From Anaerolineales bacterium (GTDB taxonomy: Bacteria; Chloroflexota; Anaerolineae; Anaerolineales; Villigracilaceae): 47,205 nt of DNA. Position 1 is the stretch's first letter; each line of letters begins with the position of its first letter. The notes under the pieces are model-generated. The model saw only the letters and a program-made list of their open reading frames with translations, was not told where the DNA came from and made no database searches. Made by a program: the position numbers and the translations under genes. Location: assembly GCA_014379595.1 (NCBI GenBank), contig JACMLM010000053.1, forward strand, positions 1-47,205, in the 5' to 3' direction. Of the stretch, positions 1-47,205 are shown piece by piece.

Positions 1-57
1 GCGCTTATCGTATTCACAGCAGACACATCCCCCGCCTGGATCTATCAGGGGTTTTAA
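1..57 (+). CDS. 3' end of an upstream gene (partial)
   Basis: An open frame entering from the window edge reads 18 codons and stops with TAA at 55-57, directly before the ATG at 58. The visible tail ends AWIYQGF, which resembles the aromatic tails of membrane or secreted acylation proteins. The abutting stop and start fit one operon with the MBOAT gene. Too little is visible to name a family, and chance reading-frame openness cannot be excluded over 18 codons. Confidence 0.4.
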   Translation, partial: ALIVFTADTSPAWIYQGF

Positions 58-1479
58 ATGAGTATTCTTGAGGTACTCACTCTCGCTCTTGTTTCACTGC
101 TCATTGGCTCGCTATCTCATCCAAAAATTCGATCTCACGCATTATTAGCTGCGAGCATTATCGTGGTCTACTGGCTGCAATCCAGAACAACAACGATTCA
201 TAACGTCACCTTTTGGCTGCCAACTTTCACCATTATTTTTGTAGCAGCTTCGTGGGCATTGACATCCCCGCCAGAAATTCGCGCTTTGCAAAAAAACTGG
301 CCAGGTATATTAATAACCATCCTTACAATATTTGCCATTAACTCAACAAGATATATTGGGGAATCAAATCTACTTTTTCCAAATATAGCCATTCCTCGAC
401 CTGTCATTGTTTTTTTTGCATTAATAATAACTTTACTAGCATTTGTTATCGCTTTAAGGGCATTAGCACCTAAACAATTTATCCTTCCCGTATTTTTCTT
501 TTTAATAATATTAATATTTATTGTCATAAAAACACCTGCATTGAATAGCTACATCTACACAGTTATTTCTGCATATACAGGAAGTCCGCCGAAGGACAAT
601 GGAATTTTTGTGTGGCTGGGTTTTTCATACTTTGGATTTAGAGTGATCCATACCATTCGTGACCGCCAAAATGGACAATTGCCACCTGTCACCTTTACCG
701 AATATATGACGTACACGATCTTTTTCCCATCCTTTGCTGCTGGCCCCATTGACCGTGTTCAACGCTTCATCTCTGATCTAAATCAAATCAAGCCCTGGTC
801 CAATTTGGATTGGACAGATGCAGGCAGCAGGTTTGCAATTGGGCTTTTCAAAAAATTTGTGATCGCCGATGCCCTTGCAAACTTTGCATTAAATTCTGAA
901 AGAGCTTTGCACATCGATTCGAGCGGATGGTTCTGGACATTGCTTTATGCTTATGCCTTTCAAATTTATTTTGATTTCAGTGGATACACAGATATTGCCA
1001 TTGGACTGGCTAAAATTATGGGAATTAATTTGCCCGAGAATTTCAATTCTCCTTATTTGAAACCAAACCTTACCCTCTTTTGGAATTCCTGGCACATGAC
1101 GTTAACACAATGGTTCCGTGCTTATTTTTTCAATCCGCTGCAAAGATGGATTCGATCTTCGACTCAATTATCTGCATGGTCTCTGATATTGATATTACAA
1201 CTCGCTACTATGATACTAATTGGACTATGGCACGGAGTTACACTTAATTTTGTTCTGTGGGGACTTTGGCATGGGGCAGGTCTTTTCATTCACAACCGTT
1301 GGAGAGAGCTGACTGGCTCAAAATTTTCAGCATGGGCAATCAGCCCCTTTCGCAAAAATCTCTTAACAGGAAGTGGAATTTTTCTCACCTTTCATTATGT
1401 CGCTCTTGGCTGGGTGTTTTTTGTGATGCCAGCAAATCAAATTCCTACGGCTATCAAAATGCTATTTGGATTTAATTAA
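58..1479 (+). CDS. MBOAT-family membrane O-acyltransferase (AlgI/DltB-like)
   Basis: This 473-residue polytopic membrane protein has long hydrophobic stretches from the N-terminus. It carries the central MBOAT signature: FDFSGYTDIAIGLA, then NSWHMTLTQWFR, then GLWHG repeated as GLWHGVTLN and GLWHGAGLF near the C-terminus. One of these histidines is the expected catalytic residue. MBOAT proteins of this class move acyl groups, usually acetyl, across the membrane onto polysaccharides or cell-wall polymers. The SGNH-like gene follows three bases after the stop, as in alginate and teichoic-acid modification pairs. The substrate is unknown. The start at 58 abuts the preceding stop, which suggests translational coupling. 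Confidence 0.88.
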   Translation: MSILEVLTLALVSLLIGSLSHPKIRSHALLAASIIVVYWLQSRTTTIHNVTFWLPTFTIIFVAASWALTSPPEIRALQKNWPGILITILTIFAINSTRYIGESNLLFPNIAIPRPVIVFFALIITLLAFVIALRALAPKQFILPVFFFLIILIFIVIKTPALNSYIYTVISAYTGSPPKDNGIFVWLGFSYFGFRVIHTIRDRQNGQLPPVTFTEYMTYTIFFPSFAAGPIDRVQRFISDLNQIKPWSNLDWTDAGSRFAIGLFKKFVIADALANFALNSERALHIDSSGWFWTLLYAYAFQIYFDFSGYTDIAIGLAKIMGINLPENFNSPYLKPNLTLFWNSWHMTLTQWFRAYFFNPLQRWIRSSTQLSAWSLILILQLATMILIGLWHGVTLNFVLWGLWHGAGLFIHNRWRELTGSKFSAWAISPFRKNLLTGSGIFLTFHYVALGWVFFVMPANQIPTAIKMLFGFN

Positions 1480-1482
1480 CGA

Positions 1483-2553
1483 ATGAAGCAATCTCATCTC
1501 AAATCCATACGAATAGTATTGAAAGCAATTTTATTATTTGCTCTATTTAATTATGGTTTTGCGCTTATTCCAGACTCAGCATTATGGAAACTATCGGTAT
1601 ATAACAATGTATTAGAAGGACGTCCACGCTTTGCACAGGAAGATGATTTGAATTTGCTATTCAATACACATGAACTTGCAAGCTCAGGGAAATATCCGAA
1701 TCAGTATAAAGTACTCGTCCTTGGTGATTCTTCTACTTGGGGCTATCTGCTAAACCCAGAAGAAACTTTTTCTGGCCTGATCAATTCTGCTAATTTAAAA
1801 ACCTGTCATGAAGAACTTGTGCATGTGTATAACTTGGGATACCCAAAGCTTTCTCTCTTCAAGGATTTGATCCTGTTACAAGAAGCAATGAAGTATGAAC
1901 CTAATCTAATTATCTGGATGATTACGTTGAATTCAACTTTGCGCGAAGAAGAACAGCACCCAATGGTGAATCAAAATCCAGAACTGGCTCAGGAATTAAT
2001 TGATAAATATGATCTTGAAATAAGGCTTAATTCCTTTGACGAGCCATCTTTCCAGCAAAAAACATTTCTGGCACGCAGAAATGAGATTGCCAGATTCGTT
2101 CAATATCAACTGGATGGAATCCGCTGGCAATCCGTTGGAGAAGAGGGACATAAAAAATATGATCCTATAGGATTAGATGTGGAAGCAAGTGATGACTTTG
2201 GAGGTTTACCTCCCCCAACACTTGACCCTCACCTGATTCAATTTGATGTGCTTCAAGCAGGGACTTTGCTTGCAGGTGACGTGCCTGTAGTCATGGTCAA
2301 TGAACCTATTCAAATTGTGACAGGGCAAAATAAGGAAATTCGTTATAACAAAAATTATCCGCGTTGGGCGTATGATCAATACCGTGAATTGGTGAATACT
2401 CAAGTTGAGGAAAATCAATGGAAGTATGTAGATATTTGGGACTTGCTGCCTCCAACTGAATTTACAGACTCGGCTGTCCATAGAACACCTGCAGGTGAAG
2501 AGATGGTAGCAGAGGAAATATCAAAGCTGATTCTCGAATCAGCCTGCCCGTGA
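1483..2553 (+). CDS. SGNH/GDSL-like acyltransferase partner protein, membrane anchored
   Basis: The 356-residue product has one N-terminal hydrophobic segment (about residues 10-27), probably a signal anchor, and a predicted extracytoplasmic domain. Block I of the SGNH fold is visible as LVLGDSSTWG with Asp82-Ser83. A plausible terminal catalytic pair sits in DSAVHRTPAGEEM near the C-terminus. By analogy with AlgJ/AlgX and DltD proteins it should complete acyl transfer begun by the adjacent MBOAT protein. It starts three bases after the MBOAT stop, so the two are almost surely co-transcribed. Whether it is a transferase or an esterase cannot be told from sequence alone. Confidence 0.75.
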   Translation: MKQSHLKSIRIVLKAILLFALFNYGFALIPDSALWKLSVYNNVLEGRPRFAQEDDLNLLFNTHELASSGKYPNQYKVLVLGDSSTWGYLLNPEETFSGLINSANLKTCHEELVHVYNLGYPKLSLFKDLILLQEAMKYEPNLIIWMITLNSTLREEEQHPMVNQNPELAQELIDKYDLEIRLNSFDEPSFQQKTFLARRNEIARFVQYQLDGIRWQSVGEEGHKKYDPIGLDVEASDDFGGLPPPTLDPHLIQFDVLQAGTLLAGDVPVVMVNEPIQIVTGQNKEIRYNKNYPRWAYDQYRELVNTQVEENQWKYVDIWDLLPPTEFTDSAVHRTPAGEEMVAEEISKLILESACP

Positions 2554-2671
2554 GAAATATTATTGGAGCGGCGGCAGGTATAAATTTAAAGAAAGATGCG
2601 CTTGAATCAAAGATACTGAAAAGCCTTTTTGATTCATCCATTATCAGGATAATTCCTTTTGCTTCTTACAA

Positions 2672-4039
2672 ATGAATCGACTAAAATCCGACGCAATGAC
2701 ATCATTGAAACAAATCCCTGGCCCAAGCGGACTGCCTATTCTCGGCGTGATGCCAGAGATGGTCAGCGACATGCTTGGGCTGTTCACGAAAACTGCCCGC
2801 GAGCATGGCGGCATTGCGCAATTCAAACTGCTCAACAAATCATATTTTCTCGTCACAGATCCTGATTATGTAAAATATATTCTTCAGGATAATTATAAAA
2901 ATTATATCCGCGGACGAAGCGTGGAAACTGGACGCGTGCTGCTCGGTAATGGACTTCCCTTAATTGACGGGGATTTCTGGCTGCGCGAACGGCGACTCCT
3001 TCAACCTGCATTTCATCGCGAACGATTAGGCAAACTCGCATCGACTGCGACCGATGTAATTGGTTCGACACTAGATTCATGGTCCCAGCGGATACAGACT
3101 CAACCCACCCTCGACATGGACGAAGAGATGATGCATCTCACGCTTACGATCATTATCAAAACCATGTTCAGCGCCGATATAGATGACAAGATACTTGCAT
3201 TGGGTCATGCCTTTAATGTCTCATCAAAATTTATGTTGTGGCGCAGTCAACAGATGTGGGCGCCGCCGTTATGGTTCCCTGTGCCGCGCAATGTGGAATA
3301 TAACCGCGCATTCAAAACCTTGAATGATACGATCTATCCCCTCATCGCAAGCGGACGCAAAGAACCAAAAGATGACCTGCTCGGTATGTTACTTGAAATG
3401 CGCGACGCTGAAACAGGCGAAGGCATGACCGATCAGCAGGCACGCGATGAAGTTGTTACAATTTTCTTTGCGGGCCATGAAACAACAGCCGCAACAATGA
3501 CATGGGCTTTCTATCTTTTATCACAGCATCCTGAGATCGAAGAAAAAATGCGAGATGAAGTCAAGTCTATTCTCGGTGACCGAACTCCCACTTTTGCAGA
3601 CCTGCCGAAATTGACATACATGACAAAAGTAATTCAAGAAGTATTACGTTTATATCCTGCCGCGTATCTCTTCGCCCGTGAAGCTGTTCAAGATGATGTA
3701 TTAGATGGTTATCCCATTCCTGCAAATACACTCATCTTCATCACGCCATACATCACACATCGTGATCCTACACTGTGGCCTGACCCCGAAAAATTTGATC
3801 CCGAGCGGTTTACTCCTGAACAAATCGCGAATCGGCCCAAACAGATTTACTATCCATTTGGAGAAGGTCCACATGTTTGTATTGGAAATAACTTCGCTCT
3901 GATGGAAATGCAGTTCATCCTTGCCATGACGCTTCAACGCTTCCGCATTAAGCTGGTTCCAAACCATCCAATCGCCTTCAAACCTGAAGCCACTTTGAGA
4001 GCCAAATATGGGATGAAGATGACAGTGGAAAAAATTTAA
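2672..4039 (+). CDS. Cytochrome P450 monooxygenase
   Basis: This is a full-length P450 of 455 residues with all core motifs. The I-helix oxygen-binding motif is AGHETT (267-272), the K-helix ExxR is E323-R326, and the heme loop is FGEGPHVCIG with the ligand Cys403. It has no N-terminal membrane anchor, so it is probably soluble and uses ferredoxin or flavodoxin reductants, none of which is encoded nearby. The substrate cannot be predicted. An in-frame ATG at 2696 is an alternative start; neither start has a good Shine-Dalgarno sequence. A weak 9-bp hairpin (2603-2611 with 2628-2636) lies upstream. Confidence 0.93.
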   Translation: MNRLKSDAMTSLKQIPGPSGLPILGVMPEMVSDMLGLFTKTAREHGGIAQFKLLNKSYFLVTDPDYVKYILQDNYKNYIRGRSVETGRVLLGNGLPLIDGDFWLRERRLLQPAFHRERLGKLASTATDVIGSTLDSWSQRIQTQPTLDMDEEMMHLTLTIIIKTMFSADIDDKILALGHAFNVSSKFMLWRSQQMWAPPLWFPVPRNVEYNRAFKTLNDTIYPLIASGRKEPKDDLLGMLLEMRDAETGEGMTDQQARDEVVTIFFAGHETTAATMTWAFYLLSQHPEIEEKMRDEVKSILGDRTPTFADLPKLTYMTKVIQEVLRLYPAAYLFAREAVQDDVLDGYPIPANTLIFITPYITHRDPTLWPDPEKFDPERFTPEQIANRPKQIYYPFGEGPHVCIGNNFALMEMQFILAMTLQRFRIKLVPNHPIAFKPEATLRAKYGMKMTVEKI

Positions 4040-4057
4040 GTTCAAGTAAAAACTTTG

Positions 4058-4066
4058 TGCTATAAT
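4058..4066 (+). promoter_or_regulatory. Extended -10 promoter for the aspS leader
   Basis: TGC followed by a perfect TATAAT hexamer (4061-4066) forms a consensus extended -10 element. No convincing -35 is present, as is common for extended -10 promoters. The predicted start of transcription is at A4073-A4076, on or within three bases of the leader-peptide ATG, so the transcript would be essentially leaderless. Confidence 0.7.
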
Positions 4067-4075
4067 CGCGCCACG

Positions 4076-4162
4076 ATGTACAACCGCATCCAATTTGCCA
4101 ATAACGATAATAATAACAATAATGACGATCCGTGTATCGTTGGGCGAAGCATTGCTGGTTGA
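4076..4162 (+). CDS. Asn/Asp-rich leader peptide of the aspS operon (28 aa)
   Basis: A 28-codon frame begins MYNRIQFA, continues NNDNNNNNDD and ends in TGA at 4160-4162. Codons 9-18 (4100-4129) are seven Asn and three Asp codons in a row, and codon 3 is also Asn. There is no Shine-Dalgarno site; the -10 box ends nine bases before the ATG, so translation is predicted to be leaderless. The peptide sits just upstream of an intrinsic terminator and of the genes that make Asp-tRNA and amidate it to Asn-tRNA. That is the classical arrangement of a ribosome-mediated attenuator peptide. The peptide itself probably has no function after synthesis. I know of no named family for it. Confidence 0.72.
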   Translation: MYNRIQFANNDNNNNNDDPCIVGRSIAG

Positions 4163-4227
4163 CAGATAACTCAAGTCAAATCAAATCGCCCGACGCTCCC
4201 AAAGGGATGCGAAGGGCGATTTATTTT
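4138..4227 (+). promoter_or_regulatory. Predicted Asn-tRNA-responsive transcription attenuator
   Basis: Two exclusive RNA structures can form. Antiterminator: 4138-4147 (CGTTGGGCGA) pairs with 4186-4195 (TCGCCCGACG) over ten pairs including one G-U. Terminator: 4183-4191 pairs with 4214-4222, stacked under an inner stem. Both use 4186-4191. A ribosome stalled on Asn codons up to 4121-4123 would leave 4138-4147 free, favouring the antiterminator. A ribosome reaching the stop at 4160-4162 would cover it and allow termination. The structures are read directly; the regulation is inferred. Confidence 0.7.
4183..4227 (+). terminator. Intrinsic terminator in the aspS leader
   Basis: AAATCGCCC (4183-4191) pairs with GGGCGATTT (4214-4222). 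An inner stem of CGC-TCCC against GGGA-(T)-GCG closes on an AAA loop. The hairpin is followed by TTATTTTAT, a usable U-rich tract. It lies upstream of aspS, so it can only serve as an attenuator or as a terminator for the P450 and leader transcripts. Confidence 0.8.
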
Positions 4228-4240
4228 ATCTAAATCTTTA

Positions 4241-4335
4241 ACCACGAAGGACACAAAGAGCACGAAGGTGGGACAAGCGCTCAACGTGAGAATTCCTTTC
4301 AGATTTTCTTTGTGCACCTTGGTGCCCTTTGTGGT
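4241..4335. repeat. Large palindromic intergenic repeat, copy 1
   Basis: The left arm ACCACGAAGGACACAAAG and a right arm ending CCCTTTGTGGT form an imperfect inverted repeat of about 95 bp in the aspS 5' leader. A second member lies at 6574-6645 before gatA. Similar ACCACnAAGG...CCTTnGTGGT palindromes are, from memory, common dispersed repeats in environmental genomes. It would fold into a long hairpin in the aspS mRNA, just upstream of the ribosome-binding site. Confidence 0.65.
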
Positions 4336-4358
4336 GAAAAAATAAACGGAGGCGCATT

Positions 4359-6122
4359 ATGTATAGGACTCATACTTGTGGAGAATTACGAGCCAGCCAT
4401 GCCGGGCAGACAATTACCCTGTCTGGCTGGGTACACCGACGACGCGATCATGGCGGCGTAGCATTTTTTGATTTGCGTGACCGCATGGGCTTGGTACAAA
4501 TTACCATCAATCCAGACCTGCCAAAAGAATCTCTTGACCTTGTAGCCAACGTCCGCATGGAATGGGTCTTGCAGATCGAAGGTGTTGTTCAGTTGCGTCC
4601 TGATGGTATGAAGAATCCAAAAATGGAAACGGGCGAGATCGAGATCATCGCGCGCGAAGTTAAAGTTTTGAATCCTGCAAAGACACTCCCGTTCATGGTC
4701 AGCGCGGACAATGACCTCGCCGATGAAAATACACGCCTCAAATACCGCTATCTTGACCTGCGCCGTGAACGCATGACCAACAATATGGTCTTGCGTCATA
4801 AGGTCATCAAGTTTATGCGTGACTATCTCGACGAACAAGGCTTTATTGAAATCGAAACGCCGATCATGTTCAAAGCCACACCTGAAGGCGCGCGTGATTA
4901 CCTCGTCCCCTCCCGCCTTTATCCAGGACAATTCTACGCACTGCCGCAATCTCCTCAGCAGTTAAAGCAATTGCTTATGGTCGCTGGCATGGACAAGTAT
5001 TTCCAGATCGCGCGTTGCTTCCGTGATGAAGATTTGCGTGGCGACCGTCAGCCTGAATTTACGCAGCTTGATCTTGAAATGTCTTATGTGCATCGCGATG
5101 ATGTACTTGCATTGGTTGAAGATCTATACACCAAAATGCTTCCCGCTGTTTCGCCTCATAAAAAGTTACTCTCTTCGCCGTGGCCGAAATTCTCACATCA
5201 TGAAGTGTTGGAGAAATATGGATCAGATAAACCCGACCTGCGCTTCGGCATGGAATTATTTGAATTAAATGACATTTTCACGAAGAGTGAATTTCGCGTC
5301 TTTCAATCCACGCTAGAAGCTGGTGGCGTGATCAAATGCATTGTCGCCCCGAAATCAGCGGACATGTCCCGTAAGGAAGTAGATGCTCTCACAGAGGTAG
5401 CGAAAACTTTCGGAGCGAAGGGAATGCCCACGTTGGCAATCACAGGCGAGGGCGTGAAAGGAAGCGCGTCGAAATTCGTCACACCTGAAGAGGTCGAATC
5501 ACTCAAATCCAAAACTGGCGCGAAAGAAGGTGACCTCATCGTCTTCGCAACAGATACACGCGCAGTGGTCAACAAAACACTCGGCGGACTTCGGCTCTGG
5601 TTCCGCGACAAATTAGATCTCGCAGATAAAGATATGATGGCATTCGCATGGATCGTGGACTTCCCATTCTTCGCATATAACGAAGAAACCAAAACTTGGG
5701 AATCGGAACATCATCCATTCACCATGCCGAAGTTAGAAGACCTTCCCAAGTTCGACAGTAATCCTGGCGAAGTGTTGTCAGATGCGTATGATATGGTTTG
5801 CAACGGATATGAGATGGCGTCGGGTTCGATCCGCATTCATCGCCGCGACATTCAATTAAAGATGTTTGAAATGCTTGGGCTAAGCGGTGAAGATATTGAA
5901 AACAAATTCGGACATATGCTCGAAGCCTTTGAATACGGCGCTCCCCCACACGGCGGCATGGCCCCTGGCATCGATAGATTAATCATGCTGCTCGCGGACG
6001 AACCCAACATCCGTGAAGTGATCGCCTTCCCCAAGAATCAAGCAGGCCGCGACGTGATGGCTGATGCGCCATCTGCTGTTGAGCCGAAGCAGTTGAAAGA
6101 GTTGCATATTAAGTTTGAATAA
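4359..6122 (+). CDS. aspS: Aspartyl-tRNA synthetase, probably non-discriminating
   Basis: This 587-residue bacterial-type AspRS charges tRNA(Asp) and, predictably, tRNA(Asn) with aspartate. The N-terminal anticodon-binding OB domain covers about 1-105, class II motif 2 is FRDEDLRGDRQPEFTQLD, the inserted GAD domain lies near 300-400, and motif 3 is GMAPGIDRLIML. His31, in RRRDHGG, occupies the position that marks non-discriminating AspRS in Pseudomonas aeruginosa, where discriminating enzymes such as that of E. coli have Leu. Gly83 in RPDG lies close to the second known determinant. ATG at 4359 has GGAGG eight bases upstream. The gatC, gatA and gatB genes follow, which fits production of Asp-tRNA(Asn) for transamidation. 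Confidence 0.95.
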   Translation: MYRTHTCGELRASHAGQTITLSGWVHRRRDHGGVAFFDLRDRMGLVQITINPDLPKESLDLVANVRMEWVLQIEGVVQLRPDGMKNPKMETGEIEIIAREVKVLNPAKTLPFMVSADNDLADENTRLKYRYLDLRRERMTNNMVLRHKVIKFMRDYLDEQGFIEIETPIMFKATPEGARDYLVPSRLYPGQFYALPQSPQQLKQLLMVAGMDKYFQIARCFRDEDLRGDRQPEFTQLDLEMSYVHRDDVLALVEDLYTKMLPAVSPHKKLLSSPWPKFSHHEVLEKYGSDKPDLRFGMELFELNDIFTKSEFRVFQSTLEAGGVIKCIVAPKSADMSRKEVDALTEVAKTFGAKGMPTLAITGEGVKGSASKFVTPEEVESLKSKTGAKEGDLIVFATDTRAVVNKTLGGLRLWFRDKLDLADKDMMAFAWIVDFPFFAYNEETKTWESEHHPFTMPKLEDLPKFDSNPGEVLSDAYDMVCNGYEMASGSIRIHRRDIQLKMFEMLGLSGEDIENKFGHMLEAFEYGAPPHGGMAPGIDRLIMLLADEPNIREVIAFPKNQAGRDVMADAPSAVEPKQLKELHIKFE

Positions 6123-6136
6123 CAGATAACCCTCGG

Positions 6137-6249
6137 TGGTCGAGTAGTTCCGAGCGACAGCGAGGAAGGTATCGAGACCACAATATTAAGTTTAATTTTA
6201 ATTGTTGGTCTCGATATGCCCTTCAAAGAGCATTCGGGCTACTCGACCA
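6137..6249. repeat. Nested palindromic repeat between aspS and gatC
   Basis: The outer arms TGGTCGAGTAG (6137-6147) and CTACTCGACCA (6239-6249) are perfect inverted copies. Inner arms GGTATCGAGACCA and TGGTCTCGATATGCC pair too, around an AT-rich loop. The TCGAGACCA core resembles dispersed REP-like elements known from many environmental bacteria. It separates aspS from gatC, so readthrough into gatC may be modulated by the hairpin. Confidence 0.65.
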
Positions 6250-6266
6250 ACGGAGTATAAAAAATT

Positions 6267-6566
6267 ATGAGTCAAAAAATAGACACTGACATGGTCAAAC
6301 ACGTAGCCCACCTCGTGCGCCTCGGAATCTCGGAAGATGAAGCACAAAAATTCAGCGGACAATTTTCTTCCATCATTGACTATTTCAATATGCTCAACGA
6401 AGTGGACACGGATAATGTCCCGCCTGCATCCGACATCACCAATAACACAAATGTCCTACGTGAAGATGTAGCCAAGCCCTCCATGAGCCGCGAAGAATTT
6501 CTGAAGAACGCGCCTCAATCCGAACGCGGATATATCAAAGTGCCAACAGTTTTAGGTGAAGAATAA
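6267..6566 (+). CDS. gatC: Asp/Glu-tRNA amidotransferase subunit C
   Basis: The 99-residue product is the small clamp subunit of GatCAB, which stabilises the A-B interface. It shows the family pattern of an N-terminal helical region (VKHVAHLVRLGISEDEA) and FSSIIDYFNMLNEVDTDNV. The C-terminus has the usual short VLREDV and GYIKVPTVL segments. Length is normal. The start ATG is preceded by ACGGAG at a long spacing. It lies 144 bp after aspS behind a palindromic repeat and 90 bp before gatA. Confidence 0.92.
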   Translation: MSQKIDTDMVKHVAHLVRLGISEDEAQKFSGQFSSIIDYFNMLNEVDTDNVPPASDITNNTNVLREDVAKPSMSREEFLKNAPQSERGYIKVPTVLGEE

Positions 6567-6573
6567 TTTTTTC

Positions 6574-6645
6574 ACCACAAAGGAGACAAAGGGTTACAAA
6601 GGTTTAAAAGCTTTTCCTTCGTGTACCTTTGTGACCCTTTGTGGT
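6574..6645. repeat. Palindromic intergenic repeat, copy 2
   Basis: ACCACAAAGGAGACAAAGGG at the left and GACCCTTTGTGGT at the right form an inverted repeat that belongs to the same family as 4241-4335. A TTTAAAAGCTTTT centre makes the loop region itself palindromic. The repeat ends 11 bases before the gatA start. The right arm happens to be open in the gatA frame, giving a spurious N-terminal extension from a GTG at 6621. Confidence 0.6.
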
Positions 6646-6656
6646 TAAAGGTTTTT

Positions 6657-8117
6657 ATGCAACTACACAACCTCACCATTCGTGAAGCGCACGAATTACT
6701 AACTACCAAGAAGATTTCCAGCGTCGAACTGACTCAGGCGACTCTTCAACGCGCCCACGAAATTGACCCAAAGATAAAATCCTACGTCACCATCACCGAT
6801 GACGTTGCTCTCAAACAAGCAAAGCAAGCCGACGAACGCATCGCCAAAGGTGAAAACGTCACTCCGCTGACTGGCATTCCTTTCGCCGCAAAAGACTGCA
6901 TCTCCACGCGTGACATCCGCACAACCTGTTCATCCAAAATTCTTGAAGATTATGTCCCGCAATACAACGCCACTGTCATCAACAAACTTGCGGATGCTGG
7001 CGCGGTATTAATGGGCAAGAACAACATGGACGAGTTCGGCATGGGTTCATCCTGTGAAAATTCCGCTTTCTTCAACACGCACAATCCATGGGACCTCGAC
7101 CGAGTCCCAGGCGGGTCAAGCGGAGGTTCTGCCGCCGCTATGTCCGCGAGTCTTTGTTCATTTTCATTGGGCGAAGACACCGGCGGATCGGTCCGCATGC
7201 CTGCGGGCTTTTGCAACGTGACAGGCATCAAGCCAACGTATGGTCGCGTCTCGCGTTACGGCTTGATCTCGCTCGTCTCTTCATTTGATTGCATCGGCCC
7301 CATGACTCGCGATGTCTATGATTGCGCGACCGTGCTTGAAACCATCGCAGGTCACGACGAACATGACAGCACAACTTTCAACTCGCCTGTTCCGCAATAC
7401 AATCAAAACTTAAATAAATCAGTCAAAGGCATGACCATTGGTATTCCAAAAGAATATTTTGTATCAGGTATGGAAGCGGGCGTTGAGTCGTCCATTCAGG
7501 AAGCTATTCGCACGTATGAAAAACTTGGCATGAAGATTCAAGAAGTCTCGTTGCCCAACACGCAATACGCGCTCCCCGTTTATTATCTTTTGCTCTTCGC
7601 CGAAGCCAGCTCAAATCTTGCCCGCTTCGACGGCACGCGCTTCGGTCTGTCCATTTCAGAAAATGCAAAAGATGTGATCGACATTTATTTGCAGACTCGT
7701 CACGAGGGATTCGGTGACGAAGTCAAGCGCAGAATCATGCTTGGCGCGTATGCATTATCAGCGGGATATTATGACGCGTACTATCTCAAGGCCCAAAAAG
7801 TGCGCACGCTTCTTCGTCGTGACTTTGAAACTGCTCTTGCCTCCGTTGACATTCTCCTCGCCCCGACCTGCCCCACCACCGCATTCAAACTTGGCGAGAA
7901 GACAAACGATCCGCTTGAAATGTATCTCTCCGATATATATGTCGTTGCCACAAATCCAGCGGGCGTTCCCGCATTAGCTTTGCCCTGCGGATTTTCAAAA
8001 GGCCTGCCTGTTGGGATGCAGCTCATCGGCAAACATTTAGATGAACAAACTTTGTTCCAAGTCGGTCATGCGTATCAACAAGAAACTGATTGGCACAAAA
8101 GGCTACCACCTCTTTGA
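6657..8117 (+). CDS. gatA: Asp/Glu-tRNA amidotransferase subunit A
   Basis: GatA is the amidase subunit that releases ammonia from glutamine for channelling to GatB. The full amidase-signature triad is present as Lys79, cis-Ser154 and the nucleophile Ser178, in AAKDC, GGSSGGS and DTGGSVRMPA. With the ATG at 6657 this numbering equals the well-studied Staphylococcus aureus enzyme (Lys79, Ser154, Ser178), which supports that start over an in-frame GTG at 6621 that lies inside a repeat. The product has 486 residues, normal for the family. It is co-directional with gatC and gatB in the presumed aspS operon. Confidence 0.96.
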   Translation: MQLHNLTIREAHELLTTKKISSVELTQATLQRAHEIDPKIKSYVTITDDVALKQAKQADERIAKGENVTPLTGIPFAAKDCISTRDIRTTCSSKILEDYVPQYNATVINKLADAGAVLMGKNNMDEFGMGSSCENSAFFNTHNPWDLDRVPGGSSGGSAAAMSASLCSFSLGEDTGGSVRMPAGFCNVTGIKPTYGRVSRYGLISLVSSFDCIGPMTRDVYDCATVLETIAGHDEHDSTTFNSPVPQYNQNLNKSVKGMTIGIPKEYFVSGMEAGVESSIQEAIRTYEKLGMKIQEVSLPNTQYALPVYYLLLFAEASSNLARFDGTRFGLSISENAKDVIDIYLQTRHEGFGDEVKRRIMLGAYALSAGYYDAYYLKAQKVRTLLRRDFETALASVDILLAPTCPTTAFKLGEKTNDPLEMYLSDIYVVATNPAGVPALALPCGFSKGLPVGMQLIGKHLDEQTLFQVGHAYQQETDWHKRLPPL

Positions 8118-8120
8118 CCA

Positions 8121-8171
8121 TAGACAATAGACAGAAGACCGTTTTTAAGACCGTCTACCATCCACTGTCTA
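8121..8171. repeat. Imperfect inverted repeat between gatA and gatB
   Basis: TAGACA (8121-8126) and TGTCTA (8166-8171) bound a weaker inner palindrome, with AAGACCG facing GACCGTCT across a T-rich loop. The phrase style (tagaccatagac) resembles another dispersed intergenic repeat. A related ACAGGTAG/CTACCTGT hairpin follows uvrA at 44012-44054. Pairing is imperfect, so this call is weak. Confidence 0.35.
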
Positions 8172-8196
8172 GCGTCAACTACTAAACTAACCAACT

Positions 8197-9648
8197 ATGA
8201 AACTAACCTACGAACCCGTCATTGGACTTGAAATCCACGCTGAGTTGCAGACCAACTCAAAAATGTTCTGTGCCTGCTCAGCGGATTATTCCAACGCGCC
8301 AGAACCGAACACATTTATATGTCCCGTTTGCACAGGATTGCCTGGAGCATTGCCTGTATTAAATAAAAAAGCAATTGAACAAGCCACATTGGTAGGATTG
8401 TCATTGAATTGTTCCATCAACGAGTTTAACACCTTTGCACGCAAAAATTATTTTTATCCTGATCTGCCCAAAGGCTATCAAATATCTCAATACGAATTGC
8501 CGATTGCTTCCAAGGGTTATCTGGATGTTTTAGACGATACAGAGAATCCACTGCGCGTTGTCGTTCGGCGTGTACACATTGAAGAAGACACAGCCAAACT
8601 TGCACATGAAAAAAATTACGCACTAGTGGACTTCAACCGCGCAGGCGTGCCGCTGCTTGAAATCGTTTCCGAACCTGATATGCGGACAGTGGAAGCCGCA
8701 CTTTCGTACGCAACAAAAATTCGCGCCATCCTGCGCTATCTCGGGGTCAACTCTGGGGATATGGAAAAGGGTGTGCTGCGCTTCGAGGCGAATATCTCCG
8801 TCAGACCGAGTGGCAGCTCCGAGTTAAGGAAAAGAACCGAGATCAAGAATCTCAACAGTTTCCGCGCGCTGACTCGCGCATCCGCGTATGAGATCGATCG
8901 TCAAATTAAAGTTTATGAATCTGACGGCGAAGTGGTGCAGGAAACATTGGGCTGGGACGAAGCGCGCGGCGTGACCGTTTCGCAGCGCGGCAAGGAAGAC
9001 GCGCACGATTATCGCTACTTCCCCGAGCCAGACCTGCCCCCGCTTCAACTTGACCGCACGTGGATCGATTCGATCAAAGATCAACTCCCCGAATTGCCCG
9101 ATGCAAAAACTCAGCGTTTCATAAAACAATATGAATTGAAACGACAGGAAGCCATCCTGCTCACCTCTGAAAAATCGCTCGCAGATTATTTTGAGGGTGT
9201 GGTTTTCAAATCAAATAGCCCTGCAAAAACAATCCACTCGTGGATCGCGGGCGAGTTCATGCGCTATATGAATGACTCGGGAGTGGCATTGGAAGATATT
9301 AAATTATCTGCCGAACAATTCGCGCAACTGATTGACATGGTCACCGATAAAACCATCAGCAGCAACTCAGCGAAAGTTGTGCTCAATGAAATGCTTAAGA
9401 GCGGCGGCGACCCGCAGGAGATCGTCAAGGCTAAAAATCTCGCGCAGGTTTCAGATACAGGTTTTATTCAAGAAGCCATCGAAAAAATCCTGAGTGATAA
9501 TCCCAAGGAAGTTGAACAATTCCTCGCTGGCAAAGAAACCATCGTCCAATGGCTGATGGGACAGGTCGCCCGCGCCACCAAAGGCAAGGCGGACCCGAAT
9601 GTGGCGAAGGAGTTGTTGGTAAAGGCATTGGAAGCGAGAAGAAAATAA
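8197..9648 (+). CDS. gatB: Asp/Glu-tRNA amidotransferase subunit B
   Basis: The 483-residue GatB subunit binds the misacylated tRNA, phosphorylates its aspartyl or glutamyl group and amidates it. Visible hallmarks are the N-terminal [12 protein letters not shown], the zinc-site cysteines in FCACSAD and [25 protein letters not shown], and [10 protein letters not shown]-terminal YqeY-type helical tail ends KALEARRK. There is no clear Shine-Dalgarno before the ATG at 8197. The 3' end is remarkable: its last 30-120 bp recur at 10544, 14784 and 15998, each after a foreign-looking gene cassette, and no terminator follows this copy. Confidence 0.96.
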
Positions 9649-9715
9649 GAACCCGTGCTACAGAGTACCGCATCGACGTATCTTGAAGTTTGTTTTTTGT
9701 GTACAATACAATTCG

Positions 9716-9781
9716 ATGGATTTACCTTATTTAATGAGACAAGCGGTAAAATTATGGAAACAAGGAGTTTCCAATGGCTGA
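9716..9781 (+). CDS. Possible leaderless 21-codon upstream ORF of the toxin-antitoxin pair
   Basis: A -10-like TACAAT (9702-9707) lies eight bases before an ATG that opens a 21-codon frame beginning MDLPYLMRQAVKLWK. Its stop overlaps the next gene's start (ATGGCTGA), and the ribosome-binding site of that gene (AAGGAG) lies inside it. The layout suggests translational coupling. No homolog is recognised and the frame may be fortuitous. Confidence 0.3.
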   Translation: MDLPYLMRQAVKLWKQGVSNG

Positions 9782-10052
9782 GACATCTTTTAATGTACAT
9801 ATTCCAAGTAACCTGCTTAATTTGGTAGGGCAGGATGAAATCCAGCGCCGAATTTCGGAATGGCTGGTATTTTCGCTTTTCTCCGAAGAAAAAATTTCAT
9901 CAGGCAAAGCAGGGAAACTGCTAGGCTTATCTCGCCTTGAATTTATTCAATTGCTGAAGACTCGTGGAATTGCTTTTATCAATTACACCGAAGATGAAAT
10001 TAAGGAAGAGTTTGAAGCAGTAAAAAAACTTAATCCAAAAACCAAAAAATGA
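9774..10052 (+). CDS. UPF0175-family small protein, predicted antitoxin
   Basis: This 92-residue protein has the UPF0175 pattern. After a short N-terminal strand comes a helix-turn-helix-like stretch, EEKISSGKAGKLLGLSRLEF, and a GIAFINYTEDEIKEE tail. Such proteins are usually paired with DUF3368 PIN-like nucleases and are regarded as antitoxins, although few have been tested. The ATG has AAGGAG six bases upstream. Its stop overlaps the next start in ATGA, so the pair is translationally coupled. It sits in the first cassette after gatB and is bounded downstream by a second gatB 3' end. Confidence 0.8.
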   Translation: MAETSFNVHIPSNLLNLVGQDEIQRRISEWLVFSLFSEEKISSGKAGKLLGLSRLEFIQLLKTRGIAFINYTEDEIKEEFEAVKKLNPKTKK

Positions 10053-10534
10053 TCGTAGTCTCAGACACTACTCCCCTGATTGGCTTGGCGTCCATTGACA
10101 GGCTTGAACTTTTATACGCATTATTTGGTGAAGTTTACATTCCACAGGCGGTTTTTGATGAGACGGTCACCTTTGGGCGCGAAACGAGTAAAGCCAAACA
10201 AAAAGTCTCCGATGCAAATTGGATTCATGTTATTAAAGTAAAAGACCATCTTGCAGTAAATGTTCTCCTTGACGAAATGGATTTAGGGGAAGTCGAAACA
10301 ATTATCCTTGCAAGTGAATTAAATGCAGATTGGGTCTTGATGGATGAGAAAAAAGGGCGCAGGAAACTTACTCAACTCAATATCCCAAAGATTGGAACCA
10401 TTGGTATTTTGCTCAAAGCAAAACAATTTGGTCTTATCTCCATCATAAAACCTGAAATTGAAAAATTGCAAAAATCAGGTTTTTCCATCTCATCTTTTGT
10501 CGTTGAAGAAGTTTTGAAAATGGCCGGCGAGTAA
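10049..10534 (+). CDS. DUF3368 PIN-like nuclease, predicted toxin
   Basis: The 161-residue product begins with the PIN-type acidic motif SDTTPLIGLASIDRL. It then shows EVYIPQAVFDE, a second acidic cluster in DLGEVETIILASE, and DEKKGRR. These are the expected positions of the metal-binding aspartates and glutamate of PIN ribonucleases. DUF3368 proteins pair with UPF0175 genes, exactly as here, with a 4-base overlap. The expected target is RNA, but it is unknown. The gene ends nine bases before the duplicated gatB tail begins. Confidence 0.8.
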   Translation: MIVVSDTTPLIGLASIDRLELLYALFGEVYIPQAVFDETVTFGRETSKAKQKVSDANWIHVIKVKDHLAVNVLLDEMDLGEVETIILASELNADWVLMDEKKGRRKLTQLNIPKIGTIGILLKAKQFGLISIIKPEIEKLQKSGFSISSFVVEEVLKMAGE

Positions 10535-10543
10535 TTTGCCTGA

Positions 10544-10618
10544 GCCACCAAAGGCAAGGCTGACCCGAATGTGGCGAAAGAGTTGTTGGTGAAGGCATTG
10601 GAAGAGAGAAGAAAGTAA
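10544..10618 (+). pseudogene. gatB 3'-end remnant (copy B)
   Basis: These 75 bp match the last 75 bp of gatB (9574-9648) at 70 positions, stop codon included. Four of the five differences are synonymous in the gatB frame (GCG/GCT, AAG/AAA, GTA/GTG, AAA/AAG); the fifth changes Ala to Glu. That pattern means the copy diverged while still coding, so it is an allele's tail rather than a fresh local duplication. A strong terminator follows four bases later, probably the original gatB terminator. Confidence 0.85.
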
Positions 10619-10621
10619 AAG

Positions 10622-10658
10622 TTCAAAAAAGACTCGGTTAATCCGAGCCTTTTTTGAA
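10622..10658. terminator. Bidirectional intrinsic terminator
   Basis: TTCAAAAAAG-a-CTCGG pairs with CCGAG-c-CTTTTTTGAA around TTAAT. T-tracts exist on both strands. It closes rightward transcription from the toxin-antitoxin cassette and leftward transcription of the small membrane protein gene. Confidence 0.85.
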
Positions 10659-10666
10659 TGGCAGTT

Positions 10667-10810
10667 TCATCCTCCGTGTAGTTTTTGGATAAACTCGAAC
10701 AGATCAAAGTAATTGACCAGGATGTGCATCATTCCCATCAAGGCAACGATGACAACCAGCCAAATTATTACTTTTACGATCTTCCTTTTGTTATCAACTT
10801 TTTGTTCCAT
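10667..10810 (-). CDS. Small single-span membrane protein (47 aa)
   Basis: The frame begins MEQKVDNKRKIVKV, contains one hydrophobic helix (IIWLVVIVALMGMMHILV) and ends in a short LHGG tail. The ATG at 10810 has AAAGGAG six bases upstream, a strong ribosome-binding site, which is the main reason to call it real. A longer frame upstream of it is not supported. It lies directly downstream of the ABC permease on the same strand (85-bp gap), so it may be an accessory of that exporter. No family is recognised. Confidence 0.65.
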   Translation of the reverse strand: MEQKVDNKRKIVKVIIWLVVIVALMGMMHILVNYFDLFEFIQKLHGG

Positions 10811-10895
10811 TTTATTTCTCCTTTTATTATATTTTGGAATCAACCAGCTTGCTGGTTGGCAGAACGGGCGCAAGCTCCCGACTCCAAAATGGTGT

Positions 10896-13310
10896 TTAGA
10901 TATATGCCAACGTCTCTCGCACTGTGAGGCGTGATGCCTGCTGGGCGGGATAGGCACTCGCGGCAACCGAGCCGATGATAATGACTGACAACCAAATCAC
11001 GAGACCAACAGGTGAAACGATCAGCGGCAAGGGGGAACGGAAGGACATCATTCCTAACAGGTAACCAATTCCATAAGACAGCGGAATGGACAGCGGCAAG
11101 GCAATGACCCAACTCATCAAGCCGATGAAGACTCCTTCACTTATGATATTTCGCAGAATGGTCTTTGACTTTGCGCCAATAGCCCGCATGACTCCAAACT
11201 CACGAGTCCGTTCGATGACGCTTGTGCCCATGCTGGACATCAGGCCCAAGCCGCCCACTACTGCCATGACTGTTGAGATCAACATCAAGGCAAAGATAAA
11301 GATGTATACGTGACCGCTGATGGCTTCACCCAACAACGCTTCTGAAATCGTAACTTTGACACTGACATTTCCAGCCGTAAATGCCTGCTCGACATCACGT
11401 GTAATGGATACAATCGATTCTTTGTCATGTTCACGCATCACAATGCGGACAGCGTTCGTCATTTCAAGAGGTTGACCAGTTACCTCCGCAAAGGTCTGCG
11501 GCAAAACGTACGCTGTTGACGGAGAAAGAACTTGTCGAATAACACCTACTACAGTAAATGTTTCGGGCTGTCCTTCGATCATCAACTGAATCTCGTCTCC
11601 CATCTTTGCGTTGGGGAACATCGCCTTTCCATTTTGATTCAATACAACAGCTTTCGCATCACCTGCTTGAAGAAAACGTCCGTCAAGCAATGGCGTTGCG
11701 ATCAGGTCACTTCCCAACGGAATGGAACGAAGTGTGAAACTTCCATGACCGCCATCGGGGTATGTCCGCACGATGTCTAAACCGTCGGGGCGATTCAATG
11801 CGGCAGGAGTCAAACTCCACGATTCACTTTTTTCCACGCCAGAGACGTTCGCAAGAATAGAGTCAACTTGTTCGGTGGGCACAGGTGAATTAAAACGAAT
11901 CTCCAAGTCGTAGTTACGGTCTGCGGCGGCTTGATCGAGATAGGCGCTCCAGCCTGCACGCACGTTGATTCCCGTCATGAACATGGCGCCTGCAGCGGAG
12001 AGCAAACTCAACGTGAGAATCAATCGTCCACGGCGGCGGAATGTGTTGCGCAGAGCAAGGATCAGGGTATTGTCAAAAAATCGAATGTGGCTGAGCCAGC
12101 TATCCCGTAGGCGTGAAGCGGACGCATCTCTGCTAATCCCGTAATCGTTGAGAGTCTCGCGCACCGTGATACGAGTCGTCTTGAGAATTGGATCCATTGC
12201 AACCAGCAGCGGAATCAGAACGCCCATCAAAATCAAAATGAGATAGACCCATGCTGGAACGGCATCACTGTAAATATTCAAATTGAGAAGTTGAGCAATA
12301 ATACCCGTGAAGCCACTTCCTGCCGCAATGCCCAACGGCACACCGATCAGCGAAGCTGCAATGCCGAGTGCAACGACCATGACAAGATATATGCTTGTGA
12401 TCTGCGGCGTACGTGCACCGATGGCTTTCATGATTCCAATTTGTCGAATCTGTTGCGCGAGCAAACCATTGATCATCGTTGCGGTGAGGATGGCGCTCAA
12501 CAACAAAGCCATAAAACTAAATACAAGAAACAATGTGATTACAGTGGTCATCTGACTTTGATGCGGATGCCTGCCTGGCGGCGGAATGCGGATCTCATGC
12601 ACAACATAGCCCTGCGCCTTCAACCACGCTGCCAACTCACCCACCGTTGATTCAATCTTTGCAACGTTGTACGGATCATCACTCACGACAATTTTGAGAA
12701 TATGTAGTGTTTCACTTTCACCAAGCGTCGTCAACATCGCAGGCGTAATATATCCATACACAGTTTGTTCCTGCCACGCAGGCGCAAGCGCAGGGTCATG
12801 CACCGTTCCCGAAATTCTGATTTGCTGCTTCGTGCCATTCGATGTTTGAATTGTGATTGCATCGCCAATGTTCATATTCAACATCGGCAGGACCTCACGT
12901 TCAACAAGAATCGTTTGACTCGATGGAGGATATTTACCCTCTTCAGGAGCTACTGTACTGACATGCGACGTTTTAAAATCTGGGACGACGAACAACAACA
13001 CGGGCATCCATTCATTGGGACGCACTTCGGCTCTCGCTCCGACCCATGAAGTTGCTTCGGCTTCCGAAATGCCTGGTCTTTCGCTGACAGCTTTTACGAG
13101 GGTATCGTCCACTCGATCCAACTCAATAAACGCAGATGCAGGATTCGTGCCAAGATAGTTGCGACTCATCTCACGACTCAAAATGGTATATGCACTCAGA
13201 AACATGCCAACACCAAAGATGCTGACCGCAATTGCAATGACCATCATCGCCATGCGTCCCTGTGCGGACTGTAGATCACGCACCAACTTTTTCCAACGCG
13301 GACTGTTCAT
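10896..13310 (-). CDS. ABC transporter permease, FtsX/MacB type (fused two-module)
   Basis: The 804-residue protein has an N-terminal transmembrane helix (about 20-40), a long extracytoplasmic domain, and a three-helix FtsX module near 260-380 containing [14 protein letters not shown] second extracytoplasmic domain and a second FtsX module near 680-800 ([13 protein letters not shown]) follow. This duplicated form belongs to the type VII exporters of the MacB/LolCE superfamily, which drive lipoprotein, peptide or drug efflux mechanically. Its ATG overlaps the ATPase stop in ATGA, so the two are co-translated. The divergent TetR gene is the likely regulator. Confidence 0.9.
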
Positions 13311-14038
13311 TTACTTCCCCCGCTCACAACAACACCATCTGCCAATGCAATTGAACGAGTAAAGTATTGCGTGAGATCACGTTCGTGAGTCACCATCAAT
13401 ACAGTTTTTCCCTCGGCGGCAAGATTTGCAAACAACTGCATCACCGCATCCGATGTGGCTGAATCGAGATTGCCTGTCGGTTCGTCTGCCACGATCAACG
13501 GCGGATCATTTGCAAGTGCACGGGCAATGGCGGCACGTTGTTGCTGTCCGCCTGACAGGTCTGCGGGGAGTTTATCCGCCTGTTCCGCAATACCAACTTT
13601 CTCCAGCAGAGAGATCGCACGTCCACGCCGTTCATTGACGGGAAACGTATTGCAAAAATCCATTGGCAAAATAATATTTTCTGCAACGGTCAACGTAGGC
13701 AGCAATTGAAAGAACTGAAAAACGATTCCCACATTCCTGCCACGCCACACCGCCAACTGTTCCTGATCCATTTCATGGACAGCCGCAGATGCAACCAACA
13801 CTTCGCCCGAAGTAGGCGTGTCTATGCCAGTGATCATATTGATGAGCGTGGACTTCCCGCTCCCGGACTTGCCGACGACTGCCACGAACTCGCCGGCGTC
13901 CGCATATATGTCCACTTCATTCAACGCCATGAACTTACCAGCCACTACATTATATGTTTTGGTGACGCGGCGCAATTCGATCAAATGATCTGCTTGCATG
14001 GGTTTCACCATAACCTGACCTGCTAATTGTGTTTCCAC
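13307..14038 (-). CDS. ABC transporter ATP-binding protein (LolD/MacB type)
   Basis: The nucleotide-binding subunit shows Walker [10 protein letters not shown] (about 56-63), a Q-loop in [13 protein letters not shown], the signature [15 protein letters not shown], Walker [13 protein letters not shown], and the H-loop in VTHERD. The start is placed at GTG 14038, ten bases after AGGAG. An upstream in-frame ATG at 14059 would put this ribosome-binding site inside the gene. The product partners the FtsX-type permease encoded immediately after it. The promoter region is shared with the divergent TetR gene. Confidence 0.92.
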
Positions 14039-14089
14039 TTTGATATTTCTCCTTTTCATTCATGATAAATTGATGTACACTGTATATGT

Positions 14090-14119
14090 TTCTGAACACT
14101 GTGTTCGTTTACTTATACA
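14090..14119. promoter_or_regulatory. Divergent promoter region with a TetR-type operator
   Basis: GAACACTGTGTTC (14094-14106) is a perfect 13-bp palindrome. On the plus strand it lies between a -35-like TTCTGA (14090-14095) and a -10-like TATACA (14114-14119), spaced 18 bp, pointing to the TetR gene. Binding there could repress both divergent units. A looser GTTC-N6-GAAC lies further downstream. Confidence 0.5.
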
Positions 14120-14221
14120 AGCCTGAGCAATGAATGTCAACAATCAATGAATCAGAAATCGTTCGTTACTGAACATGGATGAGGAATTTGTTCAGGAAAA
14201 ACGGAGATCGGAGAAAATCAA

Positions 14222-14770
14222 ATGGCAAAAAAAGTCCTAGATCGTCGTGTGGAGCGCACGCGACAATTACTGCAAAATGCCTTGAGTGAGTTAATTCTCG
14301 AAAAGGAATATGAAAAGGTCACCGTGCAGGACGTGATTGACCGCGCCAATGTAGGGCGGTCGACTTTCTATGCCCACTTTGAGGATAAGGAACAGCTGCT
14401 CCGCAGCGGATTTGAACCCCTGCGAGCCCAATTCGAAGATTTCCTCTCAGGCGCAGAATTCGATATGGAAAGTCCCTGGGCGTTGAGCCTGACCATGTTT
14501 CAGCAGGTGCAAAAACAAAAGGGAGGTTACATCACGCTCACCCACATCCAGAAGTTTTTATATGGATATTTGCTAGACCATCTCAAATCATCGTTGCCAA
14601 AGAGAAATAAAAATATCCCGCCAGAACTTCTGGCGCATTACGTTGTCAGTTCGTTTATTGCCCTGATGACCTGGTGGATCGATAACGACTATCCCTGCTC
14701 TGCTGAACAAATGAACAAATATTTTCGGCAATTGGTCGAACCCGGCACGAGCGCGATCATGCATGCCTAG
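14222..14770 (+). CDS. TetR/AcrR-family transcriptional regulator
   Basis: This 182-residue protein has the canonical N-terminal helix-turn-helix (TRQLLQNALSELILEK, then VTVQDVIDRANVGRSTFYAHF at about 33-53). A helical C-terminal domain for ligand binding and dimerisation follows. It is divergent from the ABC exporter, with a perfect palindrome in the shared 180-bp gap, so it most likely represses the exporter and itself until a ligand binds. GGAG before the ATG gives a plausible ribosome-binding site. The inducer is unknown. A gatB tail copy begins 14 bp after its stop. Confidence 0.9.
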   Translation: MAKKVLDRRVERTRQLLQNALSELILEKEYEKVTVQDVIDRANVGRSTFYAHFEDKEQLLRSGFEPLRAQFEDFLSGAEFDMESPWALSLTMFQQVQKQKGGYITLTHIQKFLYGYLLDHLKSSLPKRNKNIPPELLAHYVVSSFIALMTWWIDNDYPCSAEQMNKYFRQLVEPGTSAIMHA

Positions 14771-14783
14771 ACCGTTGATATAA

Positions 14784-14897
14784 ATGCTATCTGGCAAAGA
14801 GACCATCGTCCAATGGCTGATAAGCCCAAAAGGCAAGGCGGACCCGAATGTGGCGAAAGAGTTATTGGTGAACGCGTTGGAATCGAGAAGAAAATAA
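14784..14897 (+). pseudogene. gatB 3'-end remnant (copy C), still an intact 37-codon frame
   Basis: About 110 bp match gatB 9524-9648, with one in-frame 15-bp deletion. Differences are again mainly synonymous (for example GAA/GAG, TTG/TTA, GTA/GTG). The remnant retains an ATG and reads [12 protein letters not shown], then [14 protein letters not shown], then ALESRRK and a stop. It could therefore make a 37-residue GatB-tail peptide, but no ribosome-binding site is evident. It marks the right end of the ABC/TetR cassette. Confidence 0.8.
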
Positions 14898-14903
14898 CAT
14901 ATT

Positions 14904-14945
14904 ATGTCATCCTGAGGGAGCGTTCTCCGCGACCGAAGGATCTCG
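14904..14945. repeat. Half copy of a REP-like repeat upstream of the GIY-YIG gene
   Basis: This 42-bp stretch starts ATGTCATCCTGAGGGAGCG and ends ACCGAAGGATCTCG. It is nearly identical to the left half of the full palindrome at 15268-15350. Together the two make direct repeats on either side of the GIY-YIG gene. Confidence 0.75.
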
Positions 14946-14968
14946 AATACCGTGGTAGAGGTGACTTC

Positions 14969-15259
14969 ATGAGCAAAGAATACTATGTCTATATCATGAC
15001 AAATAAGTCACGTACGCTTTATACAGGCGTAACTAATAATCTTATGCGTCGTGTGGATGAACATAAAAAGAAACTTGTCCAAGGATTTACTAGCAAATAC
15101 AATATTCAATTTTTAGCGTATTATGAGTCAACTCCAAGTATTCACGAGGCTCTTGTAAGAGAGAAACAAATTAAAGGTTGGTTGCGAGTAAAGAAAATCG
15201 CGCTGATAAACTCAATGAACCCTGGATGGAAAGACTTAAGTGAAGAATGGTTTGTTTGA
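14969..15259 (+). CDS. GIY-YIG single-domain nuclease (UvrC-N type)
   Basis: The 96-residue product consists only of a GIY-YIG endonuclease core. YYVYIM corresponds to GIY, LYTGVT to YIG, followed by NNLMRRVDEHK with the conserved Arg and a glutamate in HEALVREKQIKGW. The start is set at ATG 14969. The longer upstream frame is only read through the gatB remnant and a repeat. Small GIY-YIG genes of this type commonly sit among REP-like repeats, as here, and may act on those hairpins. Host function is unknown. Confidence 0.85.
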   Translation: MSKEYYVYIMTNKSRTLYTGVTNNLMRRVDEHKKKLVQGFTSKYNIQFLAYYESTPSIHEALVREKQIKGWLRVKKIALINSMNPGWKDLSEEWFV

Positions 15260-15267
15260 TTTGAATT

Positions 15268-15350
15268 ATGTCATCCTGAGGGAGCGGACTTCGCGACCGA
15301 AGGATCTCGAGGACTGCATACGAGATCCTTCGCTTCGCTCAGGATGACAT
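15268..15350. repeat. REP-like palindromic element
   Basis: Outer arms ATGTCATCCTGAG (15268-15280) and CTCAGGATGACAT (15338-15350) are perfect inverted copies. Inner arms CGAAGGATCTCG (15298-15309) and CGAGATCCTTCG (15321-15332) also pair. The GTCATCCTGAG...GAAGGATCTC sequence is a widespread environmental repeat. It begins nine bases after the GIY-YIG stop. Confidence 0.8.
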
Positions 15351-15353
15351 GAG

Positions 15354-15380
15354 AAGAGTCTCCTTGCGGAGACTCTTTTT
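15354..15380 (+). terminator. Intrinsic terminator after the GIY-YIG cassette
   Basis: AAGAGTCTCC pairs with GGAGACTCTT over a TTGC loop and is followed by TTTG and a T-rich run. It ends rightward transcription and lies just beyond the stop of the leftward LURP-one-like gene, for which its T-tract is weaker. Confidence 0.75.
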
Positions 15381-15382
15381 GT

Positions 15383-15910
15383 TTATTTCTCTTTATTGTC
15401 TTTCTTCTTTTTCTCTTTTTTCTTGTCAGGGTGCGCCATAATATCAATCGCAACTGCTACAGCTAGAATGAGAATGTCATTCTGGCCGGAGCCGATCTCG
15501 ACGCCATAAGTATCCGTAAAGCTGAACCATTTCTTGGATACTTCAGCGACTTTGTTGCGCCCTTGTTTGATCGAATATTCATGGTCAAGGATACTGCCCT
15601 GCACGTCGAGGTCTTCCCCATTTTTGACCTTGACCATCCAGCGGTCACGCAGCGGCGAGATAAGCGCCTTTTTGATCGATGCAATCTCTTTGCCATCGGC
15701 ATCATCGATCACCATCGTATCGCGGATGGTGAGCAGGCGTTCCTGGATCTGGGCCAGTTTCTTGCCTTGTGCATCTTCAAAGACCAGCGTCTTGCGGATG
15801 CGGAGCACTTTGCCATCCACTTTGAATACTTTTTTGCCTTCCGCATTTTCGATCCAGAAGTCATCTCCAATGGAGATCAGGTTTTGACGTATTTTGTATC
15901 GAGTTGACAT
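15383..15910 (-). CDS. LURP-one-related (tubby C2-like) protein
   Basis: The 175-residue protein is built of repeated beta strands typical of the LURP-one/DUF567 fold: RYKIRQNLISIGDDFWIEN, KKVFKVDGKVLRIRKTLVFED, KKLAQIQERLLTIRDTMVI, and a central DRWMVKVKNGEDLDVQG. A hydrophobic stretch near the end (ILILAVAVAIDIM) is followed by a Lys-rich tail. Bacterial members are phospholipid-scramblase-like in fold, with no firm function. AAAGGAAACC precedes the ATG. It lies in the third cassette of the gatB accessory zone. Confidence 0.8.
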   Translation of the reverse strand: MSTRYKIRQNLISIGDDFWIENAEGKKVFKVDGKVLRIRKTLVFEDAQGKKLAQIQERLLTIRDTMVIDDADGKEIASIKKALISPLRDRWMVKVKNGEDLDVQGSILDHEYSIKQGRNKVAEVSKKWFSFTDTYGVEIGSGQNDILILAVAVAIDIMAHPDKKKEKKKKDNKEK

Positions 15911-15997
15911 ATGGTTTCCTTTTTGAAACAGTTAGATTATCAAGCAGTATAATTCATATACGTTCTTCCAAAGAACGAGTTGCGACCTTTATTTATA

Positions 15998-16027
15998 GTC
16001 AAAGTATTGGAAGAGCGAAGAAAATAA
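15998..16027 (+). pseudogene. gatB 3'-end remnant (copy D)
   Basis: Thirty bases match the last 30 bp of gatB at 25 positions, encoding VKVLEERRK and a stop instead of VKALEARRK. Three of the five differences are synonymous, including the first-position AGA to CGA arginine change. It lies 25 bp before the HEPN gene and marks the outer limit of the gatB-derived repeats. Confidence 0.65.
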
Positions 16028-16051
16028 TTTGTCGTTTTTAAGGAGAGGAAA

Positions 16052-16594
16052 ATGCCAGAAGCGAGTAAAGATGCAGCGATTTTGATTGCAACAAGTTATC
16101 AGGCTCTCAAACGTGCTGAAAAAGGCGATAAATCTACAGAAATTACTAATTCCATGGTAATCATATTATTTGCTGGGTTTTTTGTTGAAGAAAATCTAAA
16201 TGTAATTATCAAAGCAATGAAAAAGCATGAAGAGATGAGAAAATTTTTGGGTGGAAAGAAATACCCTGGTTTATTAGATAAAATCTCATGGTTTTACAAT
16301 GAGTATGTCGAGTTATCAAAATCTGTATCTAGAAAAGATTTGTTCAAGAAAGATACAAATGGAGATTTATTAATTTTCCAAAAACTCGAAACGAGATTTC
16401 AAGGAATCAAAGAAATTTATGAATTCCGTAATAAAGTCGCCCATGGCGAAATAAAAGCCGTTAACATAATCAAAGCTGAAAGATTGAGGAAACAAGCCAA
16501 AGCAATTGTTGACGAGTTATTTAAGATTGCCCAAAATCACGAGTTGAACATTCCACGTAACATTACTTATCAAACAGCAATAGTCAAACAATAG
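16052..16594 (+). CDS. HEPN-domain protein, possible RNase
   Basis: The 180-residue alpha-helical protein carries the HEPN signature R-x4-6-H as Arg126-NKVA-His131 in EFRNKVAHGEI, with a downstream helix of the usual type. HEPN proteins with this motif are often RNA endonucleases in toxin-antitoxin, abortive infection or CRISPR contexts; others are only RNA binders. No MNT nucleotidyltransferase or other antitoxin is adjacent. AAGGAGAGG precedes the ATG, a strong site. It lies just outside the last gatB remnant and 69 bp before asnS. A non-toxic role is equally possible. Confidence 0.7.
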   Translation: MPEASKDAAILIATSYQALKRAEKGDKSTEITNSMVIILFAGFFVEENLNVIIKAMKKHEEMRKFLGGKKYPGLLDKISWFYNEYVELSKSVSRKDLFKKDTNGDLLIFQKLETRFQGIKEIYEFRNKVAHGEIKAVNIIKAERLRKQAKAIVDELFKIAQNHELNIPRNITYQTAIVKQ

Positions 16595-16663
16595 AAACTT
16601 AGTAAAGATAAGCATCTCCTGTAATATAATTACTAAAATCAATTTACTAGAGGAAATCATCTT

Positions 16664-18007
16664 ATGGCTGAATACATCAGCGTTTCAAAAATTTCAGAGT
16701 ACGTAGAAAAAGAAGTTACTATCAAAGGCTGGGTCTACAATCGCACCGACAAAGGCAAGCTGGTCTTTTTACTTGTGCGTGATGGCTCAGGCTTCATCCA
16801 ATGTGTGGCTTTCAAAGGTGACCTCGAGCCCGAGGTCTTCGATAAGCTCGTGCGCCTGCCACAAGAGTCATCAGTCATTATCACGGGCCCAGTCCGCGAG
16901 GATAAGCGCGCGCCTGGCATCCCCGGCGGATATGAGATCGGCGTGAAGCAAATTGAGATCGTGCAAGAGGCGGGCGCAGATTATCCTATGTCGCTCAAAG
17001 ATCACGGCCCCGATTTCGCGCTCGATAATCGTCACCTGTGGATTCGGATGCAAAGTCAATGGGCGATCCTGCGCATCCGCTCCACGGTCATGGCTGCCAC
17101 GCGCGAATGGCTCGACAACAATGGCTTCATCGCAATGGATACGCCCATCCTCACGCCTGCTGCTGCCGAAGGCACAACCACTCTTTTTGAAACCGAATAT
17201 TTCGATGAAGGCAAAGCCTATCTCGCGCAAACAGGTCAACTGTATAACGAGGCGAATATTTTTGCATTCGGAAAAGTGTATTGCTTCGGTCCAACCTTCC
17301 GCGCGGAGAAATCAAAAACGCGTCGTCACTTAACTGAATTCTGGATGCTCGAACCTGAGATCGCTTTTTGCGATTTGGATGGCTTGATGGAAGTCGAAGA
17401 GCAGATGCTCACTCACATCATCCAACGCGTCCTGCGTGACCGTATGCCTGAGTTGAAATCCCTTGGGCGTGACATTTCCAAACTGGAAAAGATCGTCGGT
17501 CCCTTCCCACGCATTTCCTACGACGACGCAGCGAAGATGATCGAAGAGTTACGCGAGAAAGAAACTGACCCCGAGAAAAAAGAATTACTCGCCTTCGAAT
17601 GGGGCATGGACTTTGGCGCGCCGCACGAGACCGCCATCACCAATCAATATGAAACGCCTGTATTTGTATATGGCTATCCTTCTGCTGTAAAAGCCTTTTA
17701 CATGGAACCGTGGCCGGGCCGCCCGGAAGTCTGCAAGTCTGTAGATTTACTTGCCCCCGAAGGCTACGGCGAAATCTGCGGCGGCTCTGAGCGCATGAGT
17801 GACCACGATGCGTTACTGGCTCGCATCCGCAAAGAGAAGCTTCCTGAAGATGCTTTCAAATGGTATTTGGAATTACGTAAATATGGCTCAGTCCCCCATT
17901 CTGGTTTCGGCATGGGCACGGAACGAGTCACCTCATGGATCTGCGGCATTGAACACATCCGCGAGGCGATTGCATTCCCGAGAACGATCAAACGTGTGTA
18001 TCCGTAA
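16664..18007 (+). CDS. asnS: Asparaginyl-tRNA synthetase
   Basis: This 447-residue class II synthetase attaches Asn directly to tRNA(Asn). It has an N-terminal OB anticodon-binding domain (KEVTIKGWVYNRTDKGKLVF), motif 2 in FRAEKSKTRRHLTEFWMLEPE (written here only in its key parts: FRAEKS and RRHLTEFW), and motif 3 GFGMGTERVTSWI. The C-terminus FPRTIKRVYP is characteristic of AsnRS. The genome segment thus encodes both the direct and, by inference, the indirect route to Asn-tRNA(Asn). AGAGGAAATC precedes the ATG, and a -10-like TATAAT lies at 16625-16630. Confidence 0.95.
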   Translation: MAEYISVSKISEYVEKEVTIKGWVYNRTDKGKLVFLLVRDGSGFIQCVAFKGDLEPEVFDKLVRLPQESSVIITGPVREDKRAPGIPGGYEIGVKQIEIVQEAGADYPMSLKDHGPDFALDNRHLWIRMQSQWAILRIRSTVMAATREWLDNNGFIAMDTPILTPAAAEGTTTLFETEYFDEGKAYLAQTGQLYNEANIFAFGKVYCFGPTFRAEKSKTRRHLTEFWMLEPEIAFCDLDGLMEVEEQMLTHIIQRVLRDRMPELKSLGRDISKLEKIVGPFPRISYDDAAKMIEELREKETDPEKKELLAFEWGMDFGAPHETAITNQYETPVFVYGYPSAVKAFYMEPWPGRPEVCKSVDLLAPEGYGEICGGSERMSDHDALLARIRKEKLPEDAFKWYLELRKYGSVPHSGFGMGTERVTSWICGIEHIREAIAFPRTIKRVYP

Positions 18008-18015
18008 TATGTCAG

Positions 18016-18049
18016 ACCTGACAGGTAAAAAATCTGTCAGGTTTTTTTA
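18016..18049 (+). terminator. Intrinsic terminator after asnS
   Basis: ACCTGACAG (18016-18024) pairs with CTGTCAGGT (18034-18042) and is followed by seven T residues. It ends asnS transcription 9 bp after the stop and lies in the short gap before the FAD oxidoreductase gene. Confidence 0.85.
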
Positions 18050-18064
18050 TTCAAAGGAAAATTT

Positions 18065-19315
18065 ATGAAAATTGCCATCATCGGTTCAGGTATCGCAGGG
18101 TTAACAACTGCATGGCTGCTTGATGGATATCACGAAGTTACTTTGTTTGAAAAAAATGAGATTTTAGGCGGGCATGCCCTCACTGTTCATTTTGATATAA
18201 AAGGCAAACGCGTCTTTGCCAACCCCGCGGCTGGGTACATCACCCCAAGCATTTATCCGCGCTTTTTGCAGTTGCTCAAAATATTAAACATTAAACTGAT
18301 TTCTATCCCTGCATCTGTCACGGTTTATTCTTCGACATTGGGTCATGCAACGATGCTTACACCTCGACTATCTTTTGCACGTTTAGCGAAGCTTCTTCAT
18401 CCCAACATGTTGATGCATTTGCTTGAGCTTCAACGCACATTACTTGTCGCGCGCAAATTTGATAAAACTGATGATTGGCAAACCACACTTGAAGAATTTA
18501 TGAATCAAGAGCGTGTTTCGCAATTTGTACGCAACGAAATTATTTATCCATGGATTTCGGCAGTTGGTGAAGCCACGATTGAAGACATCAAGGGATTCTC
18601 CGCCCGCGCCGCATTGAAATATCCCGTGCATGGACAATCTGGTACGCAAGCATTTCGTCTGCAAGAATTAGAAGGTGGAATCGCATCGTATATTAAGCCT
18701 TTCGTTGATTCGCTTCAAAATACACAAGTCAAAACAAAAAGTGGAATCATTTCCATGGAAAAACAAAACGATGGATTTGTTCTGATAGATTCATCAAACA
18801 CAAAACATACGTTTGAGCATGTCATTTTTGCATCACCTGCTTGTGAAACAAAAAAGATAATAGATACATTATCCAGTGCAAGCGAATTATCAAATATTCT
18901 GTCTGGCTTTAAATACAATCCCGCCAAAATTGCTGTGCATGGTGATAGAAGTCTCATGCCACCGAATAAAGTAGATTGGTCAACTTACAACACGATGTAT
19001 GATGGAAAAAGTTGTGAAGCAACGATTTGGTGCCCAGAAGATGGTGAACGTGAATATTTCAAAAGTTGGGTCACCTTTGCGAACAAATTGCCAGAGAATT
19101 TATATAGTCTGCATGAGTTCAAACATCCATTACTAACTCCTGAGTATTATCAGTCACAGGAAAAACTCAAAGTTGTAAACGGCAAAGATAATTTATGGTT
19201 TGCAGGCAGTTATACGCAAGATATCGACTCGCACGAAAGTGGGGTTTGTTCGGCAATGGAGGTAACACAAAAATTGAATCCTGATTCACGAAATCTAAAA
19301 TTACTTCTACAATAA
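18065..19315 (+). CDS. FAD-dependent amine-oxidase-like oxidoreductase
   Basis: The 416-residue protein opens with an FAD-binding Rossmann motif (IAIIGSGIAGLTTAWLL) and VTLFEKNEILGGHALTV. It ends with a second FAD motif in DNLWFAGSYT followed by ESGVCSAMEV. This fits the COG2907-type NAD/FAD-binding proteins often encoded beside cyclopropane-fatty-acid synthase genes. No such partner is visible here, so the substrate remains open. Length is typical. AAAGGAAAA precedes the ATG. It is a single-gene unit bounded by terminators on both sides. Confidence 0.82.
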   Translation: MKIAIIGSGIAGLTTAWLLDGYHEVTLFEKNEILGGHALTVHFDIKGKRVFANPAAGYITPSIYPRFLQLLKILNIKLISIPASVTVYSSTLGHATMLTPRLSFARLAKLLHPNMLMHLLELQRTLLVARKFDKTDDWQTTLEEFMNQERVSQFVRNEIIYPWISAVGEATIEDIKGFSARAALKYPVHGQSGTQAFRLQELEGGIASYIKPFVDSLQNTQVKTKSGIISMEKQNDGFVLIDSSNTKHTFEHVIFASPACETKKIIDTLSSASELSNILSGFKYNPAKIAVHGDRSLMPPNKVDWSTYNTMYDGKSCEATIWCPEDGEREYFKSWVTFANKLPENLYSLHEFKHPLLTPEYYQSQEKLKVVNGKDNLWFAGSYTQDIDSHESGVCSAMEVTQKLNPDSRNLKLLLQ

Positions 19316-19349
19316 AAAGATATTGAAAATGTAAGTGTACCCATAAACA

Positions 19350-19386
19350 AAACTCGGAGTTCTTTAAGAACTCCGAGTTTTTATTT
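19350..19386. terminator. Bidirectional terminator between convergent genes
   Basis: AAACTCGGAGTTCTT (19350-19364) and its exact inverted copy (19366-19380) flank one unpaired T. T-rich tracts lie on both sides. It ends the FAD oxidoreductase and zinc-ribbon transcripts. The stem closely resembles the one at 19948-19980. Confidence 0.85.
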
Positions 19387-19908
19387 ACTCAATGCACTTT
19401 TTATTTCATTTAACATTTTTTCTATGTTATCTCTCGTCTCATCTGACCCGCAGCCTGCCACACCCATCCGATCCCCTTTGCCAAGGCTGATATGCAAACC
19501 CTCCCGCGCAATTTCACGTTTTGAGAACTCTTCCCACGCAAGATAGTTTCGCTTGGTTTCCACGCTCCAATCATTTTTCCAATACAGGCCCTGCCCACAG
19601 ATCGCAAACCCAACCTTGTTATTGGAACTGAAAACCGTATCATCATATAGCATGATCACTTTCTCATTTCCAGGGATGTTTAAATTAGTGACCGCACTCT
19701 TCATCCGCGCTGGGTTGATCGTGTCATCAAAGTGAATCGAATCATCACCTTGATACCGATCACAAATTTGGTAAATAGTTGTATATGTGGCATCTTGGTC
19801 AGCGCTTCTCTTTGTATGAACAGAATCGATCTTGATCGCCGCCCCACAGTTGGGGCAGTTTGGTTTATGTTCGAGGAACTGAGTTCCGCAGTAGGTGCAG
19901 GTAAACAT
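19381..19908 (-). CDS. Zinc-ribbon protein of unknown function
   Basis: The N-terminus has two CxxC knuckles, CTYC and CPNC, forming one zinc ribbon. A globular domain of about 140 residues follows, with the pattern NEKVIMLYDDTVFSSNN, GFAICGQGLYWKND and YLAWEEFSKREI. That pattern resembles PH-like domains that follow zinc ribbons in other bacteria. The length is 175 residues. No transmembrane helix is present. It is a lone gene between two nearly identical hairpin terminators, and no function can be assigned. Confidence 0.6.
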   Translation of the reverse strand: MFTCTYCGTQFLEHKPNCPNCGAAIKIDSVHTKRSADQDATYTTIYQICDRYQGDDSIHFDDTINPARMKSAVTNLNIPGNEKVIMLYDDTVFSSNNKVGFAICGQGLYWKNDWSVETKRNYLAWEEFSKREIAREGLHISLGKGDRMGVAGCGSDETRDNIEKMLNEIKSALSK

Positions 19909-19947
19909 TGATCTGCCTCATAAGTGATCTTGGCTCATTTTATTACC

Positions 19948-19985
19948 AAAACTCGGAGGTCTTAAAGACCTCCGAGTTTTTTATT
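19948..19985. terminator. Intrinsic terminator downstream of the lysozyme gene
   Basis: AAAACTCGGAGGTCTT (19948-19963) pairs exactly with 19965-19980 around one A. T-runs are present on both strands. The core ACTCGGAGnTCTT is shared with the hairpin at 19350-19380, which flanks the other end of the zinc-ribbon gene. Confidence 0.8.
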
Positions 19986-19987
19986 TA

Positions 19988-21004
19988 TTAAGGAATCACC
20001 AACACCTGACCCACTTTAATATTATTGATATTCTTAATATCGTTCGCAGAGGCAATCGCCGCAACCGTTGACCCATATTTCACTGCGATGGAAGTCAAAT
20101 TGTCTCCAGTCTGGATCGTGTGAGTCCTCTTTGAGGTTGAAGGATTGCTGCTTCCGCCTCCACCAGCTGGCCCTGAGTCTGATCCGCTTGCTTGAGGAAT
20201 TGCTACAGCCACAGGAACATTCAGAATATCCCCAGTCTTGATCAATTGCAGGTTTGCAGAGACAAGCTCGCGGATAGTCACACCATATTTATTGGCTATA
20301 GATTCAAACGAGTCACCCGCTGCCACTTTATGTGTCTTTGGTTTCTCAACACCAATATTTGAACCTGCAAATTTATATAAATCTTCCAATGTGCCGTTAA
20401 ATACATTCATATCCACTGCTGCATTGATACCGTTGACCACACCTTTATCGCTATACTGCCACATCGTCCATGCGAACCAGCCGCGCGGTAAAAATGGTTT
20501 CGCGCCATCCACATATTGATTCGGGTACTGAGCGAGCCATAGCGGATAATCCTTCGCCCAAGGTGGAGGTCCGCCGCCAGGTTGAATTAAGAAGTCTTGC
20601 AGAAAATATTGGCCTGAATAAATAATTGGCTTCTTTCCAAACGCAGCTTCCACCCTGTCCAGCCATATTTTTGCGGCGGGAACAATTTTTTCTTTTGTCA
20701 TACCGTCATTCGTTTCAAGATCAAGCACGGGAGGCAGCTCACCGTTATCTTTAACGGTCTTTACATAATCAATAAAATAATCCGCCTGTTTTTTCGCATC
20801 CACATTACAGCGGAAGAAATGATAAGCACCGCGCAAGAGTCCAGCTGATTTTGCCCCAAACCAATTATCATCAAAAGTCGGGTCCTTATACGTAATACCT
20901 TCAGTAGCTTTCGCGATCACAAATCGCTGGCCTGTCGCGCGCACTTTCGGCCAGTCAATTCCTGCATCCCAATAGGAGACGTCAATACCGGGAACGGTTG
21001 CCAT
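19988..21004 (-). CDS. GH25 lysozyme with two C-terminal LysM domains
   Basis: The 338-residue enzyme should cleave peptidoglycan (muramidase). The GH25 domain covers about 1-205, with GIDVSYWDAG at the start, the catalytic pair in LDLETND, and WQYSDKG near its end. Two LysM modules follow, THKVAAGDSFESIANKYGV and HTIQTGDNLTSIAVKYGS, separated by a Gly/Ser linker. The start is set at ATG 21004 because GGAGG lies six bases upstream. A longer upstream frame lacks support. No signal peptide is visible, so the export route is unclear. No phage genes are adjacent. Confidence 0.9.
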   Translation of the reverse strand: MATVPGIDVSYWDAGIDWPKVRATGQRFVIAKATEGITYKDPTFDDNWFGAKSAGLLRGAYHFFRCNVDAKKQADYFIDYVKTVKDNGELPPVLDLETNDGMTKEKIVPAAKIWLDRVEAAFGKKPIIYSGQYFLQDFLIQPGGGPPPWAKDYPLWLAQYPNQYVDGAKPFLPRGWFAWTMWQYSDKGVVNGINAAVDMNVFNGTLEDLYKFAGSNIGVEKPKTHKVAAGDSFESIANKYGVTIRELVSANLQLIKTGDILNVPVAVAIPQASGSDSGPAGGGGSSNPSTSKRTHTIQTGDNLTSIAVKYGSTVAAIASANDIKNINNIKVGQVLVIP

Positions 21005-21144
21005 GTTTTCCTCCATATATAGTAGTTTGGATACAACATTTACAGCGTAGCACAAATCTTTTATAAAAGCAAACAGACTTTTCAAACTTGCAATCCAGCA
21101 AATTAATTTTGCACTTTCCTTGCACCGTTGAGTATGGTATAAGA

Positions 21145-21320
21145 CTCATAGCCCTGCTGTGTTCGTGATATTGTCTTCACGTTCTGAGCCAATACATAAT
21201 AATAAGGGTCCTTAACTTAATAGAAATAACGCGATAGGCCTGAGCCAAGGCGGCGTTTCTAGGTAGGGAACCCACCTGCACTTGCAGGTTCATAACCTGG
21301 CAGTACACGGCATAAGCGGG
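21145..21320 (+). ncRNA. ssrS: 6S RNA
   Basis: The segment carries the bacterial 6S RNA landmarks in order. CCTGCTGTGTTCGTGA near the 5' end matches the conserved TGTTCG region. TTCTGAGCCAATA at about 21195-21207 matches the CTGAGCCGATA block of E. coli 6S RNA. A large internal bubble and a returning 3' strand (GGCAGTACACGGCAT) can close on the 5' ATAGCC end. An extended -10, TGG-TATAAG (21135-21143), lies just upstream and a terminator just downstream. 6S RNA mimics an open promoter and sequesters housekeeping RNA polymerase. The ends are estimates. Confidence 0.82.
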
Positions 21321-21327
21321 GTTCTCT

Positions 21328-21360
21328 CCCCTCTCCTACTCAGGAGAGGGGATTTATTTT
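21328..21360 (+). terminator. Intrinsic terminator of the 6S RNA
   Basis: CCCCTCTCCT (21328-21337) and AGGAGAGGGG (21342-21351) pair around ACTC and are followed by ATTTATTTTT. It runs into the 3' end of the convergent amine-oxidase gene. Confidence 0.85.
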
Positions 21361-22769
21361 TCCTGATGGATTGCCAGCGCCGCACGCAAACCAGATTCAA
21401 AAGCACCCTGGATCCAGGCATGATAAAGCGATGCATGTTCACCTGCAAAATGGATTCTTCCCTCTGGCTTGACAATTTCATCATGGAGCAGCGTTTGCTG
21501 ACCAGGGTCAAATAACGCGAAAGCACCGCCTGCATACGGGTCATCGTGCCACATATGTGACGCACCCGCTTCAAACTCCGCTGTGATCTGGGGATGGATT
21601 ACTGCGACATTTTCCAACGCCTGTTCAATTCTTTCATGCGGAGCTAACGACCCCCATCTTTGTGCATCTTCAGACCATGTATAACTTGCCAGCAAAATTC
21701 CGCGGCCTGTTTCCTTGCCATAATTTGTGTAAAACAAATTACGTATGGCAAGATCGGTCACCGTGCCGCCACCATAGATACCTTCATCCGTTTCCCAGAA
21801 ACGACTCTTTGTCTGAAAGAATATTTTTGCAGAGGCATCATAGTGCAATTGTCGGATCGCGCGTTGTTTGGCACGTGAAAAAGGCTGGAGCACCTCCACG
21901 TGACGCAAAACAGGAAACGGGACAGTTATGATCGCGTAATCTCCGCGAATGTTGAAGCCGCCTGCCCGTGTATGGTAATGGATGACAACTTCATCGGGAG
22001 TCTGATCGATGGCGATCATCTTCGCACCGTAGCGAATATGTGACCCCACAACAGGCAGAAAAGCATGAGATAAGTTATCCATCCCGCCCGCGATCTGGCA
22101 CATGTTCGTATAATAGTTTCCGCCATCTTCTCGAAACAACTCAAGAAACGATGAATTCATCACAGACTCTTGATTGTTGAGCAGGCCGAACATTTCGATC
22201 ATGCCTTCAGACCAGCCGTTGAGTTCAAGAAATTCACGAACACAATATTGATCGTATTGAGCAATGACTTCATCCCAGCCATCGCTCTCCACCTTTTTAA
22301 CAAGCGGACGGATTAATTCCTCCCAAAGATCACCCGCAAGCCTGCCTTTTTCCTTCTCGGAAATCGCAAAACCCATCAGCTCTGGGTCCGCTTGAACTGC
22401 CATCATACGATGGCTCGTGCCGCCAACGTGCACATAAGTTTGCGGATTGCCCATCATAAAGTCTGTGGTTTGTAATCCAAACTTTTCAATATATGCCATC
22501 GTAAGCGCATGTGCACGTGGAATACGCATTGCGCCTGCTTCAGCATATAAACCCTGTGCAAACGGCTCTCGCAAAGTATAGATCCGCCCACCAACACGAT
22601 GCTGCGCCTCAAGAATTTGCACATCATGTCCAGCTTTGATTAATTCATAACCCGCCGAAAGGCCCGTAAGTCCTGCGCCCACAATAATTACTTTCTTTGG
22701 CTTGCCACTATCTAATATCCCCTGTTTTACTACATCAACATAATCTTGAATGGAATTCTCAAAAGTCAT
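21354..22769 (-). CDS. Flavin monoamine oxidase / L-amino-acid oxidase-like protein
   Basis: The 471-residue flavoenzyme has the FAD dinucleotide motif VIIVGAGLTGLSAGYELIKAG (key part VGAGLTGLSAG, about 28-38), then LEAQHRVGGRIYT and AEAGAMRIP. The C-terminal motif is GRIHFAGEHASLYHAWIQGA. AGAMRIP and the C-terminal aromatic pattern resemble bacterial and snake L-amino-acid oxidases more than polyamine oxidases. It would convert an amine or amino acid to a keto or imino product with hydrogen peroxide. There is no signal peptide. AGGAGGCAGGC precedes the ATG. It is convergent with the 6S RNA gene. Confidence 0.85.
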   Translation of the reverse strand: MTFENSIQDYVDVVKQGILDSGKPKKVIIVGAGLTGLSAGYELIKAGHDVQILEAQHRVGGRIYTLREPFAQGLYAEAGAMRIPRAHALTMAYIEKFGLQTTDFMMGNPQTYVHVGGTSHRMMAVQADPELMGFAISEKEKGRLAGDLWEELIRPLVKKVESDGWDEVIAQYDQYCVREFLELNGWSEGMIEMFGLLNNQESVMNSSFLELFREDGGNYYTNMCQIAGGMDNLSHAFLPVVGSHIRYGAKMIAIDQTPDEVVIHYHTRAGGFNIRGDYAIITVPFPVLRHVEVLQPFSRAKQRAIRQLHYDASAKIFFQTKSRFWETDEGIYGGGTVTDLAIRNLFYTNYGKETGRGILLASYTWSEDAQRWGSLAPHERIEQALENVAVIHPQITAEFEAGASHMWHDDPYAGGAFALFDPGQQTLLHDEIVKPEGRIHFAGEHASLYHAWIQGAFESGLRAALAIHQEK

Positions 22770-22982
22770 GCCTGCCTCCTGTAAAATTATGAGTACATCT
22801 TATCCATAAAACAAGCAAAACACAATCACCCATTTTGTACTTGACTATACTTGTCAGCCGTGCTTATAGTCACCGCCGTTATAATATAAGCCTGTATTTT
22901 TATAAAGGAAAAAATGAGCAAGAATCGGGTAGCTGCTATGAATGACAACCAATACAATCTCCTACATCAAAAGGAGATAAAT

Positions 22983-23873
22983 ATGGAATCCACTTTTAGA
23001 ATGACACCAAACGAAACTCTCGAAGATTCGCAACACTATCAACTCATCGAACGGGCAATTCAATATATCGAAACCAATGTAAACCGCCAGCCCGAATTGG
23101 ATGAAATCGCCTCAGCCATTGGCTTAAGCGAATATCACTTTCAGCGCTTGTTCACTAGTTGGACAGGGATTAGTCCAAAACGCTTCATGCAGTTTCTTAC
23201 AAAAGAACATGCAAAAGAATTACTCAACCAGTCTGAGAACTTGCTGGACACCACGCATCAAGTTGGGCTTTCAAGTTTGGGGCGCCTGCATGATCTTTTT
23301 GTAACCACCGAAGCTGTGACACCGGGTGAATATAAATCTGGCGGCGCTGGATTAACCATTCACTATGGAATTCATCCCACGCCGTTTGGCAAATGTCTCA
23401 TCGCAACCACCGAACGCGGCATCTGCAATCTCAGTTTTGTTAATGCAAGTGAAGGTCAGATGATTGACAATTTGGTCGCAGGCTGGAAGCAGGCAAAGAT
23501 GGTCGAGGACTACAAATCCACTGCATCACTTGTCACGCGCATCTTCTCTGACCTTGAAACTGATTCGCCTCTCAAGATTCATCTGCGCGGGACAAATTTT
23601 CAGATTAAAGTTTGGGAAGCATTACTTAGCATTCCTACAGGCTCATTGACAACTTATGAACACATCGCACGCCAGATCGGCAAACCAAAAGCATTGCGTG
23701 CTGTCGGCACCGCCGTTGGACATAACCCGATTGCATACTTGATCCCATGTCATCGGGTGATACGCAAGAACGGGGATTTTGGAAATTATCTTTACGGCTC
23801 AGCTCGCAAGAAAGTTATCTTGGCACACGAATATGTCACTGCGAACGGTTCACTTGAAGCAGTATCGATATAG
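22983..23873 (+). CDS. Ada-like AraC regulator fused to O6-methylguanine-DNA methyltransferase
   Basis: The protein combines an AraC helix-turn-helix domain (PELDEIASAIGLSEYHFQRLF, then SPKRFMQFLTKEHAKELL) with a C-terminal Ogt/MGMT domain. The suicide cysteine is in PCHRVIRKNGD. It repairs O6-methylguanine by transfer to that cysteine. It lacks the N-terminal Ada domain that repairs methylphosphotriesters and switches Ada on, so induction must work differently, if at all. AAGGAGAT before ATG 22983 favours this start (296 residues). An upstream in-frame ATG at 22914 also has a modest site and would add 23 residues. Confidence 0.88.
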   Translation: MESTFRMTPNETLEDSQHYQLIERAIQYIETNVNRQPELDEIASAIGLSEYHFQRLFTSWTGISPKRFMQFLTKEHAKELLNQSENLLDTTHQVGLSSLGRLHDLFVTTEAVTPGEYKSGGAGLTIHYGIHPTPFGKCLIATTERGICNLSFVNASEGQMIDNLVAGWKQAKMVEDYKSTASLVTRIFSDLETDSPLKIHLRGTNFQIKVWEALLSIPTGSLTTYEHIARQIGKPKALRAVGTAVGHNPIAYLIPCHRVIRKNGDFGNYLYGSARKKVILAHEYVTANGSLEAVSI

Positions 23874-23964
23874 TTTGAGATTGCTTCGGACAAAGAACAA
23901 GAACGTCCTCGCAACACTTGCGCCGCACACAAGTGCAGGTGTGACATGAAATAAAAAGGAAAAA

Positions 23965-24894
23965 ATGAAAACAAAGATCTGGGTTGCTTTACTCGCTTTA
24001 TATATCGTCTGGGGTTCAACTTATTTGGGAATCAAAGTTGCAATTGAAACCATTCCTCCTTTCTTTCACGGAGCAATAAGATTCTTCATCTCTGGCATTA
24101 TCCTTGTCGTGTGGCAACGCGCTGCAGGCCAGGAAATGCCTACGCGCAGGCAGTGGATATCTACTGCGATTATCGGCTCCCTACTCTTACTCGGCGGCAA
24201 TGGACTAGTCGCTTGGGCTGAGCAGTTCATCCCCTCCGGAGTTGCTGCGCTTTTTATCGCGTCCGTTCCTATGTTCTTAGTGATCGGGGAAGCCATGCGA
24301 CCCAACGGTGTAAAACCGAACTGGCAGGGTATTATTGGGCTGTTAATTGGCTTTGTGGGTATTTTTATTCTCGTGGGCCCCTCTGAAATCTCTGGAAATA
24401 CGACAAAGTTAAATCCATTCGGCGTGATAGCATTACTGTCGGCCTGTTTGTTTTGGGCAATGGGCGCCATTTATAGCAAATCAGCAGATTTGCCAAAATC
24501 ATCATTAATGAATACGGGCGCACAAATGCTAATGGGAAGCATTAGCTTGTTCATCGTTTCGTTTATCTCTGGCGAATTAAATGGCTGGGATGTAACAGCC
24601 GTTTCAGCACGATCAATATATGGCGTGTTGTATCTCATCTTTATAGGTTCACTGATCGGGTTCGTTTCCTTTGGCTGGCTTTTACAAAATGCGCCGATCT
24701 CGCTCGTATCAACATATGCCTATGTCAACCCGATCGTTGCTGTACTGCTCGGAGTCTGGTTTGGAAACGAAGCGCTGGAGCCGCGCATATGGCTGGCGAC
24801 AGCGATCATTATCGGGTCGGTTATATTTATTAACAGTACCAGGCCCAAAGTCGCTAAACAGGAAGCGAAGGAGGTTGTTGAAGTCACTACGTAA
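23965..24894 (+). CDS. EamA-family drug/metabolite transporter (YedA-like)
   Basis: The 309-residue protein has about ten transmembrane helices arranged as two EamA repeats. The first begins ALYIVWGSTYLGIKVAIET; the second includes FWAMGAIYSKSADLP and ISLVSTYAYVNPIVAVLLG. Members export or import metabolites such as amino acids, but specificity cannot be read from sequence. AAAAAGGAAAA precedes the ATG. It follows the Ada-like gene by 91 bp and precedes glnA by 56 bp, so it may share transcripts with either. Its length is typical. Confidence 0.9.
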   Translation: MKTKIWVALLALYIVWGSTYLGIKVAIETIPPFFHGAIRFFISGIILVVWQRAAGQEMPTRRQWISTAIIGSLLLLGGNGLVAWAEQFIPSGVAALFIASVPMFLVIGEAMRPNGVKPNWQGIIGLLIGFVGIFILVGPSEISGNTTKLNPFGVIALLSACLFWAMGAIYSKSADLPKSSLMNTGAQMLMGSISLFIVSFISGELNGWDVTAVSARSIYGVLYLIFIGSLIGFVSFGWLLQNAPISLVSTYAYVNPIVAVLLGVWFGNEALEPRIWLATAIIIGSVIFINSTRPKVAKQEAKEVVEVTT

Positions 24895-24950
24895 GCAGAA
24901 AATATCAACGGTCGTCAGCTATCATTTAAAGATCAAAGGAGAAATTAAAA

Positions 24951-26291
24951 ATGGATGGAAAAGATTTAATTAAACATGTTAAAGAAGATAAGGTTAAGTT
25001 TATCTCGCTGCAATTCACCGATGTAATGGGCGTGGTAAAAAGCGTGGATATGCCTGTGCGCCATCTTGAAGATATATTAACCGACGGCGCGTGGTTCGAC
25101 GGTTCTTCTGTGGAAGGTTTCGCGCGCATTCAGGAAAGCGATATGCGTTTGAAGATCGATCCTGATACTTATGCTGTGCTGCCGTGGTCTTCTGCTGAGT
25201 CACGTCGTGCACGCGTGTTCTGCGATATCTTCATGCCGAATGGCGATCCGTTTGAAGGTGATCCGCGCGGCGCATTGAAGCGTATCCTTAAAAATCTGGA
25301 TGAGCGCGGCTGGCTCTTCAACATCGGACCTGAACCAGAATTTTTTCTCTTCAAAAATCGTGATGGCAATAATGTGCATCCTGTCCCCCACGATACAGGC
25401 GGTTACTTTGATTTCTCTTCTTTCGATGAAGCTGTCGTTGTTCGCACGGCCTTGATGGATGCACTTGATGCAATGGGCCTCGATGTGGAAGTTGGTCACC
25501 ACGAAGTGGCTTTGGGCCAGCACGAAATTGACTTCCGTTTTGCAGATGCGCTCAAGACTGCCGATAATGTGTTGACTTTAAAATACACAGTGAAAGCGAT
25601 TGCCGCTCAACACGGGCTGACCGCTTCTTTCATGCCCAAACCTGTATTCGGCATTAATGGCTCTGGTATGCACTGCCACCAATCCCTCTTCGACAAAAAG
25701 ACTGGTAAGAATTTATTCTTTGATGCACAGGATGACGCTCATCTTTCAAAATTAGCGTATTCATTCATTGCAGGTCAGTTGGAACATGCACGTGCACTCG
25801 CAGCTGTAGTTGCTCCTACTGTCAATTCATACAAACGCCTTGTGCCTGGTTATGAAGCGCCTGTATATGTGGGTTGGGCACAACAAAACCGCTCAGCTTT
25901 GATCCGCATTCCTCGTTATACCGAGGGTCGTGAAAAAGCAGTACGCGCTGAATTGCGTTTCCCCGACCCATCTTCAAACCCATATTTGGCATTCACTGTG
26001 ATGCTTGCCGCCGCACTTGACGGCATTGACAAGAATCTCACCGCATCGAAGCCGCTCAATAACATTAACCTCTATCACCTCAATAAGGAAGAACGCACCA
26101 AGCTTGGAGTCACTGAACTGCCTGGTTCGCTATCCGAAGCCTTAAATGAATTGGAAAAAGATGAAGTATTGAAGTCTGCGCTCGGCCCAACACTTTATGA
26201 TTCCTATATGCGAGCAAAGCGGGAAGAATGGGATGAGTTCCGTTTACGCGTAACTGATTATGAGATCGAAAGATATTTGGAAATAGCATAA
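24951..26291 (+). CDS. glnA: Glutamine synthetase, type I
   Basis: The 446-residue enzyme makes glutamine from glutamate, ammonia and ATP. Visible landmarks are WFDGSSVEGFARIQESDM, EPEFFLF, the metal ligands in VEVGHHEVALGQHEIDF, GMHCHQSL, and the substrate loop in RYTEGREKAVRAELRFPDP. Its length and the segment LYHLNKEERTKLGVTELPGSL match the GSI-alpha group, such as Bacillus, rather than the adenylylated GSI-beta form. Control is therefore more likely by feedback and protein partners than by adenylylation. AAAGGAG precedes the ATG. A strong terminator follows. Confidence 0.96.
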   Translation: MDGKDLIKHVKEDKVKFISLQFTDVMGVVKSVDMPVRHLEDILTDGAWFDGSSVEGFARIQESDMRLKIDPDTYAVLPWSSAESRRARVFCDIFMPNGDPFEGDPRGALKRILKNLDERGWLFNIGPEPEFFLFKNRDGNNVHPVPHDTGGYFDFSSFDEAVVVRTALMDALDAMGLDVEVGHHEVALGQHEIDFRFADALKTADNVLTLKYTVKAIAAQHGLTASFMPKPVFGINGSGMHCHQSLFDKKTGKNLFFDAQDDAHLSKLAYSFIAGQLEHARALAAVVAPTVNSYKRLVPGYEAPVYVGWAQQNRSALIRIPRYTEGREKAVRAELRFPDPSSNPYLAFTVMLAAALDGIDKNLTASKPLNNINLYHLNKEERTKLGVTELPGSLSEALNELEKDEVLKSALGPTLYDSYMRAKREEWDEFRLRVTDYEIERYLEIA

Positions 26292-26309
26292 TCAATAAAC
26301 ATTAAACAA

Positions 26310-26346
26310 AAACTCCTGAAACACTAGTTTCGGGAGTTTTTGTTTT
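26310..26346 (+). terminator. Intrinsic terminator of glnA
   Basis: AAACTCCTGAAAC (26310-26322) pairs with GTTTCGGGAGTTT (26327-26339), with one G-U or mismatch position, and is followed by TTGTTTTT. It lies 18 bp after the glnA stop and before the convergent protease gene. Confidence 0.85.
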
Positions 26347-26359
26347 TCATAATATTAAT

Positions 26360-27370
26360 TTATGCAATGTGCAAAATTGACTTCTCTACCTTGTTACCAA
26401 CTTTGGTCACACGCCGCCATCTGCTAATGTCATTGAGTGAGATCCAACGGCGCTCTTCCGTACGATAGAACCAATCTTTATCCTGCTGATAATATACAAG
26501 CACGCTCGTGGATTCCCAAATATTGAGAATTTCATTTCCATGTGCATGGGTATCATCAAAGTCTGTTGTGGCGCGCTGCCCCATTTCACTATACAGTTCA
26601 TTAAGTTTAAGTAGAAGCGTATTGATCTCAGGAGTAAGATGACTTACTTTGAGGCCAATACGTTTTGCTTCTTCAAATAAAATCGGATAGCCATGAGAAG
26701 GATATTTTGCATTTAACGCACCAGCGATTTTTTCCTGGGTTTCATCATCTTTAATATGATAAGCAAGCAATTCTCGGCACAACATAATAGATAATGACTC
26801 AGCACGATCTACTGCGCCAATGACCAGTGGATGTACATGCTGGAACAATTCCTGATATGGGTTTTCCTTCGCATCGCCATTCTGTGCCTGCCACAATCGT
26901 ACAACGCGCATTAACTCATCCAGACTGACGCTGACGCGGTCATTGTCACGATCAAGCGGCGAAAGTGAATGAGTCAATGAAGTATCTACGGGTGTCAGAT
27001 AAGCCATGGGGCCCATCTGAATTTCATTCGCACCCAATGTGATCATCGTTGCAGCAGATGCACACTCCAATGGAATGACCGCTATTACTTCGTCACAATA
27101 TTGGCGTAAAAGATTCACGATCCTCAAAGAGGCTTGTCCATTACCGCCGCTGGATTTGATAAATAGATAAATTTTTTCCTGATGCCCTATCTTTTCCAAT
27201 AATTCAAATAAGGCAAGGACATCGTCATGGCAAACACTGCCGCGCGGATTATTAAAGTATGTCACCAATGTGCCGCCAAGCAATTTGTTTACCTGCTTGA
27301 TAATATTTTGTGTTTTATTAAATAAGATCGGGGGTTGTTTTTCTTTTTTTTGCCTGGCTTGTGCTGGCAT
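26360..27370 (-). CDS. SDH-family Clp-fold serine protease
   Basis: The 336-residue cytoplasmic-looking protein shows the Clp/crotonase fold pattern of the SDH proteinase family (PF01972, SppA-related). The oxyanion loop is in FIKSSGGNGQASLRI, the likely nucleophile is Ser105 in ECASAATMITLGANEI, and the downstream loop is GPMAYLTPVDTS. These enzymes use a Ser/Lys dyad and have been linked to membrane or protein quality control. There is no signal peptide or membrane helix. AGGAGAATC precedes the ATG. The C-terminal 100 residues are not recognised. Confidence 0.75.
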   Translation of the reverse strand: MPAQARQKKEKQPPILFNKTQNIIKQVNKLLGGTLVTYFNNPRGSVCHDDVLALFELLEKIGHQEKIYLFIKSSGGNGQASLRIVNLLRQYCDEVIAVIPLECASAATMITLGANEIQMGPMAYLTPVDTSLTHSLSPLDRDNDRVSVSLDELMRVVRLWQAQNGDAKENPYQELFQHVHPLVIGAVDRAESLSIMLCRELLAYHIKDDETQEKIAGALNAKYPSHGYPILFEEAKRIGLKVSHLTPEINTLLLKLNELYSEMGQRATTDFDDTHAHGNEILNIWESTSVLVYYQQDKDWFYRTEERRWISLNDISRWRRVTKVGNKVEKSILHIA

Positions 27371-27444
27371 GTATGATTCTCCTAACCTAAATATTAGTTT
27401 CTTTTATAACATGCTATCCATTAACTGAAGTGATTACAAATGTA

Positions 27445-30177
27445 CTATCGCCGTGACCATACCCAACCCGCAGTAAAGCCGAGCAATTGCCCAAGGAAGA
27501 TAAATAAGATCACACCTGAAACACCACTGGCAATCAGCCAGTTCATAATGCCAAACAAACCAAATGCAAGATAGTTATAAGCAACAAGCCCGCCTAGTGC
27601 AATACCCAATGCCCAGCGAAAAGCAGAACGCTGATCTGTAATACGAATACCCACTGTGTAACCAATTAGTACACTAAAAGCAATGAGGAGCATGGCAATA
27701 AACCATGCAGAGAAACGGGGATAACCTTCATTTGTAATATAGCCATCCTCTTCTATAACAACAGTCGCTATAGGCGTTGGCGCAATAGACTGTGTCAATT
27801 CTGGCGCAACTACAGTCACGGCCACCGCACCAGATTGTGAAACATCCAACCGCAATAAATTAGAAAAAAGAGCAGGTTCACTCACCGCATTGATTTCAAG
27901 CAGACCGGGTCTATCCAAACCAAATGCGGCGCGCGCCACACCTTGCGTAGTGACTGCATTCTCTTGTTGCAGAATAGCGCCTCCTTCACCAGTGAATACC
28001 ATTGAAAATTGAACCACCGTTCCATCTGGAACTGAATGTCCATTATTGTCCTTGATCACACCGGTTCGGATCGCAATCGTATCACCAATTTGAAAGAGCG
28101 GAATCGGTGTGGGCTCGGGGGTAACGGAAATGTCCGGGTTTTCAGGAACAGGTTCAAGGTCCAGAGAGAGCGGAATGATCTGGTCAGGGTCTGGAGCCAG
28201 GACAGAGATCAAGTCATATCCAATTCCAGGAATTGATACTGGTGAAGCGCCAACCGGCGTAAGCTCTCGAAAAAGCACCCTTGCAGCCACGTCAACGAAT
28301 TGCGGCTGTTTGCTATAAAGTGCATAATAAGCAGTGAATTTTGAAATGGTGGTTGTATCAAAATAATACGGAGCGCCAAAAGAAAATAAGATAACATTCT
28401 TATCTCGTAAAAGGTCTGGGCGTTCCCGTAAAAATCGGGTGATGAGTTCAGGCTGGCCTTGCGATGCATCTGTAAATGAAATGATAATCCAATCGGCATT
28501 GCCAATATCTTCTTCAATATCTGGTATCTCAAGATTATCAAGCAGGGATTGTAAATCTTGAAGAGAATAGGATTCGAGCCAAAAATTTGCTGTTTGATCA
28601 CCACTTTGCGGTCCATAAAGCTCGAGGACGGACTGCTGCAATGCATCTACTGACAGAGTTGGTTGTTCTGTACAGGTTGAACACTGTTTTACATTGGTAA
28701 CGTCGGTAATAAAGACCATGCGTTCATCTGATTTAGGCGGCAAAGGCAGTACAGTAGCGAGGTCTTGTGCATCAGGGCTGATAAGAGTTGCAGAATTACG
28801 TGCCACATCAAATGTGACATCGGTTGCAGTACCAAGCTCTGCTAATTGGTTGGTAGGCGTTACGACATTGGGAATAACAAAATTTCCATACAAGCCAGAT
28901 TTCGCTGTTAGAATGCGCGATACTGATTCATCCACGCGTTGGGCAAAGGCAGGGTCTTCACGATATTTCTGTACAAAGAAGTCAATAATATGTGTTGTCG
29001 TTGTGTAGGTATCTCGTGAATCACTAGAGTTGATATTGCCTAGATATAAAACATCATTGCCTGCAAGAAAGGCATCACGCGCAGCAGTACGTGCAATGAA
29101 TTGCCCGCCAGAGGCATAGAAATCGCTTACGGCACTGGTGCCAATGTCATCGCTAACCATGAGACCACCCTCAGAATACCAGGTGGCAAATTCCGGCAAT
29201 TCCAGAATTTGTTTCAACGCTTGCGGGTCAAAACTGATCGGGCGTGTAGTGGCGCGGATATTTCCTTGAAACCCCTGATAGCGGATATGTGAAACGAGTA
29301 AACCATCTGCTGCCGACTCTGGAGAAACTGCATTGCCCGTAACTCCGAAGAAGGGTACAAAATCTATCTGTGTAAGTTCCTCGATGGATTTACGAACTGT
29401 TGAAACTTCATCTTCAGGCAAACGGTCAGATGCGCCTACACCGGGAAAATGTTTCGCGATCACAAGAAGTTGATTCTCGCTGCCGTTGTGCAAACCGCTG
29501 ATATAAGCGCGTCCCATTTCACCCACCCAAAAGGGATCGCCACCAAAAACTCGTGTTCCCAAGTCTCCGCCTGAAATAACAGGTGTTTCTAAAACATCCA
29601 AAGATGGACCAAAAAACATATTGAACCCAAGCACAGAAAGTTCGCGCCCGCGAACATTTCCCACACGCTCGGCAAGCTCGGTATTCCAGGTTGCACCAAT
29701 GGCAATTTCACTTGGTAAAGGAGTCAGTCCACTTAAAATTTGGTCAGTAGGAAAACCATTACCTTCCTGCATAATGCCAACAAAAAGAGGAATATAGGTA
29801 GAGTCAAACGCTTCACCAGTTAATGGATTTATGACAGGGTTTCTGGATATATCCCATTCCAATCGCTGGAGGCCATTGATCAACGTATGTGCCTGTGCCG
29901 CTGTATCGGGCGACGCCATGAAGTTATCATTTTTCTCCAGCAGTACAACCCCGCCTATATGATAACGAACCATCAAATTATAGATCTGAGATGTTGTACT
30001 AATATCCGTTCCATTAAAAGTAACCAGGAACAACTGACCCACGCGCTCTTCCGGGGTCATTGAATCCAAAATTGACTGAACATCAGGAGACGTGGCAGTT
30101 TGTGCCCGTACAGCAACAGGGGCAGGAACGAGTATTCCAAGGAAAATAATTAAAAGAAAAATTCGGATTAATCGCAT
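27445..30177 (-). CDS. Secreted glycoside hydrolase family 3 protein with C-terminal membrane anchor
   Basis: The 910-residue protein has a signal peptide (about 1-25, ending VRAQ) and a GH3 TIM-barrel domain with MTPEERVGQLFL, AKHFPGVGASD and a nucleophile at about Asp343 in MVSDDIGTSAV. KHFPG and the SDD motif are typical of NagZ-type beta-N-acetylhexosaminidases. A long middle region, an Ig-like segment near 690-790, and three C-terminal membrane helices follow. A leaderless start is possible: TGT-TATAAG on the minus strand ends eight bases before the ATG. Peptidoglycan or glycan recycling at the cell surface is the best guess. Confidence 0.85.
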   Translation of the reverse strand: MRLIRIFLLIIFLGILVPAPVAVRAQTATSPDVQSILDSMTPEERVGQLFLVTFNGTDISTTSQIYNLMVRYHIGGVVLLEKNDNFMASPDTAAQAHTLINGLQRLEWDISRNPVINPLTGEAFDSTYIPLFVGIMQEGNGFPTDQILSGLTPLPSEIAIGATWNTELAERVGNVRGRELSVLGFNMFFGPSLDVLETPVISGGDLGTRVFGGDPFWVGEMGRAYISGLHNGSENQLLVIAKHFPGVGASDRLPEDEVSTVRKSIEELTQIDFVPFFGVTGNAVSPESAADGLLVSHIRYQGFQGNIRATTRPISFDPQALKQILELPEFATWYSEGGLMVSDDIGTSAVSDFYASGGQFIARTAARDAFLAGNDVLYLGNINSSDSRDTYTTTTHIIDFFVQKYREDPAFAQRVDESVSRILTAKSGLYGNFVIPNVVTPTNQLAELGTATDVTFDVARNSATLISPDAQDLATVLPLPPKSDERMVFITDVTNVKQCSTCTEQPTLSVDALQQSVLELYGPQSGDQTANFWLESYSLQDLQSLLDNLEIPDIEEDIGNADWIIISFTDASQGQPELITRFLRERPDLLRDKNVILFSFGAPYYFDTTTISKFTAYYALYSKQPQFVDVAARVLFRELTPVGASPVSIPGIGYDLISVLAPDPDQIIPLSLDLEPVPENPDISVTPEPTPIPLFQIGDTIAIRTGVIKDNNGHSVPDGTVVQFSMVFTGEGGAILQQENAVTTQGVARAAFGLDRPGLLEINAVSEPALFSNLLRLDVSQSGAVAVTVVAPELTQSIAPTPIATVVIEEDGYITNEGYPRFSAWFIAMLLIAFSVLIGYTVGIRITDQRSAFRWALGIALGGLVAYNYLAFGLFGIMNWLIASGVSGVILFIFLGQLLGFTAGWVWSRR

Positions 30178-30295
30178 TCCATTCTCTTATAACACAACTC
30201 ACTAATAAGATAAAACAGACGCCGCTCAAAGAACGGCGCCATGCGGATTTTCGCTTCACTCTCTGCTTTAGCCTGCTTCTGATATCCTGATAAAT

Positions 30296-31048
30296 TCATC
30301 CGCCTCTCCCTAGTGCTCTCGCGGCCATCTGTGGGTCATCGGTGAAAATACCATCTACATTCCATTCCTTGAGCTGAGTTATCTCTGCAGGAGTGTTCGC
30401 CGTCCATACATGTATGCGGCGTTTTAAACGATGAACACGTTTTACCTGTTCCTTGCTTGCATTAGAAACATGAGGATGCAGAGCCTGGTAATCACCAAAC
30501 ATAAATCCAAAAGAGCGCGCCCACAATCCAACTAGTCCAGGCATCGCAAGTAAACCACGTGGAACTACAGGCAGTATCTGTGAAGCTATTTTTAAATTGG
30601 AAGAAAAGAAAGATGAAAAAATAATCTGTGGGTGATTATTATGCCGTTTGATCAACTCGCAGACTTTAATCACCAAACCATCGCGCGGAGTGGAATAATT
30701 GGTCAATTCTATATTGATCAATTTATTTTTGTCTACTAAAGCAAATACTTCTTCAAGCAAAGGAACTTTTGTTCCAGCAAATTTTTCGTTGAACCAACTG
30801 CCTGCATCAAGTTTTCGAATTTCTTCAAGAGCAAGCGATGCGACTCGTCCTTTACTATTTGTGGTACGGTCTACGGTGGAGTCGTGAATTACGATCACAT
30901 GACCATCTGATGTGAGCTTTACATCCAACTCCACGCCATCGACACCTTTTTGCAGAGCTTGCTCAAAAGCTGGAAGAGTGTTTTCGGGTGCATGAGCAAA
31001 GTCACCGCGATGGGCGAAAATGATGGGGCGAGGAAAATGTTCAAACAT
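30296..31048 (-). CDS. Glycerophosphodiester phosphodiesterase
   Basis: This 250-residue GDPD-domain enzyme hydrolyses glycerophosphodiesters to glycerol-3-phosphate and an alcohol. The metal and catalytic residues are visible in FAHRGDFAHAPENTLPAF, GVELDVKLTSDGHVIVIHD and VDRTTNSKG. The C-terminus has HVWTANTPAEITQLKEWNVDGIFTDDP (key parts VWTAN and DGIFTDDP), the usual closing motif. No signal peptide is present, so it is probably cytoplasmic. It follows the AAA ATPase gene by 32 bp on the same strand, without an evident ribosome-binding site. Confidence 0.93.
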   Translation of the reverse strand: MFEHFPRPIIFAHRGDFAHAPENTLPAFEQALQKGVDGVELDVKLTSDGHVIVIHDSTVDRTTNSKGRVASLALEEIRKLDAGSWFNEKFAGTKVPLLEEVFALVDKNKLINIELTNYSTPRDGLVIKVCELIKRHNNHPQIIFSSFFSSNLKIASQILPVVPRGLLAMPGLVGLWARSFGFMFGDYQALHPHVSNASKEQVKRVHRLKRRIHVWTANTPAEITQLKEWNVDGIFTDDPQMAARALGRGG

Positions 31049-31080
31049 TAGAAACAGGTTCGATGTAAGTGTGACGCGGT

Positions 31081-32409
31081 TTAAATATCCACAAAATAAG
31101 CCTTGCCGGCGTTATCTATCATCTCGCGCGACATGCTAGGTGGAACGGCAAGGTAGGATGAAATATCAAGGATCTGATCACATAGGTCGCGCGGATGTGA
31201 TGCACGCATTTTGCGATTACGTTTGATATACCATTCCTGTAAAAGATAAGCTAAACCTTGATCATTGTATTCAATCTTTTTATCCTGGGCAACACGCTTA
31301 AAGATTTCACGATATTCCTCAAAAGAAGGATCGCCCACTTCTATCTTATGGCGCAGACGGCGCAGGAAGGCTTCATCAACGAGATCTTTTGGAGGAAGAT
31401 TCGTGGAGAAAACAATGAGAACATCAAAAGGTACTTCCACTTTACGTCCCGTGTGCAAACGCAAATAATCAACACGGTTCTCAAGAGGAACGATCCAACG
31501 ATTGAGTAGATCACGCGGGCGCACTTGCTGTCGCCCAAAGTCATCGATCAATAAAATTCCGCCGTTGGCTTTGACTTGAAAAGGCGCTTCATAAAATTTA
31601 GTTGTGTCATCGAAAACGAGGTCAAGACCCTCAAGAGTCAATTCACCACCCACTATGATAAATGGCCTGCGAATCTTTATCCAGCGCGGGTCACGGCGCA
31701 TGTTGGCACGCAAGCCGCCTGTGGAACTTCCGTTCTCAACTTCAGTCTCAGGTGCAATGCTATGACTGACTGCATCGTATACTTTGATAACCTGTCCATC
31801 TAAATATAATGCGTAGGGAATATACATATTCTGGCTCAGCACAAGATTACCAAACGCGCGTGCAATACTCGTCTTACCGTTACCGGGCGGTCCATACATA
31901 AAAATAGAGGAGCCTGAGTTAAGTGCGGGACCCAGCCTTTGAAAAGTGGATTCGGAAATAATTAACTGCGAAAGGATCTGGCGCATGGTGCGTGTGGTGA
32001 CAGTTAAGCGCCCGCTCTTTTGCTTTCGTATGGCTTCGTTATAAACAGCAAAAGGGACAGGAGCGGGGCCGGCATATTGACTACGTTCCATTGCCTCACG
32101 AGCACGCAAAATGCCAGCACTTGTAATTCCAAATGTATAGGCTCCCTCTCCCAACCCACCCTGAGATGATTTCACTTCAATAAATTTTTCCTGCTTTAGG
32201 GTGGTTAGAAGTTGATCGGTTACACCTGCAAGCGGCAGCGCAATCTCTTCTGATATCTTGAACCCGGTTAAATAACCGCGAAAATATAAAACTTTAAGAA
32301 TGAGATCTTGCAGCCACAAAGATGAAAGACCCGTATCCTCAAGGCTATTGATCTGCGGCGGCGAAAAGCCACCAACAGGTGCTGATATTTGTCCTGTTTG
32401 TCTTGTCAT
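31081..32409 (-). CDS. AAA ATPase with N-terminal winged-helix-like region
   Basis: The product has about 442 residues. Residues 20-120 resemble a winged helix (LILKVLYFRGYLTGFKISEE, ITSAGILRAREAMER). A P-loop AAA module follows with Walker A MYGPPGNGKTSIARAF, Walker B GGILLIDDFGRQ, sensor 1 VFSTNLPP and an arginine-rich FLRRLRHKIEVG. This pattern is seen in uncharacterised ATPases annotated as chaperone-like or type IV pilus-associated. No partner identifies its job. ATG 32409 is preferred; a TTG at 32427 would add six residues. The promoter region is shared with the divergent GT2 gene. Confidence 0.75.
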   Translation of the reverse strand: MTRQTGQISAPVGGFSPPQINSLEDTGLSSLWLQDLILKVLYFRGYLTGFKISEEIALPLAGVTDQLLTTLKQEKFIEVKSSQGGLGEGAYTFGITSAGILRAREAMERSQYAGPAPVPFAVYNEAIRKQKSGRLTVTTRTMRQILSQLIISESTFQRLGPALNSGSSIFMYGPPGNGKTSIARAFGNLVLSQNMYIPYALYLDGQVIKVYDAVSHSIAPETEVENGSSTGGLRANMRRDPRWIKIRRPFIIVGGELTLEGLDLVFDDTTKFYEAPFQVKANGGILLIDDFGRQQVRPRDLLNRWIVPLENRVDYLRLHTGRKVEVPFDVLIVFSTNLPPKDLVDEAFLRRLRHKIEVGDPSFEEYREIFKRVAQDKKIEYNDQGLAYLLQEWYIKRNRKMRASHPRDLCDQILDISSYLAVPPSMSREMIDNAGKAYFVDI

Positions 32410-32473
32410 AATGATCACCAATCCCAATGGGGTAAAAAAATAGTACTACAAACTGATTATACTTCTTTTCGTT

Positions 32474-32488
32474 TATAATCCAGAATAT
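32474..32488 (+). promoter_or_regulatory. -10 box giving a leaderless GT2 transcript
   Basis: A perfect TATAAT (32474-32479) ends nine bases before the ATG at 32489. No Shine-Dalgarno site intervenes. The spacing equals that of the aspS leader peptide and argS, so transcription probably starts at or next to the start codon. Confidence 0.6.
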
Positions 32489-33172
32489 ATGAAACTATCA
32501 GTCATAATCCCTGTTTATAATGAAGTTGAGAGCATTCAGGTCATCTTAAAGCGGGTTCAAGCAACCAATTTAGTTAGTGAAATCATAGTAGTAGACGATG
32601 GCTCAAAAGATGGCACACGCGATGTGTTGAAAAAATTGGATGGAAAAAAAAGCGTACGGGTCATCCTGCATGAACATAACAAAGGCAAAGGTGCAGCTGT
32701 ACGCACAGGCATGGTAGCAGCGAAGGGTGATGTGCTCCTCATTCAAGATGCAGACCTTGAATATGACCCGCGAGATTATCCGCAACTACTCCAACCAATC
32801 AAAGAAGGATTAGCGGATGTAGTTTACGGCTCCCGATTTTTGGGACGCGCTCACCGTGTCACGATGTTCTGGCACCTGGTTGCCAATAAAATGCTGACTC
32901 TCATGACGAATATTCTCTACAACACTATTCTCACGGATATGGAAACTGGTTACAAAGTGTTTCGCCGCGAGGTCATTGATGGAATGGTCTTACACGCCAA
33001 CAGCTTTGACTTCGAACCTGAGTTTACAGCCAAAATACTTAAACGGAACTTCCGCATTTTTGAGGTTCCCATTACTTTTAATCCACGTGATTATACACAG
33101 GGCAAGAAGATCAAGCTTAAGGATGCTTTTGAAGCGGTATGGACCTTGCTCAAATATAGATTTGTTGATTAA
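32489..33172 (+). CDS. Family 2 glycosyltransferase (DPM1/GtrB-like)
   Basis: The 227-residue GT-A enzyme starts KLSVIIPVYNEVESI, followed by IIVVDDGSKDGT, LIQDADLEYDPRDYPQLL and VYGSRFLG. This is the usual pattern of dolichol- or polyprenyl-phosphate sugar synthases. It ends without the membrane helices found in GtrB, so it acts at the cytoplasmic face, perhaps with a separate membrane partner. DADLEYDP holds the metal-binding acidic residues. It is a single-gene unit with a leaderless-type promoter and its own terminator. Confidence 0.9.
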   Translation: MKLSVIIPVYNEVESIQVILKRVQATNLVSEIIVVDDGSKDGTRDVLKKLDGKKSVRVILHEHNKGKGAAVRTGMVAAKGDVLLIQDADLEYDPRDYPQLLQPIKEGLADVVYGSRFLGRAHRVTMFWHLVANKMLTLMTNILYNTILTDMETGYKVFRREVIDGMVLHANSFDFEPEFTAKILKRNFRIFEVPITFNPRDYTQGKKIKLKDAFEAVWTLLKYRFVD

Positions 33173-33176
33173 TTAC

Positions 33177-33206
33177 AAGACGGGCATGGAGCCCGTCTTT
33201 ATTTTT
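33177..33206 (+). terminator. Intrinsic terminator after the GT2 gene
   Basis: AAGACGGGC (33177-33185) pairs with GCCCGTCTT (33191-33199) across ATGGA and is followed by TATTTTTG. Confidence 0.85.
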
Positions 33207-33250
33207 GAACTTTTAGTATCACTATTTGTTATGTTTATCCAAGTTCAATT

Positions 33251-33443
33251 ATTACAAATCTAGCTTTGTAATAGGTTTGAAGGGTACAAGTTGTCTGACA
33301 TTTGGGGTAATTCTATGCAATTCACCATTGACTTTTTAGCAGATTGCCTTACAATTCTGTTAATATCTAACAGAATTGTAAGGATTAGGCAGAAAGCCGT
33401 TTTTTTTAATCTAAAAATTATATGGATTTATAAATCCATATAA
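33251..33443. repeat. AT-rich region with three strong inverted repeats
   Basis: The 392-bp gap before the HYR protein gene holds three palindromes: ATTACAAA/TTTGTAAT (33251-33272), a perfect 16-bp stem with 5-base loop (33347-33362 with 33368-33383), and a perfect 26-bp palindrome (33418-33443). None is followed by a long T-tract except the second, where TTTTTTTT begins near 33401. Base composition is more AT-rich than its surroundings. Beyond these and the promoter expected near 33500, nothing is recognised. Confidence 0.7.
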
Positions 33444-33564
33444 TGCTCTGATTTATATTTTGAAATAAAATTTTGTTTTTTATTGTATTTAGTTGCTGAA
33501 TTTCAATAAAGAAATTTAACTTATTGGAACTCCTTGTAATCTTTAGTATAGAAAGGAAAAAATA

Positions 33565-36093
33565 ATGAAAACAAAAACTCAATTAACAACCTGGTCTATT
33601 TTTTTCATATTCGTTCTTTGCCTTAGCTTGGTCAATGTAAATACGGTGTTGGCTGACGATGGGCTTCCCCCCACTGATCAACCTGTTGCAACAGAAGAAA
33701 CACCGGAAGTTGTTCCTCCCATCGAAGAGGCTCTAGCAACTGAAGAACCTGCAATAACAGAGGAAACCATCCCTGTCGAAGAGACTGTCGTTGCTGAGTT
33801 GTTAACTGAGCTGCCTGAAAACGTTGATGTGGTAGTCATGGATGAGGAGGGCGAAGTTATCCCATTGTCAACACAAGAAGCCTTGAACGTTATTTCAGAC
33901 ACTGATCCGATGTGGTGCCCGGCCGGAGTATTACCGGGAGGAGCAGGTTGTACTATAAACTTTGCAACCATAGCACTTCTGCTCACAGACATGCGCAATA
34001 ACACCCTTACCTATGACCAGCACGGCATTATTTATTTCACCGCAACTCCTGGCGCATCTTTTGCACTGACAACCGCAGGAGCCAGTTTAGGGTCAGGTGA
34101 CTTTAACACCCTAAACGATTTCAACCTCACCTTACAAGGCGGTTGGAATGGGTTAAATGGCGCAAGTGCCACCTTTGTTACTCAAACAAACTTTGGAACC
34201 AATTCATTAACGATTGGAAGTTCATCAAACCCTTGGGTGGGTAATCTTACGCTGAACAATTTCCTCTTTAATGGTGTCACTAGCTCAAATGCAATTAGCA
34301 TTTTCACTACCAGCGGAGATGTGACCTTTAATAATGTTGATGTTAATAATCAAGGAGGCACAAACTATACAGCTTTCATCGATTCAGATTCAGGTGATAT
34401 CACCATCCAAAACGGCAGCAGCTTTGACGGAAACAACACGGGGAACAATCAAAATAGAGGATTCTCAGCTGCAACCAACACAGGGGCAATTAATATAACC
34501 AATACAACCTTTAATGACGCTCGCGGTTGTTTTGCCCTTTTTGGATCCTGCCTTATTGATGAATTGACAAATTACAGCGGTGCTACATTAAGTGCTCCAA
34601 CAGTTAACCTTAGTAATGTAACTGCCAACAATAACGATTTGAGTGGAATTCGAATTAACAATGCCAGCTTAATCACCTTGAACAACGTCACAGCAACAAA
34701 CAATGGCACGCTTATTGTCGGATCGGGAGTATACGTAAACGGAACTGGTTCCACAATCGTCAATGTAACAGGCGGTACGTTTTCAAACAACGAGCCTTAT
34801 GGTATTTACCTAACGGGTATTAGTGCCGTCAACTATCTCTCTCCGCCCACATGTAGCGGAAACCTCCTCCCCTTAGCGTTTATCGACCCAAATAATTGTG
34901 ACAATATAGCAGATACAACTCCTCCTGTTTTGACTTTGCCTGCCAATATTACAGTTGAGGCAGCAGGAGCTTCTGGAGCAGTTGTTACCTTCTCTGCTAG
35001 CGCGAATGATGCGGTGGACGGCGTCAGACCTGTGACTTGTTCGCCTGCATCAGGAAGCACGTTCTCTATTACCACCACGACCGTCACTTGTTCAGCCTCC
35101 GATAACAGTAGCAACACATCAAGCGGCACTTTCACAGTGAGTGTACAAGATACGACCGCTCCTCTAATCGCAGCTCATGCAGACATTACGCAAGAAGCGA
35201 CGAGCTCTACAGGAAATGTAATAACCTACACAAATCCATCTACATCAGATGCAGTTGCTGGGGCAGGTACAGCCTCTTGTTTACCCGCTTCCGGCTCGAC
35301 CTTCCCTATAGGTAATACTACAGTAACCTGTAACGCTATAGACAGTTATGGCAATGCCGCTATCCCAACCACTTTTGTTGTACACATTACTGATACGACA
35401 CCACCAACTATCGCAGCACATGCTGATATTTTTACTGACACAACAAACTCTTTGGGAGCTTTTGTGTCCTACGTTGCTCCTGCAACATTTGACACGGTGG
35501 ATGGCGCTGGAGTAGCCATATGCAATCCGCCTTCTGGAAGCAAATTCCCTATAGGTAAGAATATCGTGACATGTACCGCCATTGATTCTCATGGCAATTC
35601 ATCTGTTCCTGTTACATTTATCATACAGGTTGACGAGGATATTGCTTCTGCCGCAACAACCAATGGCTTCTTCATTCCAGCAACCGGCGGTAGTTCTGTC
35701 AAATTAAATTGTGTTGCTCCTGCTTCATTCAAAATAAACATGGCAGGCGCCCGAATTATTTTCAACAATTTGTGCGAATACGAAGCGTTTATTAATAACT
35801 TACAGCAGCCTGAATTACCTAATGAACTGCCCAGTGGATTTACTCTCGTTGATGGTTATACGATCAATATTAGCAAAGATGGCAATCTTGTTAATCCCCT
35901 GCCAGAAGGCTCAAGCGTAGCTATTGAATTCAACGTTCCTAACGATCAGAAGAACTCAGACTTTGGAGTACTTTATTGGAATGGTACCAAGTGGAGCGAA
36001 ATCGCTGGTGTAATGCTTGGTAGTGGTCAATTCATGGCAGAAATCACAGCTGAAATCGCAAGCAGCAACACATTCATATTTGTAACAAAATAA
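33565..36093 (+). CDS. Secreted surface protein with beta-helix-like region and three HYR domains
   Basis: The 842-residue protein has a signal peptide (about 1-30, ending VLADD), a Glu/Thr-rich spacer (30-75), and a repetitive Asn/Thr/Ser-rich region (about 110-430). In that region patterns such as VTFNNVDVNN, INITNTTFND and VNLSNVTANNN recur, as in right-handed beta helices. Three HYR modules of about 80 residues follow, each opening DTTPP or DTTAP and ending with TVTCSASD-like motifs. A C-terminal domain of about 150 residues has no visible anchor. It is likely a surface adhesin or structural protein; binding partners are unknown. AGAAAGGAAAA precedes the ATG. Confidence 0.8.
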   Translation: MKTKTQLTTWSIFFIFVLCLSLVNVNTVLADDGLPPTDQPVATEETPEVVPPIEEALATEEPAITEETIPVEETVVAELLTELPENVDVVVMDEEGEVIPLSTQEALNVISDTDPMWCPAGVLPGGAGCTINFATIALLLTDMRNNTLTYDQHGIIYFTATPGASFALTTAGASLGSGDFNTLNDFNLTLQGGWNGLNGASATFVTQTNFGTNSLTIGSSSNPWVGNLTLNNFLFNGVTSSNAISIFTTSGDVTFNNVDVNNQGGTNYTAFIDSDSGDITIQNGSSFDGNNTGNNQNRGFSAATNTGAINITNTTFNDARGCFALFGSCLIDELTNYSGATLSAPTVNLSNVTANNNDLSGIRINNASLITLNNVTATNNGTLIVGSGVYVNGTGSTIVNVTGGTFSNNEPYGIYLTGISAVNYLSPPTCSGNLLPLAFIDPNNCDNIADTTPPVLTLPANITVEAAGASGAVVTFSASANDAVDGVRPVTCSPASGSTFSITTTTVTCSASDNSSNTSSGTFTVSVQDTTAPLIAAHADITQEATSSTGNVITYTNPSTSDAVAGAGTASCLPASGSTFPIGNTTVTCNAIDSYGNAAIPTTFVVHITDTTPPTIAAHADIFTDTTNSLGAFVSYVAPATFDTVDGAGVAICNPPSGSKFPIGKNIVTCTAIDSHGNSSVPVTFIIQVDEDIASAATTNGFFIPATGGSSVKLNCVAPASFKINMAGARIIFNNLCEYEAFINNLQQPELPNELPSGFTLVDGYTINISKDGNLVNPLPEGSSVAIEFNVPNDQKNSDFGVLYWNGTKWSEIAGVMLGSGQFMAEITAEIASSNTFIFVTK

Positions 36094-36098
36094 TACAG

Positions 36099-36144
36099 TT
36101 AAAATTAAACGGGACGGCTTTTAAGCCGTCCCGTTTAATTTTAA
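36099..36144. terminator. Bidirectional terminator, 22-bp perfect stem
   Basis: TTAAAATTAAACGGGACGGC plus TT (36099-36120) pairs exactly with 36123-36144 around a two-base TT gap, flanked by A- and T-rich ends. It separates the convergent HYR-protein and S41-protease genes and should stop both transcripts. Confidence 0.9.
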
Positions 36145-36153
36145 CCATATACC

Positions 36154-38634
36154 TTAGGGATTCACATATACAGTGTAGTCCAAAATATAATCACCTGGTT
36201 CGTAATCAGCAGAACCATCATTTATTTTTGAGGTGAACGTAGCAATTGTACTGAGATGATGTTCGCCTGCGGGCCAATCGCTCAGTACGGTATATACAAG
36301 ACGGCATAGCTGCCCACCTGACATGGTTTCATATATGGTGAATGATTCATCAGGCACATCGTTCCCATCTAATTCAAATTTAAACTCAATGTCCTCAAAA
36401 TTCGCTGCCAATGTCTTATCATCTACAGCACACCACACGTATGCCCAAATAACAGGCTCGGGCTCAGCCAATTGAACAGTATAGGTTGCTGTATCAGGCT
36501 GTGAAAAGACTTCTGCATCATAACTTTCGCTTGCAAGATCCTCAAGAAATGACACTCCAGAATTGAGAGCAGATTCAGCATCTGACGCTGAACCTATTTT
36601 GGGCGGACCAGATGGAATCACGCCAACGCCTTGAGGCTGACTAAGGAACTGTACTGCCGCATCCAAAACTACATCTTCACCATCAGCTTGTTTCTTCAGC
36701 GTCTCATCAGTTACAGGAACTTGTACATCAGGCTGCACGCCTTTACCCTCAAGATGGATGTTACCTTCCGCATCCACTGCGCGGCCAATGGTCAATTGCA
36801 CAGTAAGGCCTTCCGGCATAAGGAACTGTTCAACGCTTCCTCCCGCGCCATCAGTTGGATACTGTCCAATAATAGTAGCGCGATCATTAATCGTCATGTT
36901 GTAGCTGAAAAATTCACACGCACTGGCACAGGCCGGCCCCACAAGCACTGCTACCGGGCCACTGAACTGACGTGCAGGTGAAGGCGGGATCATAAGAGTT
37001 TCATCCCCAGGATCCATATAGAACTCGCCGCTGCCTTCGTTATAGCGGGCTGTATTCCCAACAATGGTCTCTTCATCAAAGAAATAAGCAGACATCTGGT
37101 CCGCCAGCCAGCCGCTTCCCCCGCCATTGACACGCATATCAATGATCACGCCGGGAACTGAGTTGTTATTAAAATAATCAATCGCACGTTCCCAAACCTG
37201 AATTGAAAGTACATCGTTATCTAGAAAGCTACTGACCTTTATATAACCATAACCACTGGGCAAAACCGTAAACTCAACTGGCAGTGATGTTTCTGGCTGA
37301 CCTGCGTAAAACGAAGCAAAACTAAAGCTATCATATTCGTTGACAACATCCAAGCTTGCGGTTTGCATACTGCCACCTGGGTTCATAAACTCAACTTCAA
37401 CCTGACCTTTATCTAATGTGAAGCGGGTTGCATAACGTAACTGCTGTAAACGCTTATTAATCGGGTTGCTGAACGGTGAAGACCATGGGACTGTGGCCTC
37501 CACGACATCAGAAGTTGGAACTCCATCCAGTGAGATAATTTCTGCACCCCATTCCATTCCGGCATTCGCTGCCGGACCGCCATCCAAAATAAAGTTCGCT
37601 ATGGTTTTTCCGTCATCGGTTTCGCGCATGGCAAAGCCAAGGCCGCCTGCAATCTCATTCTGAAAATCGTCATTAAGTAATGACTGATCAAATCCAACAT
37701 GGGTATCAGGGATGGACCATATAAAATCGCGTAAGGCTAAGGCATAAGCATGTGGGTCATTTTTCTGCTCAGCTTCAACAAAAAGCGGACGAAACTCTTC
37801 GGCTTTGGCATCCCAATCAATATCCTTTAGCTCGGTAAAAGCATATTCATTCTTAAATTTCTCAACCATTTGCTCGTACGCTTCGCTATAAGAAAGCGCA
37901 GAATAATCATCCAGTGCGGCGCTTTCAGGCTCTAATAGATCAATGACTGGATCCTCAGAACGGTCAATAGCAAAGGGAGTGGAATCTAAATCGATCACCG
38001 ACCAGCCCGCAGGTAAATCCATGATCGAGTCATCGTCAGTGAAAAGCTTTTTATCAGCGCCAAAATCCGAAGGGAACTGCTGCTCATCATCCTGTGCAAA
38101 GACCAAATACTTGCCCCCATATACTTCAAGATATGCATCGCGGTCATCAGTAACTTTTGTGGAAGCATAAGCCGATGACCAACCGCCGCCAAATTGGTCG
38201 CGGCGTTCAAGATATGGGTCACCCCATGTATTAGTCCAATAGGCTACAGCAAAGATCATCACACCTTGCTCTTCAACACCATCATGGTCAACATCATTTA
38301 AAGTGCCATTTGGCTCCGCAGGCAGAGACAAGCTATACGTAAAAGGAGATTGGTAAAAATCTGATGTGATCTCGCCAATAACCTGTGACTCAACAGGTAT
38401 TACGAACTTTCGATCTCGTTTTACAAAACCTCCCTGATCTTCCAGAATGATCACAGGCTGGGCTACTCCATCAGTGAAGAAAGCGTTTGTATAGTTCAAC
38501 TTTCCAGTAATAGTTGTTGGCCCATTCTCTTCAACAACATCCACCACCTCTGGTTGCTCTTTAGGCTTACATGCTGAAATCAAAAGCGATACCAGCACGA
38601 TCAAGGAAATTAACTGAAAGAATTTTTTTCTCAT
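36154..38634 (-). CDS. S41-family peptidase lipoprotein with PDZ domain
   Basis: The start at 38634 gives a lipoprotein signal MRKKFFQLISLIVLVSLLIS then AC, with the lipobox cysteine at about 22; GGAGG lies upstream. The product has about 826 residues. A PDZ-like part is near ANAGMEWGAEIISLDGVPT, and the S41 protease core near VIIDMRVNGGG and VGPACASACEFFSYNM, the Ser in this last motif being the likely nucleophile. It also has an N-terminal domain of about 200 residues and a C-terminal beta domain. Tail-specific or surface proteolysis is likely. A longer upstream frame to 38739 would lack the signal at its start. Confidence 0.85.
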   Translation of the reverse strand: MRKKFFQLISLIVLVSLLISACKPKEQPEVVDVVEENGPTTITGKLNYTNAFFTDGVAQPVIILEDQGGFVKRDRKFVIPVESQVIGEITSDFYQSPFTYSLSLPAEPNGTLNDVDHDGVEEQGVMIFAVAYWTNTWGDPYLERRDQFGGGWSSAYASTKVTDDRDAYLEVYGGKYLVFAQDDEQQFPSDFGADKKLFTDDDSIMDLPAGWSVIDLDSTPFAIDRSEDPVIDLLEPESAALDDYSALSYSEAYEQMVEKFKNEYAFTELKDIDWDAKAEEFRPLFVEAEQKNDPHAYALALRDFIWSIPDTHVGFDQSLLNDDFQNEIAGGLGFAMRETDDGKTIANFILDGGPAANAGMEWGAEIISLDGVPTSDVVEATVPWSSPFSNPINKRLQQLRYATRFTLDKGQVEVEFMNPGGSMQTASLDVVNEYDSFSFASFYAGQPETSLPVEFTVLPSGYGYIKVSSFLDNDVLSIQVWERAIDYFNNNSVPGVIIDMRVNGGGSGWLADQMSAYFFDEETIVGNTARYNEGSGEFYMDPGDETLMIPPSPARQFSGPVAVLVGPACASACEFFSYNMTINDRATIIGQYPTDGAGGSVEQFLMPEGLTVQLTIGRAVDAEGNIHLEGKGVQPDVQVPVTDETLKKQADGEDVVLDAAVQFLSQPQGVGVIPSGPPKIGSASDAESALNSGVSFLEDLASESYDAEVFSQPDTATYTVQLAEPEPVIWAYVWCAVDDKTLAANFEDIEFKFELDGNDVPDESFTIYETMSGGQLCRLVYTVLSDWPAGEHHLSTIATFTSKINDGSADYEPGDYILDYTVYVNP

Positions 38635-38658
38635 GGCTGCCTCCAAATTTTTAAAGAT

Positions 38659-38674
38659 TATAATGCAATCAAAT
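38659..38674 (+). promoter_or_regulatory. -10 box for a leaderless small gene
   Basis: TATAAT (38659-38664) ends ten bases before ATG 38675 with no Shine-Dalgarno site between. This supports 38675 rather than an upstream in-frame codon at 38633 as the real start. The box lies in the 40-bp gap between divergent genes. Confidence 0.5.
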
Positions 38675-39001
38675 ATGAGTATGATAATAACTATGGAAGC
38701 TGAGTTTGAGCGAGCAGAACAAGCCCGCACCAAAGGCAATGAAGGTCAAGCTCGCGTGTGTGCGCGCCGCGCGGCAGGAATTGCAATACGGGATTATTTA
38801 ACCCGTCATGGGACGCACATCCCAAGCACCAGCGCGTACGATCTTTTGAATCTTCTTAAAGAAGATTCGCTTCTTCCCCCTGACTTGAGACTGATCGCTG
38901 ACCATTTGACAGTGCGCGTCACTGAAGAATTCAAACTCCCTGTAGAAGCTGACCTGATCGCAGAAGCGCGTTTATTATGTAAGTGGTTATTAAATAAATA
39001 A
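38675..39001 (+). CDS. Small alpha-helical protein of unknown function
   Basis: From ATG 38675 the product has 108 residues, predicted wholly helical: EAEFERAEQARTKGNEGQAR, VCARRAAGIAIRDYLTRHG, SAYDLLNLLKEDSLLPPDLR, and a C-terminal LIAEARLLCKWLLNK. The pattern resembles HEPN-like helical bundles, but no R-x4-6-H pair in a convincing place marks it as a nuclease. It is divergent from the S41 lipoprotein with only 40 bp between, and a terminator follows. No function is assigned. Confidence 0.65.
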   Translation: MSMIITMEAEFERAEQARTKGNEGQARVCARRAAGIAIRDYLTRHGTHIPSTSAYDLLNLLKEDSLLPPDLRLIADHLTVRVTEEFKLPVEADLIAEARLLCKWLLNK

Positions 39002-39036
39002 TTCCTGAAGGTTCTCAAACCTTCAGGAATTATTAT
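39002..39036. terminator. Intrinsic terminator between convergent genes
   Basis: TTCCTGAAGGTT (39002-39013) pairs exactly with AACCTTCAGGAA (39018-39029) over CTCA, then TTATTATTT. It overlaps the stop region of the small helical protein gene and faces the leftward operon end at 39055. Confidence 0.85.
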
Positions 39037-39054
39037 TTCATCAAATAAACTATA

Positions 39055-39327
39055 TTACCCGTCTCTGCGCCCAGCAAAATAATATAATGTACGCGCAACA
39101 GTAATAAGCACGAGCATCCCCGATAATACACCGCCAAAGACAAAGAACAACCTGCGCCAATCAGTAAGGCGTAAAGTGATCTCTTCACGGTCAGGCATGT
39201 GAATGCGTTCGCTCAAACGCTGGATAATATCCTTCGGAGGCGTAACCGTCTTCAAGGTCCCGGCCAGATGCGCTTCGAGAATATCCAGTTCTTCAGCAGA
39301 CGTTGAGGTCATCTTACGTTTCGTCAT
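39055..39327 (-). CDS. Small single-span membrane protein in the sigma/DegV operon
   Basis: The 90-residue product has a soluble acidic N-terminal half (EELDILEAHLAGTLKTVTPP, IIQRLSERIHMP) and one membrane helix near 60-82 (FFVFGGVLSGMLVLITVA). It is third in a leftward operon headed by an ECF sigma factor. Its topology, cytoplasmic N-terminus and one helix, is that of small anti-sigma factors, but it lacks a zinc-binding HxxxCxxC motif. A role as anti-sigma or membrane sensor is therefore only a hypothesis. The start lies 15 bp after the degV-like stop. Confidence 0.6.
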   Translation of the reverse strand: MTKRKMTSTSAEELDILEAHLAGTLKTVTPPKDIIQRLSERIHMPDREEITLRLTDWRRLFFVFGGVLSGMLVLITVARTLYYFAGRRDG

Positions 39328-39342
39328 TCTCTTCCTTGTTAA

Positions 39343-40188
39343 CTATTCCACAACAGGGTAAATGATCAGCCCAACTGTGCCCGGCCCAAGATTTGCAGCA
39401 ATGGAAATCGACAGTTCACTGATCATCGTGTCTTTATGATTGAAATGCTTTTTGGCTTCGTCTAAGAGGCCCTGACCAGATTTGAGGTCGCGGGCATGTA
39501 CAACAGCCACATAAACTGGTTTATCGCCATATTCTTCTTTTGCGATTTGGATCACGCGATCTAGTGCAGCTTTGCGAGTGCGTACCCGTTCTGCCATATT
39601 AAGCTCCCCACCTCGCAGAATGGCAATCGGTTTAACATTAAGCACAGAAGCCAATGCCGCTTGCAATGTTTTCACACGACCAGACATTTTTGCATATTCA
39701 AGCGTATCAAGGGTGAGAATAACCCGTACCTGACTCTTGATATTTTCGACATACTTGACAATCTCATCCACGCTCTTACCGGCGCGTTCCAATTTACGAG
39801 CTTCGCGGCACATTAAACCAATGCCAAGAGAACCGCAAGCCGAGTCAATCGGGATAATATTAAATTCGCCTTTTAATTCCTCTGCAGCAGACATGGCTGA
39901 AGCGTACGTTCCAGAAAGTTTAGCAGTGATGTGAATTGAAAGGATCGTATCGCCTTTTTGAGCGATCTTGCGATAGAACTCAACAAATTGATGAGGAGAG
40001 GGTTGCGATGTCTTGGGAATGCGTTTGGTTTCTTCAACTAATTTATAGAAACCTTCGTTGTCTAACTCTACACCCTGAAGATAGGATTTTTCCCCGAACA
40101 AGATGTTCACAGGAATCACGTCAATACCAAATTCCTTTTGCCATTCTGGGAGGATATCTGCAGCGCCGTCGGTCACAATTCTCAACAT
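39343..40188 (-). CDS. DegV-family fatty-acid-binding protein
   Basis: The 281-residue protein has the two-domain DegV fold: IVTDGAADILPEW with the early Asp, PKTSQPSPHQFVEFY, HITAKLSGTYASAM, IIPIDSACGSLGIGLM, and a C-terminal GPGTVGLIIYPV. Characterised homologs (FakB) present a fatty acid to the kinase FakA (DAK2 domain); no FakA gene is in the window. GGAGAG lies before the ATG, and the start is three bases after the sigma gene's stop, so it is co-translated with it. The pairing of DegV with a sigma factor is unusual. Confidence 0.9.
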   Translation of the reverse strand: MLRIVTDGAADILPEWQKEFGIDVIPVNILFGEKSYLQGVELDNEGFYKLVEETKRIPKTSQPSPHQFVEFYRKIAQKGDTILSIHITAKLSGTYASAMSAAEELKGEFNIIPIDSACGSLGIGLMCREARKLERAGKSVDEIVKYVENIKSQVRVILTLDTLEYAKMSGRVKTLQAALASVLNVKPIAILRGGELNMAERVRTRKAALDRVIQIAKEEYGDKPVYVAVVHARDLKSGQGLLDEAKKHFNHKDTMISELSISIAANLGPGTVGLIIYPVVE

Positions 40189-40191
40189 GGT

Positions 40192-40764
40192 TTACTCTCC
40201 TTCAAGATTAAGATTTTGGTCTTCCAATTGATCACGCAAAGCCAGAAGCGTACGATGATACAAACTCTTTACTGCGCCTTCACTTCTTCCCATAATTGAG
40301 CCTATCTCTGCATTAGACATATTCTCAACAAACTTCAAGATCAACAAATTTTGTCTTTCACCAGGCAGCTTACGGATCATTCTTAACAAAGCATCCTGTT
40401 CCTGTGAACGAACAAGATTTCTTTCGGGATGGTCACCCTTTGTCGGCAGCATGGGCAGGTCATCCAGCGGAATTTCCTGCTTGCGGCTGCGATCACGATG
40501 CCAGTTTGCTACAAGATTATGTGCAATGCGATACAGCCACGCAGAAAACGGCACACCTCGATCAGTATAGTTCTTGATGTGGTTCATCGCCCGTTGAAAG
40601 ACGCGCGCGGTGAGATCCTCTGCATCGTGAACATTACCTGTTCTATAATATACATAATTAAAAATACGTTCCACATAACGCGCATACAGTTGACCAAAAG
40701 CATCGCGGTCACCTTGTGAAGCGTGCAAAAGAACATCTTCTTCGTTGTAGTCCGATTCCAGCAA
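40192..40764 (-). CDS. ECF-type RNA polymerase sigma factor
   Basis: The 190-residue protein has sigma region 2 (FGQLYARYVERIFNYVYYR, then DAEDLTARVFQRAMNHI and FSAWLYRIAHNLVANWHRD) at about 20-90. Region 4 (LPGERQNLLILKFVENMSNAEIGSIMGRSEGAVKSL, key parts FVENMSNAEIG and SEGAVKSLYHR) is at about 130-175. It starts with TTG, with AAGG upstream. It directs polymerase to a private promoter set, probably including its own promoter. The upstream 120 bp contains a large layered inverted repeat. It heads an operon with a DegV protein and a small membrane protein. Confidence 0.92.
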   Translation of the reverse strand: MLESDYNEEDVLLHASQGDRDAFGQLYARYVERIFNYVYYRTGNVHDAEDLTARVFQRAMNHIKNYTDRGVPFSAWLYRIAHNLVANWHRDRSRKQEIPLDDLPMLPTKGDHPERNLVRSQEQDALLRMIRKLPGERQNLLILKFVENMSNAEIGSIMGRSEGAVKSLYHRTLLALRDQLEDQNLNLEGE

Positions 40765-40777
40765 GATTAAAACCTTA

Positions 40778-40894
40778 CCGGCGGGTTTTATTATCGCTTG
40801 TCTTATAAATTACTAAACTTTTGGCGAAAATGATGAGAAAAATCATTGTTTAGGTTTAGTAACTTAAGCGATACTCTGTAAATAACACCGCCGG
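40778..40894. promoter_or_regulatory. Layered 117-bp inverted repeat upstream of the sigma gene
   Basis: Four nested pairs share one centre near 40836: CCGGCGG (40778-40784) with CCGCCGG (40888-40894), TATCGCTT (40792-40799) with AAGCGATA (40866-40873), TTACTAAAC (40810-40818) with GTTTAGTAA (40854-40862), and AATGAT (40829-40834) with ATCATT (40842-40847). The region must hold the sigma operon promoter. It could be a dyad operator or a long leader hairpin. Confidence 0.6.
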
Positions 40895-41082
40895 ATTTGA
40901 GAAGTTGCACTGAGTATAACATGCGACATTTCAAATTCATTTCAAGCACAATAATGATCAAGATCAACGGCTCTTTCTTAATCCTCCGCCTGATCCTGCT
41001 TCGTCAACATTTTCTTCCTTTGAGGGGTCCCGTCATTGCGAGCGCATTCTTGCAATATGCAATATTCATAATAAAACATTTG
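40895..41082. other. Intergenic region before uvrA, no gene seen
   Basis: No credible coding frame, tRNA or terminator was found. A short GTCATTGCGAGCG fragment near 41031-41043, followed by TTGCAATATGCAATATTC, looks like a decayed REP-type repeat. No LexA-like GAAC-N4-GTTC box was seen. Confidence 0.4.
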
Positions 41083-41091
41083 TGCTACAAT
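41083..41091 (+). promoter_or_regulatory. Extended -10 promoter of uvrA
   Basis: TGC-TACAAT is an extended -10 element almost identical in context (TTTGTGCTAyAAT) to the aspS leader promoter. It is 24 bp before the uvrA ATG, which has its own AAGGAG ribosome-binding site. Confidence 0.6.
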
Positions 41092-41115
41092 TGAATATTA
41101 TTTCCAAGGAGAACT

Positions 41116-43992
41116 ATGTCAAGAAATGTCATTCGTGTCGTTGGCGCACGCGTTCACAACTTAAAAAATATCACTGTTGAAATTCCGCGTGACAAGTTTG
41201 TAGTGATTACAGGTTTATCAGGCTCGGGCAAATCATCATTGGCGTTTGATACCATCTTCGCAGAAGGTCAACGTCGTTATGTGGAATCACTTTCAGCATA
41301 TGCTCGTCAATTCATCGGCCAAATGGACAAACCCGATGTAGATTACATTGACGGCCTATCCCCTGCTGTTTCCATTGACCAGAAATCCACAAGTCACAAT
41401 CCGCGCTCCACAGTTGGCACTGTTACAGAAATCTATGATTACATGCGTTTGCTATTTGCGCGCGCAGGCATCCCTCATTGTCCCATCTGCGGACGTGAAG
41501 TAGTTAAACAATCTGCACAGGAAATCGTAGACAAGATCGAAAAACTTCCTGATAGTTCGCGGGTTTTGATCCTCTCTCCACTGGTGCGCGCACGCAAAGG
41601 AACGTATCAAGCTGTCTTTGAAGAAATACGCAAGGCAGGTTTCACACGTGCCCGTGTGGATGGAATACCACATTCCCTCGATGACGAAATCGAACTTGAT
41701 CGATATAAACAACATACGATTGAAGCAGTTGTAGATCGTCTCGTTATTTCTAATCTGAGTGATAAAGAAGAAAAGAAAGCAGCAAGAACAAGATTAACTG
41801 AGTCCGTAGAAACTGCTTTGAAGTTTGGTGAAGGCTATCTCACCATCAATCTTGTAGATAAGAAGGAAGATATTTCCTTCTCTGAACATCTCGCCTGCCC
41901 CGAGCATGGCGTCAGCATATCTGAAGTTGAACCGCGCACATTTTCATTTAACACACCTCAAGGTGCATGTCAGGATTGTCAAGGACTTGGCTCTAAACTG
42001 GAAATTGACCCGGAGCGAATCATCCCGGACTCTGAAAGGTCTCTGAACGAGGGAGCTATCTCCAGCATGGAGTGGAGCGGACCAAAAGAAGAAGGCGGCT
42101 ACTACTGGCAGGGACTCGAAGCCGCAGCGCGTGTTTACAAGATTGATCTTGATAAGCCTGTACGTGAACTCACCAAAGAACAATTGAAGGTCGTTCTGTA
42201 TGGCACAGGTGAAAAACAAATCCAAATGAGTTACAAGAACTCAAATGGAAATGAATTTAAATTCACACGGGCGTTTGAAGGCGTCATCACAAATTTAGAA
42301 CGCCGCTATCGCGAAACAAATTCCGAATGGATTCGTGAGAAGATCAGCGAATTCATGTCCGACCGCCCCTGCCCAACTTGCGGCGGCAAAAGACTCAATC
42401 CCGCCGCGCTGGCTGTCACTGTGGACGATGTCAACATCATCACAGCTACATCATGGCCCGTCTCAACCACTTTAGATTGGGTAAAAAAGATCTCTGGCAA
42501 GAATTCACCGCTCACTTCAAAACAGAAGACGATTGCCGAGCGTGTTATTAAAGAAATACATGAACGTCTGAATTTTCTTGTCAATGTTGGATTGAATTAC
42601 TTAACTTTAAATCGTTCGGCCACGACATTATCTGGCGGCGAAGCTCAACGTATTCGACTCGCAACACAAGTTGGTTCGCGGCTAGTAGGCGTGTTATATG
42701 TGTTGGACGAACCGTCCATTGGACTACATCCACGTGACAATGCTCGATTACTCGAAACACTTAAGGGACTGCGCGACTTGGGTAATACAGTTTTGGTCGT
42801 TGAACATGATGACGAAACTATTCGCGAAGCAGATTGGATCATTGATATGGGCCCAGCTGCTGGGGAACATGGCGGAGAAGTCGTTGCTGAGGGTACACCG
42901 AAACAGATTTTGGCTCACCCAAAGTCGTTGACGGGAGCCTATCTTTCAGGACGTAAGCAGATCGAGGTTCCAAAGAAGAGGCGCGAAGGAACTGGTAAAT
43001 CGCTAAAGATTATCAATGCAACTGCGAACAATTTGAAAGGCCTCGATATCTCGATCCCATTGGGGAAAATGGTTTGTATCACAGGCGTTTCGGGTTCGGG
43101 CAAATCTACATTGATGAGTGATATTTTATATAACGCACTGGCCGCAAAGTTAATGTTTGCGCGCACGTCTCCTGGCGAACATGACAAGATCGAAGGCGTT
43201 GAGCATCTCGATAAGATCATTAATATTGATCAATCGCCAATTGGCAGAACGCCTCGCTCTAACCCAGGAACATACACAGGCCTATTTGATGAAATAAGAA
43301 AGTTATTTGCAGAGCTGCCTGAAAGTAAAGTACGCGGATATAAGCCCGGGCGTTTCTCTTTCAATGTGCATGGCGGGCGCTGTGAAGCTTGTCAGGGACA
43401 AGGTGAGCTGCGAATTGAAATGCAGTTCTTGCCTGATGTGTATGTGCCTTGCGATGTGTGTCATGGCAAACGTTTCAACCGTGAAACACTGCAAGTACTG
43501 TTCCATGAAAAATATAGCATTTCAGACATTCTCGATATGACCGTTGATCATGCTGTCGAAGAGTTCAAGAATTATCCGCCAATGCAGAGTAAGTTAAAGT
43601 TATTGCAGGAAGTGGGTCTGGGGTATGTGCGCGTAGGACAGCCTGCGACTACCCTCTCCGGGGGTGAAGCGCAGCGTGTGAAATTATCTAAAGAATTGTC
43701 ACGTCGTGCAACGGGGCGCACACTCTATGTTTTAGATGAACCATCTGTTGGTTTACACGCGGCTGATGTGCATAAGTTAATTGAAGTGCTGCAGAGATTA
43801 GTTGATACTGGTAATTCGGTTGTGATCATTGAGCACAATCTTGATATCATCAAAATAGCGGACTGGTTGGTTGACCTGGGTCCTGAAGGCGGCGATAAAG
43901 GCGGCGAGTTGATTGCAGAAGGAACACCTGAGCAAATCATGAAGGTGAAAGAGTCTTATACAGGCAAGTATTTAAAAGCACATATGAGGTAA
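41116..43992 (+). CDS. uvrA: Excinuclease ABC subunit A
   Basis: The 958-residue UvrA recognises bulky DNA lesions and loads UvrB in nucleotide-excision repair. It has two ABC ATPase modules: Walker [10 protein letters not shown] near 35 and GVSGSGKST near 660, with signatures [12 protein letters not shown] and [12 protein letters not shown]. Zinc-binding CxxC pairs lie in [24 protein letters not shown] and CDVCHGKR. The insertion and UvrB-binding domains are of normal size. AAGGAG precedes the ATG by seven bases. It is a stand-alone gene with an extended -10 promoter; no SOS box was evident. Confidence 0.97.
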
Positions 43993-44011
43993 GTAGACAG
44001 TTAATACGTAT

Positions 44012-44054
44012 ACAGGTAGCGAGCTGCTAAAAATTTATGCGTTTGTCTACCTGT
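44012..44054. repeat. Small inverted repeat after uvrA
   Basis: ACAGGTAG (44012-44019) and CTACCTGT (44047-44054) can pair over a 27-base loop. There is no T-tract, so it is a poor terminator. It somewhat resembles the TAGACA-type repeat at 8121-8171. A -10-like TAGAAT at 44085-44090 follows and may serve the LysM gene. Confidence 0.35.
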
Positions 44055-44156
44055 TTCCTTGTGTACGCGATTCCTTTTTTCAGGTAGAATTATTTTACAT
44101 TGCGTTGGATGGGAAACCGCCTTAAAAAAAGCGCTTTGTTAAAAAGGAAACGACCC

Positions 44157-44933
44157 ATGGAAAATAGACCCCCGATTTCTTCTTCACCATCGAGCAGTAT
44201 CAATTCATACCGCAAACGCAGGCAGCGCCGTCCCACTGTTATTTATATAGTCGCTGGTGTGTTTATTTTGGGGGGTGTGATTCTGCTTATTTCATGGCTG
44301 GCAGGTCCAAGCAAGCCGCTCAGTGCAATTTTTGCTACTGAGACTCCCACCCCAACTTTAACATTCACTCCAACCAATACATCCACCCCAACAGAAACAC
44401 CGACGGTCACACCGACCTTTACAATTACAGTCACTCCAACTTTTTCATCACCTTTTACTTATACTGTCGAAGCAGGAGATTCTCTCTTCTCAATTGTTGA
44501 AAAATTTAATCTTGGAGAAGATGGTATTGCATGGATATTATTGCTTAATGAATATAATCCAACAAATTTTACTGGTGTTGACCCTACTACACTAAATATC
44601 CTTCCTGGAGAAATTATCCTTCTGCCAGCTCCAGGTGCACCTTTCCCGACCGCTACACCTATTTCTCCTGACCTTCCGCGTGGCACAAAGATAGAATATA
44701 CCGTTCAACCCGGAGATTCAATAGCCGCTATCGCAGCGAAGTTTAATAGCACTGAAGAAGCAATTGTTACAGACAATGCCATTACTGACCCCAACTCGCT
44801 CTTCGTGGGACAATTGTTGGTTATCCAGGTAAATCTTGTAACTGCTACCCCCACGCGCCCGCCCACAAGTACGCCAGTTCCACCCGGGCCTGGCACATCG
44901 CTCCCAACAGTTACATTTACCCCGATCAATTAA
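44157..44933 (+). CDS. Membrane-anchored protein with two LysM domains and Thr/Pro linker
   Basis: From ATG 44157 (AAAGGAAACG upstream) the product has 258 residues. A short basic cytoplasmic tail (YRKRRQRRPT) precedes a membrane helix (VIYIVAGVFILGGVILLI), then a Thr/Pro-rich linker of TPTPT type (about 65-105) typical of Anaerolineae surface proteins. Two LysM modules follow, beginning YTVEAGDSLFSIVEKF and YTVQPGDSIAAIAAKF, and a Pro/Thr-rich tail. It probably binds peptidoglycan outside the membrane. An upstream TTG at 44100 is an alternative start that lacks a ribosome-binding site. Confidence 0.85.
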   Translation: MENRPPISSSPSSSINSYRKRRQRRPTVIYIVAGVFILGGVILLISWLAGPSKPLSAIFATETPTPTLTFTPTNTSTPTETPTVTPTFTITVTPTFSSPFTYTVEAGDSLFSIVEKFNLGEDGIAWILLLNEYNPTNFTGVDPTTLNILPGEIILLPAPGAPFPTATPISPDLPRGTKIEYTVQPGDSIAAIAAKFNSTEEAIVTDNAITDPNSLFVGQLLVIQVNLVTATPTRPPTSTPVPPGPGTSLPTVTFTPIN

Positions 44934-45008
44934 CTGGACAAATGTAGTTGCCTCATGTAAAATAGAGCGCTGTCGTAAAGAAAAGTAAGTCATTTTTGGA
45001 GAAAAACC

Positions 45009-45353
45009 TTGGCAAACATTAAGTCACAAATCAAACGCAATCGTCAGAATGAAAAGCGTCGTATCAAGAATCGTAACTTCCGCGGTGCGGCTCGTACCGC
45101 CATCAATACTGCCCGCACAGCTTTTGATAAGAACGAACCCGAAACAAAAGAAGCTGTTTTAAAGGCCATCAGCGCCTTGGATACAGCCGCCCAAAGAGGC
45201 GTGATTCACAAGAATAACGCATCCCGTCGTAAGGGTCGTTTAATGAAACGCCTTGCCGCTTTTGTGGCTGCCCCGCCCACTGAAGAAGCTGCTTCCAAGA
45301 AAAAGAAAGTTGCAGCCCCTAAAAAGACAGCAGCTAAAAAGAAAGACGCGTAG
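45009..45353 (+). CDS. rpsT: 30S ribosomal protein S20
   Basis: The 114-residue product starts ANIKSQIKRNRQNEKRRIKN, the S20 hallmark, and has the GVIHKNNASRRKGRLMKRLAA motif (key part HKNNASRRKGRLMKR) that binds 16S rRNA. It extends beyond the usual length with an Ala/Lys-rich tail (AASKKKKVAAPKKTAAKKKDA, shown in part as KKTAAKKKDA). The start codon is TTG, with TTGGAG upstream. TTG starts are known for rpsT in other bacteria, where they allow feedback control. A strong terminator follows. Confidence 0.95.
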   Translation: MANIKSQIKRNRQNEKRRIKNRNFRGAARTAINTARTAFDKNEPETKEAVLKAISALDTAAQRGVIHKNNASRRKGRLMKRLAAFVAAPPTEEAASKKKKVAAPKKTAAKKKDA

Positions 45354-45371
45354 TCTTACTACTCACACAAT

Positions 45372-45411
45372 AAAGCGGGAACGCCATCTCATCGGCGTTC
45401 CCGCTTTTGTT
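45372..45411 (+). terminator. Intrinsic terminator of rpsT
   Basis: AAAGCGGGAACGCC (45372-45385) pairs exactly with GGCGTTCCCGCTTT (45394-45407) over ATCTCATC and is followed by TGTT. It lies only eight bases before the argS extended -10 element. Confidence 0.85.
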
Positions 45412-45415
45412 ACCC

Positions 45416-45424
45416 TGATATAAT
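45416..45424 (+). promoter_or_regulatory. Extended -10 promoter for leaderless argS
   Basis: TGA-TATAAT (45416-45424) is an extended -10 box ending nine bases before the argS ATG, with no Shine-Dalgarno site between. Transcription should begin at or within a few bases of the ATG. The spacing equals that of the aspS leader peptide and the GT2 gene. Confidence 0.7.
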
Positions 45425-45433
45425 TCTCTCATC

Positions 45434-47205
45434 ATGTTTGAAAAAGAACAACAACTCATCGAAACAAAAATAAAAGACTTCTGCGCAGCAAATGATATTC
45501 CAGTTGCTGAACTGAAATGGCAGCCTATTCCCTTCTCAGGTGAATGGGGTTTTGCTACATCCTTTTTTCAAACCGCTGCCGATGAAGCGCGTGCGGGCAA
45601 GGGAAACAAAATTCCAGTGTCTCAGCGTGCTCAAGAAATTGCCGAGCAGGTCAAGGGCCAAATAGGAAGCGTGGATGGGATCAGTCGAATCGATGCAGTT
45701 AAAGGCTATCTCAATTTATATTTTTCAACGGCTGAATATGCAAATCGTGTTGTGGATGAAGTACTCGCTTCAGGTCTCGACTTTGGGCGGGGTGCGAAAA
45801 AAAATGAGCGAGTCATGGTTGAATATGCTCAGCCAAACACACATCACTCGATTCACATTGGACACGCGCGCAATACACTCTTAGGCGAATCGCTTGCAAG
45901 GCTGGTGGAGTTCGCTGGCTTTGAAACGATCCGCGCCTCCTACCCCGGTGACTTGGGACTCGGTGTCATCACCGTAATGTGGATTTATGAAAAACTTTAT
46001 AAAGGGCAGGAACCCGAAGGCGTGCACGAGCGCGGTCAATGGCTGGCGAAACTTTACGTGGAAGCCAATGCCCTGCTTGAAAAACATGAAAATGAAACGC
46101 CTGAACAAACTGCTCAACGTGAAGCATACGATGCCGAACGCCGCGAGATGTATCGCAAATGGGATGCAGGCGATGAATATGTGCGTGATTTATGGAAGAC
46201 AACTCGTGAGTGGAGTTTGGAAGAATTGCGTGATGTTTTGAAAATGCTCGATGTGAAAATGGACGTTTGGTTCTATGAAAGCGAAGTGGATGAGCCATCC
46301 AAAGTCATCGTAGATGAGTTGATCGCAAAAGATATAGCCACCGATGAACGTCCACAAGGCGGCGCCGTTCTCGTGAAGATCGATGAGAAACTTGGGCTTA
46401 CAAAAGAAAAATATCGCACGAACGTGATCCTGCGCTCGGATGGAACAACTCTTTATTTAACAAAAGATCTGGCTCTGGCAAAAGTGAAATTCGAGCAATA
46501 TCATGTGGACCGATCGATTTATGTTGTGGATGTGCGTCAATCTTTGCATATGCAGCAGGCATTTGCAATTCTTAAATTATGGGGCTTTCCACAAGCTGAG
46601 AAATGCTATCACCTGGGGTATGGCTTTGTGAGCCTGCCCGAGGGAGCCATGTCTGCGCGACGCGGACGTGTAGTATTGTTCAAAAATGTAGCCGATGAAG
46701 CCGTGAAGCGTGTGCTTGCAGTGGAATCTGAAAAAAGCGGTGATATTCCAGAAAGCCAACGTGAGAAGATCGCCAACCAAATTGGTTTGGGCGCATTGGT
46801 TTATTCCCTGCTCTCTGTAGATAACAACAAGGATATCGTCTTTGATATCAACGAAGCCTTATCATTTGATGGAAGAACAGGTCCTTATATTCAGAATGCA
46901 TACGTGCGGGCGAATAGTATTTTAAAGAAAGCTGACGCCCAACCATCCAACCTGAAATCATCAGCCTTCAACTACGAATTAACCAAACATGAGATTGAGT
47001 TGATCGAGCTGATCTCACGCTTCCCACAGACTGTGCAGCAGGCGGCAAATGAATATCGTCCGCTGGTAATGGCAGCGTATGCGTATGACTTGGCGAATGC
47101 CTTTCACTCTTTCTATCATGCCGTGAATGTTTTACAGACCGAAGATGAAAATATAAAGAATGCCCGCTTGCAATTGGTACTGGCATCAAAACAAACAATT
47201 GCAAA
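45434..47205 (+). CDS. argS: Arginyl-tRNA synthetase (partial, runs off the window)
   Basis: About 590 codons are present, continuing past the window end. The protein has the N-terminal Arg-RS additional domain, class I HIGH motif in HSIHIGHARNTLLGES, and a KMSKS-equivalent in GAMSARRGRVV. The DALR-type C-terminal helical domain begins (AYVRANSILKK) and is cut at position 47205. The start ATG 45434 reads MFEKEQQLIETKIKDF. The gene is predicted to be leaderless because a perfect TATAAT ends nine bases upstream. Missing C-terminus is due only to the window edge. Confidence 0.95.
   Translation, partial: MFEKEQQLIETKIKDFCAANDIPVAELKWQPIPFSGEWGFATSFFQTAADEARAGKGNKIPVSQRAQEIAEQVKGQIGSVDGISRIDAVKGYLNLYFSTAEYANRVVDEVLASGLDFGRGAKKNERVMVEYAQPNTHHSIHIGHARNTLLGESLARLVEFAGFETIRASYPGDLGLGVITVMWIYEKLYKGQEPEGVHERGQWLAKLYVEANALLEKHENETPEQTAQREAYDAERREMYRKWDAGDEYVRDLWKTTREWSLEELRDVLKMLDVKMDVWFYESEVDEPSKVIVDELIAKDIATDERPQGGAVLVKIDEKLGLTKEKYRTNVILRSDGTTLYLTKDLALAKVKFEQYHVDRSIYVVDVRQSLHMQQAFAILKLWGFPQAEKCYHLGYGFVSLPEGAMSARRGRVVLFKNVADEAVKRVLAVESEKSGDIPESQREKIANQIGLGALVYSLLSVDNNKDIVFDINEALSFDGRTGPYIQNAYVRANSILKKADAQPSNLKSSAFNYELTKHEIELIELISRFPQTVQQAANEYRPLVMAAYAYDLANAFHSFYHAVNVLQTEDENIKNARLQLVLASKQTIA

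Follow-up and report, generated by a model that had tools for sequence, protein, structure and literature searches.

A small GIY-YIG nuclease gene paired with type-matched, CGTC-like repeats in an Anaerolineales bacterium and its relatives

Results

Organization of the GIY-YIG Locus

The window, i.e., the whole stretch of 47,205 nucleotides analyzed here (contig JACMLM010000053.1 of the Anaerolineales bacterium assembly GCA_014379595.1), contains a small GIY-YIG nuclease gene enclosed by repeats. The order is TetR gene, a segment copied from the 3' end of a different gene, 42-bp half repeat, GIY-YIG gene, 83-bp dimeric repeat and, on the opposite strand, a LURP-one-related (LOR) gene, with the following features:

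14785 to 14900, plus strand: left neighbour, a copy of another gene's 3' end and marker of the empty site (sequence comparison)
14897 to 15355, no strand: approximate extent lacking a counterpart at the sites of genomes G037, G056 and G030, where the upstream fragment leads directly to the LOR gene (alignment)
14904 to 14945, plus strand: left half repeat of the CTGAG type with GTC tag, ATCCT...AGGAT stem and CTCG tail, missing with the whole unit in G037, G056 and G030 (direct repeat and fold)
14969 to 15259, plus strand: GIY-YIG nuclease gene, 96 aa, in which the motif EKQIKGWLR includes and follows the presumed catalytic Glu (Pfam PF01541, E = 1.5e-14)
15268 to 15309, plus strand: first half of the downstream dimer, a direct repeat of 14904 to 14945 (fold)
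15310 to 15320, no strand: spacer between the dimer halves (sequence, fold)
15321 to 15350, minus strand: second, inverted half of the downstream dimer, ending in CTCAGGATGAC (inverted repeats I3 and I4, fold)
15383 to 15910, minus strand: right neighbour, the LOR gene (Pfam PF04525, E = 7.6e-20)

An earlier sequence-only reading of the locus had described the half repeat and the matching dimer half as direct repeats flanking the gene, and this was confirmed: positions 14901–14946 and 15265–15310 are 93% identical over 46 nt, with gaps to the gene of 23 bp on the left and 8 bp on the right. A longer ATG open reading frame from 14813 is present over the GIY-YIG gene; the gene start was set at 14969 because relatives align from this position on. 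As single-stranded DNA, the palindrome 15268–15350 folds at -30.2 kcal/mol (z = -8.3, equalled by 0 of 200 shuffles), and the left half repeat alone folds ordinarily (z = -0.19, equalled by 76 of 200 shuffles). The left repeat is a half and the right one a full dimer, and since the two copies are different variants, a plain target-site duplication was ruled out; the left core also recurs in the genome copies L007 and L013. The stretch 14785–14900 itself recurs in the window at 9527–9648 and 10550–10618 as well as in relatives.

Repeats and GIY-YIG Genes in the Source Genome

Three exact copies of GTCATCCTGAG were found in the window and eight in the 4.47-Mb genome, where the reversed control pattern gave none; two of the other five genome copies lie in real repeats (L007 and L013) and three are chance-like 11-mers as judged by eye. 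The broader tag GTCAYNCTGAG occurs 44 times in the genome compared to seven times for its control. GCGAG tags are about three-fold more numerous than CTGAG tags (144 vs. 44), and the window gene is paired with the rarer CTGAG type.

The genome holds five GIY-YIG matches, four of them stand-alone genes; a frame of 655 aa was taken for uvrC from its length alone. Three of the four stand-alone genes adjoin repeats, and these belong to three different families: CTGAG in the window, the GTTGGTCGAGTAG type on both sides of the gene at L002, and the GTCGTTGCGAG type downstream of the gene at L004. No adjoining repeat was found at the fourth (L001), which belongs to the group C13 that we take to be YhbQ-like. 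These four genes gave a first hint that the repeat family goes with the nuclease type. The C44-like genes at L002 (1319–1933) and L224 sit between GTTGGTCGAGTAG...CTCGACCAC-type repeats, the stop codon TAG of the former falls within the repeat, and L154 and L155 are close relatives. At L004 (region 1340–1500), the C22 gene is interrupted near its start by an insert of approximately 110–120 bp, which contains a CCACAGAG...CTCTGTGG palindrome.

Properties of the Encoded Protein

The only Pfam match of the window protein is GIY-YIG (E = 1.5e-14), and at E = 1e-3 it has no match in NCBIfam, PHROGs or PADLOC, so that neither a named NCBIfam family nor assignment as a phage or defence gene was retained. 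Its AlphaFold model (pLDDT 94.7) is matched best in Foldseek by the UPF0213 protein BH0048 (PDB 1zg2, E = 6.4e-5), then by Slx1 structures and weakly by the UvrC nuclease domain. By sequence, the best solved match is also 1zg2 (E = 6e-4), and PDB sequence matches to hemagglutinin (E of 0.17 and above) were treated as noise. A C13 query matches the window gene at E = 1.5e-6 only, with UPF0213 still the best fold match. Eight residues (Y5, Y8, Y18, G20, R28, H32, E65 and N84), which presumably have catalytic roles, are invariant in 31 aligned sequences. Across 28 pairs of eight genes dN was 0.07–0.27, and omega was 0.05–0.14 in the seven pairs with computable dS; dS was otherwise not computable, which we read as saturation. 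Some relatives' copies carry stops.

Enrichment of Repeats Beside the Nuclease Gene

Relatives of the window protein in the genome_contigs collection numbered 283, of which the best 80 were kept, giving 79 loci of 62–90% identity; this sample favours the CTGA type because the loci chosen are those nearest to the window protein. Within it, a CTGAG-type tag lies at most 300 bp from the gene in 71 of the 79 loci, which are distributed over many phyla. The tag density falls from 5.38/kb within 300 bp to 0.39/kb at 300–1000 bp and 0.048/kb beyond 1 kb, i.e., it is 112-fold higher near the gene than far from it. The GCGAG tag was absent within 1000 bp in the same 79 loci and occurred 14 times farther out.

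A hairpin detector whose sole requirements are a GTC tag and a stem no shorter than 5 bp was applied within 250 bp of 156 genes, after removal of four genome_contigs loci repeating same-genus loci. It was positive for 93 of the 100 genes closest to the window query, for 12 of the 17 closest to the C22 query and for 5 of 12 C44-like genes, with densities near the gene and beyond 1 kb of 6.2 vs. 0.64/kb for the window-query genes and 5.2 vs. 0.70/kb for the C22-query genes. The small GIY-YIG genes of the control group C13 showed no enrichment (6 of 27 positive, 0.53/kb near vs. 0.63/kb far). Independently of any motif, the likeness of left and right flanks was measured against control positions taken from each set of loci. 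The 95% limit of the controls was exceeded by 101 of 129 loci in the window clade, by 10 of 10 C44-like loci and by 2 of 25 C13 loci. Of the 129 loci with both flanks, 29 have a repeat on one side only and six are without any typed repeat up to 250 bp from the gene. For the reading of flanks, done in part by eye, 114 loci were reduced to 81 different genes. The reversed-pattern, distance, C13 and flank controls rule out chance association. The statement in the sequence-only reading that small GIY-YIG genes often adjoin such repeats is strongly supported, and the repeats are not equally frequent elsewhere, as their density drops away from the gene and at C13 genes. Other small GIY-YIG genes (L227, L228, L230 and L146) lie directly at tRNA-like sequences, some with a partial copy at the other flank as judged by eye.

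Correspondence Between Repeat Type and Nuclease Type

A tree was built from 114 proteins, of which 106 have one clear repeat type and the remaining eight were left out of the label count. The six repeat types require nine changes on this tree (minimum five) compared to a mean of 27.4 after shuffling, and none of 200 shuffles was as low, although the tree is weakly resolved (99 columns, six starred branches) and near copies and kinship inflate this test as well as the motif and copy-number tests described below. By record-title taxonomy the CTGA label spans 16 phyla, with many metagenome-assembled genomes among the records. The protein of a locus from a seventeenth phylum, Bacteroidota (L017), has the same sequence as one from Anaerolineales (L016), and the L017 contig may be misbinned.

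The sequence motif behind the presumed catalytic Glu was surveyed in 143 genes, 136 of which have one of seven repeat patterns within 250 bp; 40 further genus loci, less 13 duplicates and one without match, entered the survey. The motif (G/A)GSR was found in 23 GCGA genes and two untyped ones, GWxR in 78 CTGA, six CCGA and three untyped genes and, as an exception, one GCGA gene, KWxR exclusively in eight CCCG, four CCGG and four TTCGA genes (16 of 16), and SWSR in three GCGA and two CCGA genes. The rest comprises four single odd motifs and five genes without readable motif. Within the genus, 30 best-hit loci consisted of 10 CTGA, 16 GCGA and two TTCGA loci, one locus free of repeats within 250 bp (at a contig edge, G026) and one broken gene (G056). 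In all 28 typeable loci, one of which carries stops (G035), the repeat type agrees with the motif class as judged by eye.

Repeat Copy Number Across the Genus

Copy numbers were compared in 57 genomes of the same genus, 10 with the CTGA nuclease and 47 others, with kinship within the genus uncorrected. The median number of CTGAG tags was 22.7/Mb in genomes with this nuclease and 4.3/Mb in those without, an approximately five-fold difference (p = 3.4e-5) that stays when genomes of at least 85% completeness are compared (8 vs. 39 genomes, p = 2.8e-4). GCGAG tags did not differ between the same two groups of the 57 genomes (p = 0.48). No signal was detected for GCGA-nuclease presence against GCGAG copy number (p = 0.13), for which the gene set consists of best hits only and is incomplete. 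Four genomes are rich in CTGAG tags and lack the nuclease: G023 (179 tags, 87% complete), G055 (85 tags, 95%), G014 (76 tags, 77%) and G024 (74 tags, 86%).

Occupied and Empty Sites

Of 30 loci, the window included, 21 gave a match for the LOR gene, and the GIY-YIG gene adjoins it in two, the window and G022. In G037, G056 and G030 the left-neighbour fragment leads directly to the LOR gene, and GIY-YIG gene and repeat are both absent in between. At the same site, G023 carries a single CTGAG-type dimer and G024 a GCGAG-type dimer, both without gene. A second site is occupied by a GCGA-type unit in G041, G010, G001 and G024 and by a lone GCGA dimer without gene in G052, and both gene and GCGA repeat are missing in G029 and G018, which show a palindrome of another type by eye. 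The sequence-only reading had suggested looking for empty sites with a single repeat copy; sites with the repeat alone exist in G023 and G052. By their flanks, the 38 units of the genus were grouped into 17 clusters, a count that is approximate because any shared flank joins clusters and short or diverged flanks split them. The pattern supports a unit of gene and repeats that may be gained or lost together, and it fits gain and loss alike. The self-mobilising or repeat-processing element of the sequence-only reading is thus supported in part, mobility and processing both being putative.

The second intergenic site holds further elements elsewhere in the genus. At L311 (908–1486) a PDDEXK_3 nuclease gene lies between ACCACAAAG...CTTTGTGGT-type palindromes, where the Pfam match (E = 2.8e-39) refers to L311 only, palindromes were computed for L311 and L323, and L323, L308 and L314 were read by eye; possibly, this gene and its palindromes would represent a second nuclease-repeat system. 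In G053, the same site carries a gene for a 23S rRNA-intervening-sequence-type protein (L319, 1136–1507; Pfam PF05635, E = 3.5e-18).

Discussion

Relation to Known Repeat Systems

According to a survey from 2013, the CGTC superfamily of REP sequences occurs in five phyla, includes dRS3 of Neisseria and is without dedicated transposase, the question of which enzyme, if any, serves it being left open there (PMC3733652). In the same source, these repeats are defined by a tag of CGTC, TGTC or CCTC that stays unpaired and precedes a stem with AT at its start, and a stem of 8–9 bp, a loop of 4–5 nt and a CCA-like tail are further features of the superfamily (PMC3733652). The window repeat TGTC-ATCCT...AGGAT carries the tag and the AT-stem. 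The (C/T)GTC tag, the stem starting with AT in most of the repeat types analyzed here and the dimeric arrangement are shared with CGTC REPs, whereas the CTGAG type of the window has an uninterrupted outer stem of 5 bp, an interrupted inner stem and a CTCG tail, which places it outside the four published families as they are described in the survey. Stems of 8–9 bp were found in CCCG- and CCGG-type relatives and at several loci in plasmid records.

The plasmid records were obtained with two queries yielding homologue places in 34 records each, of which 18 were fetched, about one per organism group. The hairpin detector was positive in 17 of the 18 places, with 5.1/kb near the gene vs. 1.3/kb beyond 1 kb, and a CGTC-like repeat was recognized by eye in 14. 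None was seen at L336, L338, L346 and L347, i.e., in two Sinorhizobium places (including one of two S. meliloti genes), one Rhizobium and one Sphingomonas place. Homologues beside CGTC-like repeats were present in records of Azospirillum lipoferum, Novosphingobium aromaticivorans and Sinorhizobium meliloti, species that are named in the CGTC survey (PMC3733652). In a record of Neisseria gonorrhoeae, a homologue with the motif KWNR lies among CGTC-1-like repeats; it is 64.5% identical to a CCCG-type member from Chloroflexota and 43.4% identical to the window protein over 98% of the length of the latter. We take this homologue to be Ssn and its repeat to be the dRS3 motif. Ssn of Neisseria is reportedly a single-strand-specific GIY-YIG nuclease that acts on a genomic repeat and affects transformation. 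The two systems share a homologous GIY-YIG protein, with repeats nearby in the Neisseria record, and differ in repeat type and motif (GWLR in the window, KWNR in Neisseria).

The comparison with REP-associated tyrosine transposases (RAYTs; REPtrons, IS200/IS605 family) made in the sequence-only reading holds as an analogy, as in both cases a single nuclease-type gene is flanked by tagged palindromes that are dispersed over the genome and often arranged as inverted dimers. As a claim of kinship it fails: the window enzyme has the GIY-YIG instead of the HUH/tyrosine fold, and the tag is GTC instead of GTAG. Membership in the RAYTs is ruled out by the fold, since Pfam recognizes only GIY-YIG and the model matches GIY-YIG structures first. 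GIY-YIG enzymes hydrolyze DNA without covalent intermediate, which rules out transposition solely by the mechanism of RAYTs, and such an intermediate is not expected here. Free-standing GIY-YIG homing endonucleases are similar in possibly being inserted beside a presumed target; here, however, the target of the putative cutting would be a dispersed repeat and not one conserved gene site. Among solved structures the UPF0213 proteins are the best match by fold, and the C13 group, labelled YhbQ-like here, is without repeat enrichment.

The Repeat and a Probable Dedicated Nuclease

We consider it probable that the unit consists of a repeat and a dedicated GIY-YIG nuclease which would resemble the RAYT/REPtron systems in role, not in chemistry. 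The pairing is tight and specific for the repeat type, the type follows both clade and motif, and the CTGA nuclease goes with CTGAG copy number in the genus. In addition, the whole unit is present or absent at two sites, the repeat stands alone at others, and dN is low. From these patterns we infer cutting, a preference for single strands, a repair step and a direction of movement, which may be combined in the following way. What the nuclease most likely recognizes is the hairpin, with its tag, of the repeat type paired with it, probably in single-stranded form while DNA is being replicated, repaired or taken up, and a putative cut would be placed at or near this hairpin. The repeat would subsequently be spread by repair from a copy carrying repeat, gene and repeat, or by the released hairpin being used again; many repeat copies without gene would result, and the gene itself would be spread less often. 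Several observations speak against this reading: the GCGA nuclease gave no copy-number signal, four genomes are rich in CTGAG tags without the nuclease, some loci have no typed repeat or a one-sided one, four of 18 plasmid-record places are without CGTC-like repeat by eye, the two repeat copies in the window are different variants, and GIY-YIG chemistry is not that of RAYTs.

The strongest alternative, though unlikely, is a selfish gene akin to those of homing endonucleases, with the repeat as homing site: the nuclease would cut empty repeats and be copied in by recombination, and the repeats would spread by other means. The repeat-only sites agree with this, i.e., the CTGAG-type dimer of G023 at the window's site and the GCGA-type dimer of G052 at the site occupied in G041, as does the scatter of the 38 genus units over approximately 17 flank clusters. 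Moreover, the nearest repeats point with their tags outward in 40 of 94 two-sided loci, an arrangement like that of a gene placed within a dimer, and the three remaining orientations account for 21, 19 and 14 loci. However, gene and repeat are both missing from the window's site in G037, G056 and G030, and gene and GCGA repeat from the second site in G029 and G018, so that the unit may arrive or disappear in one piece. Homing alone also does not predict that nuclease presence goes with repeat copy number.

Less likely still is a nuclease serving its host, which would trim or resolve repeat hairpins in transcripts, during replication or during DNA uptake, with nearby repeats regulating the gene and mobility being incidental. 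The low dN values with saturated or large dS are in favour of such a role, and the Neisseria relative Ssn, reportedly a single-strand nuclease affecting transformation, points in the same direction. Yet the CTGA nuclease is patchy in the genus (10 of 57 genomes, not all of them complete), its location changes and some copies carry stops; in addition, the pairing is kept over about 16 phyla. Passive hitch-hiking, in which intergenic hotspots gather repeats and small genes and the association is functionless, is highly improbable: one intergenic site in the genus does hold several kinds of element, but the type-specific pairing (by eye, in 28 of 28 typeable among the 30 best-hit genus loci), the CTGAG repeat at the window gene despite the 144 to 44 excess of GCGAG in its genome and the C13 control genes without repeat enrichment argue against it.

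Returning to a repeat with its dedicated nuclease, the sequence evidence makes the nuclease a good candidate for an enzyme that has long been missing, namely the one by which such CGTC-like repeats are spread or processed. The wider claim would be that, throughout bacteria, this GIY-YIG clade supplies the dedicated enzyme that the CGTC REP superfamily has been lacking. It would then form a second REP-enzyme system parallel to the RAYTs with many repeat types, each with its own subclade, in which the short GWxR/GGSR/KWxR motif behind the catalytic Glu would act as a specificity code predicting the repeat arm; to this wider claim we assign an even chance. The general kind, a repeat with a dedicated enzyme, is already known, and the Neisseria Ssn may cover part of the nuclease-repeat pairing already. 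Among the matches listed in searches of open papers, no publication was found that links GIY-YIG genes to dRS3 or to these REP-like repeats; as far as these searches reach, the matching of nuclease and repeat types across many phyla, its accompanying motif and the link to the question of the CGTC enzyme are new.

The matched pairs of protein and repeat represent a concrete candidate for the enzyme serving CGTC repeats, and with such pairs available, both the question of the enzyme and the specificity code are directly testable in vitro. If the proposed relationship is true, the origin of a large share of intergenic palindromes would be explained, and the family would provide a range of tiny nucleases that differ in their specificity for hairpins.
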